A DNA stretch of 64,000 nucleotides from Flavobacterium sp. (GTDB taxonomy: Bacteria > Bacteroidota > Bacteroidia > Flavobacteriales > Flavobacteriaceae): assembly GCA_023259675.1 (NCBI GenBank), contig JALRGT010000003.1, positions 1-64,000 on the forward strand. Direction: 5' to 3'. The notes under the pieces were generated by a model. The model worked only from the letters and a program-made list of their open reading frames with translations, was not told where the DNA came from and did not search any database. The translations under genes were made by a program, and so were the position numbers. Positions 1-64,000 of the stretch are shown here, one piece after another; position 1 is the first letter of the stretch; every line of letters starts with the position of its first letter.

Positions 1-49
1 AATTCGGTCATAATAGTATTATTCGAAATAAATTGAACCGCAAATTCGC
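1..49 (+). repeat. 49-bp exact direct repeat, copy 1 (copy 2 at 339-387)
   Basis: aattcggtcataatagtattattcgaaataaattgaaccgcaaattcgc at both positions. Confidence 0.9.
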
Positions 50-115
50 GGATTTTTTTTTGGTGGTTGCACTACATCTTATAAAAACAAAAAAGGATTG
101 AAGGATTTTATAATT

Positions 116-345
116 CTGTTGAGTATAATTAGTTTTTGGGTATAATTTTTCGTCAGTTCGAGTGAATTTTCAGAAAATGCGAAACGCTTTTTCGGAAAAT
201 TTGTATCGAGAACAGGACTAGCGCATTAAAAAAGGTTCTCGATACACGTCACTTCGAGTAGCGAAGCGTATCGAGAAGTTTTACTCCATTTCATTACGCA
301 AAAAACACTCGAACTGACGTTATCTGCAATTATATCTAATTCGGT
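116..345. repeat. degenerate copy of nested palindromic repeat element, with internal mini-module 247-277
   Basis: tctgttgagtataattagttttt...cgtcagttcgagtg (151) ... gtatcgagaac (213) ... gttctcgatac (235) ... cactcgaactgacg (320). Confidence 0.7.
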
Positions 346-387
346 CATAATAGTATTATTCGAAATAAATTGAACCGCAAATTCGCA
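339..387 (+). repeat. 49-bp exact direct repeat, copy 2
   Basis: identical to 1-49. Confidence 0.9.
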
Positions 388-501
388 AATTTTTTTTAAA
401 TCTAAATCTTCTGATTTTAATTAAACTAATCAGTGCTGATTCTGCTGTAAGCGATTTATTTATATTTCAAGTGTTTTTATGAAAATTTGCGAATTTGCGG
501 T
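374..501. repeat. inverted repeat accgcaaattcgcaaatttt / aaaatttgcgaatttgcggt
   Basis: perfect 20-bp arms at 374-393 and 482-501. Confidence 0.85.
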
Positions 502-626
502 AAAAAAACGCATGTATTTGCCTTTCATTAAATAAATAAAATGACAACTTACTTTTCTAACAAAACTTTATGAAACCAATCGGCAAACTATCCATGAAAA
601 ACTTTTTGGTTTACTCTCCTTTCGAA

Positions 627-634
627 TACTTTTG
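627..634 (+). promoter_or_regulatory. putative Bacteroidota -7 promoter box (TAnnTTTG)
   Basis: TACTTTTG 24 bp upstream of the DUF423 start, with a TTTTTGG stretch about 20 bp further upstream. Confidence 0.45.
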
Positions 635-657
635 CATAGAACTTAAACCGATATAAA

Positions 658-1044
658 ATGGATAAAAAAATAATTGCAACGGCTGCTCTTCTGGGAATGG
701 TGGCTATCATTTTGGGTGCTTTTGGAGCCCATGCTTTAAAAGCCGTATTGTCTCCAGAACAACTAATTACTTTTGAAACTGGTGTGCGTTATCAAATGTA
801 CCATGCCTTGTTTTTGTTTTTCATTGGGACAACAGCCTTGCTTGCAGAGAAAGCCAAAAAAATCATTTATAATTTGGTTGTCTTTGGGGTGCTTTTCTTT
901 TCGGGTTCCATCTATTTATTGGCTACGAATTCGGCCACACCATTTGATTTTAAAATCATTGGTTTTGTGACTCCTATCGGCGGACTGTTATTGATAGTGG
1001 CTTGGGGCATTTTATTATTTAAAGCAGTTCCCAAAAAAGCATAA
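658..1044 (+). CDS. DUF423 family small integral membrane protein
   Basis: 128 aa ORF with hydrophobic TM segments and 'LGAFGAHALK...' motif typical of DUF423; TACTTTTG -7-like box at 627-634 upstream. Confidence 0.85.
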   Translation: MDKKIIATAALLGMVAIILGAFGAHALKAVLSPEQLITFETGVRYQMYHALFLFFIGTTALLAEKAKKIIYNLVVFGVLFFSGSIYLLATNSATPFDFKIIGFVTPIGGLLLIVAWGILLFKAVPKKA

Positions 1045-1057
1045 AAGTATTAAAAGC

Positions 1058-1096
1058 AAAAACCCTTTCCTGTTACCAAACACAGAAAGGGTTTTT
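1058..1096. terminator. bidirectional intrinsic terminator
   Basis: aaaaaccctttc / gaaagggttttt inverted repeat between convergent genes. Confidence 0.75.
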
Positions 1097-1124
1097 ACTT
1101 TTAACGCAACTCCATCGGGAGAAT

Positions 1125-2327
1125 TTAGGGTAAAAAGGCATATCCTTTTTTTGATTTCCACAAAAAATATTTCTCCAGTAAGACTTTGTTAAAATCATAG
1201 AATACATTGGGTATCATAATCGCAAAAGCACGCGGTTTGAACAAGGAAGTAGACAGGATAAGGACTTCTTTTTTGCCGGCGTCCATAACACAAAGTCCCG
1301 GTATTCTTCCCCAAGCTTTTTTGATCAATTTGGTTTCCCCTTTTGACACCCTGATAATATTTTCGGCAACAATTTTGCCGGTTTCATCAGAGGGATACCC
1401 CGTTTTGGGAGAAGAGAAAGGAACTGATTTAGGCGTAAAAGGTAATTTTACGTCAATGGCAATTCCTGCAGCCCATATATTAGCATAATCTTGGTGTCTG
1501 TAATCATCCCCCACCGGAATGTATCCGGCAGCCGTCGCTTTTAAATCAGGTGAGTTGGTAACAAAATCGACCCCAACAAAAGGCGGCATCAGCATCGTGA
1601 AAGCGCTGGGCAATACTTCGCCTGAAGACAAAATAACTTGGTTTTCTTTCACTTCTTGAACACCAACTTCGGTTCTGTAATGAATATGAAACATTTTCAT
1701 AAAGGTTTTAAGCATCGTTTCTCCCATCGGCATTCCGCCAATTCCAAAATGCCCTAAATAATCCTCTGGTGTGATCCAGTACAAATCAACTTTCTTACGA
1801 ATATTTTGCTCGCGCAACCATTTTTCGATATTGAACAAAAATTCGTAAGCCGCACCCATACAACCGGCATTTTGGGTCGCTCCGATGACAATGGGACCCG
1901 GATTTTTTTTGAATTCTTCCAGTGCTTTTCTGATTTTCATCGCTCCATTTGGAGTTCCAACATAATGAGCAAATTCCTCTACTCCCGGAGCTACATCATA
2001 TTTCACCTTAGGACCTGTAGCAACAACTAAATTATCATATTTAAACTCGCCTTTCTCCGTGTAAACCGTTTGCGTTTTTGCGTTTACATTTAAGGCTTCT
2101 GCATGTACAAACTCGACTCCTTTTTTAGTCAACACATCTTCTTTTCGGAAGGAAATATCCTTGATTTCTCGTCTTCCGAAAGGAACCCAAATAAGTGATG
2201 GAATGAATAAAAACAAAGGTGATTTGTCTATCAAGACAACCTTGTGTTCTTTTTTGCCTTTTCTTTTTATTTCGAGAGCGGCTGTCATTCCAGCAAAACT
2301 TCCCCCAATTACTACTGTTGTTGTCAT
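1125..2327 (-). CDS. NAD(P)/FAD-dependent oxidoreductase, sulfide:quinone oxidoreductase-like
   Basis: N-terminal FAD Rossmann motif 'TTVVIGGSFAGMTAALEIKRKG'; 'VATGPKVKYD'; ORF track start 2387 trimmed to ATG at 2327; TATCTTTG box on the minus strand at 2360-2367. Confidence 0.8.
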   Translation of the reverse strand: MTTTVVIGGSFAGMTAALEIKRKGKKEHKVVLIDKSPLFLFIPSLIWVPFGRREIKDISFRKEDVLTKKGVEFVHAEALNVNAKTQTVYTEKGEFKYDNLVVATGPKVKYDVAPGVEEFAHYVGTPNGAMKIRKALEEFKKNPGPIVIGATQNAGCMGAAYEFLFNIEKWLREQNIRKKVDLYWITPEDYLGHFGIGGMPMGETMLKTFMKMFHIHYRTEVGVQEVKENQVILSSGEVLPSAFTMLMPPFVGVDFVTNSPDLKATAAGYIPVGDDYRHQDYANIWAAGIAIDVKLPFTPKSVPFSSPKTGYPSDETGKIVAENIIRVSKGETKLIKKAWGRIPGLCVMDAGKKEVLILSTSLFKPRAFAIMIPNVFYDFNKVLLEKYFLWKSKKGYAFLP

Positions 2328-2477
2328 ATCTTTATTTATTTTTTTTAAACTTTCTTTAACAAAGATACTCCGCATAAACAAATGCAAATGTAACCTAGGT
2401 CACACACAGTCAATTTTTTAGACGAATTAACACCTTTATTTGTAAACAAATAAAACACTCTGTAATTTCATTTATTT

Positions 2478-2663
2478 AAACCCGTTGGGTGCAATTAGTA
2501 AAAACGTCAGTTCGAGTGTTTTTTGTGCAGTAAAACGGAACAAAAAATGTATCGAGAACCGTTTTTAAAGATATTTTTCTTGTTCTCGATACAATTTTCT
2601 ATCGAAAATTACTCGAACTGACGAAAAACAATCATCAAAACTAATTACACCCAACGGGTTTAT
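2478..2663. repeat. full-length nested palindromic repeat element
   Basis: outer arms aaacccgttgggtgcaattag / ctaattacacccaacgggttt; inner modules 2505-2559 and 2582-2623. Confidence 0.85.
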
Positions 2664-2752
2664 TTAAGTAAAAAAGAATCATAAAAACCAACAATTCAAA
2701 GGGTATCCAAAATATAAATTTTATCTTTATATAAAGAAAAAAAAACTACCCC

Positions 2753-4354
2753 ATGAATAACGATACCACTGCCAAAATATCGTATTCACTACATGCAATC
2801 GGAATTGAAAATGCTGCTATTCATTATCAATTATCCGCTGGGGAATTGCATGAGAAAACGATTAAACTCCACCAAGGAATTGAAGTATCCAATGGTGCAT
2901 TGGCCATAAATACCGGAACTTTTACGGGTCGTTCTCCTCAAGACCGTTTTATCGTCAAAGATGAAATCACCAAAGATGAAGTTTGGTGGGGTGACATCAA
3001 TATCCCTTTCGAACCTAAAAATTTTGATACTTTGTACCAAAAAGTCACCCAGTACATTTCTGATAAAGAAATTTACGTTAGAGACTCTTATGTATGTGCA
3101 GACCCCAACTACAGACTCAATATTCGGGTGATAACCGAAACGCCTTGGGCTAATTTGTTTTGCCACAATATGTTTTTGAGACCCAAACCGGAAGAACTCG
3201 AAAACTTTTTACCGGAATGGACGTTGATTTGCGTACCCAGCTTTTTGGCCAATCCAAAAACAGACGGAACAAGACAAGGGAATTTTGCGATTTTAAATTT
3301 TACCAAAAAAGTCATCCTTATTGGCGGTACCGGTTATACGGGCGAAATGAAGAAAGGGGTTTTCTCGGCCTTAAATTTTATACTGCCCCTATTTAAAAAT
3401 ACGTTGCCGATGCATTGCAGTGCCAATGTGGGCGATGCGGATGACACCGCTATTTTCTTCGGATTATCCGGTACGGGGAAAACCACGCTTTCTGCCGACC
3501 CTTTAAGAAAATTAATTGGTGATGACGAACACGGTTGGACCAAAGAAAACACGATTTTTAATTTTGAAGGCGGCTGCTATGCCAAAGTAATCAACCTCTC
3601 CGAAGAAAACGAACCCGAAATTTTTAAAGCCATCCGAAAAGGAGCGCTACTGGAAAATATAATTGTAAAAAAAGGCACCAATGAGATCGATTATTCGGAT
3701 GTATCCATCACTCCCAATACCCGAGTGAGTTATCCTATTTACCATATCGATACCATTCAGCCCAATTCTATAGGCAAAAATCCAAAAAATATCTTTTTCC
3801 TGACCGCGGATTCTTTTGGAATTTTGCCTCCCATTTCCAAACTGACTCCGGGACAGGCTGCCTATCATTTTATCTCGGGTTACACCGCAAAAGTTGCCGG
3901 AACCGAAGAAGGAATCAAAGAACCACAACCGAATTTCTCGGCTTGTTTTGGCGCACCGTTCATGCCACTGCACCCTGCCCGATATGCCAAAATGTTGAGT
4001 AAAAAAATTCAAGAAGCCCATGTAAAAGTTTGGCTCATCAATACCGGATGGACTGGAGGTTCTTATGGAACCGGAAGCCGCATGAAACTGAAATACACCC
4101 GAGCCATGGTTACTGCTGCCTTAAACGGTCAATTGGACGATGTGCCATATAAAAACCATGAGGTATTCGGAATTGCCATTCCACAAAGTTGCCCAGAAGT
4201 GCCAAGTGAAATTTTGAATCCAAAAAACACTTGGAAAGATCCCGAATTATACGACCGGAAAGCGATGGAATTGGCACAAAAATTCAAAGCCAATTTCGAG
4301 AAATTCTCGGATTTTGCCAATGATGAAATTTTGACCGGTTCTCCGAAAGTTTAA
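2753..4354 (+). CDS. pckA: phosphoenolpyruvate carboxykinase (ATP)
   Basis: 'FFGLSGTGKTTLSADP' kinase motif, 'NTGWTGGSYGTGSRMKLKYTRAM', full-length 533 aa. Confidence 0.97.
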   Translation: MNNDTTAKISYSLHAIGIENAAIHYQLSAGELHEKTIKLHQGIEVSNGALAINTGTFTGRSPQDRFIVKDEITKDEVWWGDINIPFEPKNFDTLYQKVTQYISDKEIYVRDSYVCADPNYRLNIRVITETPWANLFCHNMFLRPKPEELENFLPEWTLICVPSFLANPKTDGTRQGNFAILNFTKKVILIGGTGYTGEMKKGVFSALNFILPLFKNTLPMHCSANVGDADDTAIFFGLSGTGKTTLSADPLRKLIGDDEHGWTKENTIFNFEGGCYAKVINLSEENEPEIFKAIRKGALLENIIVKKGTNEIDYSDVSITPNTRVSYPIYHIDTIQPNSIGKNPKNIFFLTADSFGILPPISKLTPGQAAYHFISGYTAKVAGTEEGIKEPQPNFSACFGAPFMPLHPARYAKMLSKKIQEAHVKVWLINTGWTGGSYGTGSRMKLKYTRAMVTAALNGQLDDVPYKNHEVFGIAIPQSCPEVPSEILNPKNTWKDPELYDRKAMELAQKFKANFEKFSDFANDEILTGSPKV

Positions 4355-4368
4355 ATTATTGGACATAA

Positions 4369-4410
4369 AAAAGCGAAGCAGTATCTAGTTTTGTATACTG
4401 CTTCGCTTTT
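4369..4410 (+). terminator. intrinsic terminator of pckA
   Basis: perfect 16-bp arms aaaagcgaagcagtat / atactgcttcgctttt. Confidence 0.8.
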
Positions 4411-4465
4411 AATTCTTAAAACCTAATATCTTTCTGGTAATGTTATTAAGTGAAGCGTACTTTAG

Positions 4466-4604
4466 CGTCACTTCGAGTGGTTTTTACAAGTAATGCGATA
4501 GCTTTACTTGTAAAAATTGTATCGAGAAGCCTGTAAATATTTGCGTTCTCGATACATTGTATTAAAAAAGCTGTCGCATTTTTAATAAAACACTACCATT
4601 GACG
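4466..4604. repeat. repeat-family copy with two modules, no outer arms
   Basis: cgtcacttcgagtg...gtatcgagaa (4466-4528) and gttctcgatac...cattgacg (4545-4604). Confidence 0.75.
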
Positions 4605-4617
4605 TTTCTATTAGAAA

Positions 4618-4642
4618 GGGCTTCGACAAGCTCAGCCTGACA
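4618..4642. repeat. gggcttcgacaagctcagcctgaca intergenic repeat
   Basis: exact gcttcgacaagctcagcctgaca string, a sequence recalled as recurring between genes in many bacterial genomes. Confidence 0.55.
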
Positions 4643-4744
4643 ATAATCACGTCATTTTGTATTGCTTTTTTTAGTTGAAAGAATTCTACCTCGAACTGAC
4701 GAATCCTTAACATGACCCTATTGGAATTTGGAGAAGCAAAATAA

Positions 4745-4792
4745 AAAAGGCTTTAGCCTAATCTTAATGTAGATTTGGACTAAAGCCCTTTT
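4745..4792 (-). terminator. intrinsic terminator downstream of phytase
   Basis: aaaaggctttag ... ctaaagcccttt hairpin just past the minus-strand phytase stop. Confidence 0.65.
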
Positions 4793-4800
4793 CTATTGCA

Positions 4801-5856
4801 TTACTTTTTAGCTGTATCAATCAATTGCTGAATGCTATCCCAACTGTAAAAATGAAAAGTCTTTCCGTTGCTCATCGCTACAAAAAGTCCGTTTTTATAA
4901 GCACCGCCTAAATTGACATTCGTTACATCGGCACCATCACATTCTATGGTCGCTGTGGGAACTTCGGCTAGCAATGGGAATTCGTTTGGATTTCCGTTTG
5001 CTCCTTCCCTCGGATAGACCATAAAGGTATTCGCTTGTTGGTTTGAAACCAAAATATAACCTTCGGTCGCCGATTTTTTGTAAATCGCAATCCCTTCATT
5101 ATCCGATTTGAAATCTCCTTGACCAAAAAGTGCCAATTCGGTATCGTTTTTAGTGGCTGGGTCAGCGTTGTATTTTCTGATTCCGAATTGCTCATCGCAA
5201 TAGAAAAGAGTTCCAAATTCGTTATCTACCGCAATGGCTTCAATTTCTTTTTTTCCGCTATAGGTTCCAAATTTACGCACTAGTTTTCCGCCAACATTTC
5301 CATTACCCGCATCTTCCAATTCGTACTGCCACAAATAACTTCCGGAAGGACCGTTTTTTCTGCCTACCACAGCAAAAATTTTATGATCACTTGGACGAGT
5401 ATACAATGCAATTCCCATCGGTCCGCGCATTTCTTCTCCTTCAAAAACAGGAATTCCGCCATTATCAATGGGTTTCAAATCAGGCAGGCTAAAAATACGG
5501 ATGCTGTTGGTTTCTCTTTCGGTAGTTACGGCAATAGCAACTTTTTCTCCATTTACCATTAATCCATACCCAATATCGACATTGTTGGGTCTTTGTAATG
5601 GAATCGATTTCTTGATGATTTTTCCATTCAAATCAAAAGCATACAAACCCCCATCGGTATCTTTATCGGTACCAATGATGATGCTTTTAGTCGCATCCGT
5701 TGGATGAATCCAAATTGCGGGATCATCGGTGTCATGAGGCAATTGTTGCGTTACTGTGATTGGTTTTATGGCGTCTTTACGAACAGGAGCCAATTTATCA
5801 CTGCAAGAGGCCAATGTAAGTCCCAAAAAAGCAATGGCTATATATTTCTTTTTCAT
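4801..5856 (-). CDS. beta-propeller phytase (3-phytase) lipoprotein
   Basis: lipobox 'LASCSDK', 'DDPAIWIHPTDATKSIIIGTDKD', 'RPNNVDIGYG', 'EAIAVDNEFGTLFYCDEQ' typical of beta-propeller phytase. Confidence 0.9.
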   Translation of the reverse strand: MKKKYIAIAFLGLTLASCSDKLAPVRKDAIKPITVTQQLPHDTDDPAIWIHPTDATKSIIIGTDKDTDGGLYAFDLNGKIIKKSIPLQRPNNVDIGYGLMVNGEKVAIAVTTERETNSIRIFSLPDLKPIDNGGIPVFEGEEMRGPMGIALYTRPSDHKIFAVVGRKNGPSGSYLWQYELEDAGNGNVGGKLVRKFGTYSGKKEIEAIAVDNEFGTLFYCDEQFGIRKYNADPATKNDTELALFGQGDFKSDNEGIAIYKKSATEGYILVSNQQANTFMVYPREGANGNPNEFPLLAEVPTATIECDGADVTNVNLGGAYKNGLFVAMSNGKTFHFYSWDSIQQLIDTAKK

Positions 5857-5857
5857 T

Positions 5858-6850
5858 TTATTTCTTTTTTTGAATTGTAGTTGTATAAATCACTTTTCCG
5901 TTTGCATCTACTACCTGCGCCAGCAAACTGGCATTATTTAATGCAAAAGTCATAAAACCGGCAGTTTCAGCAACAAACAATGTTCCTTCTCTACTTCCTG
6001 ATGGTCGCACTTCACAAGCTGAACCGGAAAGAAACTGCGTCGTATAACGTCCTTCGGGTTTTATGATTTGCAAATCATGTTCGTGACCGCAGAAATAAGC
6101 ATCTACTTTGTATTTATCGAATAAATCAGCGAACTTATTTTCAAAACTTTTAGTATCAACATTGTCTTTTCGTTTTCCACCGCTGTATAAGGGATGATGC
6201 CCAACGACGATTTTCCATTTGATGGTTTCGTCTGTAGTGGCCAATTCTTTTTCTATCCATTTCTTTTGCGCAGTGGTATCTTGCACTATTAAATTCTCAT
6301 ACATATCCGAACTCTTTTTGTAATAACTATCGATAAATGGTGAAGTATCCATCACCAACATTAATACTTTATTTCCATCTTTTAATTCGAATGTTTTAGA
6401 AAAATAAGTAGCAGGCATGTGCCAACGGCGACTCAATTTTGAATAATCTATCTCTGCTTGAATATTTCCCCGATAATCATGATTTCCCAATGCCACATAC
6501 CACGGATTTTGTAAACTATAATCCGTGTAAACCTGTTCAAAAGAAGCTATCCACGAATAATCCTGAGTGCTTTGCACGCCATTAGGATAAAAATTATCTC
6601 CTACAGCAACCACAAAATCAGATTCGATGGTAGCCGCTGCTTTTCCCATTTGAAGGGCTACTTTTTTTTGGTAGAACTGTCCGTAACGACCAAAATCCCC
6701 CATCAATAGGAAATTCAAACTCTTGCTTAGTGTTTGTAATTCGGGAATGTATCCGCCTTGATATCCTGACAATTCTATTTCTTCTTTTTGCTGTGCTGTT
6801 CCTCCTATTGATAGGAGTAAAAAGAATAGGCTGTATATTTTATTTCTCAT
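5858..6850 (-). CDS. metallophosphoesterase / purple acid phosphatase-like
   Basis: 'MGDFGRYG', 'VGDNFYPNG', 'ALGNHDYRG', 'VVGHHPLYSGG', 'CGHEHD' metallophosphatase motifs; signal peptide. Confidence 0.88.
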   Translation of the reverse strand: MRNKIYSLFFLLLSIGGTAQQKEEIELSGYQGGYIPELQTLSKSLNFLLMGDFGRYGQFYQKKVALQMGKAAATIESDFVVAVGDNFYPNGVQSTQDYSWIASFEQVYTDYSLQNPWYVALGNHDYRGNIQAEIDYSKLSRRWHMPATYFSKTFELKDGNKVLMLVMDTSPFIDSYYKKSSDMYENLIVQDTTAQKKWIEKELATTDETIKWKIVVGHHPLYSGGKRKDNVDTKSFENKFADLFDKYKVDAYFCGHEHDLQIIKPEGRYTTQFLSGSACEVRPSGSREGTLFVAETAGFMTFALNNASLLAQVVDANGKVIYTTTIQKKK

Positions 6851-6868
6851 ATTTTGTAAACGAAAAAG

Positions 6869-6892
6869 TGACAGGATAGTTATATCCTGTCA
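6869..6892 (-). other. intergenic hairpin between TonB receptor gene and phosphatase gene
   Basis: tgacaggata-gtta-tatcctgtca perfect 10-bp arms, followed on the minus strand by a short T run (ctttttcg). Confidence 0.5.
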
Positions 6893-6918
6893 ACTTCATT
6901 TCTATTTATATGTTTTTA

Positions 6919-9729
6919 TTAAAAGTCAAATTTCAATCCAAAATTGTAACGTCCTTGGTAATATTCAAGTTGTTGTGTATGCGCTTTTACTCCTTGGTAG
7001 TAACGCAATGGTTGATTTGTAATGTTGTTTGCTTCAGCAAAAAGACGCAAATTTCTTGTAATCTTGAAAGCCGCATTCGCATCTACAAAAAATTGTTTGT
7101 CATAATAACTATCTTCAGAAGCATCAGCACCTAAAACATCGATATAATCTGCTGTAAAATTAGTAGAGACTCTAGCAGAGAAACGTTTGTTTTCCCATGA
7201 CAAAGACCCATTAAACATGTGTGGAGCCGTTCCTGGAAGTGTTACATTTTTTCTTTCATTTCCGTCTTCATCAGCAATTCCTTTCGCTTTTGATTTGGTA
7301 AACGTATAATTCAAATACACTCCGAAACCTTTTAAGAATTTCCCTGGCAAGAAATCCAATTGACGTTGTAAGGCTACTTCAAAACCATATACATCTACCT
7401 TATCTCCATTTTTAGATTGTACAAATTTCCATTCTTCTCCAACAGGGATTGGGTTGATTTGGTTTGGAAAATTAGCAGCAAAATCAGCATTCGAAAATTG
7501 ATTTGTACTGTATTTGTAAACAAAATCATTTAAGTTTTTGTAGAAAGCTCCTCCAGAAATCAATCCTACTGATTTGAAATAATTCTCTACCATCAAATCA
7601 TAGTTATAAGAATACGTTGCTTTCAAGTCAGGATTACCTGCAGAAATTTCTCTATCAGAAGCAACATTGTTTACATAAGGCGCTAAGTCATAATAATTAG
7701 GACGTGCCAATGCTGTAGTAGCCGCTGCTCTTACAATTAAGTTTTCAGTAGCATTATACTTAAACGAAATACCTGGCATCACATTAGTATAGGAGTTATC
7801 ATTACTAATTTTGGTTTCCAATTCAGACTCATCTAACACACGATTTCCGGTGTAATCAATACGCGTATTCTCTACACGGAAACCAAAAATCATCGATAAC
7901 TTATCGTTGAAATCTTGATCCCATCTTACGTAAGCAGCAAAAATATTTTCTTTAGCATTGTAGTTTACTGATAAAAATTCAGATGGTTCACTTTGACCGT
8001 CAAACAATGTCGTATTATTTAAATCCAAACCTCCTAAGAAAGCTGCCGAAGCAAAAGTTCCTCCCACATATTTACTTCCAGGGTTAAAACCATTTCCATC
8101 GAAAGATTGTGCAGGAACAGTAGCCAAAGTAGCCATATCATTGTTTATTGGATCATAAGAAAAGAAGTTGTTATTTCTTGATTTCTCTTTTAATCTCATA
8201 CGAAGACCTGTTCTAATACGTCCTTTTTGGGAAGGAATAATAGAAAATGGAAAACGAATATTAACCTTCGCTCCTAATTCACTTTCATCAGTATCATTAG
8301 TATTTTCGGTAACCGAATCAAATTTGAATTTATCCAAAGCTTCTCCAGTTGTAGTTAACAATGGCAATCTTTCATCAGACAAATCTTGAGTTGCTGCTAC
8401 CCCTTTTTGACGGTATTCTACATAACGCTCACCCGGACGGTATTCTCTTGCTGTTGAATAATTAACTGACCAATCCAAATCCAATTCAGAACTAAGTAAA
8501 TGCTCTCCACGCAAAGCATAGTTTTGCACGCGTTGGTCTTCTAATCTTCTGTTTTTATTACGGTCATTATCAACACCACCTTTAGTTTGGCGTTTTACTC
8601 TAGCAGTATATCCTGTAATACTTTCGCCAGCATAAATTGGTTCGATATTATCATACGTTACTCGGTAGCGATTCTCTCTATCATCTCTCCAGTTGTACAT
8701 GGCATTAGCAAAAATAGTATTGTTGTCATCAAATTTATAATCTAATGCTACAGCTGCACTTCTACGGATACGTTGTACATCGTACAGTCTGATTTCTGCT
8801 TTACTCAAATAATCATTCCCAAATTCGTCTTTTGACCAAACGTTTTCAATATTATCTGAACCGTAATCGTTGTTGTTGTAAGAACCGCTTACTACCATTC
8901 CTAATTTGCTGTCTAAAAAACGATTTCCATAAACCAACCCTGCAGTATAAGAGGCTTTATCGCGTATAGGCAAATAACCTCCAGCTAAAGTAGCCGAAAT
9001 TCTTTCTCTATTTGGAGTAGCTCTAGTTACTAAATTTACCGAACCACCAATGGCATCGGCATCCATATCAGGTGTCAAGGTTTTATTCACCTCGATTGTC
9101 GAAATCATATCCGATGGAATTAAGTCCATTTGTACGTTTCTATTGTCTCCTTCAGCCGATGGAATTCGGTCACCGTTTAAAGTTACAGAGTTCAATGAAG
9201 GTGCTAAACCTCTAATGATGATATTTCTAGCTTCTCCTTGGTCATTTTGCATTGTAATTCCAGGAACTCTTTTCAAAGCATCACCAACATTTGCATCTGG
9301 AAAACGACCTACTTGATCCGAAGAAATTATATTACCTATATTTCTATTTGTTTTTTGTTGATTCAATGCTTTTGCTTGTCCTTTTAAAACATCTCCAACT
9401 ACTACTTCGTTTAATTCCGTTCCTGCAGTTTTAAGATTGAAATTTACTACTGCATTTTTCCCTCCTACAATGGTAACATTATCAACGGCTCGGCTATATC
9501 CAATGTAACTAATTTCAATTTCATAAGAACCTGGAGTTACATTTAAAAATTCATATCTACCATTACTATCTGAAATAGTGTATTTGTTTTGACCCGTAAT
9601 TTGAATCATTGCACCTGGCAAAGGAAATTTATCTGCTGCGTCTAAAATTTTTCCTGAGACAATTCCTTTTTGCGCATATCCCATCAGGGTTACTAAAAAA
9701 AGAAATAGTACTAAATAATTTTTTTTCAT
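6919..9729 (-). CDS. TonB-dependent outer-membrane receptor with CarboxypepD_reg-like N-terminal domain
   Basis: 936 aa; 'GIVSGKILDAADKFPLPGAMIQI', plug 'VGDALKRVPGITMQNDQGEARNIIIRG', C-terminal 'RYNFGLKFDF' beta-barrel end. Confidence 0.92.
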   Translation of the reverse strand: MKKNYLVLFLFLVTLMGYAQKGIVSGKILDAADKFPLPGAMIQITGQNKYTISDSNGRYEFLNVTPGSYEIEISYIGYSRAVDNVTIVGGKNAVVNFNLKTAGTELNEVVVGDVLKGQAKALNQQKTNRNIGNIISSDQVGRFPDANVGDALKRVPGITMQNDQGEARNIIIRGLAPSLNSVTLNGDRIPSAEGDNRNVQMDLIPSDMISTIEVNKTLTPDMDADAIGGSVNLVTRATPNRERISATLAGGYLPIRDKASYTAGLVYGNRFLDSKLGMVVSGSYNNNDYGSDNIENVWSKDEFGNDYLSKAEIRLYDVQRIRRSAAVALDYKFDDNNTIFANAMYNWRDDRENRYRVTYDNIEPIYAGESITGYTARVKRQTKGGVDNDRNKNRRLEDQRVQNYALRGEHLLSSELDLDWSVNYSTAREYRPGERYVEYRQKGVAATQDLSDERLPLLTTTGEALDKFKFDSVTENTNDTDESELGAKVNIRFPFSIIPSQKGRIRTGLRMRLKEKSRNNNFFSYDPINNDMATLATVPAQSFDGNGFNPGSKYVGGTFASAAFLGGLDLNNTTLFDGQSEPSEFLSVNYNAKENIFAAYVRWDQDFNDKLSMIFGFRVENTRIDYTGNRVLDESELETKISNDNSYTNVMPGISFKYNATENLIVRAAATTALARPNYYDLAPYVNNVASDREISAGNPDLKATYSYNYDLMVENYFKSVGLISGGAFYKNLNDFVYKYSTNQFSNADFAANFPNQINPIPVGEEWKFVQSKNGDKVDVYGFEVALQRQLDFLPGKFLKGFGVYLNYTFTKSKAKGIADEDGNERKNVTLPGTAPHMFNGSLSWENKRFSARVSTNFTADYIDVLGADASEDSYYDKQFFVDANAAFKITRNLRLFAEANNITNQPLRYYQGVKAHTQQLEYYQGRYNFGLKFDF

Positions 9730-9923
9730 CGTTGTTTTAATTTAATTTTTGATGCAAAGCTAGATTCAACATGTAAATCTAAACTGACTAAAAAAACAAC
9801 TTATTGTTACCAATCGGACCTTTTTAAACAGAACTCTTAACCTTACTTTAATATCTATTTTTAGGATAAAACTTAATTAATAGAAGTATCAGATTTTAAA
9901 TTTTGTCATCTTCAGACACAAAA

Positions 9924-9952
9924 AAAGCGCTGTTCATGACAAACAGCGCTTT
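9924..9952. terminator. intrinsic terminator-like hairpin
   Basis: aaagcgctgtt / aacagcgcttt inverted repeat with A/T tails. Confidence 0.65.
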
Positions 9953-9975
9953 ACTTGCATCTAATCCTGAAAATA

Positions 9976-10683
9976 CTACATATAACTCAAAATTTCTTTT
10001 TTTAGAGCATCGTATTCTCCCTGCAAAATCAATCCGTTATCAAGTAGTTTCTTGTAGTTCTGTAATTTTTCGAACAGTTCGTCCTGCGATAATTCACTCA
10101 ACAATTTATCTTTAGAAGTGGATACTTCTTGGTAAGATTGCTGCTCAAAATTTGAATTAGTATTTGCAACAGGCATTATTTCGGCATAATTGGTCACTTC
10201 TTCCGTTTCCATTTCTTCAACGATTTCTTCTTGAGCAATTGATTCTGCGATAACTGTTTCATCTACGATTGCAGTCGTAACAATTCCCGTTTTCAAAATA
10301 TCGATTTGTTCCTTGGCAAAAGTATACATCTTTCTGGCCTGTGTTTTCGGAATATAGTCGATGGAAACTTGCATATCGGTTTTGGTCGAAAAAGAAAAAA
10401 CAGATCCCAATATATTTTCTTTCACAAAAACCGCTTCAATATCATCCCAAGTATAATCGGTAAAATCCATGGAAAGCCCCAAATTTTTAGGTTGGCAGAT
10501 GATGATTCTTTTGTTGGTCATTACGATACTGTCCGGAAAAACAGTCAGTGCCGGTTTTTTTTGTACGCCAATGTATCCAATCTCCTCATTCTTCATCAAA
10601 AGATCACGCAACTTTGAAGTGATTTTATCTATGGCTTTAGGATCTTGTTCCTCGTTTAAAAACTTTTTAATTTGATCTTTCAT
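9976..10683 (-). CDS. PH-domain (YdbS/bPH-like) protein with C-terminal SHOCT-like helix
   Basis: 'IVMTNKRIIICQPKNLGLSMDFTDYTWDDIEAV' bPH pattern and C-terminal 'LLDNGLILQGEYDALKKEIL' SHOCT-like motif. Confidence 0.7.
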   Translation of the reverse strand: MKDQIKKFLNEEQDPKAIDKITSKLRDLLMKNEEIGYIGVQKKPALTVFPDSIVMTNKRIIICQPKNLGLSMDFTDYTWDDIEAVFVKENILGSVFSFSTKTDMQVSIDYIPKTQARKMYTFAKEQIDILKTGIVTTAIVDETVIAESIAQEEIVEEMETEEVTNYAEIMPVANTNSNFEQQSYQEVSTSKDKLLSELSQDELFEKLQNYKKLLDNGLILQGEYDALKKEILSYM

Positions 10684-10745
10684 TATGTGTTGGATTAAAG
10701 CTTTAATTTAAAATACCCGTCTGATTTTCACGGCAAAAGTAATAC

Positions 10746-11117
10746 CTAATTTGGCAATTCCGTGATTTCGTTTTGCTGTTTTTTAGTTAAACTTTTAAAA
10801 ACCAATTCATACGAATGATCTATCCATTCTTTGATAAGATTATCCGGAACCGATTGATTTATGGCAACGGTATTCCAATGAATTTTGCTCATGTGAAACC
10901 CGGGTTTGACATCGTCGTATTGGGCACGCAATTCCTGTGCACGCTCCGGATCGCATTTTAAATTAACCGAAGGCGTTCCCTTTTCCCATTGCCGTAATGA
11001 CGACAGTGCAAACATTTTTCCTCCGACTTTAAACACCAACGTATCTTGGTCAAAAGGAAAATGTTCGGTCACCCCTTTTTTAGAAATACAATATTCGTAG
11101 TACGTTTCTAAGTTCAT
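10746..11117 (-). CDS. MmcQ/YjbR family DNA-binding protein
   Basis: 'YYEYCISKKGVTEHFPFDQDTLVFKVGGKMFAL...VNLKCDPERAQELRAQYDDVKPGFHMSKIHWNTV'. Confidence 0.9.
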   Translation of the reverse strand: MNLETYYEYCISKKGVTEHFPFDQDTLVFKVGGKMFALSSLRQWEKGTPSVNLKCDPERAQELRAQYDDVKPGFHMSKIHWNTVAINQSVPDNLIKEWIDHSYELVFKSLTKKQQNEITELPN

Positions 11118-11476
11118 TTTATGCTTGTTTTTCCAATTTCTCCCAAATGGGTATACTTAAATCCTTTTTCGTATTTCAATCCATAGCCAAACATTCGATC
11201 CATCGAAGCATGAGCCAATAAAATAACACCCATAAGTTGAAGAACCGAATTGGACAAATAAATTCCCAAAAGATAAACGGCGATGGCAAGTCCCCGATGA
11301 TGAAACAAGTTATACAAAAAAGCGCCTGTTTTGTTGTTTACGGCATACCCAATCATCGAAAAATCGGGTGCAAGTAGCAAAACTAAAAACCACCACCAAG
11401 CATAATTGAGTTGGCTAAAAAGAAATATCCCCAAAAGGAACAATCCCAATTCTTCTAATTGAATGATTTTTTTCAT
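11114..11476 (-). CDS. DUF4260 family membrane protein
   Basis: 'LAPDFSMIGYAVNNKTGAFLYNLFHHRGLAI...LLAHASMDRMFGYGLKY'. Confidence 0.8.
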   Translation of the reverse strand: MKKIIQLEELGLFLLGIFLFSQLNYAWWWFLVLLLAPDFSMIGYAVNNKTGAFLYNLFHHRGLAIAVYLLGIYLSNSVLQLMGVILLAHASMDRMFGYGLKYEKGFKYTHLGEIGKTSIK

Positions 11477-12243
11477 TGAATTGCATATAAAACCGGTTTG
11501 CTCGGACTCGCATCGTTTTCGAAGGAAGCGATTTGTAGATTCAATAAATAACTACCGTCCGGAACGTCGTCAGCTACAAAAACCATCTCGGTAATCGTAC
11601 TGTTTAATCGCGAATCGTTATTGAGATGATTCACATCGGTTACGTTCCAAAACGCCTTGTGTGCCAATAATTTTCCTTCATCGTGCTCTTTATCGACACT
11701 GGGCAAATCAATCAATAGATGTTGAATTCCGCTTTCGCGAATGAAACGTGCTGCGGCTTCAGACAAATAGGGCGGATTGGTGTGCGAATATTTTTTATGT
11801 TTTTTAGCCGCTAAATTAGGAAGTGTGCGAATGATTAAGGCTTCTTTTGGGCTACCAAGCTTCAATGTCACATCGAGCGCAATCGAGATTTTGTCTAAAG
11901 TAATCACCAAATCGCCATTCTGCAGTTCTGGTTCGACTGAAATCAGTTCAGCCAAAAAAAAGAACTGTTTCAGACATTGATTAATGCTGTAAAATTCTTT
12001 GGTGATATGTCCTAAACACTCGGTGTGTGTCCCATGAGCGTGCGGATTAAAAACGATAGTATTAAAATTAGTCGCAGATTTCCCTTCAGAAACCTTACCA
12101 ATCCAATCTCCAAAAACTACCGGTTCAATTTGAGGTTTATCGAGATACCACGCAATCGGATTTTCATTGGTATTGCTTAATGGAATCGAAATATCGATGG
12201 GTTGTGATAAATCGACTTGAAAGTTGTTTATTGTTGCTATCAT
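11473..12243 (-). CDS. cyclase family protein (kynurenine formamidase-like)
   Basis: 'NPHAHGTHTECLGHI' metal-binding HxGTHxE-like motif; 'LLIDLPSVDKEHDEG'; start set at internal ATG 12243. Confidence 0.78.
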   Translation of the reverse strand: MIATINNFQVDLSQPIDISIPLSNTNENPIAWYLDKPQIEPVVFGDWIGKVSEGKSATNFNTIVFNPHAHGTHTECLGHITKEFYSINQCLKQFFFLAELISVEPELQNGDLVITLDKISIALDVTLKLGSPKEALIIRTLPNLAAKKHKKYSHTNPPYLSEAAARFIRESGIQHLLIDLPSVDKEHDEGKLLAHKAFWNVTDVNHLNNDSRLNSTITEMVFVADDVPDGSYLLNLQIASFENDASPSKPVLYAIQ

Positions 12244-12246
12244 AGT

Positions 12247-12335
12247 TTTTACCACAAAGGGCACGAAGTTTTACGCTAAGTTCACAAAGCTTTGTGGTCA
12301 TTGCGCCTTCTTTGTGTTCTTTGCGGTTAAACATT
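12247..12335. repeat. intergenic repeat of the 'accacaaagggcacgaag...ctttgtg...ctttgcggt' type
   Basis: imperfect inverted/tandem units: accacaaagggcacgaagttttacgctaagttcacaaagctttgtggtc ... ccttctttgtgttctttgcggtt. Confidence 0.6.
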
Positions 12336-13503
12336 ACACCAAATTTAAGTAAAACAAATCACTTGCAATTCCATCCGTCAAAAACTTTCCTTTTGGAGTA
12401 GTTTTCAGAATCTTCTCGATACGATTCCGCCCAAAAACGGAATCACTCGAAGTGACGATTTCCAATACATCATTTTGAATGTGTTTTTCACTTTGTTTAT
12501 TGAGATATCCCAAATATCCTGGACCAAATTCGGCAGCAATTCGATCTAGTGAAACACCCCAAATCGTTCGCAAACCCGTCATGATATATTCATTGTATCG
12601 GTCGGCAACAGTGAGTATTTCGACTTCATTTGGAATTTTATCTTCTTGAATTGATTTTATATAATGGGTATTATTGGCGATGTTCCAACTACGGGAAATC
12701 CCATCATAACTATGTGCCGAAGGACCAATACCGATGTATTTTTTACCCAACCAATACGCCGAATTGTTCTTGGAGAAATAGTTTTCTTTTCCAAAATTGG
12801 ACAACTCATAATGAATGAATCCGTTTTTCTCTAAGGTTTCCACCAAAATAGCAAAATGTTCCTGAGCCACTTCGTCTTTTGGTGCGGCTATTTTCCCGGC
12901 TTGAATGAGTTTGTTCAAAGCCGTTTTGGGTTCAACCGTTAAGGCATAACTCGAAATATGCGGTACACCAAAGGACAAAGCGGTTTCAATATTTTGTCGC
13001 CATTTTTTATTACCCATTCCTGGAATTCCATAGATTAAATCAATGGAAATATTTTCAAAATACTGAGTCGCTTCTTGCAAACTTTTTTGGGCTTCCGCCG
13101 AATTATGTGCTCGATTCATCATCATCAAATCTTCTTCAAAAAAAGATTGGATTCCGATGGATAAGCGGTTGATTGGCGTATTTGACAATTCGATAATTCG
13201 TTCGCTCGATAAATCATCCGGATTGGCTTCGAGAGTAATTTCTGGGTTTTCTACAACTTTATAGTTTTCATAAACTGCATCAATCAATAATTTTATTTCT
13301 TCCGTTGACAATACACTTGGGGTACCTCCACCAAAATAAATGGTTTCAATCGTTTCATTGGCAAACTCACTTTTGCGCATTTGGATTTCTTTGGCCAAAG
13401 CCAAAACCATTTCCTCTTTCTTTTTCATTGAAGTCGAAAAATGAAAGTCGCAGTAATGACAAGCTTGCTTGCAAAAAGGAATATGGATGTAGATGCCGCT
13501 CAT
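12334..13503 (-). CDS. hemW: radical SAM HemW-like protein (coproporphyrinogen III oxidase-like)
   Basis: 'GIYIHIPFCKQACHYCDFHFS' CxxxCxxC cluster, 'IYFGGGTPSVL', 'NRLSIGIQSF', C-terminal 'KGKFLTDGIASDLF'. Confidence 0.92.
   Translation of the reverse strand: MSGIYIHIPFCKQACHYCDFHFSTSMKKKEEMVLALAKEIQMRKSEFANETIETIYFGGGTPSVLSTEEIKLLIDAVYENYKVVENPEITLEANPDDLSSERIIELSNTPINRLSIGIQSFFEEDLMMMNRAHNSAEAQKSLQEATQYFENISIDLIYGIPGMGNKKWRQNIETALSFGVPHISSYALTVEPKTALNKLIQAGKIAAPKDEVAQEHFAILVETLEKNGFIHYELSNFGKENYFSKNNSAYWLGKKYIGIGPSAHSYDGISRSWNIANNTHYIKSIQEDKIPNEVEILTVADRYNEYIMTGLRTIWGVSLDRIAAEFGPGYLGYLNKQSEKHIQNDVLEIVTSSDSVFGRNRIEKILKTTPKGKFLTDGIASDLFYLNLV
12412..12456 (-). repeat. repeat-family module inside the hemW CDS
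   Basis: minus strand: cgtcacttcgagt-gattccg-tttttggg-cggaatc-gtatcgagaa; same flanks as the intergenic modules at 4466, 2505, 38352 and 247. Confidence 0.75.
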
Positions 13504-13630
13504 TTTAAGATGGATTACTGTCTTGATTTATTCTTGAATGCGAATATCATTAAATTTTGAGACAGTTTCTTAATTTAACTCCATAACTTTTCGGAAACAG
13601 CGGTTTTGAAATAGTAGTCGTACAACTCTT

Positions 13631-14662
13631 TTACTTCCCAATAAACACCTTTTTTTGAAATTTATCCATTGGAAACAAAGTAGAAGTTGGTTCAATGGAA
13701 GGCCATTGATCAGTTGTCATGTATAGCGGTTTTATATTCAACAGTGATTTACCTTCTGCCGAACGGGTATAAGCATGATAAACGATATAAGTAGTGTTGT
13801 TTTCTTCAAAAAAACCGTTATGACCACGTCCAGGTTCTTGTTCGTCCCCAGCTAAAAAAAGCGAATAATGATCTTCGACCCAACTTTCTCCTTCTTTATT
13901 CAAATAAGGTCCTTCAACAGTTTTTGATCTCCCCATAACGATTTGATAATTACTGTCATTCCCCTTACAACAAATCCCTCTTGAAGCAAAAATATAATAA
14001 TACTCAGGTCCTTTAATTAGAAAAACACCTTCGCCTAAATGGGACGTCAACTTTATCAATTGCGGATTTTTTTCATCCAACAACTTTCCGGTTTTGGAGT
14101 TTAACTCAACTAATCTTAATCCTTGCTGATAGGAACCGTACAAAAGCCAAACACGTCCGTCACTGTTTACAAAGACATTGGGATCGATAACATTGACACC
14201 TTCACCTCCATTTTTGAAACTAATCACTTGTCCATGATCTTCCCATTTATAGTCTGGGTTGTTTTTGTCTAAAGTAACATTGGTAGCATAGCCGATACTG
14301 GAATTAAAATTCATCCAAGCTGAAACGGAATAATACATATGGTATTTTCCGTTTCTAAAATGAATATCCGGAGCCCAAAGGACACCTTTTTGTTCCGGTA
14401 TATCCTTTTTCCACCAATCTAAAACTGCTCCTTTTGGAAAAACTCCTTTATCATTTTTCCAAGTAATTTTGTCCGTAGATTTTTTAGCAGCAATTCCGGT
14501 TCCAAAAACATAATAGGAATCTCCGGCTTTTATCATAACTGGATCATGTACTCTCAAATCGCCTTTCAAACCATTATTTTCATAATCTTCTTTAGCAACT
14601 TCTTGCGACCAAATTGTTATTGAAAACAAAAAAATTAGTGCTGTAAAATAATTAGTTTTCAT
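13631..14662 (-). CDS. GH43-family glycosidase (arabinanase/xylosidase-type five-bladed propeller)
   Basis: 'DLRVHDPVMIKAGDSYYVFGTG', 'WAPDIHFRNGKYHMYYSVS', 'VIDPNVFVNSDGRVWLLYGS', 'IKGPEYYYIFAS' GH43 signatures; signal peptide. Confidence 0.88.
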   Translation of the reverse strand: MKTNYFTALIFLFSITIWSQEVAKEDYENNGLKGDLRVHDPVMIKAGDSYYVFGTGIAAKKSTDKITWKNDKGVFPKGAVLDWWKKDIPEQKGVLWAPDIHFRNGKYHMYYSVSAWMNFNSSIGYATNVTLDKNNPDYKWEDHGQVISFKNGGEGVNVIDPNVFVNSDGRVWLLYGSYQQGLRLVELNSKTGKLLDEKNPQLIKLTSHLGEGVFLIKGPEYYYIFASRGICCKGNDSNYQIVMGRSKTVEGPYLNKEGESWVEDHYSLFLAGDEQEPGRGHNGFFEENNTTYIVYHAYTRSAEGKSLLNIKPLYMTTDQWPSIEPTSTLFPMDKFQKKVFIGK

Positions 14663-14712
14663 CGCCTTTAGAATTTTAAATTAAAAATGGTATTTTAAAA
14701 ATTTCGGAATAG

Positions 14713-16524
14713 TTATTCCTTAAACATTTTTAAATTTTCCAATAAATCAGTCGGTACTTTAAAAACGGTTCCGTGTCGTGTCCCTTGTGGAAAACTGATT
14801 TGTTCTGAGATATCTTCCCAACCCTTATCGGTTTGTTTTACAGCACCGTATTTATGGTCTCTGTATTTATCAAAATACACCACCCATTTTCCGTTTATTT
14901 GGATTGCTGTTGGTCCTTCTGCCCAATAATTCCCTGTAATCGGCGCACTCGCTTTCGTGTAAGGTCCTTCCAGTTTTTCACTATAGGCAATTTTGAGATT
15001 CTTCTGGGTTGGAGTACGCGTTTCATCCTTCAAGAACATGATAAAACCTTTGTCTTGTTTTAGAATGGTAGCGTCAATCACATTAAAACCGGGCTCATAC
15101 AATAATTTTGTAGGAGAGAAAGTTTTGAAATCTTTCGTCAACGTATAATAGATTCGGTGGTTGTATCCTTTTTCTTCTTCCGTTTGCGTTTCCGTAAATT
15201 TTCCTTCAACAGTCGAAGCCCAATAAATCATGTACTGGTTATTTTTTTCATCAAAAGTGATTTCGGGCGCCCAAGTATTTCGTGCTGCTTCATTTGCCAT
15301 AACGGGAATAAATTCTTGTTTAGACCAATGAATCAAATCTTTTGAAGAAGCATACCCAATTCCTTTATCAGTCCAACTCACCGTCCATACCATATGATAC
15401 AAACCATCTCCCCCTTTGATGACACAAGGATCACGCATCAATTTGTCTTTACCCACTTCTGGAGTTAAAAATGAGGTGTCATTTTTCAAAGAAGTCCATC
15501 TCATTCCATCCTCACTGTAGGCCAAATGCAAACCATCTTCTCCATTTCCTTTAAAATAAGAAAACATATACGCTTCTGGTTCTGGAATTATTTTATTGGC
15601 AATTAACCATTTTTCGCAGGCTTCCGGCCAATTTTTATTCGTCCCTTTGACGCCTAAACCAAAGCCGTGTCCGCCATGCTCATACAAATGCATTTCGGCA
15701 GGTACTTTATTTTGTTTTAATGCCAGATAATAATTGATACTGTTTTCTACTGGAACCGCTCCATCATCAGTAGCATGTGCCAAAAAGGTTTTAGGCGTAT
15801 TTTCGTTAATTTGTTTTTCATTCGAATATTTAACAATCAAATCGCTACTGGAATTTTTACCCAATAAACTTTCTTTTGAACCTTTATGTGTAATGCCGTC
15901 TTCCATAGAAATAACAGGATAAATCAGGATGGAAAAATCAGGACGGGCACTTACATTGTCTTTAGATTTATACACAACGTCATTATAATGCGTCGACAAA
16001 GTAGAAGCCAAATGTCCTCCTGCAGAAAACCCAATCACACCAATTTTGGCTGGATCAAGATTCCATTCAGCAGCATTTCTGCGTAAAACACGTACCGCTT
16101 CTTGTGCATCCTGCAACGGCCCCACGGTCTTATCTTCCATGATTACATCACTTGGTAATCTGTATTTTAAAACAAAAGCGGAAACGCCAATAGATTGGAA
16201 CCATTGCGCTACTTTATCCCCTTCTTTTTCATGTGACAACACAGTATATCCACCACCTGGGCAAATAATTACCGCTGCATTTTTTGAAGAAGTATTGGCT
16301 GCCAGAAATATTTTCAAAGTAGGCTCTGTCACCTTTCTAATTCCTGAAATGGTTCCATTAGCGTCTACCCTAAATTCTTCTTTATAGGTATCATCACTTT
16401 TGGCTCCAGGAACTTTGTTCCATAATTTTATTTCTTTATTTTGGGCAAACCCAAAAATGGTTACGCCGAAAAACAATAGCAAGCCAAAAAATATTTTTTT
16501 ATCCACTTTTAATAATTTCAACAT
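14713..16524 (-). CDS. two-domain protein: alpha/beta-hydrolase esterase plus GH43-like propeller
   Basis: N-terminal 'IICPGGGYTVL ... IGVIGFSAGGHLAST ... HATDDGAVP ... HGGHGFG' esterase; C-terminal 'MRDPCVIKGGDGLYHMVWTVSW ... WAPEITFDEKNNQYMIYWAS' propeller. Confidence 0.87.
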   Translation of the reverse strand: MLKLLKVDKKIFFGLLLFFGVTIFGFAQNKEIKLWNKVPGAKSDDTYKEEFRVDANGTISGIRKVTEPTLKIFLAANTSSKNAAVIICPGGGYTVLSHEKEGDKVAQWFQSIGVSAFVLKYRLPSDVIMEDKTVGPLQDAQEAVRVLRRNAAEWNLDPAKIGVIGFSAGGHLASTLSTHYNDVVYKSKDNVSARPDFSILIYPVISMEDGITHKGSKESLLGKNSSSDLIVKYSNEKQINENTPKTFLAHATDDGAVPVENSINYYLALKQNKVPAEMHLYEHGGHGFGLGVKGTNKNWPEACEKWLIANKIIPEPEAYMFSYFKGNGEDGLHLAYSEDGMRWTSLKNDTSFLTPEVGKDKLMRDPCVIKGGDGLYHMVWTVSWTDKGIGYASSKDLIHWSKQEFIPVMANEAARNTWAPEITFDEKNNQYMIYWASTVEGKFTETQTEEEKGYNHRIYYTLTKDFKTFSPTKLLYEPGFNVIDATILKQDKGFIMFLKDETRTPTQKNLKIAYSEKLEGPYTKASAPITGNYWAEGPTAIQINGKWVVYFDKYRDHKYGAVKQTDKGWEDISEQISFPQGTRHGTVFKVPTDLLENLKMFKE

Positions 16525-17648
16525 TATTTCATTTTATAAATTTCAGAACCTGCCAATAAGAAACAGCCTAAACCGTAGTCTTCAAAATCAGGGATTCTTT
16601 CATAAGATAATGGCTGCCCATCTTTGGGTTCTTTTCCGGTAGATTGCAAGTAGCCCAAAAATCCGTTTTCATGTAAACTTTCTGTTGTTAATGCTTTCCA
16701 TGCCTTTTGAACAACAGGTAAATACACTTCTTTTTTCAAAAGACCACTGTTGATACCATACGCAATTCCGTAAACGAATAGCGCAGTACCCGAAGCTTCC
16801 TTTCCTCCATAATTACTTGGATCATGCAAACTCACATTCCAAAAACCATCGGCTCTTTGAATCGGAACCAAAGCGGCAGCCATGGCTTTTAAATCGCTTA
16901 CATATTGCGCTCTATGGGGCGCATTTTCAGGGATTATAGTTAGCACTTTTGCCAAAGCCGCAATAACCCAACCGTTTCCACGACTCCAGTAACAATCCTC
17001 TCCATTTGGTTCTTTGTAAGGCGGATCAAAATCGGCATCACGCCACCACAAACCATCTTTTGGATTGTATAATCCATGATCACCATGTTGGTTTCTGGAA
17101 TACATATACATGGCATACATTTTCTCAAAATAACGATTGTCTTTTTCCAAAACACCCATTTTGGCAAAAACAGGTATTCCCATCTGGATGGCATCAATCC
17201 AAGACCAATCGTCGAGTTGAGGCGTATTCAAGAGCATATTCAATGTAGCTCTAGTACTTTTTAATTTTTTGGAATCCGGCTCTAAATTGTACAAATCAAT
17301 ATAGGTTTGTGCTGCACAATAATCGTCGGCATTACGGTTAGCACTTCCGTTTCTAAAGCTCCATTTGTGAAACTCAGACCACGAATAAGCATAATTATAA
17401 TAGGTTTCTTTTGGGTCAATTTCGTGTAATGCCATTAACCCTTCATAATACACCCCTCGTGTCCAAATATTACTTGGTCGTTCTTTATTGGTAACAATTG
17501 TTTTTCCTGTGTCAGGCCATTTATCCATGAAATAGCCATTGGCAGATTCCATTTGTTTCAAGACCAATTTTCTGTCGAATGCCTCTTGTGCCATTAAAGT
17601 GCCTGAGCATACAAGGCTAACCGCTAAAAATAAAAATGATTTCTTCAT
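16524..17648 (-). CDS. GH105-type unsaturated rhamnogalacturonyl hydrolase
   Basis: 'WTRGVYYEGLMAL', 'ADDYCAAQTYIDLY', 'DGLWWRDADF', 'NGEDCYWSRGNGWVIAALAKVL', 'SGTALFVYGIAYGI'. Confidence 0.9.
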   Translation of the reverse strand: MKKSFLFLAVSLVCSGTLMAQEAFDRKLVLKQMESANGYFMDKWPDTGKTIVTNKERPSNIWTRGVYYEGLMALHEIDPKETYYNYAYSWSEFHKWSFRNGSANRNADDYCAAQTYIDLYNLEPDSKKLKSTRATLNMLLNTPQLDDWSWIDAIQMGIPVFAKMGVLEKDNRYFEKMYAMYMYSRNQHGDHGLYNPKDGLWWRDADFDPPYKEPNGEDCYWSRGNGWVIAALAKVLTIIPENAPHRAQYVSDLKAMAAALVPIQRADGFWNVSLHDPSNYGGKEASGTALFVYGIAYGINSGLLKKEVYLPVVQKAWKALTTESLHENGFLGYLQSTGKEPKDGQPLSYERIPDFEDYGLGCFLLAGSEIYKMK

Positions 17649-17666
17649 TTTGATACTACTTTGTTT

Positions 17667-20402
17667 TTATTCGTTTTTTTGTTGTAATGGTGTAATGGTT
17701 ACAGGCCCTAACAATCCTGAGGGTGTTGGATTCCATTTGGTGGCGTCAAATTTATTATAGTCTTTGTCAACCATATTGATTTCATAAAATATCTTCCATT
17801 CCTGACCTTTCATTTCCAAATCTCTAACTCTGTTAGCTGCTAAATTGGTTACCTGTACATCCAAAATATTTTTACCTTCTTTCAATTTCCCAAGATTAAT
17901 GGTAAAAGGAACAGACCAGGCATCCCCAATAAATGTACCATTCAACCATACTTTGGCACTTTCTCTAACATCACCAAGATTTAAACTCCAATTATCGGCC
18001 TCAATCCCGGGATTCTCAAACGCTAACGTATAAGTTGCCGAACCCGAAAAGGCTTCCGCATCCTTGTTTAATGTTGTCCAAGATTCCAAGTTGGTCATCT
18101 TCGCTTTTGCTGGCAATTGAGGACCACCTTTATCAAAAGCTATTTGCCATTCTCCCTTTAAAACAATAGGTTCCCCTGTTTTTTCATAATAATTCCACGG
18201 TTGTTCCGAAGTCGTTTGTTCTGTTTTAAGAATAAACGACTGTCCCGGTTCTATCTGTAATTTTACAAAAGTGATGTCATCTGTCTTTTTCACTTCTGCA
18301 TTCCCAAAATTCTTGGTTAACGGATCAAAAATAACGACTTCTTTATTGCCTATTTGTAACGGAACAAATCCATCTATTGCTTTCGAAGTATGATTGACTA
18401 AATAGTATATTTTTTCCCCCTCTACAGCTCGTCGGATAAATTTCAAACCGGAAGTCACCAATGTTTCCGGAAAGACTTGAGCTCCTTCTAAAGCTTTAAA
18501 TAAATTGGAAACCGGAGAAATTATTGCTTTGTTGTCACTAATTAATTTTGCCAATTGCTGGTCTTGTTTTTTATATTCATGAAAACCAGGCACCGATTTC
18601 GGAAGTCCTTCAAAAATAATGGCTCCCCCAGCTTTTTTCAAGGCAATCAGTTTTTGCAAAGTAGCCAATGGCATTTGATCACAATTGGGAACGATCAATG
18701 ATTTATAAATTCCTCCCGGCAATACAATCTTCCCATTTTCGATGTGTGCCTGAGTAATAAAATTATCTGAAATAAAATCGACTCCATAACCGTTTTTCAT
18801 TAGGTTTTTCGTCGTGTCATAGAATGAAGTTCCGTATAACCATTCTGAAAGGGAATGTATTTTAAATTGAAAAAACAATTCTCCATTGTGGTAGTCATTC
18901 CACGTATCATAAATAGGCCAATACAGTAAGTTCTCGTTATCTGATTTTCCTTGTTGCAACATTGACTGACATCTAGCAATATAAGAGAACAAGTCCGGAG
19001 CATCTTCCCAAATGGTATTCGTGGCATTAAAATTTACAGAGGCATAAAATTTCCATCCCGGCCAAGCTGCTCTCTCTGGCGAATAAGTCGAACCATGAAG
19101 AAAAATATGGTTGATTCCATTCAAAAGCAATTCCTCCGCTTCTGGTTTACACTGTGATAAAGCTGTTTTAAAATGATCGCGCAACCAAGTAAAAGTCTCC
19201 GAAGACACTAATGGTTTCCCTGCAATATGAGCCGCCGAAGAAGAAAATTTCAACATTACAGGATCGGCATCCCCTTCTCTAATATCTTCTTTTTCTCTTC
19301 TAAATCCCGGAATTTCAAATGGCATCGAGCCAAAAGTTTCGCACTCTGGAATATCTGCAGAAGCATACAAATCAATTAGATTTCCCGGTGAGCCATGTGC
19401 CTGTAATTTGGTTTTAAAATTTTTGGTATGGGCCCATTCTGTCCAAGATTTATCAAATTGATTCAATAACAAATCCGAAAGTGTTTCTCTGTAGTCACTT
19501 TTTATTCTGTTGCCTTCCTCATTATCAGTTTTACTCAATAATTGAGGCATATATTTTTTCAAATCATATCCTCTTCGTTTCTTAAATTCTTCAAAAAAAT
19601 GAGGCGTAAAATCGGTTCCATACACTTCATAACTGTCATTAAAAATAGAACGCAACTTCCCTTCATATCCTTTTAAAGCTTCATTAAAAGGCTGCACATA
19701 AGCCTCGAGCGCTTCTTTTGAATAATGGTCCAAAGTATATCCTTTCCCACCAGGAGCGGCTCGTTTCACCTGTTGCCCTGTTTTTCCGCTAAAAATGGCA
19801 TATAAAGTATAATCTGTTTTTTTGGCTTTCCACTTCAACTGTGTCCCTTCCAGTTGATTCGTTAAATCGATATAAGAACCATCGGCACCATAGGCCACAA
19901 CATACAGTAATTTAGCCGGCACTTTTTCTTTGATACTATCTGCCTTTATTTCACGATCTATTTTTTCCCTTTTCTTAAGCTCCATTTTTTCTACCACCAG
20001 CTTGGTTGCGGCATGATCTAAAGTCACCTGAGGACCACCGTAGGGCCAACCGGTTCCTAAAACCATATCGACTTGCATGTGGAGACTGTCGGCAATTTTA
20101 ATAGTATAGCCCAACATATCCATCCATTTTGGAGAGAAATAGTCAATAAAGTTTTTTTCCTCGCCTTTTACTCCATATATAGGAGTTATTTCAACTCCAC
20201 CAATTCCTGCATTATGAAAATCTTCTAAACTCTTTTTTAAATTGGGTTTATCTACAGCGCTTCCCATCCACCACCAGCGAGCCCAAGGTTGGGTCGTATT
20301 TACAATTTCAGGCCAAGGAGAGGTTTTATTTTCTTGTGCTGAAGTTTCGGTTGTAACGAAAACTCCTAAAATTAAAAGGATATAATATGGTTTTAGTTTC
20401 AT
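17667..20402 (-). CDS. GH106-type alpha-L-rhamnosidase
   Basis: 911 aa; 'WPEIVNTTQPWARWWWMGSAVDKPNLKKSLEDFHNAGIGGVEITPIYGV', 'LGTGWPYGGPQVT', C-terminal beta-sandwich 'VWLNGTFIGDAWSVPFTINL'. Confidence 0.9.
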   Translation of the reverse strand: MKLKPYYILLILGVFVTTETSAQENKTSPWPEIVNTTQPWARWWWMGSAVDKPNLKKSLEDFHNAGIGGVEITPIYGVKGEEKNFIDYFSPKWMDMLGYTIKIADSLHMQVDMVLGTGWPYGGPQVTLDHAATKLVVEKMELKKREKIDREIKADSIKEKVPAKLLYVVAYGADGSYIDLTNQLEGTQLKWKAKKTDYTLYAIFSGKTGQQVKRAAPGGKGYTLDHYSKEALEAYVQPFNEALKGYEGKLRSIFNDSYEVYGTDFTPHFFEEFKKRRGYDLKKYMPQLLSKTDNEEGNRIKSDYRETLSDLLLNQFDKSWTEWAHTKNFKTKLQAHGSPGNLIDLYASADIPECETFGSMPFEIPGFRREKEDIREGDADPVMLKFSSSAAHIAGKPLVSSETFTWLRDHFKTALSQCKPEAEELLLNGINHIFLHGSTYSPERAAWPGWKFYASVNFNATNTIWEDAPDLFSYIARCQSMLQQGKSDNENLLYWPIYDTWNDYHNGELFFQFKIHSLSEWLYGTSFYDTTKNLMKNGYGVDFISDNFITQAHIENGKIVLPGGIYKSLIVPNCDQMPLATLQKLIALKKAGGAIIFEGLPKSVPGFHEYKKQDQQLAKLISDNKAIISPVSNLFKALEGAQVFPETLVTSGLKFIRRAVEGEKIYYLVNHTSKAIDGFVPLQIGNKEVVIFDPLTKNFGNAEVKKTDDITFVKLQIEPGQSFILKTEQTTSEQPWNYYEKTGEPIVLKGEWQIAFDKGGPQLPAKAKMTNLESWTTLNKDAEAFSGSATYTLAFENPGIEADNWSLNLGDVRESAKVWLNGTFIGDAWSVPFTINLGKLKEGKNILDVQVTNLAANRVRDLEMKGQEWKIFYEINMVDKDYNKFDATKWNPTPSGLLGPVTITPLQQKNE

Positions 20403-20412
20403 TGATTTATAT

Positions 20413-21672
20413 TTATTTTGATTTATCTATTACTACAGAATACACTTGTGTTTTACCTTCAAAATTAGCACGAAAAATAATCCTTTTGCCGTCCGGTGAA
20501 AAATGCACATTGGGTTCCAATTTATAATTATGGTTTTTCATATTAACCAATTTTTCAGATACAAAACTATCTCCATTAGGAACAAAATGGTACAACCACA
20601 TACCGTCTCTTGCATGAGCCACCTGACCTGCATCGCCTCCATCTCCAGCAAATGATTTCATATCCGGAGCTATGTTATAATGAATCGACCATTCGTCTCG
20701 TTTTAAGGCATATCTTTTTTCTTCACCCGTTACTAAATTTTTACCTGCCAAATAAAAGGTTTCTCCTCTTGGGATTTGCAAATCAAACCAAATGGTCTTC
20801 CCGTCAGGGCTAAAAAACTCATGTCCGGCTATTTCTCTTTCGACTGTTCTTTTGTGAATAAGTGTTCTCTCTTTGGTATCAATATTAATATTCCAAATTC
20901 GATCTACTTTATGCCAAGGGCCTTCATGGCAATACATAAATAATTTAGGATCCGTAGGGGAAAAAAGTTCATGATTTAACCAAGCATTTTCATCAAACAA
21001 TTTGGTTAATTTTCCAGTAGCTACCTCTACCGTAATCAAAACTCGATTGAGTTTGGCTTCATAAATTTTATCAAAATAATCCGATTTTGAAGGATTTTTT
21101 TTAAAGATTTCCTGTTCTTCTTTTGAGGACAAAACGCCTCCAAGTAATGTTTCATCAGCATTTAATGTTGCTACAGAACCTACTTTATCCTCCGGAAATT
21201 TAAAAATAAAAGTTGTTTTATGAGTATCAACATGAGTTGAAAAAATACTGTCATTGATTCTATAATATACTTTACGAGTTTTAGTACCTACAATTTCACC
21301 GCTTTTATTTCCGGCTTTATCCGTTAACTGATCAATCTTTTTCGTTTTTAAGTCGATTGAAAACAATTGTTTTCCATTGGCTGTACTACCATAAAAAATC
21401 ATCAGCCAACCTTTACTATCCTTGGTTGGTAAAAAGGGATTGTTATTAAAATAAAAACTGCTGTTATCTCCTTCTCTGTCTATCAGCTTTTCTACCCTAT
21501 GCCCTGTCGTGGCATCTATCCATACTTTGGCTTTAGAACTCTCCAACCCCGTTTCCATAACTGGGATTTCCGATTTGTTTTCTTTTTGTGTGTTCCCGCT
21601 GACACTTTGCTTTTCTTTACAAGATAAGCACAATGCTATCAAACTGACCACTATTAATTTATGAGTTTTCAT
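20413..21672 (-). CDS. oligogalacturonate lyase-like protein (PL22), lipoprotein
   Basis: lipobox 'LSCKEKQ'; 'WIDATTGHRVEKLIDREGDNSSFYFNNNPF', 'HEFFSPDGKTIWFDLQ'; WD40-like propeller. Confidence 0.85.
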   Translation of the reverse strand: MKTHKLIVVSLIALCLSCKEKQSVSGNTQKENKSEIPVMETGLESSKAKVWIDATTGHRVEKLIDREGDNSSFYFNNNPFLPTKDSKGWLMIFYGSTANGKQLFSIDLKTKKIDQLTDKAGNKSGEIVGTKTRKVYYRINDSIFSTHVDTHKTTFIFKFPEDKVGSVATLNADETLLGGVLSSKEEQEIFKKNPSKSDYFDKIYEAKLNRVLITVEVATGKLTKLFDENAWLNHELFSPTDPKLFMYCHEGPWHKVDRIWNINIDTKERTLIHKRTVEREIAGHEFFSPDGKTIWFDLQIPRGETFYLAGKNLVTGEEKRYALKRDEWSIHYNIAPDMKSFAGDGGDAGQVAHARDGMWLYHFVPNGDSFVSEKLVNMKNHNYKLEPNVHFSPDGKRIIFRANFEGKTQVYSVVIDKSK

Positions 21673-21696
21673 AATTTACCTTTTATAAGATTGAAG

Positions 21697-21742
21697 TAAA
21701 AATAAAATCTCTTACCAGAAATGCTATCCTGTTGCATCATGC
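21697..21742 (-). promoter_or_regulatory. candidate PUL promoter A (direct-repeat activator site plus -7-like box)
   Basis: minus strand gcatga-N4-acagga (second repeat starts 21732), TATTTTTA starting 21704, 28 bp downstream; upstream of PL22 start at 21672. Confidence 0.5.
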
Positions 21743-21936
21743 ACACATTAAAAAAAATCTTTTCTATTCCTTTACTTTTTTTTTGCGGTTAACCTGAAAT
21801 TCAAGGACAACTCTTATTGAAAAACAAAAAAAATTACAGATAATTTTTTTTAGTACTGTAAAAATAAGTATCATACTATTATAAATATTCAAAAAAAAAC
21901 CTACTTTTATGATAATATTAACACTCTAAAGAAGCG

Positions 21937-21960
21937 AAAAATACAATCGATTGTATTTTT
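21937..21960. promoter_or_regulatory. 24-bp perfect palindrome, candidate regulator operator
   Basis: aaaaatacaatcgattgtattttt in the divergent PL22/susC intergenic region. Confidence 0.55.
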
Positions 21961-22046
21961 TGTAAAATTTTGTTAAAATACAAAATGCTGAATATCAACA
22001 TCTTAACTGTTTTTTCTTATAAAAATACCATAAAACACTAATATTC

Positions 22047-22093
22047 AGCAGGTAAGAGCAGGATAGTTTATCATTCGAATGTAAATATTTTTG
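22047..22093 (+). promoter_or_regulatory. candidate PUL promoter B
   Basis: agcagg(22047)-N4-agcagg(22057), then TATTTTTG at 22086-22093 (29 bp from second repeat). Confidence 0.6.
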
Positions 22094-22379
22094 AATCAAA
22101 TTCAAATTACTCCGTTAAAATAATTTAGTAAAATATAATCATAAAGATCAAAATATTTGAAATTTAAGCCCTCTAAAAACAAAAAAAATACTCTTCAAAT
22201 CTATTTATAACGAAAAGAAACAATTAAGATATCACGATTTATTACAGTTAAACACTTAAAATATTTATATATCCTCAACATAATTAACAATAAATCATAT
22301 ATACGCAATTAAATCCCTAAAAAAAATCACACTTTGTATTTTTTTTAACATAATACTAGGAAAATGGTAACTTAAAAAT

Positions 22380-22399
22380 TAGATTTGCAATCGATTACA
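22380..22399 (+). promoter_or_regulatory. possible second susC promoter with overlapping operator
   Basis: TAGATTTG (22380-22387) overlapping TGCAATCGATTACA (22386-22399). Confidence 0.5.
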
Positions 22400-22483
22400 T
22401 TATTAAAAAAACCCAATTACAACGATTGCGTAATTATTAAATACAAACACCACTCGAATATTAACTAAACTAAATATTACTAC

Positions 22484-25400
22484 ATGAAAAACAAAATTAA
22501 TCTTTGGATGAGCGTTATCATTTGTGTATTCCTTTACACATCTGGTTATGCTCAAGAAAAAACGGTTACAGGGATTGTTACCGATCAATCTAATTTACCT
22601 ATACCAGGTGTTAACGTAATCATAAAAGGAACTCTACAAGGAATCAGTACCGATTTTGACGGAAAATATGGTATTTCGACCACTCCGGGTCAAACCTTAG
22701 TTTTTTCTTATTTAGGATACAAAACGAAAGAAATAACAATAGGAACTGCCAATACCTATAATGTTTCTTTAGAAGAAGAAGGATCCAAACTTGATGAAGT
22801 TGTTGTCGTTGGATACGGGACTAAAAAGAAAAAGGATTTAACAGGATCAATTGTTAGTGTAGGCGCTGAAGAAATTGCATCAAGACCCGTGCAAAATGCA
22901 GTACAGGCCATGCAAGGAAAAGCCGCTGGGGTTGATATTGGGTCAAACGAACGACCAGGTACTGTTGGAAACATCAATATTCGTGGTTCACGTTCTATTA
23001 CCGCTTCCAATTCACCTCTTTATGTAGTGGATGGAATTCCCTTAAATTCAGGAGGCATTGACTTTATAAACCCAAATGACATCGAATCTATTGATGTTCT
23101 AAAAGATGCTTCTGCTACAGCCATTTACGGTTCTCGTGGAGCAAATGGGGTTATTATTGTTTCCACTAAAAAAGGAAAAAACGGAAAATTTACTTTAAAT
23201 TACGACACTGCAGTTAGTACCGAAACGATTCACGAATTTGCTCCACTGATGAATGCTGGTGAATATATTGAACTGCGTCGTTGGGCAAGATACTATTCTA
23301 ATCCTAGTGCTTTTGCTCCGGGAAATGCACCAACTATTGCCAATGACAGAACTATATTTTTAGATACAGCAGATCCAGCAGCTTGGGCAAATATTGAAAA
23401 AGGATGGGCTACTGGAACATGGGACGGGTCTAAAGTTAGCACTACCGATTGGACAAAATTTGTCACTCAAACTGGCGTAACCCAACAACACACTTTAAGT
23501 GTTAGTGGTGGTTCAGAAAAAATGAAAGCCTACGGTTCATTTGGTTACTTGGACAACACAGGAACCTTAAAAGGGCAAAGTTACCGACGCTACAATGGTC
23601 TTGCCAATATTGACATTACGCCTACTGCATGGTTCTCGATGGGAGCTAACCTTAATACCAGTTATGGTTTAAATGAATACGGATTATCTAATGTAGGTAG
23701 ATCAGCTGTTGCGTCTTCTGACGGAATTTATTTAACAGCAAGACAAAACCTACCTTATGCCGTTCCTTTAGATGCCAATGGCGAAAGAATACAAAATCCA
23801 GGTGGAGATTCAACAATAAGAAACGTATACGAAGAATACAAATACTCTCAAGACCAACGCCTAACATTACGTGCTTTTGGTAGTTTTTATGCTCAATTGG
23901 ATTTTGGTGCAATTTCTTCTGCACTAGAAGGTTTAAAATACCGAATTAATTTTGGTCCAGACATTACCTCCTATCGTAATGGGGTATTTTTAAATGGATT
24001 ATCTTCTGCTCGTTCTGGAACAAGCTTTGCTTCATTGGCAAAAAATCAAACTGTTTCATACACATTAGACCATTTACTTTTCTACAATAAAACTATAGGA
24101 AAACATGATTTTGGTTTGACATTATTACAAAGTCAAACAGAATACAGCAATGAGGAAAGTGCTATGTCAGCAAATAATATTGCAAATGTGGCCAATAAAT
24201 GGAATGCTTTGAATCCAACAAATGTAACTCTAGCTGGTTATTCTTCTAATATAACTGAAAAAAGCTTACTATCGTATATGGGTAGAATCAATTATAGTTT
24301 TGATGACAAATATCTTTTAACTGCTTCAGGTCGTTATGACGGTGCATCTCAATTAGCGCCTGGAAACAAATGGGCTTTTTTCCCTAGTACTTCCCTTGCA
24401 TGGCGTCTAGACAAAGAGGAGTTTTTACAAAATATCTCTTGGATTAACCAATTAAAACTAAGAGCTGGTTTTGGTATTACAGGGAATGCCTCGGTTGATC
24501 CTTATGCAACACAACCTCCTTTGGCTTCAATCCTTTACTCTACATCATCTGGACTTGTAAACGCTTCAAGCTTAGGAAATGTCAATTTAACTTGGGAAAA
24601 AACTACGCAATTTAACTATGGTGTCGATTTTGGATTATTCGGCAATAAAATTTCAGGTAGTTTAGAATATTACACCTCTAAAACCAACGATTTATTATTC
24701 GACAGAGGTATTCCATCAGTAACAGGTTTTTCAACAACTCTCGAAAACATAGGTGAAACCAAAGGAAATGGTATCGAACTTACTTTAAACACAGTAAACG
24801 TAAAGACAGCTGATTTTGAATGGAGTTCTAGTTTTAGCGCCTCTTATCAAAAAAGCACAATTGTTGAATTACAAAATGGTAAATTTGATGACATAGGGAA
24901 CGGCCTTTTTATTGGACAACCTCAAGGCGTTATTTACGGTTTCGAATCTAACGGAATATGGAGACCAGAAGATGCTGCTGAAATGGCTAAATTCAATACT
25001 GCCGCTGGAAGCACCATTTTTACATTAGGAAATGCAAGACCTGTTGACCAAAATGGAGATTATAAAATTGACGCCAATAACGACCGTGTAATCATTGGTA
25101 GTACCGAACCAAAATACATCACAGGTTTAACCAATACTTTTAATTACAAGAATATCGAATTATCATTCTTTGTATATGGACGTATGGGCTATTTATACAA
25201 TGCAGGAGGAGAAAACTTAAGCGGAAAAACTAGTCAAAGAAAATTGGATTATTATACAGACGACAATACCGATGCTGAATACCAAAAACCAATCTTTTCT
25301 GCAGGAACAGGTGATTTATACAATCCTATTTTCGGTTACAAAAACGGTTCTTTCTTAAAAATAAGAAACATCTCTTTGGGGTATAACTTCCAAGAAGATT

Positions 25401-25552
25401 ATGTACAAAAAATGGGGTTATCTAAACTAAGAATTTATATGCAAGCAGCTAATCCTGGTATGATATTCTCTAAAGTAAAATGGGTAGATTTGGATACTAG
25501 AACTACATATTCTAACAGAGGATTTACATTAGGATTAAATGTTCAATTCTAA
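22484..25552 (+). CDS. SusC-type TonB-dependent glycan transporter
   Basis: 1022 aa; 'GIVTDQSNLPIPGVNVIIKGT', 'DEVVVVGYGTKKKKDLTGSI', 'NIRGSRSI', 'VLKDASATAIYGSRGANGVIIVSTKKGK'. Confidence 0.97.
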   Translation: MKNKINLWMSVIICVFLYTSGYAQEKTVTGIVTDQSNLPIPGVNVIIKGTLQGISTDFDGKYGISTTPGQTLVFSYLGYKTKEITIGTANTYNVSLEEEGSKLDEVVVVGYGTKKKKDLTGSIVSVGAEEIASRPVQNAVQAMQGKAAGVDIGSNERPGTVGNINIRGSRSITASNSPLYVVDGIPLNSGGIDFINPNDIESIDVLKDASATAIYGSRGANGVIIVSTKKGKNGKFTLNYDTAVSTETIHEFAPLMNAGEYIELRRWARYYSNPSAFAPGNAPTIANDRTIFLDTADPAAWANIEKGWATGTWDGSKVSTTDWTKFVTQTGVTQQHTLSVSGGSEKMKAYGSFGYLDNTGTLKGQSYRRYNGLANIDITPTAWFSMGANLNTSYGLNEYGLSNVGRSAVASSDGIYLTARQNLPYAVPLDANGERIQNPGGDSTIRNVYEEYKYSQDQRLTLRAFGSFYAQLDFGAISSALEGLKYRINFGPDITSYRNGVFLNGLSSARSGTSFASLAKNQTVSYTLDHLLFYNKTIGKHDFGLTLLQSQTEYSNEESAMSANNIANVANKWNALNPTNVTLAGYSSNITEKSLLSYMGRINYSFDDKYLLTASGRYDGASQLAPGNKWAFFPSTSLAWRLDKEEFLQNISWINQLKLRAGFGITGNASVDPYATQPPLASILYSTSSGLVNASSLGNVNLTWEKTTQFNYGVDFGLFGNKISGSLEYYTSKTNDLLFDRGIPSVTGFSTTLENIGETKGNGIELTLNTVNVKTADFEWSSSFSASYQKSTIVELQNGKFDDIGNGLFIGQPQGVIYGFESNGIWRPEDAAEMAKFNTAAGSTIFTLGNARPVDQNGDYKIDANNDRVIIGSTEPKYITGLTNTFNYKNIELSFFVYGRMGYLYNAGGENLSGKTSQRKLDYYTDDNTDAEYQKPIFSAGTGDLYNPIFGYKNGSFLKIRNISLGYNFQEDYVQKMGLSKLRIYMQAANPGMIFSKVKWVDLDTRTTYSNRGFTLGLNVQF

Positions 25553-25574
25553 GAAAATTAAAAATAAATAAATT

Positions 25575-27521
25575 ATGAAAAATCACAAAACACTATATAT
25601 CGCCCTAATGATGGTAGCTACATTAGGACTTAGCAGCTCATGTAGTCAAGACTTCTTAGATGAAAATTTGACCACTGCTTACAGTAAAGAATATTACAAT
25701 ACAGAAGAAGGAATCAAAGCATTATCTGTGGGAACCTACTATCAAGTTTTTGCCTTAGACATGAATCGGGAGGTGCCTCTTACAGCAAATGAATCAGGTA
25801 CAGACGAATTTCACGTTGGAGGAGATCCATCAAATGGCCTATGGAATTCATACGCCTCAGGATTTGGTTCATTTGTAACCGTATCCAACTCTAACACTGT
25901 TGCTGCCAATACCAATTGGGACAATTTATACAGAGGAATTGGTAATGCGAATCAATTAATTGAATCCGCTACTGCAATAAACTCAACTAGCGATGCAATC
26001 AAAAAAATTGCACTAGGAGAAGGCTACTTCATGAGAGCTTACAATTATTTAAAATTAGTTAGACAGTACGGAGGGGTTCCACTAAAACTAACTGTTAGTA
26101 ATACTGTACAACTAGAATTCACTAGAGCTTCGTCTGAAGAAGTTTTAAGCCAAATTATTGCAGATTTCACTCAAGCCTATAACTTATTAGTCAATACTGG
26201 AGGTCCAAATAAAATCACCAAAGATGCTGCAGCTCATTATTTAGCAAAAGCTTATTTGACCCGTGCCAGTGAAATTAATGATACTTGGAATTCATCAACA
26301 AAAGCAGCAGACTTACAACAGGTAGTTACTTTATCGGACGAAGTTATATCTAATCACACACTAGCACCAAACTATGTTAATTTATGGGATTTTAAAACGG
26401 CTAACGGTGCCAATGAGAAGTTATCAGAATTAATTTTATCAGCTGATTTCAACTCTAATCAATTAACTACTGGAGGTAACCAACAACATTTGTACTTTAT
26501 TTCCACCTACGATCAATTACCTCAAATGATTCGTAACACATCAGGAGGAAGACCATTTAGCCGTTTGGCGCCAACTTACTTTACTTATGATGTTTTTGAT
26601 AAGGTAAACGATTCGCGTTTCTGGAAAAGTTTCCAAACAAAAAGTAAGGTTAATAATGCCGCATCAGGAAGCGGTTATGTAAATGGCGATTTAGGTATTA
26701 TGTATGTTATCAATACCCCATCAGACACCCGATTTACTACAACAAGAAATGACGGTACAGTAATCTATTCTAAAACTGGAAAAACGATTCCAAGTGTTTT
26801 TGTAGCTTATGCAGCTGACAATTTTGGATTAATGAAAGACGTAAGATTCCCTTCCTTAAGTAAGTACATGGATGGGTCGCGATTGGATTTCAACAGTACA
26901 AAAGGAAGTCGCGATATCATATTAGCCCGTTCAGCTGAAACCTATTTATTTGCAGCCGAAGCTAAAATTCGTTTAGCAAAACTAGGAACAGGTTCTTATA
27001 GTGATGCGCTAAACTACATCAATGCAGTTCGTAATCGTGCTACTTATAAATCAGGTGAAGATAGAGCTGATTACACTGACGGATCTGCAGCTTGGACAGC
27101 TGCTGGACAAGGGACAAGAGCTGTTTCATTTATACCTGAAAACTCATATTATGAATCAAACAATATCTCAAGCACCACTGCCGCTACTAATTTAAGCATA
27201 GGAAGCATCAGCAGTTTACCCGCTGAAGACGAAGCCGTTATTACTAAATTAGGCTACTCTAGTGATTATGACAGAATGCTTTGTTTAGTATTAAATGAAC
27301 GCACTAGAGAACTATGCGGTGAATTCCATCGTTGGGAAGATTTAAGCAGAACCAAAACATTGGTAGCAAGAGCAATAGCATACAATCCAGAAGCTGCTCC
27401 AAACGTAAAAGACTATCATGTTTTAAGACCTATTCCACAAACATTCCTTGATGGAATTTATAAAGATGGAAGACCATTAACTGCTGCTGAAAAACAAGCC
27501 ATGCAAAATCCTAATTATTAA
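25575..27521 (+). CDS. SusD/RagB-type surface glycan-binding lipoprotein
   Basis: directly after SusC; lipobox 'SSSCSQDFLDE'; 'GEGYFMRAYNYLKLVRQYGGVPL', 'LNERTRELCGEFHRWEDLSRTKTL'. Confidence 0.96.
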   Translation: MKNHKTLYIALMMVATLGLSSSCSQDFLDENLTTAYSKEYYNTEEGIKALSVGTYYQVFALDMNREVPLTANESGTDEFHVGGDPSNGLWNSYASGFGSFVTVSNSNTVAANTNWDNLYRGIGNANQLIESATAINSTSDAIKKIALGEGYFMRAYNYLKLVRQYGGVPLKLTVSNTVQLEFTRASSEEVLSQIIADFTQAYNLLVNTGGPNKITKDAAAHYLAKAYLTRASEINDTWNSSTKAADLQQVVTLSDEVISNHTLAPNYVNLWDFKTANGANEKLSELILSADFNSNQLTTGGNQQHLYFISTYDQLPQMIRNTSGGRPFSRLAPTYFTYDVFDKVNDSRFWKSFQTKSKVNNAASGSGYVNGDLGIMYVINTPSDTRFTTTRNDGTVIYSKTGKTIPSVFVAYAADNFGLMKDVRFPSLSKYMDGSRLDFNSTKGSRDIILARSAETYLFAAEAKIRLAKLGTGSYSDALNYINAVRNRATYKSGEDRADYTDGSAAWTAAGQGTRAVSFIPENSYYESNNISSTTAATNLSIGSISSLPAEDEAVITKLGYSSDYDRMLCLVLNERTRELCGEFHRWEDLSRTKTLVARAIAYNPEAAPNVKDYHVLRPIPQTFLDGIYKDGRPLTAAEKQAMQNPNY

Positions 27522-27545
27522 TAAGATATATAAATCACTATTTTT

Positions 27546-27580
27546 AAGCGCTATAGTTCCAAACTATAGCGCTTTTTTTA
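27546..27580 (+). terminator. intrinsic terminator after first SusC/SusD pair
   Basis: aagcgctatagtt / aactatagcgctt hairpin followed by T run. Confidence 0.85.
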
Positions 27581-27619
27581 TTTAAAAAATAACATTCAAA
27601 AGACAGCTATTTTTATATA

Positions 27620-27665
27620 ACAGGAAAGCACAGGACACCATTACCAAGTAACTCTACTACTTTTA
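27620..27665 (+). promoter_or_regulatory. candidate PUL promoter C
   Basis: acagga(27620)-N4-acagga(27630), TACTTTTA at 27658-27665 (28 bp). Confidence 0.5.
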
Positions 27666-27693
27666 ATATTCTATAATTTTAATAATCCTCGAA

Positions 27694-29226
27694 ATGTCAC
27701 AATTAAAAAAACCAGTGTTACTTGCACTCCTTTTTTGTTTTCATCTAGCAATAAAAGCCCAAATAAAATTACCTGCTTTAGTGGGTGACAACATGGTTTT
27801 ACAACAAAAAACCAATATTAATTTATGGGGGTGGGCCTCTCCAAATGAAAAAATAGCCATACTAGTGGATTGGCAAAAAAACGTAATTGAAACTAGTGCG
27901 GACCAAAAAGGAAATTGGAAAGTGGCCGTAGAAACTCCCGAAGGCAGTAAAAAAACATACACAATTATACTAGAAGGAAAAAACAAAATCACTTTGCATA
28001 ATATCCTTATAGGAGAAGTTTGGCTATGTTCCGGACAATCGAACATGTTTTTCCCTGTTGGAAAAGAAGATGGAACTTGGAAAACGGGAGTAAAGAACTA
28101 TGAAGAGGAAATAAAAAATGCCAACTTCCCTGATATCCGATTATTTACAGTAACGACAAATGCTTCACAAAAGCCATTAAATGATGTTGAAGGCAGCTGG
28201 AAAAGCTGTTCTCCACAAACCATAAGTTCCTTTTCTGGAGTCGCCTATTTTTTTGGAAGAGACCTTTATCAAAAACTAAATATTCCTATTGGACTTATTT
28301 CATCTTCCTGGGGCGGTACCAAAGCTGAGGCCTGGACTTCACAAAAAGTATTGGAAGACACTCCTATTTTATTACCCATTTTAGAAGAAAATGCCCAGAA
28401 AGAAAAAAACTATTATACTGATTTAGCAACCTATTATTCGAATTTGAAAAACGAAAAATTAGATCATATTGAAGAATCATATAAAAGCAATTTAAAAAAA
28501 CCAAGCCCACAAGGCGAAAACAAAGTCCCTTATGTATTGTACAATGCCATGCTATATCCGATAAGCAATTTCACCATAAAAGGAGCGATTTGGTACCAAG
28601 GGGAAAGCAATGCAGAAACCGCTTTTAGGTACCTGAGTTTATTTCCTGCAATGGTTCAAAATTGGAGAAAGGACTGGAAACAGGGCGACTTTCCCTTTTA
28701 TTATGTTCAAATTGCACCGCATAAAAGTCAAAACCCAGAAATTAGAGAAGCCCAATTATTGAGTCTGCAAAAAATTCCAAATTCTGGAATGGTAGTCACC
28801 ACAGATGTTGGCGATGCCAATAATATACATCCAACAGACAAACAAACCGTAGGAAAACGATTGGCTCTAATCGCTCGTGCCAAAAATTATGGTGATGAAA
28901 GATTGGTCTATTCAGGTCCTATTTATGACCATTTTCAAATAAAAAAACAAACCATTCAAGTTTTCTTTCAATATGCCGAATCTGGATTAAAAACAAAAGG
29001 AAAAACATTAACTGAGTTCCAAATTGCCGGTAAAGATCAGGTCTTTTATCCTGCTGTTGCAAAAATTAAAAATAACACGATCATTGTATCTTCTCCTAAA
29101 GTAAAAAAACCGATTGCAGTTCGCTTTGCCTGGAAAGCCATTCCGGAGCCTAATTTGTTCAACAAAAATGATTTACCTGCTTCCCCTTTCCGTACGGATA
29201 ACTGGCCGACGAAACTTGGCAAATAA
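27694..29226 (+). CDS. sialate O-acetylesterase-like (SASA/SGNH) esterase
   Basis: 'EVWLCSGQSNMFFPVG', 'IGLISSSWGGTKAEAWTS', 'GAIWYQGESNAETAFRYLSLFPAMVQNWRKDW'. Confidence 0.9.
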   Translation: MSQLKKPVLLALLFCFHLAIKAQIKLPALVGDNMVLQQKTNINLWGWASPNEKIAILVDWQKNVIETSADQKGNWKVAVETPEGSKKTYTIILEGKNKITLHNILIGEVWLCSGQSNMFFPVGKEDGTWKTGVKNYEEEIKNANFPDIRLFTVTTNASQKPLNDVEGSWKSCSPQTISSFSGVAYFFGRDLYQKLNIPIGLISSSWGGTKAEAWTSQKVLEDTPILLPILEENAQKEKNYYTDLATYYSNLKNEKLDHIEESYKSNLKKPSPQGENKVPYVLYNAMLYPISNFTIKGAIWYQGESNAETAFRYLSLFPAMVQNWRKDWKQGDFPFYYVQIAPHKSQNPEIREAQLLSLQKIPNSGMVVTTDVGDANNIHPTDKQTVGKRLALIARAKNYGDERLVYSGPIYDHFQIKKQTIQVFFQYAESGLKTKGKTLTEFQIAGKDQVFYPAVAKIKNNTIIVSSPKVKKPIAVRFAWKAIPEPNLFNKNDLPASPFRTDNWPTKLGK

Positions 29227-29253
29227 TTTTTTAAAATTTATACATTACTTAAA

Positions 29254-30324
29254 ATGAATCGAAGAAATTTCATCGTTGGAAACTCATTGGCCTTATTAGG
29301 GCTTTGCCTACCCTTTTCAACAAAAAGTAGTAATTTAGAAAAAGATCCAAGGCTCTCTGGTTTTGAAAAAAAGTTAAAACCCGTTGGACGAGCCTTAGAA
29401 TTTGAAGATTATTATGTTTGGGGGAATAGCCCCATTGAAGGACCTGACGGAAAGATTCATGTATTCTTTTCTCGTTGGCCTAAAGAGAAAAAGATGAGTG
29501 GTTGGACTAACAGTTCCGAAATAGCACATGCAATAGCCGATAAACCCGAAGGTCCTTATACTTATGTAAGTACTGTTTTGGCTCCTCGCGGAGAAGGATT
29601 TTGGGATGCCACCACCTGTCACAACCCCAGTATCCATTTTGTAGAAGGCAAATATGCTTTGTTTTTTATGGGAAATTCAAATGGAAAATTAAACACCCAG
29701 AGAGTTGGATTGGCGACTTCCGATTCTCTTTTTGGACCTTGGGAAAGACCGGAGAATCCGTTGCTACTACCGGGAGAATTAGGTTCTTGGGATGATCATT
29801 GCACTACAAATCCTTCTTTTTTAAAACACCCCAACGGAGAATATTGGCTCTACTACAAATCATTTGACACCGAGGGCTATATCCACCCTAAATTTGAAAT
29901 TAAAGGGAATAGAAAGTATGGATTAGCCATTGCTAAATCGCTTTATGGGCCTTATGAGAAATACAAGGGCAACCCTGTAGTTGATTTTTCTACCATGGAA
30001 AATAACGAACAATGTGAAGATGCTTTCATATGGTTTGAAAAAAATAAGTTTAAAATGCTCGCTCGGGATTTGGGTGTGTTTGGCATCGACAATGGCCTGT
30101 ACTTAGACTCCAAAGACGGTATCCATTGGAGCAAACCTCTTATAGGTTACCAACCTTTACATAAATATGTTACTCAACCCGAAGCACCCAAGCATCTCAA
30201 TCGTTACGGCCGAGCAGAACGTCCTCAAGTATTATTTCAAAAGGGGAAACCAACCTATTTATTTACCGCTTCTCAAGGTGGAAAATTCGAAACCGCCTCG
30301 GGTTTTATTTTCAAAATAACTTAA
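29254..30324 (+). CDS. five-bladed beta-propeller glycoside hydrolase (GH43/GH117-like, family uncertain)
   Basis: 'SPIEGPDGKIHVFFSRWP', 'CHNPSIHFVEGKYALFFMG', 'TNPSFLKHPNGEYWLYYKSF', 'CEDAFIWFEKNKFKMLARD' propeller blades. Confidence 0.7.
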   Translation: MNRRNFIVGNSLALLGLCLPFSTKSSNLEKDPRLSGFEKKLKPVGRALEFEDYYVWGNSPIEGPDGKIHVFFSRWPKEKKMSGWTNSSEIAHAIADKPEGPYTYVSTVLAPRGEGFWDATTCHNPSIHFVEGKYALFFMGNSNGKLNTQRVGLATSDSLFGPWERPENPLLLPGELGSWDDHCTTNPSFLKHPNGEYWLYYKSFDTEGYIHPKFEIKGNRKYGLAIAKSLYGPYEKYKGNPVVDFSTMENNEQCEDAFIWFEKNKFKMLARDLGVFGIDNGLYLDSKDGIHWSKPLIGYQPLHKYVTQPEAPKHLNRYGRAERPQVLFQKGKPTYLFTASQGGKFETASGFIFKIT

Positions 30325-30371
30325 AATTTTAGGTAAAATTTTCTAATTCAGTTCATTTAATAACTTCATAA

Positions 30372-30421
30372 ATATCCCTGCCTATTTTCAATTTATTGTA
30401 TTGAAAAATAGGTAGGGATTT
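30372..30421 (+). terminator. intrinsic terminator-like hairpin
   Basis: aaatatccctgcctattttcaat / attgaaaaataggtagggattt. Confidence 0.7.
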
Positions 30422-30619
30422 ATATTTATATAATCTCACTATATATTTTTGTTTTTAAATTTTTCTTTCAAAACTAACTGAACACTTACTATTACATTCA
30501 AAAATTTCCAATTATCAATTTAGTAAAAAAATCACTGTTTATTTATATAAATGTACTATTTACATTAATTTTTTTATTAAAAAAACCACAAAATTTAACA
30601 AATAAGACAAGTTACTGTA

Positions 30620-30635
30620 TTGCAATCGATTACAA
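30620..30635. promoter_or_regulatory. candidate regulator operator upstream of second susC
   Basis: TTGCAATCGATTACAA, same 14-bp core as at 22386-22399. Confidence 0.55.
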
Positions 30636-30684
30636 TAAGAAATAAAAGTAAATCTGACAAAAAATATCTAATATATTGATAACG

Positions 30685-30731
30685 AGCAGGTAAGAGCAGG
30701 ACGGTTTGCATTACACATCTAAATAAATTTG
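30685..30731 (+). promoter_or_regulatory. candidate PUL promoter D
   Basis: agcagg(30685)-N4-agcagg(30695), TAAATTTG at 30724-30731 (29 bp). Confidence 0.65.
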
Positions 30732-30755
30732 AGTAATAACTAAACTAAATTTTTT

Positions 30756-33700
30756 ATGAAAAACAGAATTAATCTTTTGATGAGTTTAATCATGTGTGCT
30801 TTAATGTATACATCTGGTTATGCTCAAGAAAAAATGGTTACAGGGATTGTTACTGACCTTTCTAATTTTCCTGTACCAGGAGTTAACGTAATTGTTAAAG
30901 GAACTCAGAATGGAGTGAGTACTGACTTTGATGGTAAATACGGTATTTCTGTATCTGCTGGACAAACTATAGTATTCTCATATTTGGGTTTTGCAACTAA
31001 AGAAATCAAAATAGGAAATGCAAATTCCTATAATATTACTTTAGAATCTGATAACGAAACTTTAAGTGAAGTTGTAGTTGTGGGGTATGGAACACAAAAG
31101 AAAAAATTAACTTCCGGTTCCCTTTCTTCAATTAAAACCGACAACTTTGCTGAAAGACCAATTGCAAGAGTTGACCAAGGAATGATTGGACAAATTGCTG
31201 GGGTTAGAGTAATACAAACTACAGGACTTCCAGGCCAACCTTTTAGTGTTAATATTCGTGGTACCGGTTCTATTTCAGCTGGTAATGAACCACTTTATGT
31301 AATTGACGGGTTTCCAATTCACACCGAAGGAACAACTAGCAGTGGAGGTTTTTCTAATGGTAGTCCGTTAGACAATATGAACCCAAATGACATTGCTTCG
31401 ATTGAAGTATTAAAAGACGCAGCAGCGGCTGCAATTTACGGTTCGAGAGCTTCCAATGGAGTTGTTTTAATCACCACCAAAAGAGGTAAAACAGGAAAAC
31501 CTAAATTTACTTTCAACACTTACTCTGGGATAACTAAAGAAGTTAAAAGAGTAGATATGTTAGACGCAGAAGGATGGATTAAAAGAGCCAAAACAATGAT
31601 TGACACACAATGGTTAGCCTCTGGAATCCCTGGAGTTTCTGCTGATCAAACTGTAGATGAACGTAGAAATTTATACAACCAGTACAAAACTCCGGTTCTA
31701 GCTTCTGACCAGTTTAATACAGGTTTCATGTATGACCCAAGATGGGATATGCCTGGTCATCCAGGATTGGATTATGTTAATTGGCAAGATAGAATATTCC
31801 GCAACGGAGATTTTAAAAACTTTCAATTATCTGCTTCAGGTGCTACTGACATGGTTAATTATTATGTATCGGGTAGTTACCAAAAAACGAATGGTTATGT
31901 GATTGGAACTGATTATGAATTATTTTCTGGAAGAGCCAATTTTGACCTTAAGTTATCTGAAAATTTTAAAGTAGGAATCAACATGGCTCCCTCTTACTCT
32001 ATTAGAAATGATCCAGGAGTGGAAGGAAAAGACAATACTTTACATAAAGCTTTGGGTGCAACTCCTGTTTTTGAGAGTTCAGCAAATGAAAATGGCGATA
32101 AATATACACAAAGATACGCTTGGGGAAGTAGCACAACAGATATGCTGTCCAGATTGTATAGAACCGGAAAAAATTCAATGTTCAGAAATCTTATCTCTGC
32201 CTATGCAAGCTATGACATTATTGACAATTTAACGCTTAAAAGCACCATCAACTTTGATAATTCAGATAATACAGCTGAAGGTTATTCACCCAATGATATC
32301 TTAACAAGTATCTCGGGTTCTTATGATACTTATAGAAGACAAAATCTAGTAAATGAAAACACTTTAACGTATAACAAATCTATCAAAAATCATAACTTTA
32401 CAATACTTGCCGGACAATCTTACAATTCTTATCAAATTACAAGATCTAATCTTGATTCCAATAAAAATTATACGGATTACACGGTTGAAACTTTACAGAG
32501 TGGTTCATTAGGATCAACTAATTCAAGTAAAAACACTCAGGTTTCTTATTTTGGAAGGATACAATATGATTTCAACGAAAAGTATATTCTTTCTGCCAGT
32601 ATCAGAAAAGATGGTTCTTCAAAATTTGGACCAGATAACAGATGGGGAACCTTCCCTTCTATATCATTAGCATGGAGAGTTAAAGAAGAAAACTTCATGA
32701 AAGATGTAAACTGGATTAGTGATTTAAAACTTAGAGCTAGTGCAGGTAAAAACGGTAGTAATAATATTGGTGATTATTCTTATCAAGCATTATTATCCAA
32801 CTATAATTACACAATTGGCGGAAATACTTCGTTCGGTAAAGGAGCTGCTTCACTTAGAAACTCTAATTTACATTGGGAACAATCAAAAAGTGTGGATTTA
32901 GGTTTAGACTTTTCTATTTTAAATCAACGAATCTCTGGTACATTCGATTATTATAGAAAAGAAAACTATGATTTATTAATGAATGTTCCTGCGGTAGCTT
33001 CTTCAGGATTTACTAGCTACCTAGCCAATATCGGAAGAGTGTTGAATCAAGGTTGGGAATTCGAATTAAATACGGTCAATGTTGCTTCTAAAGACTTTCA
33101 GTGGAAAACTTCTGCCAATATTAGCCATAATGAAAATAAGGTGTTAGCCTTAGGTCCAGGTCAGGATAAAATAGAAATTTCTTCAAGTTTTGGAGGAGGA
33201 GTACCTTTTGTAAAATTAGAAGTAGGCAAACCGATGTACACTATTTTTACAATTGTTCAAGATGGTGTTGTTACTCAAGCAGATATTGATAACGGAGGAA
33301 CAACTTGGGGAGGTAAAGCCTTAGTTTTAGGAGACCCAAGATATGTGGATCAAAATGGAGATAAAAAGATCACCACAGATGACCGTGTTGATGTAGGAAA
33401 TCCAACTCCTAAATATACTTGGGGTATCACCAATACTTTTAAATATAAAGATTTTGACTTAAATGTATTAGTACAAGGACAAAACGGAGGGAATATATAT
33501 TCATTGTTAAGCAGAGCAATTAACAGAACCGGTATGGGAGCTGTAGAAAACAACCTCGATGTTAATCCTGCCGTAAGAGGGAACTGGAAAACTAATTTTG
33601 GATATGTTCCAAATACAGATTGGTTATATAAATCTGATTATGTAAGTATCCGAAACATAACTTTAGGTTACAACCTAACTAAAGCAATAAAATCATTATC

Positions 33701-33893
33701 AAGAATCGATAATGCAAGAGTATATCTAAGTGCCGAAAACTGGTTCTATTGGGATAAATACAAAGGTGGATTCAATCCCGAAGCAACCAATGTTTCCGGA
33801 AGTAGCGATAGTAGATTCCCTGTTCCTGCAGATTATGGTGGAGCCCCATTGGCTAAATCAATTGTATTAGGACTTAATATTAATTTTAATTAA
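30756..33893 (+). CDS. SusC-type TonB-dependent glycan transporter (second copy)
   Basis: 1045 aa; N-terminus closely similar to 22484..25552 product; 'VVVVGYGTQKKKLTSGS', 'NIRGTGSISAGNEPLYVIDGFP'. Confidence 0.97.
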   Translation: MKNRINLLMSLIMCALMYTSGYAQEKMVTGIVTDLSNFPVPGVNVIVKGTQNGVSTDFDGKYGISVSAGQTIVFSYLGFATKEIKIGNANSYNITLESDNETLSEVVVVGYGTQKKKLTSGSLSSIKTDNFAERPIARVDQGMIGQIAGVRVIQTTGLPGQPFSVNIRGTGSISAGNEPLYVIDGFPIHTEGTTSSGGFSNGSPLDNMNPNDIASIEVLKDAAAAAIYGSRASNGVVLITTKRGKTGKPKFTFNTYSGITKEVKRVDMLDAEGWIKRAKTMIDTQWLASGIPGVSADQTVDERRNLYNQYKTPVLASDQFNTGFMYDPRWDMPGHPGLDYVNWQDRIFRNGDFKNFQLSASGATDMVNYYVSGSYQKTNGYVIGTDYELFSGRANFDLKLSENFKVGINMAPSYSIRNDPGVEGKDNTLHKALGATPVFESSANENGDKYTQRYAWGSSTTDMLSRLYRTGKNSMFRNLISAYASYDIIDNLTLKSTINFDNSDNTAEGYSPNDILTSISGSYDTYRRQNLVNENTLTYNKSIKNHNFTILAGQSYNSYQITRSNLDSNKNYTDYTVETLQSGSLGSTNSSKNTQVSYFGRIQYDFNEKYILSASIRKDGSSKFGPDNRWGTFPSISLAWRVKEENFMKDVNWISDLKLRASAGKNGSNNIGDYSYQALLSNYNYTIGGNTSFGKGAASLRNSNLHWEQSKSVDLGLDFSILNQRISGTFDYYRKENYDLLMNVPAVASSGFTSYLANIGRVLNQGWEFELNTVNVASKDFQWKTSANISHNENKVLALGPGQDKIEISSSFGGGVPFVKLEVGKPMYTIFTIVQDGVVTQADIDNGGTTWGGKALVLGDPRYVDQNGDKKITTDDRVDVGNPTPKYTWGITNTFKYKDFDLNVLVQGQNGGNIYSLLSRAINRTGMGAVENNLDVNPAVRGNWKTNFGYVPNTDWLYKSDYVSIRNITLGYNLTKAIKSLSRIDNARVYLSAENWFYWDKYKGGFNPEATNVSGSSDSRFPVPADYGGAPLAKSIVLGLNINFN

Positions 33894-33899
33894 ACTAAA

Positions 33900-35432
33900 A
33901 TGAAAAAATATATTTATTTAGCCGCAAATATTTTTATGCTATTTGCCCTTGCATCCTGTGAGGATAAATTGGATCAAGCGCCTATATCTCAACTGACTTC
34001 GGATAACTTTTATGCTACCCAGAATGATTTTATCCAAGCAAGAAACGCAACCTATTCCTATGCTTTTCACGGTGCGGGCACTTATGGATATGCCAACAGA
34101 GTACTGAATTTAAGCGAAACAAGATCTGATAATTTATATGCTACCACTCAAGCGTCAAGAGACTGGGAAGGCATCAATAATTTTGCTACCTCGATTGCTT
34201 CAAATTCTCTCATTAAAGAAGCTTATGTAAGTAATTATAACGCCATTGCGAAAGCAAATGAATTACTGGAAAAATTAGAATCAAAAGGAGATGTAATCAT
34301 AAATACTACCGAGAGAAATAATATGGTAGCTGAAGCACGTTTTCTTAGAGCATTCTGTTATTTTGATTTGATCAGATGGTTTGGTAGAGTACCTTTAATT
34401 GATAAAGTGACCTCTCCTCAAGAAGCTGCCAAAACAGGAAGATCTGCTGTTACAACGGTTTATGATTTAATTATTTCCGATTTGACATTAGCAATCCCAG
34501 ACCTTGCACCTTCTTATGATGATACAAATTATGGTAGGGTAACCAAATATGGTGCTAAAGGACTTTTGGCTCTAGTTTACATGACTCGTTCTAGTGTAAC
34601 CTATGGTATCGATGGTGCATCATTAGGACTTAACGAATGGGCAAAAGCTTACAAAGAGTTAAATGACATTAAAACCAGTGGATTATATGTTTTTGGAACT
34701 GATTATGCTTCTATATTTACAACTGAAGGAAATGCAAACAAAGAAAATGTTTTGACAATCCCTTACACTCAAAACACAGGGAATAATGTTGGAGGTAATT
34801 TCATGATTGAAGTTGGATACGAACCTTACTTTGCTTCGTTAGGATTGTCTCAACAAGGATCTTTGGAAGCCAGACCCATTTCAACAGAATTTTTAAGTTC
34901 ATTCGACTCAAATGACAACAGAAGAATATTTGGAATTGCAGAAGATTACACCGTTGCTTCGGGTACTTATAAAGGAACATATAATCTTCCGTTATTTGTA
35001 AAATATGCAGATGCCAATAGATACGGTAACGGTCGTCAAGACTGGGGTGTAGATTTTATGGTATTGCGTTATACTGATATTTTAATGTTAATGGCGGAAT
35101 GCACACTACATGCAGGTGGTGGTACTCAAGCAGATGTAGATGCTATTGTAAATCAGGTAAGAACAAGAGCTGGAATCACGGCTAATGCTTCGAACATTAC
35201 TTTAGACCAATTATTTGCCGAAAGAAGAAAAGAATTCTTTTCTGAAGGAAACAGATGGTTTGACCTAATTAGATCAGGTAATGCCTTAACTATTATGAAT
35301 ACTTGGAAAACAGTAGAAGATGGCTCTAATAGCATTGGAACTATCGATAAAAATGCTTTACTTTATCCTTTTCCATTACAAGAAATCTTAGCAGTTCCTG
35401 GTCTTTACGACCAAAACCTAGGATACGATTAA
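33900..35432 (+). CDS. SusD/RagB-type lipoprotein (second copy)
   Basis: lipobox 'FALASCEDKLDQ'; 'AEARFLRAFCYFDLIRWFGRVPLI', 'FAERRKEFFSEGNRWFDLIRSG'. Confidence 0.96.
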   Translation: MKKYIYLAANIFMLFALASCEDKLDQAPISQLTSDNFYATQNDFIQARNATYSYAFHGAGTYGYANRVLNLSETRSDNLYATTQASRDWEGINNFATSIASNSLIKEAYVSNYNAIAKANELLEKLESKGDVIINTTERNNMVAEARFLRAFCYFDLIRWFGRVPLIDKVTSPQEAAKTGRSAVTTVYDLIISDLTLAIPDLAPSYDDTNYGRVTKYGAKGLLALVYMTRSSVTYGIDGASLGLNEWAKAYKELNDIKTSGLYVFGTDYASIFTTEGNANKENVLTIPYTQNTGNNVGGNFMIEVGYEPYFASLGLSQQGSLEARPISTEFLSSFDSNDNRRIFGIAEDYTVASGTYKGTYNLPLFVKYADANRYGNGRQDWGVDFMVLRYTDILMLMAECTLHAGGGTQADVDAIVNQVRTRAGITANASNITLDQLFAERRKEFFSEGNRWFDLIRSGNALTIMNTWKTVEDGSNSIGTIDKNALLYPFPLQEILAVPGLYDQNLGYD

Positions 35433-35457
35433 TCATCATTAAGTATATTTCTAACCT

Positions 35458-35490
35458 AAAGCACTGTAGTCAATTCTACAGTGCTTTTTT
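35458..35490 (+). terminator. intrinsic terminator after second SusC/SusD pair
   Basis: aaagcactgtag / ctacagtgcttt hairpin then T run. Confidence 0.85.
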
Positions 35491-35504
35491 TATACTTTAC
35501 CATT

Positions 35505-35550
35505 ACAGTATACTACAGGATAGTAATGAAACAGTAATTAAATAAATTTG
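35505..35550 (+). promoter_or_regulatory. candidate PUL promoter E
   Basis: acagta(35505)-N4-acagga(35515), TAAATTTG at 35543-35550 (28 bp). Confidence 0.6.
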
Positions 35551-35572
35551 AAAGCTAGCCAAAATACATTAA

Positions 35573-36979
35573 ATGCGATTGATATCCATGAAACAAACCA
35601 AAACTCCTTTGTCCAAAATTTCAAAAGATCTATTTTTATTCTCCTTGATGATAACTTTAGGAGCTTGTAATACGGCATTTAAGAACAAAACCACTGTTAA
35701 AGCACCTAATATCTTAGTCATCATTGCCGATGATGCAGGTTGGAATGATGTAAGCTATAATGGTTCCGAAATCCAAACCCCCAACATTGATTCTTTGGCA
35801 AGAAATGGAGAGCAACTCAATCGATTTTATACTTATCCCACCTGTTCCCCTTCCAGAGCTTCTCTCCTAACGGGAATGCCTTCGAGCAGAATTGGAATTG
35901 TGGCTCCTATCAGCGACAAAAGCAACCTCAGTTTACCGGATTCTATAACGACGCTTCCACAAGCCTTGAAGAAAAAAAATTATGAAACGGCCTTATTCGG
36001 TAAATGGCATTTGGGACTAAAGCAATCCAGTGGACCAAATGCTTTTGGTTTCGATTATTCGTATGGATTTCTTCACGGTCAAATTGATCAATACACACAC
36101 AAATACAAAAATGGAGACACCAGTTGGTATAGAAACGGAACGTTCATAACCGAAGAGGGACATACCACCGATTTAGTCACCAATGAAACGATTGAATGGC
36201 TTACCAACAAAAGAGACAAATCAAAAAATTTCTACATCCAATTGGCCTATAGTGCACCCCATTTTCCATTACAGGAAGAAGACAAATGGAAAGCGCCTTA
36301 TCAAAAAACCATTACAAACTCTTCCCGAAGAGATTTTGCAGCGGCCATGTCGCACATGGACAACAGCATCGGATTGGTTTTGGAAGCCATAAAAAAATTA
36401 CATTTAGATGAAAACACCCTTATCGTTTTCCTAAGTGATAATGGCGCTATGGAAAACTGGTTTCCGTCAACTCAATATGATGGAAAATTAGGTCCAAATC
36501 CAGTTCTGGGAAGTAATTATCCATTCCGTGACTGGAAGACATCCAATTATGAAGGAGCCATCAGAGTACCGGCAATAGTGTCTTGGAAAAACCATATAAC
36601 ATCAAAAACCAATAATAATTATATTGCCATAACCGATTTGATGCCTACTTTTCTTTCGTTAGCCAGCGCCGATATCCCAAAAGATGTCGAAGGAAAAAAT
36701 ATTTGGCCTACCCTATTGGATTCCAAAAAAACAACAACGCATGATATTTATATTAGAGGACATATTCAAGAAAGTTTAATTCGGAAACCTTGGAAAATCA
36801 TTCGCAGTCGTCATGCCGATAACAGTCCGGCGAACTACGAATTGTATAACATTGAAAAAGATCCAGAAGAAAAACAAAATGTAATTTCCGAAAATCCATC
36901 ATTCGCTGAACAATTGAAAATCGCATTAGAGAAACAATTTGCCAAAGACAATAAGGACGTAAATCTTGAACTAAAATAA
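35573..36979 (+). CDS. type I (formylglycine) sulfatase
   Basis: 'NILVIIADDAGWNDVSYNG', 'TCSPSRASLLTG' (CxPSR FGly motif), 'GKWHLG', lipobox-like 'LGACNTA'. Confidence 0.93.
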   Translation: MRLISMKQTKTPLSKISKDLFLFSLMITLGACNTAFKNKTTVKAPNILVIIADDAGWNDVSYNGSEIQTPNIDSLARNGEQLNRFYTYPTCSPSRASLLTGMPSSRIGIVAPISDKSNLSLPDSITTLPQALKKKNYETALFGKWHLGLKQSSGPNAFGFDYSYGFLHGQIDQYTHKYKNGDTSWYRNGTFITEEGHTTDLVTNETIEWLTNKRDKSKNFYIQLAYSAPHFPLQEEDKWKAPYQKTITNSSRRDFAAAMSHMDNSIGLVLEAIKKLHLDENTLIVFLSDNGAMENWFPSTQYDGKLGPNPVLGSNYPFRDWKTSNYEGAIRVPAIVSWKNHITSKTNNNYIAITDLMPTFLSLASADIPKDVEGKNIWPTLLDSKKTTTHDIYIRGHIQESLIRKPWKIIRSRHADNSPANYELYNIEKDPEEKQNVISENPSFAEQLKIALEKQFAKDNKDVNLELK

Positions 36980-36984
36980 AACCA

Positions 36985-37995
36985 ATGATTCAAACAAAAC
37001 ACCTGATCCTTTTAATCTTTTTACAATTAAATCTAGCTGCTTTTTCCCAAGAAAAAACAGCTGCCACTGTTGCAGACAAACCATTGTATCGGGACCCCAT
37101 TTTTGATGGTGCTGCCGACCCAACCCTAATTTGGAACAAAAAAGAAAAAAAATGGTTTATGTTTTATACCAATCGCAGAGCCAATATTGGAGGAAATGGC
37201 GTGAGTTGGGTTCATGGAACTCCTATTGGAATCGCCGAGTCGAAAGACGGAGCACATTGGACTTATAAAACCGATTGCAACATCAATTACACCTTGAAAG
37301 ATGTGACGTATTGGGCACCAGAAGTAATTGAACACAAAGGAAAATACCACATGTACTTGACCATTGTTCCTGGGATTTTTGAAGATTGGTACCATCCACG
37401 GTACATTGTTCATTTGACCAGTAAAAATCTTATCGACTGGAAATTCGAATCCAGATTAAATCTGGCTTCAGAACGTTGCATCGATGCTTCGGTTTTTCGT
37501 TTACCCGATGGAACCTGGCGCATGTACTACAACAACGAAAATGACGGAAAATCTATTTATTATGCCGATAGCGACGATTTATACCATTGGTCAGACAGCG
37601 GTAAAAAAGTAGTTAAAGATCGCGGCGAAGGTCCAAAAGTTTTTCGATGGAAAGATAAAAACTGGATGATTATTGATGCTTGGAAAGGCTTGGGCGTTTT
37701 TTCTTCAAATGATTTTGTAAATTGGAAACGTCAAGACAAAAACATTTTACAAGACCCTGGAACAGGAGTAGACGACAAAGTAATCGGAGGACATTGCGAT
37801 GTAATTGTTCAAGGAGACAAAGCCTATGTTTTTTACTTTACACATCCCGACAGAATACCCGAAAACAAAGGGCTTGACAATCTTGAAACAAGGAGAAGTT
37901 CTATTCAAGTAGCCGAATTAGAATATGTTAACGGTGCCATTGTATGCAACCGTGACCAACCTGTAACGATTAACCTTAAACCAACCAAAAAATAA
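36985..37995 (+). CDS. GH43/GH117-like five-bladed propeller glycosidase
   Basis: 'FDGAADPTLIWNKKEKKWFMFYTNRR', 'YWAPEVIEHKGKYHMYLTIVPG', 'CIDASVFRLPDGTWRMYYNNE'. Confidence 0.75.
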   Translation: MIQTKHLILLIFLQLNLAAFSQEKTAATVADKPLYRDPIFDGAADPTLIWNKKEKKWFMFYTNRRANIGGNGVSWVHGTPIGIAESKDGAHWTYKTDCNINYTLKDVTYWAPEVIEHKGKYHMYLTIVPGIFEDWYHPRYIVHLTSKNLIDWKFESRLNLASERCIDASVFRLPDGTWRMYYNNENDGKSIYYADSDDLYHWSDSGKKVVKDRGEGPKVFRWKDKNWMIIDAWKGLGVFSSNDFVNWKRQDKNILQDPGTGVDDKVIGGHCDVIVQGDKAYVFYFTHPDRIPENKGLDNLETRRSSIQVAELEYVNGAIVCNRDQPVTINLKPTKK

Positions 37996-37999
37996 AAAC

Positions 38000-38314
38000 A
38001 TGACACGGAACGCTTTTAAAATGAAATTAAAACCTGGTTTTGAACAGGAATATAAAAAAAGACACGATGAAATTTGGCCTGAATTGGCAAGCCTGCTTTC
38101 TGAATCAGGCATTCAGGATTACTCTATTTTTCTGGATGAAGAGACGTTAATTCTTTTTGCGGTTCAAAAAATAAGTGATGATTTTGATATGGAATTTTTA
38201 CCCAATCACCCAATTGTAAAAAAATGGTGGGCTTACATGGGTGACATTATGGATACAAATCCAGACAATTCTCCTATTTCCAAAACTTTAAAAGAAGTGT
38301 TCCATTTAGATTAA
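38000..38314 (+). CDS. rhaM: L-rhamnose mutarotase
   Basis: 'FKMKLKPGFEQEYKKRHDEIWPELASLLSESGIQDYSIFLDEETLILFAV ... KKWWAYMGDIMDTN'. Confidence 0.93.
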   Translation: MTRNAFKMKLKPGFEQEYKKRHDEIWPELASLLSESGIQDYSIFLDEETLILFAVQKISDDFDMEFLPNHPIVKKWWAYMGDIMDTNPDNSPISKTLKEVFHLD

Positions 38315-38497
38315 ACCCGTTGGGTGTAATTAGTTTTTAATGATAGTTTTTCGTCAGTTCGAGTAATTTTCGATAGAAAATTGTATCGAGAACAAGAAAA
38401 TTTCATTAAAAACGATTCTCGATACATTTTTTGTTCCGCTTTACTGCACAAAAAACACTCGAATTGACGTTTTTAATAATTACACCCAACCGGGTTT
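38313..38497. repeat. full-length copy of nested palindromic repeat element (inverted relative to 2478-2663)
   Basis: outer arms aaacccgttgggtgtaatta / taattacaccca(a)ccgggttt; contains modules 38352-38393 and 38415-38469. Confidence 0.85.
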
Positions 38498-38538
38498 AGA
38501 TTAAATATATTAGTATTTTAAAAAAACAATACCCAACC

Positions 38539-40971
38539 ATGAATTCGAAAAAACTCTTACTATATTCCTTTCTAATACTATTTTCTAGCTTCATCATTAA
38601 TGCGCAAGAAAGAGTTACTATTGAATTAAATAAAGGATGGAAATTCGAAAAAGGGAAAAACGAAAAAGCATTTGAAACTAATTTCAATGATTCGAAATGG
38701 GAAAATGTAACCGTTCCGCATGACTGGGCGATTTATGGTCCTTTTGACAAAGAAATAGACAAACAAGTTACTGCCATTCTACAAAATGGAGAAAAAATAC
38801 CAACCGAGAAAACAGGACGAACCGGAGCGCTTCCTTACATTGGCGAAGCCTGGTACCGCAATCAATTTGTGGTTCCTAATTTCGATAAAAACAAAAAAGT
38901 AATACTGCTTTTTGAAGGCGCCATGAGCGAACCTAAAGTATATCTTAATGGTAAAAAAGTAGGGGAATGGAATTATGGTTACAATTATTTTTATTTTGAC
39001 ATAACAGATTTTATAACTCCCAACGGTAAAAATAACTTAGCCGTACATCTATCTAATTTAGGTTCCTCTTCACGTTGGTATCCCGGAGCAGGCTTGTACC
39101 GAAAAGTAAAATTGATAGTCAAAAACAAAGAAGGTATTGACCAATGGGGAACTTTTATAACCACGCCAATGGTCACCGCCGATTTGGCAAAAATAAATAT
39201 CAAGACAAAAGTATCGGGTGAAAATCTTCAAATTAAAACCATCATAAAAGATGCTTCCGGTAATGAAGTAGCCTCTAATGAAACAAATACCCTTTTCGGC
39301 AATGAATTCGAACAAAACATAGCCGTTAAAAATCCAAATTTATGGAGCCCTGAGTCGCCTTACCTTTACATTGCTACAACTCAAATTTATGCAGATGATA
39401 TCCTGAAAGACGAAACCACTACCCGTTTTGGAATTCGGGAAATTAAATACGAAGCCAACAAAGGATTTAGTTTGAATGGCGAAGTTCGAAAATTTAAAGG
39501 TGTTTGTTTGCACCATGATTTAGGTCCAATTGGAACCGCAATCAATAAAGCAGCTTTGCGTAGACAATTGACTATTCTTAAAAAGATGGGTTGTGATGCT
39601 ATTCGAAGCTCTCACAACATGCCTTCCTTGGAACAATTGGAATTATGTGACGAAATGGGCTTCATGTTCCTAGCGGAAAGCTTTGACGAATGGGCGAAAC
39701 CAAAAGTAAAAAATGGATACCATCGTTTCTTTGATAGCGATGCCGAAAAAGATTTGGTAAATTTGATTCATGCCACCCGAAACCATCCTTGTATCGTGAT
39801 GTGGAGTTCCGGAAATGAAGTGCCAGACCAACATGGAGCCGAAGGTGTAAAACGTGCCAAATGGTTGCAAGAAATTTTTCATCGAGAAGACCCTACCCGT
39901 CCCGTAACGGTTGGTATGGATCAGGTAAAAGCGACCATGGAATCCGGATTTGGAGCCCTATTGGATATTCCAGGTTTGAATTATCGCGTGCACTTGTATG
40001 AGGAAGCTTTTAAAAAATTTCCACAAGGATTTATTTTAGGTTCAGAAACAGCCTCCACTGTAAGTTCCCGTGGCATTTATAAATTCCCTGTAACAATAGC
40101 AAAATCAAAACAATATGATGATTTTCAATGTTCTTCTTATGATTTAGAATATTGCAGTTGGTCCAATTTACCTGATGACGATTTTGTTTTACAAGATGAT
40201 AAACCATGGGTTATTGGCGAATTTGTTTGGACAGGCTTTGATTATTTGGGAGAACCAACACCTTATGACGAAAAATGGCCGTCTCGAAGTTCTTATTTTG
40301 GGATGTGCGATTTGGCCGGAATCCCAAAAGACCGATACTATTTATACCGTAGCCGATGGAATACTACCGACAAAACATTACATATTTTACCGCATTGGAA
40401 TTGGGAAGGACGCGAAGGGCAAACCACTCCGGTTTTTGTGTATACCAATTACGAAAGTGCCGAACTTTTTGTCAACGGAAAAAGTATGGGAATCCAGAAA
40501 AAAAACAACACGACACCGCAAAACCGATACCGTTTGATGTGGATGGATGTCAAATACGAGCCCGGAACTTTAAAAGTGGTGGCTTTAGACAAAGATGGAA
40601 AATCTGTTGCCGAAGAATCTATTCGTACAGCCGGAAAACCGTACCAAATTAAACTCGAGACTGACCGCAATGATTTGGATGCCAATGGCGAAGATTTGGC
40701 CTTTGTAACCGTTTCTGTTGTCGATAAAGATGGAAATCCCTGTCCTACAGCAACCAATCAATTACAATTTAATGTTACCGGAAAAGGCACCTATCGTGCC
40801 GCCTGTAATGGTGATGCCACTTCATTAGAACAATTCCACTTACCCACCATGAAATTATTCAGCGGTAAATTAGTTGCCTTGGTGCAATCAACTTCCGAAG
40901 GGGGGAAAATCGAGTTGAAAGTAAAAGGGAAAGGATTAAAAACGGCAACCATTGCATTGCAATCTAACTGA
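38539..40971 (+). CDS. GH2-family glycosidase (beta-galactosidase-like)
   Basis: 'VTVPHDWAIYGPF', 'GVCLHHDLGPIGTAINKAALRRQLTILKKMGCDAIRSSHNMPS', 'MWSSGNEVPDQ', 'GEFVWTGFDYLGEPTPY'. Confidence 0.93.
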   Translation: MNSKKLLLYSFLILFSSFIINAQERVTIELNKGWKFEKGKNEKAFETNFNDSKWENVTVPHDWAIYGPFDKEIDKQVTAILQNGEKIPTEKTGRTGALPYIGEAWYRNQFVVPNFDKNKKVILLFEGAMSEPKVYLNGKKVGEWNYGYNYFYFDITDFITPNGKNNLAVHLSNLGSSSRWYPGAGLYRKVKLIVKNKEGIDQWGTFITTPMVTADLAKINIKTKVSGENLQIKTIIKDASGNEVASNETNTLFGNEFEQNIAVKNPNLWSPESPYLYIATTQIYADDILKDETTTRFGIREIKYEANKGFSLNGEVRKFKGVCLHHDLGPIGTAINKAALRRQLTILKKMGCDAIRSSHNMPSLEQLELCDEMGFMFLAESFDEWAKPKVKNGYHRFFDSDAEKDLVNLIHATRNHPCIVMWSSGNEVPDQHGAEGVKRAKWLQEIFHREDPTRPVTVGMDQVKATMESGFGALLDIPGLNYRVHLYEEAFKKFPQGFILGSETASTVSSRGIYKFPVTIAKSKQYDDFQCSSYDLEYCSWSNLPDDDFVLQDDKPWVIGEFVWTGFDYLGEPTPYDEKWPSRSSYFGMCDLAGIPKDRYYLYRSRWNTTDKTLHILPHWNWEGREGQTTPVFVYTNYESAELFVNGKSMGIQKKNNTTPQNRYRLMWMDVKYEPGTLKVVALDKDGKSVAEESIRTAGKPYQIKLETDRNDLDANGEDLAFVTVSVVDKDGNPCPTATNQLQFNVTGKGTYRAACNGDATSLEQFHLPTMKLFSGKLVALVQSTSEGGKIELKVKGKGLKTATIALQSN

Positions 40972-40985
40972 AATTTAGACTCAAA

Positions 40986-42065
40986 ATGAAACAAAATAGA
41001 ATAGGTATTTTAGTGCTGCTACTGGTTTGTCTTGGAAATCTTTCTTGGGCACAGGACAATCGTAGTTTCAAAGTTTTTCAATTTCCTGCCAATAAAATTC
41101 CAACTATTGACGGAAACACGGATGACTGGAAAATCGTACCCGAAAATTATGCCGTGGGTATGAATGAATTATGGGAAGACAGTGGCAAGCACGCTAAAAC
41201 AGATCCTAAAAATCTGGACATCAGTGTAAAAGTCGCTTGGATAAAAGGACTTAACCGTCTCTACTTTTTATACGAAGCTTATGATGATTATTGGGATTTT
41301 TCGTTACCGGGATTGCACAATGATACTTTTGAGCTAATAGTTGATGCCGACCAATCAGGAGGACCTTTTATCGATCGTTTTCATCCGAATAAATCCCTTG
41401 TAAATACGATGGATGGGTATTTTTCTTTTCATGGCGTTCACGCACAAAACTACCATATTTTCACTCCTGCCGAAGGAAAAGATTGGACCTTGGTTTGGGG
41501 CAGTCAACCTTGGATTAAAGAATTACCGTATGCCAATGCCGCTACGCAATATCATTTTAAACCCGGCGAATCCGGTAAAATGACTTTGGAATTTTGGATT
41601 ACCCCTTTTGATTATGCCGGAAATACCCCTGATAGAGCCGTTGAATCCATTTTGGAAGAAAATAAAAATATCGGACTTTGTTGGGCGGTTATCGACTATG
41701 ATGATGTGAACAAAGAAGCGAATAATGGGTTTTGGAATTTATCCAAAGAGCACACCATGTACGGAAATTCGTCGTTTAGCCTACCTTTTAAATTAATGCC
41801 TTTGGAAGCCGAATTCAAAAAACCAATGGCAGCACAATGGATATTTGATGTCATAGACATGAACAGAAGAATGGTCTCTTTTACAGATCAATCCGAAGGA
41901 GAAATTACCTCTTGGAAATGGGACTTTGGAGACGGAACCACTTCTTCAGAACAAAATCCGATACATCAGTATAAAGAAGCTGGAAAATACATTGTATTTT
42001 TAACTATTGAAGGTCCAAAAGGCAACTCCCGAATGTCTAAAATTTGGGACGTCGCAGTAAAATAG
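40986..42065 (+). CDS. secreted sugar-binding protein: CBM9-like domain plus PKD domain
   Basis: 'FPANKIPTIDGNTDDWKIVPENYAVGMNELWED' CBM9-like; C-terminal 'SWKWDFGDGTTSSEQNPIHQYKEAGKYIVFLTI' PKD. Confidence 0.75.
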   Translation: MKQNRIGILVLLLVCLGNLSWAQDNRSFKVFQFPANKIPTIDGNTDDWKIVPENYAVGMNELWEDSGKHAKTDPKNLDISVKVAWIKGLNRLYFLYEAYDDYWDFSLPGLHNDTFELIVDADQSGGPFIDRFHPNKSLVNTMDGYFSFHGVHAQNYHIFTPAEGKDWTLVWGSQPWIKELPYANAATQYHFKPGESGKMTLEFWITPFDYAGNTPDRAVESILEENKNIGLCWAVIDYDDVNKEANNGFWNLSKEHTMYGNSSFSLPFKLMPLEAEFKKPMAAQWIFDVIDMNRRMVSFTDQSEGEITSWKWDFGDGTTSSEQNPIHQYKEAGKYIVFLTIEGPKGNSRMSKIWDVAVK

Positions 42066-42087
42066 ATACCACTAAAAAACTTAAGAT

Positions 42088-43377
42088 ATGAAAAAAAGAC
42101 TTAAATCACATTTAACCGTAACCTTAGCCGTAATAGTGCTCATGGGGTGTAAAGCAGACCAAAAAAGAACAACTTCCACAATCACTTTAACGAATAATTC
42201 AGATCTAGTATTATCCGAAAAAGCAGTTACTGTAAAAAGGAGTCTCATTGATGGTAATGAAAGCAAAAAAGGTTTTCCTCTTTTAATCTATAAAACCGAC
42301 ACTATCCCTTCACAAGTCAATGATTTGGACGGAGACGGAAAATGGGACGAACTCTTTTTAATTACCCCTTTTGCGGCAAAAGAAAAGAAAAAAGTTGAAT
42401 TGAAATGGGTAGAAACAGCTCCACAATTCCCCATCCGAACCAGTGTGCGATTTGGAAAAAGGGAAGCCGAAAACATTCCGCTGCAACCGGCAACCGAAGA
42501 AACAATAAATGCTCATGAAGTCTATAAAAAACTAGGCTTTCAAAAATACCAAACCGATGGTCCTTCATGGGAAAATGACAAAGTAGGTTTCAGACATTAT
42601 TTGGATGGTCGAAATGCCAAAGATGTTTTTGCTAAAAAAACGCCAGCCATTACACCGGAAGATGTTGGTATTAACAGCTTGGGTGCTGTAGAAGATAATT
42701 ATCATGTCATGCACGATTGGGGACGAGATGTTTTTCCGGTAGGAAGTTCGGCTGGCCTTGGCGGTTTTGCGTTACTCGTAGGTGATGAAATTACCCGCCT
42801 TGGAATACTAGGGAATGACACCTTAAACAATATCGAAAAAACCACCTTTAAAATTGTAAGCGAAGGTCCGGAAAATTCCGTTTTACACTATACGTATCAA
42901 AATTGGAATGCTTCTGAAAATAAATATCAGGCAAAAGAAACGACGTCCATCTGGCCTGGAATGTATGGTTATAAAAACACCGTAAGTCTGGATGGATTGA
43001 AAGGTAATGAAATGTTGTTAATCGCCTTGTCTAACATCAACAACCAAAACCCTTTAAATGTTGTTGAAGTAGGCAATTTTGTTTGCTTTATCCAACATGA
43101 TAATTTAACCTATAACCGCGAATGGATTTTAGGTTCGGCTATAATTGTTCCCAAAAAAGGCTACAATGGCTATATGGAAGCACCTAAAACAGGACAACTA
43201 ACCGACTCTTATTTGGCTAAATTTAAAGTTCAAAACAACGAACCAATTAGCTATTATGCAATTGCCGGATGGGAATTGAGTGCCGATAAAAACTTCAAAG
43301 ATTCCGCTTATTTCAATAAGTATGTGATTAACCTAGCCAAACAACTGGATGCTGAAATTCAGATTGAAATACACTAA
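42088..43377 (+). CDS. DUF4861 domain lipoprotein
   Basis: lipobox 'VLMGCKAD'; 'GPSWENDKVGFRHYLDGRNAKDVFAKKTPAI', 'YHVMHDWGRDVFPVGSSAGLGGFALL' typical of DUF4861 PUL proteins. Confidence 0.8.
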   Translation: MKKRLKSHLTVTLAVIVLMGCKADQKRTTSTITLTNNSDLVLSEKAVTVKRSLIDGNESKKGFPLLIYKTDTIPSQVNDLDGDGKWDELFLITPFAAKEKKKVELKWVETAPQFPIRTSVRFGKREAENIPLQPATEETINAHEVYKKLGFQKYQTDGPSWENDKVGFRHYLDGRNAKDVFAKKTPAITPEDVGINSLGAVEDNYHVMHDWGRDVFPVGSSAGLGGFALLVGDEITRLGILGNDTLNNIEKTTFKIVSEGPENSVLHYTYQNWNASENKYQAKETTSIWPGMYGYKNTVSLDGLKGNEMLLIALSNINNQNPLNVVEVGNFVCFIQHDNLTYNREWILGSAIIVPKKGYNGYMEAPKTGQLTDSYLAKFKVQNNEPISYYAIAGWELSADKNFKDSAYFNKYVINLAKQLDAEIQIEIH

Positions 43378-43413
43378 TAAATTAACCGACCAAAAACTAT
43401 AAATTTTAAAATT

Positions 43414-44766
43414 ATGAAACGCCACCACATTCCTGTTTTGACTTTGTTATTTTTAGGCAGTTTTACAACTGTTTCCGCACAAGCCAATGATGCTACAGCT
43501 CCCTTACATTTACTTCAACCCGATTACCCAACACCTTATGTAGTTCCTCAGCAAGAAGGAATCAAAACGGTTTTGGATCGGGTATATATTTTTTTAGAAA
43601 ACAATTCGGCTTCTAAAATTGTAAATGCAAAAACTAAAGAAGTCATTACCAATTATAAAAAGAAAAACGAAGATATTGCTTTCGAAAAAGGAGCTTTCCG
43701 ATTGACAAGCTATGAATGGGGAGTTACCTATGCAGGGATGTTACTGGCTGCTAAGGCAACCGGTGATCAAAAATATGCTGACTATTCGAACAAGCGCATC
43801 CAATTAATTGCGGATATCGCCGAAAATTATTCGGAGAAAAACATCAAAGATCCAGATATGCTCAAAACCCTCCATCCGGAAGCATTAGATTTTGCCGGTG
43901 CTCTTTGTGCCGCCTTTATAAAAGCGAAAAAAGACGGACTAAAAGCGAATGTCGATCCCTTAATTAATAACTACATTGACTTCATCAGTAATAAACAATT
44001 CAGATTGACTGACGGAACATTAGCTAGAAACAGACCTCAAGACAACACCCTTTGGCTTGATGACATGTTCATGAGTGTACCGGCACTGGCTCAAATGGGG
44101 GCTTATACGGGTGATGTTAAATATTTTGACGATGCGGTGAAACAAGTCAATCAATTCTCCCAAAGAATGTTCAACAAAGAAAAAGGTATATTTATGCACG
44201 GTTGGGTACAATCAATGGAAGACCATCCACAGTTTCACTGGGGTAGAGCCAATGGTTGGGCAGTAATGGCTATGGTAGAATTAATGGACGTGTTACCAAA
44301 AAATCATCCTGGATATGCAGGCGTTTTAGCACAATTGCAAGCCCATATCAAAGGATTGGTCAAATACCAAGACGGCACCGGTTTTTGGCATCAATTATTG
44401 GACAGAAATGACACCTATTTAGAAACCTCAGCTACTGCCATTTATACCTATTCCATAGCAAAAGCGATTAACAAAGGCTACATCAATAAAGCAGCTTATG
44501 CTCCTGCGGTATTATTAGGTTGGAATGCCGTGGCAACCAAAGTTAACGATAAAGGTCAGGTAGAAGGAACCTGCGTGGGAACCGGAATGGGATTTGACCC
44601 TGCTTTTTACTACTATCGCCCTATCAATGTTTTTGCGGCTCATGGCTACGGACCCGTTTTATTAGCTGGTGCCGAAGTACTATTATTATTGAAAGACAAT
44701 CAGTTTGAAATTAATGATAGCTCTATCCAATTAAAAATAGAAGGTAAAAACAATCAGGAGAAATGA
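43414..44766 (+). CDS. GH88/GH105-type unsaturated glucuronyl/galacturonyl hydrolase
   Basis: 'YEWGVTYAGMLLAAKATGD', 'LWLDDMFMSVPALAQMG', 'HWGRANGWAVMAMVELMDVLP', 'ETSATAIYTYSIAKAINKGYI'. Confidence 0.9.
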   Translation: MKRHHIPVLTLLFLGSFTTVSAQANDATAPLHLLQPDYPTPYVVPQQEGIKTVLDRVYIFLENNSASKIVNAKTKEVITNYKKKNEDIAFEKGAFRLTSYEWGVTYAGMLLAAKATGDQKYADYSNKRIQLIADIAENYSEKNIKDPDMLKTLHPEALDFAGALCAAFIKAKKDGLKANVDPLINNYIDFISNKQFRLTDGTLARNRPQDNTLWLDDMFMSVPALAQMGAYTGDVKYFDDAVKQVNQFSQRMFNKEKGIFMHGWVQSMEDHPQFHWGRANGWAVMAMVELMDVLPKNHPGYAGVLAQLQAHIKGLVKYQDGTGFWHQLLDRNDTYLETSATAIYTYSIAKAINKGYINKAAYAPAVLLGWNAVATKVNDKGQVEGTCVGTGMGFDPAFYYYRPINVFAAHGYGPVLLAGAEVLLLLKDNQFEINDSSIQLKIEGKNNQEK

Positions 44767-46109
44767 GACTACAAACATTTTTAAACACAATCTTCATATG
44801 GATTACCGCTATCTCTTTTGGTCAAATTGGGACTCGTTTTCCATCCGAAAAAAAGACAATCAAAGACCCTGTTACGGGTCATGAATTAATATTTCTAACA
44901 ACTAAACCAGCTGGTGATTCCAAAACCTATCCAACGCATCCTCAATGGACATCTGATGGAGAATGGATAATATTTAGATCCAGCCGAGTTAAGGGCGAAG
45001 CCATGGCGGTCAATGAAAAATCTGGTGAGCTGGTTCAAGTTACGGAAGGCGGCTATAACGGAACCTTATGCATAGCACAAAAGTCAATGAAACTGTACTT
45101 TATGCGAAAAGGACAAGCAGACAAAATGCAAATCATGGAAGTCAATCTTCAAGCTGTTTTTACAGACAGTAAAGCGGGAAAAATGAAACCTGTTTCTGCT
45201 TACGAAAGAGTTTGCGGGACTACAAATCCAGAAATGGGAGCTTCCGGTGATATGGCATTGGATGCCGATGAAGAAAGGGTTTATTTTAGGGTTGGAAAAG
45301 AAGAAGCCGCCAAACATTTGGATGCAGGAGTTGTTCTTGAAAAAAGTTTTGGCCCCAGAAATATGGGTGCAGGCCCTGGCGGAATTGGCAGTATGGATTT
45401 GAATACCGGCAAGTTGAAACACGTTGTTTCAGTTCCTTTCCAAATTGGACACATCCAATCGAACATCTGGAATCCAGGAGAAATTGTTTTTTGCTGGGAA
45501 ACTGGAGGGAAATCACCGCAACGTACTTGGACCGTTATGGCAGACGGAACCGGTTTGCGTCCGCTATATCCTGAAGCTGCGTATGAATGGGTAACTCATG
45601 AAGCAGTAATTTCTAAAGATGAAGTAGCCATGGCTATTATGGGACATCGAAAAATTGACATTGAGAAAGATGCTCCAGTGGAAATTGCCGAGAACGGTGA
45701 AATTAGAAATCCTGTCAATCCTGGGCAAGAAAGCAATTGGGGAGCTACAGGAACCCGCGAAAAACCTACGGGTCTTGCCATTGTCAATCTAAGAACCAGA
45801 GAGATGATTATTGCTGGACAAACGAAAAGTGGCAGTGGTTTATGGCACGTACATGGTTCTGCCGATGGGCGATGGGCTGTAGGCGATGATTTTTCTAGAA
45901 GTTTATATTTAATTGACCGAAAAACAAACGAAATGATACTACTCACCACCGGTCATAAAGAAACCGCCGCAGACCATGTGCATCCAACTTTTAACCGAGA
46001 GGGAACCAAAATACAAATCCAATCGGCAATGCTTTCTGAAGACAATAAATCAATGAATATCTGCATCGTTCCTGTCCCTGAAGAGTGGCTGAAACGAAAT
46101 ACCAAATAA
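44763..46109 (+). CDS. oligogalacturonate lyase-like protein (PL22), second copy
   Basis: 'KDPVTGHELIFLTTKPAGDSKTYPTHPQWTSDGEWIIFRS', 'HIQSNIWNPGEIVFCWETGGKSPQRTW'. Confidence 0.88.
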   Translation: MRLQTFLNTIFIWITAISFGQIGTRFPSEKKTIKDPVTGHELIFLTTKPAGDSKTYPTHPQWTSDGEWIIFRSSRVKGEAMAVNEKSGELVQVTEGGYNGTLCIAQKSMKLYFMRKGQADKMQIMEVNLQAVFTDSKAGKMKPVSAYERVCGTTNPEMGASGDMALDADEERVYFRVGKEEAAKHLDAGVVLEKSFGPRNMGAGPGGIGSMDLNTGKLKHVVSVPFQIGHIQSNIWNPGEIVFCWETGGKSPQRTWTVMADGTGLRPLYPEAAYEWVTHEAVISKDEVAMAIMGHRKIDIEKDAPVEIAENGEIRNPVNPGQESNWGATGTREKPTGLAIVNLRTREMIIAGQTKSGSGLWHVHGSADGRWAVGDDFSRSLYLIDRKTNEMILLTTGHKETAADHVHPTFNREGTKIQIQSAMLSEDNKSMNICIVPVPEEWLKRNTK

Positions 46110-46129
46110 CCTTTCAAAAAAAATTCATC

Positions 46130-48463
46130 ATGATAAAAATGAGCAAACAATTCTCTTTTACTTTTGTATTCCTTTTAATAATTATAGCCACAAATACCTT
46201 TGCACAGGCAAGGAAAGTAATCAATTTTGATAGCGACTGGCAATTTATTAAAGAAGATGTATCGGGTGCCGAAAACCCATCATTCGATGCAAAACAATGG
46301 AGAAAAGTTGATGTACCACATGATTGGAGTATAGAAGGTCCTTATGACAGAGACAACCCTTCCGGTCGAGGTGGCGGTTATTTACCAACAGGAATTGGAT
46401 GGTATCGTAAAACATTTGAAATAGACAAAACGGAGACAAAAAAACTGATTTCAGTTGAATTTGATGGGGTTATGGCTAATAGCGAAGTTTGGATTAACGG
46501 GAAGCTTTTAGGGAAACGTCCGTATGGTTACATCAGTTTCAGCTATGACTTGACACCCTATTTAAACTTTGGCAAGCCAAACGTAATTGCAGTAAGAGCC
46601 GATAATTCTATCCAACCCGCTTCCCGTTATTACACTGGTGGCGGAATTTATCGACACGTTCGACTAGTTTCTGTAAATCCAACTCATCTAAAACATTGGG
46701 GGACCTTTATCTCTACACCCATTGCGACAGCTACGAAAGGAGTGGTAAACTTAAAGGCTGAAGTTGAAAATAATGGAACTGCTGGCGATTATAAATTACA
46801 AATTGAAATTAATGATGCTACTGGAAAACTGGTAAAAACGGTTGAAAGCCAAAAAAATATGGCTGCGAACTCAACAGGAGAATTTTCAAAAGATATTGAA
46901 ATCCTAAATCCAAAATTATGGGATCTAGACGCACCCAATTTATATACGGCCACCATTAAATTATATTCCGGAAAAACACTTATCGATAATCAAACGACGA
47001 CTTTTGGAATTAAAAAAGCAGAGTTTATTGCCGAATCCGGTTTTTGGTTAAACGGCAAAAACATGAAAATAAAAGGCGTTTGTTTGCATCATGATGGTGG
47101 AGCAGTTGGTTCGGCCGTGCCTCTTGGGGTTTGGAAAGAACGCTTTAAAAAATTAAAGGAAGTGGGTGTAAATGCCATCCGTACTTCACACAATCCGGTG
47201 GCTCCTGAGTTTTTGGATTTATGTGACCAAATGGGATTTTTAGTTATGGATGAGACCTTTGATACTTGGACTGCTGCTAAGCACAACGGAGAGAAAGGCT
47301 ATAATTTACACTTCAAAGATTGGTGGGAACAAGATACAAGAGATATGATTTTGAGAGACAGAAATCATCCCTCCATTATTATTTACAGTATCGGAAATGA
47401 AATACACGATGATTTAAGTTATCCTGAAGGGTACAAAACCTATAAAATGCAGGAAGATGTGGTGAAAAAATATGACAATACCAGGCCGGTAACGATGGCG
47501 TTGTTTAGACCGGCAAATTCTAAAGTGTATCTGAGTGGTTTTGCAGAACAAATGGATGTGGTGGGACAAAATTATCGCGAAAACGAACTTATTGCCGCTC
47601 ATGAAGCACACCCGAACTGGAAAGTAATAGGTACTGAAAACACCCATGTCATCAGTCAATGGTTGGCTTTAAGAGACAAGCCTTATATGGCCGGACAATT
47701 TTTATGGACGGGTTATGACTATTTAGGTGAAGCGGATTGGCCTGAAACCACATACAGCCAAGGTCTATTTGACAGAGCCGGAAATTGGGAACAACAAGGA
47801 TTACAAAGAGATAGCTGGTGGTCTGAAGAACCGGTTGTTCATATCGTGAGAAAATCGGATAATGCCGGAGTTGGAAATTGGGTTGCCGATTGGACACCTA
47901 ACGATTTTGACACTTATGATAATGCAAAGGTTCAGGTTTATAGTAATTGCGATGAAGTAGAACTTTTCCTTAACGAAAATTCACTAGGAACACTAAAAAA
48001 GCCAGCGGACGATTCGCCAAGGGAATGGAATGTCACATTTGAAGAAGGGACTATAAAAGCAATTGGAAAAAACAACGGCAAAATTGTAGCCCAAGAAGCG
48101 TTTACATCTGCCGGTGAACCCGCAAAAATCATCATTACGAAAAGCACCCCAACTTTGTCTAAAAATTGGGATGATGTTTCTTTTATCACTGCGACCATTG
48201 TGGATGACAAGGGAATACCATGTGCAAATGCAGACAACCTGATAAAGTTTACGATTTCGGATTCAGGTAAAATTATCGGAGTTGATAATGGAAATACGAT
48301 GAGTCATGAATCGTATCAATCTCCCGAAAGACGAGCCTACAAAGGGAAAGCCATCGCTATCATAAAAGCAGCCCAAGATTCCGGAAAAATTGAAGTAAAA
48401 GCTAGTGCTGAAGGCCTTCAAGTAGGAGAAATAATGGTGGAGATAGTTCCGGAGACAAAGTAA
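46130..48463 (+). CDS. GH2-family glycosidase (beta-galactosidase-like), second copy
   Basis: 'VDVPHDWSIEGPYD', 'GVCLHHDGGAVGSAVPLGVWKERFKKLKEVGVNAIRTSHNP', 'IYSIGNEIHDD', 'GQFLWTGYDYLGEADWP'; start placed at MIKMSKQF. Confidence 0.93.
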   Translation: MIKMSKQFSFTFVFLLIIIATNTFAQARKVINFDSDWQFIKEDVSGAENPSFDAKQWRKVDVPHDWSIEGPYDRDNPSGRGGGYLPTGIGWYRKTFEIDKTETKKLISVEFDGVMANSEVWINGKLLGKRPYGYISFSYDLTPYLNFGKPNVIAVRADNSIQPASRYYTGGGIYRHVRLVSVNPTHLKHWGTFISTPIATATKGVVNLKAEVENNGTAGDYKLQIEINDATGKLVKTVESQKNMAANSTGEFSKDIEILNPKLWDLDAPNLYTATIKLYSGKTLIDNQTTTFGIKKAEFIAESGFWLNGKNMKIKGVCLHHDGGAVGSAVPLGVWKERFKKLKEVGVNAIRTSHNPVAPEFLDLCDQMGFLVMDETFDTWTAAKHNGEKGYNLHFKDWWEQDTRDMILRDRNHPSIIIYSIGNEIHDDLSYPEGYKTYKMQEDVVKKYDNTRPVTMALFRPANSKVYLSGFAEQMDVVGQNYRENELIAAHEAHPNWKVIGTENTHVISQWLALRDKPYMAGQFLWTGYDYLGEADWPETTYSQGLFDRAGNWEQQGLQRDSWWSEEPVVHIVRKSDNAGVGNWVADWTPNDFDTYDNAKVQVYSNCDEVELFLNENSLGTLKKPADDSPREWNVTFEEGTIKAIGKNNGKIVAQEAFTSAGEPAKIIITKSTPTLSKNWDDVSFITATIVDDKGIPCANADNLIKFTISDSGKIIGVDNGNTMSHESYQSPERRAYKGKAIAIIKAAQDSGKIEVKASAEGLQVGEIMVEIVPETK

Positions 48464-48495
48464 TTTTTTGAATTTTAAATTGATATTTTTTTTTT

Positions 48496-48547
48496 AAACC
48501 CGTTGGCTGTAATTAGTTTTTAATAATTACAGCCAACGGGTTTTTTT
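48496..48547 (+). terminator. terminator formed by outer arms of the AAACCCGTTGG repeat
   Basis: perfect 20-bp arms aaacccgttggctgtaatta (48496-48515) / taattacagccaacgggttt (48524-48543) followed by T run. Confidence 0.85.
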
Positions 48548-48646
48548 AGAAATTCAATAATTGGTTTTTCAAAATGTAGAAAAGTCAATTCTGATTTAGC
48601 AGTTGCTGTGCAAAAATTTTATTAGACGATAAAAAAGAGCCCGAAA

Positions 48647-48784
48647 ATGTCAATAAATGAAAGTCGACGAGAGTTAAGCGAAATAATTTCGAAAGCCTAC
48701 GACCACTTTAAAAATAAATACAACTACCTTTATATCATATATTTACTTTTACAAAAAGCAACTACAAACAGCTCATTTATGTAG
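48647..48784 (+). CDS. possible 45-aa small ORF (MSINESRRELSEIISKAYDHFKNKYNYLYIIYLLLQKATTNSSFM)
   Basis: complete ATG-to-TAG ORF in a 437-bp intergenic gap; protein-like composition; no family recognised. Confidence 0.3.
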   Translation: MSINESRRELSEIISKAYDHFKNKYNYLYIIYLLLQKATTNSSFM

Positions 48785-48900
48785 AAAAAGTTGTTTTTTA
48801 CTGTTACAGAAAATCAAAAATATTCCCCATGAACTTGTGGAATATTCTAAAAAAATCTAAGTGTTGAATTAGTAAGAATTCAAGTTAAATCAAACTTAAG

Positions 48901-49962
48901 ATGAAAGAGATAACCCAATTGTTGGCTTTATTAGGCAATGAAAAAGATCTTTTGCTAAATCATGTTTGCAAAACCATCCCAAAAGACCAAATTCAGGTAC
49001 CGGCTCCTTCACATATTGATACTGTTTTCTTGCCAAGTAATCGCAATGGACAAACCGTTCGAAGTCTGACACAACTCTATCAAAATGGCCGACTTTCGAA
49101 TACCGGTTATATTTCCATTTTACCCGTAGATCAAGGGATTGAGCATACTGCCGGCAGTTCTTTTTCGCCAAATCCCATTTATTTTGACCCTGAAAATATC
49201 ATAAAATTAGCCATGGAGGCGGGCTGTAATGCGGTCGCTTCCACAATGGGCGGAATGGCGATGGTCTCCAGAAAATATGCCCATAAAATTCCGTTTGTGG
49301 TCAAAATCAATCATAACGAACTCTTGACTTATCCCAACAAACATGATCAAATCATGTTTGCAAGTGTTAAAGATGCCTGGAATATGGGGGCGATAGCCGT
49401 GGGAGCGACAGTTTATTTTGGTTCCGCTGAGTCTGACAGACAAATAATTGAAGTGGCAAATGCTTTTGAGGAAGCTCATAATCTGGGTATGGCCACTATA
49501 CTTTGGTGTTATGCCAGAAATAATGCCTTTGTAAAAGACGGGGTCGATTATAATACCGCTGCAGATATCACAGCTCAGGCCAACTATTTGGGCGTTTCTA
49601 TCCAAGCCGATATTGTCAAACAAAAATTACCTACTAATAATGGTGGCTTCACAGCTATAAAATTTGCCAAAACACATCCCAAAATGTATACTGCATTAAC
49701 CAGCGACCATCCCATAGATTTATGCCGTTATCAAGTAATGAATTGTTTTTCGGGGCGCATTGGCATGATTAATTCAGGAGGTGAATCAAAAGGCGAAACC
49801 GATTTGGCGGAAGCCATAAAAACCGCCGTGATAAATAAACGGGCAGGCGGATCCGGAATGATTATGGGTCGGAAAGCTTTTCAACGTCCCTTCGACGAAG
49901 GCGTAAAACTCATCCATGCGGTACAGGAAATTTATTTATCCAAAGAAATTTCAATCGCTTAA
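48901..49962 (+). CDS. fbaB: class I fructose-bisphosphate aldolase (FbaB-type)
   Basis: '[46 protein letters not shown]', '[42 protein letters not shown]'. Confidence 0.92.
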
Positions 49963-50044
49963 TCCTTGTTTGTATCACCAATTTTATCCCTCTTGTCCTC
50001 GTTTGCCTAAGTCATTGATTATTTTTTGCACCTACTTATCATAA

Positions 50045-50084
50045 AAAAACACCTTCAGAAGAGTACTCTTTTGAAGGTGTTTTT
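50045..50084. terminator. bidirectional intrinsic terminator
   Basis: aaaacaccttca ... tgaaggtgtttt between convergent fbaB and FN3 lipoprotein genes. Confidence 0.8.
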
Positions 50085-50103
50085 ACATTGTAACTTTCAA
50101 ATA

Positions 50104-50802
50104 TTAATTGGTCTTAAAATTCCAAACTTGTCCTTTGGTGACTCCTCCTTTGTTGTCTTTTACATCCACTCTCCAATAATAATGGGTTGCTGCTGTTATA
50201 TCTTGCAAAAAAGTTTTGGCAGAAAGATCCGTAGCCACTTTGTTGACTGGCGGATTTACCGTTCCAACATAGACATCATAGGTTAGTACATCCGAAGCAT
50301 CCACATCCGAAGCATTCCATTCTAACACCGTTGTGGCAGCTTGCACTTCGGCATTTAATTGCGGGCTCACAATAGATGCCGTAAAAGGCAAATGATTGCT
50401 CACTCCAACTCCTTCGGTATAAAACTCGAAAGTGGCAGAAAAATCACTGGCCTTATTATTTGAATCAATGGCTTTCACTCTCCAATAATATGCCTTTCCT
50501 TTTTCTAATAAAAAAGTTTGATTTGTAACAGCTCCCGTAATGGTCTCCGCTATTTGACTGAACTGGTTATCGGTTGCTATCTGTATTTGATAGCTTATCG
50601 TATTTCCCTCAGGATCAACGGAAGCATTCCATTGAAAAGCAACACTATTATCAATGCATAACAAATTATTCGTTGGTACTGACAAAGTAGGTTTTGATGG
50701 TGCGGCATTTACCGGCTCCGGAGTCGGATTTGAATCATCTCCTCCGCCACCACAAGAAACTGTTAATATGGCGACTACGAAACTATATATTATTTTTTTC
50801 AT
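50104..50802 (-). CDS. lipoprotein with tandem fibronectin type III-like domains
   Basis: lipobox 'LTVSCGGGGDDSN'; two FN3-like repeats 'KAYYWRVKAIDSNNKASDFSATFEFYT' and 'THYYWRVDVKDNKGGVTKGQVWNFKTN'. Confidence 0.82.
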   Translation of the reverse strand: MKKIIYSFVVAILTVSCGGGGDDSNPTPEPVNAAPSKPTLSVPTNNLLCIDNSVAFQWNASVDPEGNTISYQIQIATDNQFSQIAETITGAVTNQTFLLEKGKAYYWRVKAIDSNNKASDFSATFEFYTEGVGVSNHLPFTASIVSPQLNAEVQAATTVLEWNASDVDASDVLTYDVYVGTVNPPVNKVATDLSAKTFLQDITAATHYYWRVDVKDNKGGVTKGQVWNFKTN

Positions 50803-50804
50803 GA

Positions 50805-53800
50805 CTATTCTTTTATAATTTTTAAAGTAACCGGATTTATACCTTCGACTTTTGCGAAGTAAACTCCCTTCGTTTGATTTTCTAAACTTAATTGAACCTT
50901 CCCAAACTGAACTGGATACGATTTTTTGGATATCAATTGCAATTGAGAAGTATACAATTCAATCGTTACTTTATCCGTCGAATTAGGTAAAGCGATTTCA
51001 AAAAGTCCTTTTGTCGGATTTGGATAGGCAATTACTTCATCAACTGTATTAATAGTCTTTGACAATACCCCTTCACATGCAACAGCGGTTTGAACTTCTA
51101 TTAAATCCCCCGGCAAATTAGCCACATCGAAGTTTTTTGCCATGGTGGTAAACAATAGTTTTCCATTGACCATCACTTTATAGGGTGCAGTTCCTTCAAC
51201 TATTTCAATATTGGTTTTATTCAATACTGGGGTTGTTTTACCTGTTATTGTTGATCCTGCTTTAATTTCAACAGCATAACATTGTTCGGCTGTTTCCCCT
51301 GCCACATTGATACAAATATCATAAGTACCCGGTACTAAATTCGTAACCGTAAGTGCATTACTAACTAGATTATAAGGAGTCCCATTAATCGTAGCAACAT
51401 AGTTATAAGAATCTGTTGCCGAGATTTTAATTTGCCCATTGTGTTTATTGGCACAAGTTTCTCCAACAGCTTCAATACTAAAATTATTTGAACGAAATTG
51501 GATGCACCCTTTAGCATCAACAATTTTACCACTCGGGGTATTAGGACAAGCATCTAAACTATTTATAACGCCATCGTTATCATCATCTAATTGTCCGTTA
51601 GAACATCCATTCACATCAACCGTTTCGCCTACTGTTGTATTCGGGCAAGTATCGAGGTTATTTTTCACCCCATCGTTGTCATCATCCAACTGACTTTGAG
51701 AACATCCATTGGCGTCAACCGATTCCCCTGTTGGTGAATCTGGGCAAACATCATCAGCATTAACAACTCCATCATTATCCAAATCGTTATTACTGGTAAC
51801 GGCTTCAAAACTGATATAATCATACATTAAATGACTTACATCGCCCGAATTGGAAGGCATTACCAATTGGATAAAATTACTGCCTGAATGCAACTTACTC
51901 ATCGGAATATCAACAACCGTAGTCGCATATTTAGCATGGTTGGATTGTCTTAAAAATGCATTTCCACCTCCTAGCGGAGGATAAAAAGCAATAGGACTTC
52001 CGCTTTCGGTATTGACATAAATCCATTGTTGTGCGTGGTCTGAACTGGCATAGGCTATTGTCAGTTTTGCATTCCCTGTGGTAGGCATACCCGCTGGCAA
52101 ATCAAAATAAATTTTCCAAGCCCAATTTCCATTTATGGAACCATCCGAATTATAATATTTAGAATGCACATAAGGCAAGGCAGTACTCCAATTTTTATCG
52201 GCAACATTATAAACTATTGGATTAGGAAAAGTGGAATCGAACTTCTTTTGCACAAATCCTTCACAGTAGTCAAAATCACCAAATTTAAATTCAGCAGATG
52301 TTCGATCCGGAACACCAATTTCCCAAAGCAGATCACCATTAGGACGTGCTATAGTCCATTCTATATTTCCTAAATTATTTGTCCCTCCAGCCGTAACCGT
52401 AACATTGGCCATAGAATATTCACCTGTTACCCCATCGCTATATGCAAATAAAGTATAAGTTCCTGGTCTCACGTTCTTAATATCAAAATTTCCTGTAGCA
52501 TCTGTTTGTACCCAATATTGGTAATTTTCTTCCTCAAATTGCCATTGCCCATCCGAATCATTACTTAATTTGGTTACACCTATCCAAGCATTTTTACCTG
52601 TTACTAAAGGTTTAGATGGATCCGTAATTTTAAAATTTCCCGTAATATTACCTCTCCCATCAGCAAGAGGATATTCAGGTGTATTAGTCAACCACGAAAA
52701 AGGCCATTCCGCTGCGTCCTTATCGGCTCTTGCTTTTGCATCGTCCCAATTGGCGGTAGCAGTTGCTTTTTGATTGGCATAGATCAAATACGGGCCATAA
52801 ATTTTAGACCATTCTTCACCTTGTTGCACCTGAAAACCTTTTGAATTATAATGTACTCCATTCATACAAATATGAATAATTCCAGACGCCGCATTCAAAT
52901 CGTGATGCGTTGGTCCGCTATTAAAATATTCATGATTGGCTGTAACCGCCCATATTCCTAACGAATTTTTATCTGTTGTATGACCATAAGCTTTTAAACT
53001 AACTAGAGGTTCACTAAACTCATATTTACCATCATATTTACCCGCACGAACACCCGAAGTAATTTTTATAATTTCGGGAATTCCAGTTGGCTCCCAAGAA
53101 TCAATAGGCTGAGGCATTTCCCAAGTTTTCAAATCGTTCACACAAATTTTGTCGGTAACCGTATTATTAATCCAAAGCACTTGTCGCCAAGAACCTAAAT
53201 CAAAATTAGGATAGGTTGTTTTGTGTTTCAAAATAGAATAAGTATACAGTCCAACGTCGCCTTTTTTAAGTACATAATGAATGTCGGCATCGCAAGGAGT
53301 TACATTGCTTCCGGGAGTATAAGGTCTAGAGAATGAAACATCAATATAGTCCGCTGTTTCCTCTTTAACACTAAAGATGGTTCCAAATATGGTTTCGAAT
53401 CCATAGGATGAAGTAAAATCATAATACCCTCCAGTTCTAGATGGATTTGCAGTATTCGTTTGGAGTAAAGTTTCTACTCCATTGATTTTCATCGACTTCA
53501 GGTTACTTGTATTCTTGTCTATTTTTGCTTCGATAATCCCATTCTTAAGCAAGATGTAAGTTGGGTATTCCGTAAGCATACTATTAGAGTCTTGGGGAAT
53601 CGCTACGGTGGTTCTTGAACCGTCATAAATAACCGACAGCGTTTTACCGCTTGGGCAAGTAATTTTTCCGTTGGTTATATAATCCTGTAAAACAGCAGTT
53701 TTATCACCGGTTACAATTAACTGACCTATCCCGCTAATAAAGATCGTACCATTGGCACCAATATTAATCGCAGTCGGAACATCTACGGTTCCTCCTGTAA

Positions 53801-54374
53801 TATTCAATATTCCGGTCGGATTATCCGCTCCGGTTGCAATCTCTAGATATGTTCCAACATATAGCGCTCCAGCGGTTACATTTGCAGTAGCGTTTCCATT
53901 AACACCATTGCCAATATAAAAAGCATATCTATTATACAAAGACCCTCCATTTAGATTTAAGGTAGCATTTGCCGATTTCCCTAAATAAACATTACTTCTA
54001 ATATTGACATTAGCAGGGGACTCTAGTGTAATTATTCCGTTTAAATAGTCACTATTCCATGGGATAAGATTTCCTTTTAAAATAACATTTGCAGCAGCTA
54101 TTGTATTAAACCTTCCCGGTCTTTTTGTAATATCAGAAGCACTACCACCCACATGTATAAGGTTATTTGGAACACCGGCACCAATTACAAACGTATAAGA
54201 TTGTAAATCTGAAAAAGTCAGAGTAGTATCATCCCAGTTATTTGCATCATAAAAATCGGTACTTACGCCACCCACCCAATTATAGGTCTGGGCAAACAAA
54301 GTGTTTGTAATCCCGAAAAATAAAATAATGACGACACATAATATTCGTCTTGCACTTAGTAAAGTTTTTTTCAT
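50805..54374 (-). CDS. multidomain PL4-type rhamnogalacturonan lyase with TSP3 repeats and T9SS C-terminal sorting domain
   Basis: 1189 aa; 'TEYPTYILLKNGIIEAKIDKNTSNLKSMKINGVETLL', PL4-like 'LYTYSILKHKTTYPNFDLGSWRQVLW'; TSP3 'DNDGVKNNLDTCPNTTVGETVDVNGC'; C-terminal 'VIAYPNPTKGLFEIALP...LKIIKE'. Confidence 0.88.
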   Translation of the reverse strand: MKKTLLSARRILCVVIILFFGITNTLFAQTYNWVGGVSTDFYDANNWDDTTLTFSDLQSYTFVIGAGVPNNLIHVGGSASDITKRPGRFNTIAAANVILKGNLIPWNSDYLNGIITLESPANVNIRSNVYLGKSANATLNLNGGSLYNRYAFYIGNGVNGNATANVTAGALYVGTYLEIATGADNPTGILNITGGTVDVPTAINIGANGTIFISGIGQLIVTGDKTAVLQDYITNGKITCPSGKTLSVIYDGSRTTVAIPQDSNSMLTEYPTYILLKNGIIEAKIDKNTSNLKSMKINGVETLLQTNTANPSRTGGYYDFTSSYGFETIFGTIFSVKEETADYIDVSFSRPYTPGSNVTPCDADIHYVLKKGDVGLYTYSILKHKTTYPNFDLGSWRQVLWINNTVTDKICVNDLKTWEMPQPIDSWEPTGIPEIIKITSGVRAGKYDGKYEFSEPLVSLKAYGHTTDKNSLGIWAVTANHEYFNSGPTHHDLNAASGIIHICMNGVHYNSKGFQVQQGEEWSKIYGPYLIYANQKATATANWDDAKARADKDAAEWPFSWLTNTPEYPLADGRGNITGNFKITDPSKPLVTGKNAWIGVTKLSNDSDGQWQFEEENYQYWVQTDATGNFDIKNVRPGTYTLFAYSDGVTGEYSMANVTVTAGGTNNLGNIEWTIARPNGDLLWEIGVPDRTSAEFKFGDFDYCEGFVQKKFDSTFPNPIVYNVADKNWSTALPYVHSKYYNSDGSINGNWAWKIYFDLPAGMPTTGNAKLTIAYASSDHAQQWIYVNTESGSPIAFYPPLGGGNAFLRQSNHAKYATTVVDIPMSKLHSGSNFIQLVMPSNSGDVSHLMYDYISFEAVTSNNDLDNDGVVNADDVCPDSPTGESVDANGCSQSQLDDDNDGVKNNLDTCPNTTVGETVDVNGCSNGQLDDDNDGVINSLDACPNTPSGKIVDAKGCIQFRSNNFSIEAVGETCANKHNGQIKISATDSYNYVATINGTPYNLVSNALTVTNLVPGTYDICINVAGETAEQCYAVEIKAGSTITGKTTPVLNKTNIEIVEGTAPYKVMVNGKLLFTTMAKNFDVANLPGDLIEVQTAVACEGVLSKTINTVDEVIAYPNPTKGLFEIALPNSTDKVTIELYTSQLQLISKKSYPVQFGKVQLSLENQTKGVYFAKVEGINPVTLKIIKE

Positions 54375-54611
54375 GGTTATTATATTGGTTAGTCATTAAT
54401 AGTAGATTTAATATGATTTATTTCATCATCAAATGCGTTTTAGAAAAAAATTAAGACTCTAAAAACTGATAAAAAGTCAAAGTGACAAATTATATATTCG
54501 TCATTTTATTTGTTAATATTTTCGATTACAACACTTAATTCGCATTGTTTTTTATTTTTTTACAACTAAAATGTGTTAAAAATATAAGCGTATTATATAC
54601 ATTTAACTTTG

Positions 54612-54657
54612 CTAAAATATTATTATATCACAGTTATAGTATCCTGCCCTATCCTGT
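54612..54657 (-). promoter_or_regulatory. candidate PUL promoter F
   Basis: minus strand acagga(54657)-N4-gcagga(54647), TATTTTAG starting 54619 (28 bp); upstream of PL4 gene. Confidence 0.5.
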
Positions 54658-54672
54658 CTTTGAACAAAAAAA

Positions 54673-54710
54673 AGTTCAATGAAAAAATCTATCTCTTTCT
54701 CATTGAACTT
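54673..54710 (-). terminator. intrinsic terminator downstream of GH115 gene
   Basis: agttcaatga / tcattgaact hairpin followed on the minus strand by a T run. Confidence 0.75.
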
Positions 54711-54787
54711 GTTATCTAAAAAAATATCATTTACATCAAAAAAAACGTCTAATCATAAAAGGGTTTCGCAAAAAACACTTTATCTGT

Positions 54788-57676
54788 TTATTTAATTGTT
54801 TCTGGTAATAGCGAATAGGGCACTGGATTATTTTTATTTAATTTTATATAAATATAATCCAACAAAACGCCTCCATCAATGGCATATATGCGTAAAGTAT
54901 TGGCTCCTTTTGTTACTTCTTGTATCTTTATTTCTCTAGAAGCCGAATTCGACAATACATTTTGTTTCCATTCTTGGCTTCTGTGGAAAGTTTTGAAATC
55001 AACAATCTGAATGGGTTCGTCATTCCACTGTACTCCCACTTGAACACCGTGTTTTTCAGTTATGGGGTGTGTTGGAATTACATGTAAAAACAATTCCGGA
55101 TTTTTAATTTCGACAGCAGTATCGATAGAAATTTGATATTCTAAATAAGCTGACTCAGCCGGTAGATTTTCTACATTTATAGCTTCTGAAAATAGAGGCG
55201 TTGCTTCCATTACTGTCTTGCTATATCCTAGACCGGCCACTTTTTTCCAATAATTTTCTTCATTATTTACTTGTTTAGAAAAATGTTGTGCATAAATTAC
55301 AACACTATTATCCCTTGCCACAAAACTGTTTTTGGATGTTATTTCCGAATCGGAAACAACAGTACAATCTATTGTTTTGGATTGATTCCCGTATTGAATT
55401 ACAAATGCAGTTTTTGAAACTGGGTGCTGATTCCATTTTTTCCAATCTATCGAGATTTCAATGCGCTCACTCTGGTTAGATGTACTATCCAAAACCCCGC
55501 TTTTTTTACTGACATTTAACCATTCCGACAAACTCTTAATTTCCCAATTCACCGTGGTTGCTTTCATTAAAAATAAATCCACAAAATGAGTAGTCGCTGA
55601 ATTTTGATAAAAAGACGGTAAAACACTATTCCCAGGAACGGATGCTGATTCATTTTCTGCCATAACACCAACATTCACTGAACTTTGAAAATTTGGGATT
55701 GTTGAGATCGCCTTATCAAACACTGGTAAATTTCTAGGGTTCCTACTCATCATATGATTCCACTTTCCATTACCCAATTGATTGTACTCTTGAGTTAAGG
55801 ATTCAATTTCTTCAAATGCTTCTTCCGATTTTTTAGCATAGTTATTAGCATCCAATCTTCCCAATTTCCCATAAATAGTAGCTTTATCGGCATACAAAAA
55901 CTTTTTATTCATCAATGATGCCGCTTTTACAGGATAATAAACCAATTGAAAATAAGCGTCTTGAGCCTCTTTTGATAGTTTATCCTTTAAAGAAGTTACT
56001 TGATCTTCTAAATCTTGGTACTTACTGATTCGTGTTTGATTTTCATCTCCAAAAAAGAACGGATTATAAGCGGTTTGTTGTGTTTTTGTTGACGGTTCCG
56101 TTTGGCTCCACCCCATAAATTCCGGTTTTCTTTCAAAGGCCAAATCAAAATAGTCCCAATTCAAATCCGAAATGGACTTTCCATATTTTTTACCAAAAAC
56201 AGAGGAATAGAATTGATCCATATGTGTTTTTACATGATTTGGATTTTTAAAAGATTCAGCCTCATACGCCATATCCATAAAAAGCTGCATATTATATTCA
56301 CAAGGCTTAATGTCTCCCACATTTAGAATCCAAATTGTTGCACAATTGGCTTCGTAAGCTTTCATCATTTCCTCTCTTATCAGCGCAGGATGCGTAGTAC
56401 TCAACCAAAGATAATCATGCGGTCTTCCCCAGTAGGAAGCATGATAATAAACGCCTCCGCCTCCAGAACGTTTTTGTTCTTCCTCGTTACTTAGCCTTCT
56501 GATGTAACCGTAATTATCATCGGTCCAAACCAGAGTGATATCGTCTGGAACTTCTAAACCTTCGTCATATAAATCCAATACTTCTTTATAAATCGTAAAG
56601 GCTTGCGGTACTTTGGAGACATTGGGATTAATATATTTCTTAAGTAAATTTCTCTGGTCCTCAATAACATGAGTGAGTAATTTAGCTCCTTCTTTTTTAG
56701 TTTTTACCCCTTCCATTCCGCTATCATGAACGCCACGCATTCCGATAGTGTAAATAGCATCGACACCTTTACTTTCTTTTATTCGGTCTTCCCAATATTG
56801 GTATACATTATCTTTATTGGTTACATAATTAAAATGCCCCATTTCCTTTTCCTTCCATTCATCGACATTGTTACGCAACATGGGTTCAGCATGTGAAGAG
56901 CCAACAACAATTTGATAATCGGCTGCTATCTTGTTGTTTCCTGGAATTTTAAAAAAAGCAGTAGTTCCTTCATGCATGGCCGGCCAAATTGTATTGGCTT
57001 TCAAGCGCAATAACAATTCAAAAATTTTAGCATAGGTTTTGGGTCCAATGTTTCCCACTTCGGGCTCAAAAGTTTTTGATGCCCAAGGTCGCAATCCCCA
57101 ATCTTCATCATTCAAAAAGATTCCCCTGAATTTTACCGAAGGTTCTTTCGACAGAAAGTCATCTTGTGAAAACACCAATTCCTTTTGTTTTACCGTCGGC
57201 ACATCTGCCCACCAATACCATGGTGAAACTCCCATTTTTTGGGATAAATCAAAAACTCCGTAAGCTGTTCCCCTCGGATTGGTTCCTGCAATTACAAAAG
57301 CTTTAGCTATCTTTTTATTGGGTTTCAGAATCGTTTTGTAGCCATAGCTTTCCCATTGTTTTTCGAAACCTTTTAAAGCGTTCTTTTTACCTAAAAATGA
57401 TTGTACCAATGCGGATTGTAATTGTCCAATAACGATAACATTACCCAAAACTTTATTCTTATTTTGGGTAACCAATGGTTTAAAACCAGTCACTCTAAAA
57501 ATATCTTCGGCTAAGGAATAGGCCACAATAGAATCTAAAGTCGTTTTACCCTCATACAAAATAGACGCTTTTATTGATTTGGTAAACACCTCAAATTGGG
57601 GAAGTGGATTATTTTGAGCGCTATGCTTTTGAATAAAAAAAAAGACAACCAGAAAGAGCAAAATGCGATTTGTCAT
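54788..57676 (-). CDS. GH115-type alpha-glucuronidase
   Basis: 'GTAYGVFDLSQKMGVSPWYWWADVP', 'KFRGIFLNDEDWGLRPWASKTFEPEVGNIGPKTYAKIFELLLRLKANTIWPAMHEGTTAFF', 'WTDDNYGYIRRLSNEEEQ'; start set at MTNRILLFL. Confidence 0.92.
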   Translation of the reverse strand: MTNRILLFLVVFFFIQKHSAQNNPLPQFEVFTKSIKASILYEGKTTLDSIVAYSLAEDIFRVTGFKPLVTQNKNKVLGNVIVIGQLQSALVQSFLGKKNALKGFEKQWESYGYKTILKPNKKIAKAFVIAGTNPRGTAYGVFDLSQKMGVSPWYWWADVPTVKQKELVFSQDDFLSKEPSVKFRGIFLNDEDWGLRPWASKTFEPEVGNIGPKTYAKIFELLLRLKANTIWPAMHEGTTAFFKIPGNNKIAADYQIVVGSSHAEPMLRNNVDEWKEKEMGHFNYVTNKDNVYQYWEDRIKESKGVDAIYTIGMRGVHDSGMEGVKTKKEGAKLLTHVIEDQRNLLKKYINPNVSKVPQAFTIYKEVLDLYDEGLEVPDDITLVWTDDNYGYIRRLSNEEEQKRSGGGGVYYHASYWGRPHDYLWLSTTHPALIREEMMKAYEANCATIWILNVGDIKPCEYNMQLFMDMAYEAESFKNPNHVKTHMDQFYSSVFGKKYGKSISDLNWDYFDLAFERKPEFMGWSQTEPSTKTQQTAYNPFFFGDENQTRISKYQDLEDQVTSLKDKLSKEAQDAYFQLVYYPVKAASLMNKKFLYADKATIYGKLGRLDANNYAKKSEEAFEEIESLTQEYNQLGNGKWNHMMSRNPRNLPVFDKAISTIPNFQSSVNVGVMAENESASVPGNSVLPSFYQNSATTHFVDLFLMKATTVNWEIKSLSEWLNVSKKSGVLDSTSNQSERIEISIDWKKWNQHPVSKTAFVIQYGNQSKTIDCTVVSDSEITSKNSFVARDNSVVIYAQHFSKQVNNEENYWKKVAGLGYSKTVMEATPLFSEAINVENLPAESAYLEYQISIDTAVEIKNPELFLHVIPTHPITEKHGVQVGVQWNDEPIQIVDFKTFHRSQEWKQNVLSNSASREIKIQEVTKGANTLRIYAIDGGVLLDYIYIKLNKNNPVPYSLLPETIK

Positions 57677-57699
57677 ATTATAAAAGTTTACCCCATTCA

Positions 57700-59022
57700 T
57701 TAATAATAATCCGACTCGAAACACCCCAAATCAGGGGCAGCGCCTTTAAATGGAAACCCTATATGGGTTCCGGCATCAATTAAAGCACTGGTAGATTTTA
57801 ATCTGAAAAAATTATTTTCAGGCAAACTTCCATCGGCTTGTCTCGGTGCCGTTAAAAGGGATTCATCCAGACTTAAGAAATCAGAATCTTTAATTTTTAG
57901 ATTCAAATCAAAATAATTGTTTTTCAAAACACAGGCTGATTTATCGATTTCAACCAATTCATCAGCAGTAGCTTTATACCCTAAATTATTACTCATTACA
58001 TGATTCCATCCCGGAACATCAGTCAAATAATCCGCTGCATTAGCTGCTTTTCTATTCAGCATATTGTAGTTTTTCCTGTTTCGATAAGCCGAATTGTTAT
58101 ACCAATTGTCCCCATTTAAATGATGATTGGCATAAAATCCACTTTGTTTGTTCCCTACTGCAAGGCAAAACTGAATCGTATGGCTCGGTATGGGATTAGG
58201 CAGTTTGTCATGTCCCGTTTTTCCGAATCCACCAGCCTTAAATCCGTTGCCATCAGCACGGCTCACCAAGTCAGATGAATAGCCATTATAAAAAGCCCAA
58301 CAGTTTTCGATGCGTACTGCCGAACCGCAATTAATCAAATCAAAACCATCATCGCTGTTGAACCAGGCACGACATCCTTTAAAAACATTGTTCACATCAT
58401 TTTTTTGAACATGACATCCAAAACCATCTGTATTTCCGCCTTTTCCACCCTCTGATACCGAATCCCAATTGCTATAGGCATCGCAATTTAATATTAAGTT
58501 ATTGGAACCTCTTATCACATACACGCCAATAGCCATATTGTCATGCAGCTGCAAATTTTCGAGCTTGTTGTTGTTCCCTCTAACCTCAAAGCATTCGGAT
58601 TGTGTATGGCTTTTTATCGTTACCTGAACTCCAATCACTTCAATACCTTTGACATGAATATAATCTCCCGATATACAAAAAGCAACAATGCGTTTGTTTT
58701 CCGATTTTATGTTTTTATAATCAAAAAGGGGAGTTTCATTCGGGTAAGCCAAATAACTTATTCCATTTTTATGGAGATCTGTTACATAAGCCCACATTTT
58801 ATTGTAACGGGCTATTTGTTCCTCTTTCATCGTATAAACCCCACCACGAATGTATACCGTATCACCAGAATTCGCTAATTCCTGAGCCTTTTTTATGGTT
58901 TCTACAGGATGATTGAGAGTCCCATTATTGGCATCGCTCCCGTTTGGCGACACATAATAGGTTTTGGCAAACGAAAAAAAGCTGCTTAAAAAAATGCTCA
59001 GAATTAAAATTTTATGTCTCAT
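57700..59022 (-). CDS. PL9-like parallel beta-helix pectate/rhamnogalacturonan lyase
   Basis: 'KTYYVSPNGSDANNGTLNHPVETIKKAQELANSGDTVYIRGGVY', 'GNTDGFGCHVQKNDVNNVFKGCRAWFNSDDGFDLINC'. Confidence 0.88.
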   Translation of the reverse strand: MRHKILILSIFLSSFFSFAKTYYVSPNGSDANNGTLNHPVETIKKAQELANSGDTVYIRGGVYTMKEEQIARYNKMWAYVTDLHKNGISYLAYPNETPLFDYKNIKSENKRIVAFCISGDYIHVKGIEVIGVQVTIKSHTQSECFEVRGNNNKLENLQLHDNMAIGVYVIRGSNNLILNCDAYSNWDSVSEGGKGGNTDGFGCHVQKNDVNNVFKGCRAWFNSDDGFDLINCGSAVRIENCWAFYNGYSSDLVSRADGNGFKAGGFGKTGHDKLPNPIPSHTIQFCLAVGNKQSGFYANHHLNGDNWYNNSAYRNRKNYNMLNRKAANAADYLTDVPGWNHVMSNNLGYKATADELVEIDKSACVLKNNYFDLNLKIKDSDFLSLDESLLTAPRQADGSLPENNFFRLKSTSALIDAGTHIGFPFKGAAPDLGCFESDYY

Positions 59023-59078
59023 AAATTCTATTAAAAAGGAAAATTAAACATTCTGGTTATCGATTTTGAATTAAAAAT

Positions 59079-59127
59079 AAAACCCGTTGGATGTAATTAT
59101 TATAAACTAATTGCACACAACGGGATA
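59079..59127 (-). terminator. degenerate outer-arm copy of the AAACCCGTTGG repeat, terminator-like
   Basis: aaacccgttggatgtaatta ... taattgcacacaacggg downstream of the CE12 gene on the minus strand. Confidence 0.65.
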
Positions 59128-59147
59128 AAAAAAAATTGACTGTTCTC

Positions 59148-60656
59148 TTATTTCGGAATTTCCATATAATCACTAAGTCCGCAATCCTTCATTTTTCTCA
59201 AACTTTGGGCTACGGTAAGCGCATTCAGAGAAGCTCCCTCAACACCTGTATGTGTATGGTCTTTCGGGAAAAATTCTTTTACTTTCTCTTTTCCTAATGT
59301 TTCATATTTTGCAGCCACTAATTCATTCAAATCTATAAAACAAACTCCCGCTTTTTCTGCCGAGATTTTAGACCATCCTCCGTAGGAATCGGAACGACGT
59401 TCTACTTTATCATTAGGCCATTCATTTCTTGGCGTCTGACTCAAAACAATCGGAATTGCTCCTTTTGCTTTGGCTTCGCTAATAAATTTATCCATATACC
59501 ACCCAAAAGTATGTACTGTTTCTATTAAACTGTCGGCACGATTTACTTCACGGATTTCGTCTCCATTTCCTTTTAAAGAACCTCTGTATTTTTCTTTATC
59601 AATGTTTCCGGCATCATTATGTCCAAATTGAATCAAAACAAAATTCCCCGGTTCCAATTGATCTTTTACTTTATCCCACAAACCTTCAAAAGTATACGTA
59701 CGCGTACTTCTTCCTCCTCTGGCTTTATTGATTACCTCTACTCTGGTCGTATCGCAATAGTTGGGAAATGCTACTCCCCAACCAACTGCATTGGGATTGT
59801 TACCATTATTCGCCATCGTCGAATCACCAATTAAGAAAATCTTTTTCTTCGCTGGAAGAATTATTTTTGGATCTTCTATAATATATTTTTTCAATGAATT
59901 ATTACTTTCTTTCAAACCTTCAATAATTGACGAAGCAGACATTACTGCCCCTTTTGCAGAAGTATGTGTATGATCTCTTTGGTAAAAATAAGTTCCGGTG
60001 ATATTAGATTCTCCCAATTTTTCCATTTTGAGAGCCATTCTCTCATTCAAATCAATGAAAGTAACATTCTCTTGCTGAGCAATTTGTTTCGCCCACAAAC
60101 CATAAGAAGTATTATTACGGGGTACCTTTCCCTCTTTCCAATCGTTCCTTGGAATTGGGGAGCAGATTACAGGAATGGCTCCCTTAGACTTCGCTTCTTT
60201 TACAATTTTACGAATATACCACCCATAACTGTGTACAATTTCGTGTTTGCCAGTAAGCATATTATCAATTTCTTCGCTTTCTTCACCTACACCTTTGATG
60301 GTACCTCTAGCTCTAGAATTATCATTTAAAGGACCATTGTCATTATGCCCAAATTGAATCAATACGTAATCTCCTTTTTTCAATTTCTTATACACCGGCT
60401 CCCATAAACCTTTGTCCTGAAAAGTACGGCTACTGGTTCCTCCCAAAGCGTGATTTTCTACCGATACTTTTGATAAATCCAAAAATTGGCCTATATAATC
60501 GCCCCAGCCCCAAAGTCCGCCATCTCCTTTACCGCTTCCGTTTTTAACGGTAGAATCGCCCACCGTATAAACTGTAGGTTTCGTTTTTTGTTTCTCAGTA
60601 AAATTCAAAAACAAAAATGCTAAACCTAGAACAGGAATTAATCGTAGTAATTTCAT
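59148..60656 (-). CDS. tandem double-domain CE12-type rhamnogalacturonan acetylesterase
   Basis: two SGNH domains: 'YTVGDSTVKNGSGKG...QFGHND...DHTHTSAKG' and 'FLIGDSTMANNGNNP...QFGHND...DHTHTGVEG'. Confidence 0.9.
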   Translation of the reverse strand: MKLLRLIPVLGLAFLFLNFTEKQKTKPTVYTVGDSTVKNGSGKGDGGLWGWGDYIGQFLDLSKVSVENHALGGTSSRTFQDKGLWEPVYKKLKKGDYVLIQFGHNDNGPLNDNSRARGTIKGVGEESEEIDNMLTGKHEIVHSYGWYIRKIVKEAKSKGAIPVICSPIPRNDWKEGKVPRNNTSYGLWAKQIAQQENVTFIDLNERMALKMEKLGESNITGTYFYQRDHTHTSAKGAVMSASSIIEGLKESNNSLKKYIIEDPKIILPAKKKIFLIGDSTMANNGNNPNAVGWGVAFPNYCDTTRVEVINKARGGRSTRTYTFEGLWDKVKDQLEPGNFVLIQFGHNDAGNIDKEKYRGSLKGNGDEIREVNRADSLIETVHTFGWYMDKFISEAKAKGAIPIVLSQTPRNEWPNDKVERRSDSYGGWSKISAEKAGVCFIDLNELVAAKYETLGKEKVKEFFPKDHTHTGVEGASLNALTVAQSLRKMKDCGLSDYMEIPK

Positions 60657-60684
60657 ATATTTTTAAATTATAATTGTTATTTTA

Positions 60685-63537
60685 TTATCTAAAATCGAAC
60701 CAAAGATTCATTGTAATTCCTTCATCACCACTTTTGATACGAATACTCGTCGGCTGGCTTTGAGGCCCATGGTGTTCAATGGGTTTAAAAGAACGCATTC
60801 CCGGAATTTCATACATAAACGAAATATCGCCTTCTGGAAATGCTGGTTGTGGACTACTTCCGGCGAAACCATTTTTAGGTTCATCTGGTGTAAACAATCG
60901 TAAAAACAGGTTTTCGGATTCGCTGAAAACTTTAAACGAATTGCCCCCTGCTTTTAGGCTTGCGCCAAATAAATTGGCATGATACCCTTTGAACTCCGGA
61001 TAAATCAAATTTTCAAAACTTTCTCCGGTAATGGTATTGTTATACGCTTTTTCCCAAAGTCCATACGTAGTTCCTTTGATTCTGTTTTTCCAAACATGGT
61101 ATGGTCCTCTTCCGAACCATTTAAATCCGGTAACTCCCTGTTCTGGAAAACTGAAAGTAACTCCCCATTTATTAATTTTATCTTCAAAGAAAGAACCGTC
61201 AAAACCTCCATTATTTTCAGCATTTTTCAAGGCCAATAATTCCATTTTGAATCTTCCGTCCGGACACATAATCCATTTTATAGATTGTAAACCTCCAACA
61301 TAGTTTACGATACAAACGGCATTTTGGCCTTCTTGAGATAATTTTATATCTTTCAGTTTAGCTTTCATCCCAATTGGTCGTGGTCCGTTTGATAGCGGAA
61401 TCAAATTCGCAGCATTATTTACAGTAGCAATTTCACCCGTTGTAGCATCAAGAGTAACTTTGATATCTCCGCCTTTTAGTGTAATTTCATTTCCGTTTTG
61501 TACAGCAGTGGCTTTGTTTTTAGCTTCTTTTTCCAAAAGGAACTTATTGGCGAAATATTTTGCTTTGTGTATCGGCCAAGACCAAGTATAAATTTCTTTA
61601 TCGTGTTGATTAATTGCTGTAATTTCGATAAAATCTCCTTCTAAGAAATTAGCAGGAACATCCAAATGAATTTTACGCGTTTCTCCCGGTTCAATGCTTG
61701 GAATTTTAATTTTACCCGAACCAATTGCTGTAGCCTCACCATTCGAATAAAAAACATCCTTTTCCGACTTCATGATTTTATAGTTCATTTTACACGTATT
61801 CAAATTACTAAAGATATAATCGTTAGTGATAAGAAATGAACCATCAAATTTATCTGTAATTTGTGTTGGTGCAAATTGTATCGGTGCCCAAACTTCTTTT
61901 ACGGTATAAAAACTTCCTTCTCTTTCTCTATGAGGTCCTAACATTCCATCGGCAGCCAAAGAACCTTTAGAATCAAATTTTACATCGCCTGTCCAATCGG
62001 AACGAAGCACGGCCTCATCAAGCATTGCCCATATAAATCCTCCGGCAAACAAGGGACTTTGTTTATAACGTGTCCAAAAATCTTCTAAACCGGCGCCTAT
62101 TCCGTTATCATAAGTTCCGTGCATAAATTCGGTTGGAAAAAAAACATTTTCTCCTGCGTTAAAACGATGCATTCCCGTTAAATAAGTTGGATAATGATGG
62201 GTATCCCAACCATTAAAATCAGACCACGGATGAATTACAATTCGTTTTTGAGGATCGTTATCTTCAAAAACTTTATCGACATTATAATTCCATCCCCCTT
62301 CATTTCCATTATCCCAAATAATTACTGATGGATGATTCACATCGCGCATAACGGTTTCTTTCACCAATTGTGTTCCCACTTTGGTATCGTATGAGTTTTG
62401 CCAACCTGCTAATTCATTCAACACAAATAATCCAAGTGAGTCGCAAACTTCCAGAAAATGCTCATCAGGTGGATAATGACCACGAACGGCATTCATATTA
62501 GCCTCTTTCAACAGGGTACCATCCATCAAACTGATGCGTTTACTGGTGCTTCGTCCGCCTTCCGGCCAAAAAGTATGACGATTAATCCCTTTCATGATAA
62601 TCTTTTTACCATTGACATATATTCCGTCTTGCTTTTTAAACTCTAAAGTTCTAAAACCAATTCTTTTCTCCAATTCATGCACTACTTTCCCGTCATGTTT
62701 TAAGACCAATTGCAAATCGTACAAATTAGGTGTTTCTGGACTCCAAGATTTTACGTTGTCCCATTGGGCTGCAATTTGTTGCTGTGTACTTCCTTTTTTT
62801 ATTGGAAAACGAAACGATTTGAACTTTTCTCCATTCAATCCTTTTAGAGTAGCCTCTACAACAGCATTTTTTGTAATGGCTGTCAAATCCATATCAATCG
62901 TTATGGCGCCATCCATTTTAGGATTTACCGCAATATGAGCAATGTGTGTTTTAGGCGAAACTTCCAACCAAACCGGACGGTAAATCCCCCCAAACAACCA
63001 CCAATCGGCTTTTCTTTCGGCCGCATTTACCGATTTGTTACTCGAATCTTTCCACACATGTACTTCCAAAAGATTTTTGGCTCCAACATGTACTAATGAA
63101 GTAATATTGTACTTGAATTCATAAAAACCTCCTTGGTGAATGGGACCTGCAAGCTTTCCATTTATTTTTACTTCGGTATCGGTCATGGCTCCGCCAAAAG
63201 CAATAATCACTTCTTGGTCTTTATAATTGGCCGGAACTTCAAATTCATATTTATACAAACCTTCTTCCTTGCTGGGTTCTTTCTGATTCAATTCCTTATA
63301 CCATCTTCCATACGTATATTCCCCAAAACCTTCTAATTCCCATTGAGAAGGAACATTAATTTTAGCCCATTCCTTACTGTGATTTCCATCGGTACAATAA
63401 AAATCCCATTGTACAGGATGTTCAAAATCTTTTCCCGACAACAAGACTTTCTCCGTTTGTTGTGCATTAGCCGGAAGCGATGAAAAAAATACTGTAATTG
63501 CCGTAGCAAAAAATTGAATCTGTTTTTTTGATAACAT
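60685..63537 (-). CDS. GH2-family glycosidase (LacZ-like beta-galactosidase with C-terminal Bgal_small-like domain)
   Basis: 950 aa; 'VPSQWELEGFGEYTYGRWYKELNQKEPS', 'GINRHTFWPEGGRSTSKRISLMDGTLLKEANMNAVRGHYPPDEHFLEVCDSLG', 'IIWDNGNEGGWN', 'FKWFGRGPYHVWKNRIKG'. Confidence 0.93.
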   Translation of the reverse strand: MLSKKQIQFFATAITVFFSSLPANAQQTEKVLLSGKDFEHPVQWDFYCTDGNHSKEWAKINVPSQWELEGFGEYTYGRWYKELNQKEPSKEEGLYKYEFEVPANYKDQEVIIAFGGAMTDTEVKINGKLAGPIHQGGFYEFKYNITSLVHVGAKNLLEVHVWKDSSNKSVNAAERKADWWLFGGIYRPVWLEVSPKTHIAHIAVNPKMDGAITIDMDLTAITKNAVVEATLKGLNGEKFKSFRFPIKKGSTQQQIAAQWDNVKSWSPETPNLYDLQLVLKHDGKVVHELEKRIGFRTLEFKKQDGIYVNGKKIIMKGINRHTFWPEGGRSTSKRISLMDGTLLKEANMNAVRGHYPPDEHFLEVCDSLGLFVLNELAGWQNSYDTKVGTQLVKETVMRDVNHPSVIIWDNGNEGGWNYNVDKVFEDNDPQKRIVIHPWSDFNGWDTHHYPTYLTGMHRFNAGENVFFPTEFMHGTYDNGIGAGLEDFWTRYKQSPLFAGGFIWAMLDEAVLRSDWTGDVKFDSKGSLAADGMLGPHREREGSFYTVKEVWAPIQFAPTQITDKFDGSFLITNDYIFSNLNTCKMNYKIMKSEKDVFYSNGEATAIGSGKIKIPSIEPGETRKIHLDVPANFLEGDFIEITAINQHDKEIYTWSWPIHKAKYFANKFLLEKEAKNKATAVQNGNEITLKGGDIKVTLDATTGEIATVNNAANLIPLSNGPRPIGMKAKLKDIKLSQEGQNAVCIVNYVGGLQSIKWIMCPDGRFKMELLALKNAENNGGFDGSFFEDKINKWGVTFSFPEQGVTGFKWFGRGPYHVWKNRIKGTTYGLWEKAYNNTITGESFENLIYPEFKGYHANLFGASLKAGGNSFKVFSESENLFLRLFTPDEPKNGFAGSSPQPAFPEGDISFMYEIPGMRSFKPIEHHGPQSQPTSIRIKSGDEGITMNLWFDFR

Positions 63538-63555
63538 AATAAAAGTGGAATAAAT

Positions 63556-64000
63556 TTAATTTCCTTCAGGTTTTGCAATTTCAAATCGAGTACTCATGGG
63601 CAGTGTCCAATCGGAAAAAGCATTGGGTTTTGCAGGATTATAAGAAAGCGTTTGTTTACTGATACATTTTTTCAAAGGAATGTCTAAATTTCGAATTCCT
63701 TCTATAACACAAAGTGCAATTTCATTGGCACCAAAACTATTAAAATGAGTATTGTCTTCTAAAGCTTTGTCCTGTCCGGGAAAAGTATTAGCCGGATATT
63801 GTACAAAAGCTTTTCTTGAAGGTTCATCACCCCAACTTTCATACATTTGAGTAGTCATTTTAGTCACATCAATTAGTGGCACATTTTGCTTTTTGGCAAC
63901 GGCACGCATGGCATCGGGAAAATCACCATGTGTTGGTTTTAAGGTTCCGTCTTCATGAAATGCACGGCGTTGTGTCGGTGTATTCAAAATAGGAATTGCT
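63556..64000 (-). CDS. CE12-type SGNH esterase, C-terminal part; gene continues past the right edge
   Basis: 'AIPILNTPTQRRAFHEDGTLKPTHGDFPDAMRAVAKKQNVPLIDVTKM ... DNTHFNSFGANEIALCVIEGI'; open through 64000 (the ORF-track start is an internal TTG). Confidence 0.82.
   Translation of the reverse strand, partial: AIPILNTPTQRRAFHEDGTLKPTHGDFPDAMRAVAKKQNVPLIDVTKMTTQMYESWGDEPSRKAFVQYPANTFPGQDKALEDNTHFNSFGANEIALCVIEGIRNLDIPLKKCISKQTLSYNPAKPNAFSDWTLPMSTRFEIAKPEGN

Follow-up and report, generated by a model that had tools for sequence, protein, structure and literature searches.

The best-known examples of in-frame palindromes within genes come from Rickettsia, an obligate parasite whose genomes are reduced. 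Two of the Rickettsia elements, RPE-4 and RPE-6, have been placed among the CGTC-tagged REPs (Di Nocera et al. 2013, PMC3733652), where they are the families CGTC-4 and CGTC-1, respectively, and in-frame REP insertion is already known from Rickettsia and other bacteria (PMC3733652). The CGTC-tagged REPs of families 1-4 have stems of 8-9 bp beginning with complementary AT and loops of 4-5 nt, and no dedicated transposase is known for them (PMC3733652). The main text of that paper never mentions Flavobacterium. For two species of this genus RepRanger (PMC12306157) gives only REP counts, and in the literature that we searched we found no paper on in-frame repeats of Flavobacterium.

We describe here a palindromic element that is read in frame within the hemW gene of a Flavobacterium sp. 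It lies in a stretch of 64,000 nucleotides (the window), whose features are listed in Table 1. Read directly, minus strand 12457-12412 is CGTCACTTCGAGTGATTCCGTTTTTGGGCGGAATCGTATCGAGAAG. The initial annotation had recognised an in-frame repeat module at this place, and its location holds, except that the element runs one base beyond the end given there, 12456. The inserted peptide is also as had been claimed, lying between QNDVLEI and ILKTTPKG, and the 46 nt within the open reading frame bring a net gain of 12 residues. The predicted fold of the 46-nt strand has -17.2 kcal/mol as RNA and -8.8 as DNA, values that were reached by 0 of 200 shuffles either way. The module has CGTCAC as its 5' end, of which CGTC is unpaired in the predicted fold.

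The host gene is identified as hemW by its match to TIGR00539 (287 bits against a cut-off of 205), together with Pfam matches to Radical_SAM (78 bits) and HemN_C (28 bits) and the CxxxCxxC radical-SAM motif PFCKQACHYCDF. Our structure model of the protein is of modest quality (mean pLDDT 65.5, 30 sequences) and its best match among solved structures is E. coli HemN, 1olt. The insert is modelled as a loop, residues 354-362 having pLDDT below 50 and lying between the short strands 347-350 and 365-368 of the C-terminal domain. Survival of inserts in loops is expected regardless of any insertion preference.

Table 1. Positions in the window of the hemW gene, its inserted module and the intergenic members of the same repeat family
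Feature	Position	Strand	Description
hemW, radical-SAM heme chaperone HemW	12334..13503	-	389 aa, repeat-interrupted in frame; ORF and TIGR00539
Palindromic repeat module	12412..12457	-	46 nt; CGTCACTTCGAGTG-hairpin-CGTATCGAGAAG; read as VTSSDSVFGRNRIEK
Variable hairpin of the module	12423..12444	-	GATTCCG TTTTTGGG CGGAATC, perfect 7-bp stem; fold z about -3
Family cluster, intergenic	151..319	.	Ends inverted; one minimal member at 247-277
Inverted pair of two modules, intergenic	2505..2623	.	Within a longer palindrome (AAACCCGTTGGGTG.AATTAGT arms)
Inverted pair, intergenic	4466..4604	.	Ends of the left module are those of the hemW copy
Inverted pair, intergenic	38352..38469	.	Longer palindrome arms as at 2505-2623

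The module belongs to a repeat family with constant ends. Allowing up to 2 mismatches, CGTCACTTCGAGTG has 9 matches in the window, where 0.09 would be expected from shuffles; GTATCGAGAA has 10 matches, every one of them exact, compared with an expectation of 2.8 when up to one mismatch is allowed. We defined strict copies by the pattern TTCGAGTN{5,60}GTATCGAGAA and used the reversed pattern as control. The 3.4-Mb draft genome has 24 strict copies and none of the reversed pattern, which bears out the proposal that the hemW module shares its flanks with the intergenic modules, since 23 other strict copies have them. A chance match is ruled out by the excess over shuffles in the window and by the reversed control in the genome. 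Across the family the ends are CGTCA[C/G]TTCGAG and TCGAGAA[G/C], and the hairpin between them varies in sequence and length. A G after GTCA goes with a C after TCGAGAA in 44 of 45 elements, a C with a G in 17 of 29, and over 84 distinct elements these two bases pair in 66, against 38 expected if they were independent. Such covariation speaks for a base-paired foot of the element. Inner stems of at least 5 bp are present in 32% of the long elements against 3% of shuffles.

The family is strongly extragenic, because the probability of finding so few copies in genes is about 1e-18 if 85% coding DNA is assumed. The hemW copy is the exception, the only one of the 24 strict copies to lie within a long conserved open reading frame; the other frames that cover copies are short or unsupported. 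This fits an extragenic repeat that has been purged from most genes. The intergenic copies of the window are mostly inverted pairs with their CGTC ends outermost (Table 1). Two of the pairs, at 2470-2660 and 38310-38500, are each enclosed by a longer palindrome whose arms are AAACCCGTTGGGTGTAATTAGT, an arrangement that resembles a small MITE. Other repeat-like intergenic sequences are found at 4615-4640 and 12250-12335 (gggcttcgacaagctcagcctga; ccacaaagggcacgaag..ctttgtggtc), the latter just downstream of hemW. Family members in both orientations also form dense local arrays (G153:C33:18969-30323 and G000:C133:5203-6042).

For the comparison of orthologs we used 200 Flavobacterium genomes and 80 named loci. 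The alignment check proposed in the initial annotation shows a gap of 12 residues at the element: HemW has 375-378 aa in most species and 389 aa in the window. The insert is absent from 88 of the 92 distinct sequences of this first set. We also looked for a homologous peptide of the same length in orthologs lacking the DNA motif, which would speak against an insertion, and found neither the peptide nor the Glu that precedes it in any of these 88. A conserved peptide with convergent DNA is therefore ruled out, as the orthologs are gapped there.

Besides the window, the carriers in the first set are F. restrictum (L083, with a protein identical to L027 from G153), F. cellulosilyticum (L072) and the UBA5153 MAG (L073). 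The site is also filled in G090, G171 and G061, which makes six other sampled Flavobacterium genomes in all; carrier frequencies are not estimates, since the basal carriers were selected by gene length. Their inserts are intact, decayed or different. One hairpin type is common to the window, F. restrictum and F. cellulosilyticum, and a search of 400 Flavobacterium genomes gave the hairpin type of the window in 2, in hemW both times. In L073 and L268 the constant ends are the same but enclose other sequences, L270 has a different repeat, TGTCATTCCCGGCGAGGCGGGAAAG, and the insert of L272 is too changed for recognition. Only the window copy and L270 fold clearly better than shuffles, and the remaining carriers that were folded, L272 being left out, look decayed. 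Leu-Glu-Ile precedes the insert in all seven carriers, mostly as Tyr/Leu-Leu-Glu-Ile, against 0 of the 88 non-carriers.

This site is not the only one in hemW. At least four further in-frame insertion sites exist in other species, several of them filled by the first or by a second dispersed repeat. Site A, after MRKxE near residue 47, is filled in about ten species by CTTCTCGACTCCGCTCGAAGTGAC, the reverse complement of the minimal form of the family, or by variants of it, and alternatively by GACCCGAGCGAAAGCGAACAGGCGAAGCAA. Site B lies near residue 161, following GIPD, and is occupied by GACTCGAGCCAGAATGGCGAACAGGCGAAGCAA. The latter two sequences belong to the second repeat, CGAGC-N-GCGAACNNGCGNAGC, of which each of 12 genomes tested has 1 to 19 copies, with the reversed pattern absent. 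Filling of sites A and B recurs, with at least 9 and at least 4 changes on the tree, respectively, and both sites likewise lie between secondary-structure elements of the model. Two more sites, after ANPDDL and slightly beyond, are found in L270, L273, L275, L287 and L278. In L312, which belongs to another genus of the family, hemW has GTCACATCGAGCGTAGTCGAGATG in frame; its HemW insert AGHIERSRDARTI comes from GTCACATCGAGCGTAGTCGAGATGC, so in-frame hemW repeats reach beyond Flavobacterium.

Other coding sequences with the module in frame, a search for which had also been proposed, do exist in other species. Strict copies of the first family are in frame at one site of gltX (glutamyl-tRNA synthetase) in two species (L162, L177), in an epimerase-like gene (L173), in a UDP-sugar dehydrogenase gene (L175) and in an open reading frame without Pfam match (L168). 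Some genomes have inserts in alaS, several of them palindromic, and the length of rpoB is constant in 26. The alaS inserts in L254/G146, L242/G089, L264/G170 and L257/G409 are in frame and resemble other palindromes, for example GCCCTCTCCAAAGGAGAGGG and the second repeat family.

We conclude that hemW has repeatedly acquired or exchanged such repeats, because the same position is filled in distantly related Flavobacterium species. On the tree of alaS and rpoB the window genome, F. restrictum, F. cellulosilyticum and UBA5153 are placed apart, the window genome by alaS alone since rpoB was not found in the draft, and a single clade of these first four carriers is rejected (AU p = 3e-90). The hemW tree alone rejects such a clade mildly (p = 0.02), and over its 137 sequences at least 6 state changes are needed. 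That these four form one clade with a single, vertically inherited insertion is thus rejected on alaS and rpoB, and only mildly so on hemW.

A REP insertion that is tolerated in a loop of HemW, and that has spread by repeated insertion, by recombination between species or by both, is in our view very probably the explanation. Going by the structure model, a REP-like element would have gone in frame into a beta-hairpin of the C-terminal domain, at its tip, and the copy may survive because the added loop is tolerated. The inserted peptide is most likely neutral. The scatter of carriers across species points to movement between species, and the shared flank, together with a hairpin unseen elsewhere, points to a common source for some of the carriers. 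As the shared hairpin was seen nowhere else in 400 genomes, exchange of a hemW segment is favoured over fresh insertion for the carriers that have it. Repeated insertion at one permissive site is possible too, above all for L270. With one sequence per species, exchange and repeated insertion are inseparable, and neither simple model fully explains that the carriers keep the Leu-Glu-Ile codons yet have different inserts.

Independent insertions at one hot spot are a possible, if somewhat doubtful, account of the whole pattern. The hot spot might be a tail-like target (ATYGARAA in the empty genes, ATCGAGAA in the element) that draws insertions to exactly this codon, or a rare loop that tolerates inserts. 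The empty genes indeed have ATTGAAAAT.. where the element ends in ATCGAGAAG, the same site holds different hairpins, and sites A and B are also recurrently filled. However, no donor for two separate insertions is visible for the hairpin that the window has in common with F. restrictum. We consider it unlikely that the site was instead filled near the base of Flavobacterium and then lost many times, the hairpin being altered later by substitutions or gene conversion. On the hemW tree L268, L270 and L272 do take positions close to the base of the genus, and the Leu-Glu-Ile common to all carriers also speaks for an old filling. But the losses would have to be many and nearly identical, the hemW tree needs its changes anyway, the basal carriers are a biased sample picked by gene length, and the repeat in L270 is of a different kind (TGTCATTCCCGG..).

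The initial annotation had gone further and proposed that the peptide is exapted, a claim that is not supported, as we found no function of the peptide and no clear selection on it, and the hairpin has decayed in most other carriers. That the insert was kept for improving or modifying HemW seems to us highly improbable. The inserts of the window, F. restrictum and F. cellulosilyticum are 0.87-0.91 identical to one another, above the gene average of 0.78-0.80, but the insert is just 45 nt and recombination or recent spread yields an identical picture. HemW lacks the insert in most species, the loop is modelled at low confidence, and L073, L268, L270 and L272 have unrelated residues at the site. 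An assembly or binning artefact can be practically dismissed: the genome is a draft (82% complete, 257 contigs, the rpoB gap included), but the insert sits on a 210 kb contig and the isolates F. restrictum LB1R34 and F. cellulosilyticum AR-3-4 are filled at the same codon.

Returning to a tolerated insertion, one may ask how the element moves. Its mobility, which the initial annotation had proposed as well, we infer only, as our Y1_Tnp search tied no transposase to the element. Of 33 Y1_Tnp genes, 3 from this genome and 30 from other genomes, none has paired element ends beside it, and the search gave no Y1_Tnp in the element-rich genomes G061, G082 and G029 (23, 15 and 9 strict copies, respectively). 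Numbers of strict copies and of Y1_Tnp genes are weakly correlated (rho 0.27, p = 1e-4), for which genome size and completeness could be the source. RAYT was dropped as the mobiliser, there being no flanking association with the element. The missing Y1_Tnp link agrees with the lack of a dedicated transposase published for the CGTC REPs (PMC3733652) and leaves room for action in trans. The insertion route might be a hairpin-recognising (single-strand) transposition acting in this way. A bolder and rather improbable reading is an active, RAYT-independent system of hairpin repeats that enters housekeeping genes in frame at preferred permissive codons, the filled hemW site being traded between species with the hairpin swapped and the constant ends kept.

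What is new here is a Flavobacterium element with constant ends and a variable hairpin, its recurrence at one hemW codon in species that are far apart, and the abundance of such inserts across the genus. The same process thereby extends to a genus that is mostly free-living, where it involves several repeat families and several sites in a single gene, with empty, filled and decayed states across over a hundred species. It would be interesting to address with sister strains and at the bench what moves CGTC-type REPs, whether they are excised and whether their peptides are useful, questions that have now become testable.

Several known systems resemble the element in part. With the GTAG REPs and their RAYT transposases it shares hairpin repeats, inverted pairs and an extragenic bias, but it lacks the GTAG tag and no Y1_Tnp gene was found flanked by it. 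The TnpA-REP subclass 2.6 of Bacteroidetes, with its 'atypical secondary structures' (PMC6006769), is from the same phylum and is similarly atypical in structure, but its repeats flank their tnpA genes (PMC6006769), an association that we do not see here. The likeness to Rickettsia drawn in the initial annotation is apt, as RPE-4 and RPE-6 are CGTC-tagged REPs (PMC3733652) and the present element starts with CGTC. Like them, it is a small palindrome placed in frame in protein genes without closing the reading frame, and the orthologs of its host gene are gapped at the insertion. It differs in its stem architecture, going by the published description, and in its host, a genus of free-living Bacteroidota that has several repeat families. 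With the CGTC-tagged REPs in general it has in common the terminal unpaired CGTC, the hairpin and a short unpaired tail, the frequent inverted pairs and a location mostly between genes and at times inside them. In contrast to their AT-initiated stems, the stem here starts C/G-TTC, with a foot of CTTC/GTTC (or TTCGA), and the inner hairpin ranges from a few bases to more than 50. The element is thus REP-like and most like the CGTC-tagged REPs, including RPE-4 and RPE-6, yet its stem departs from those published for them.
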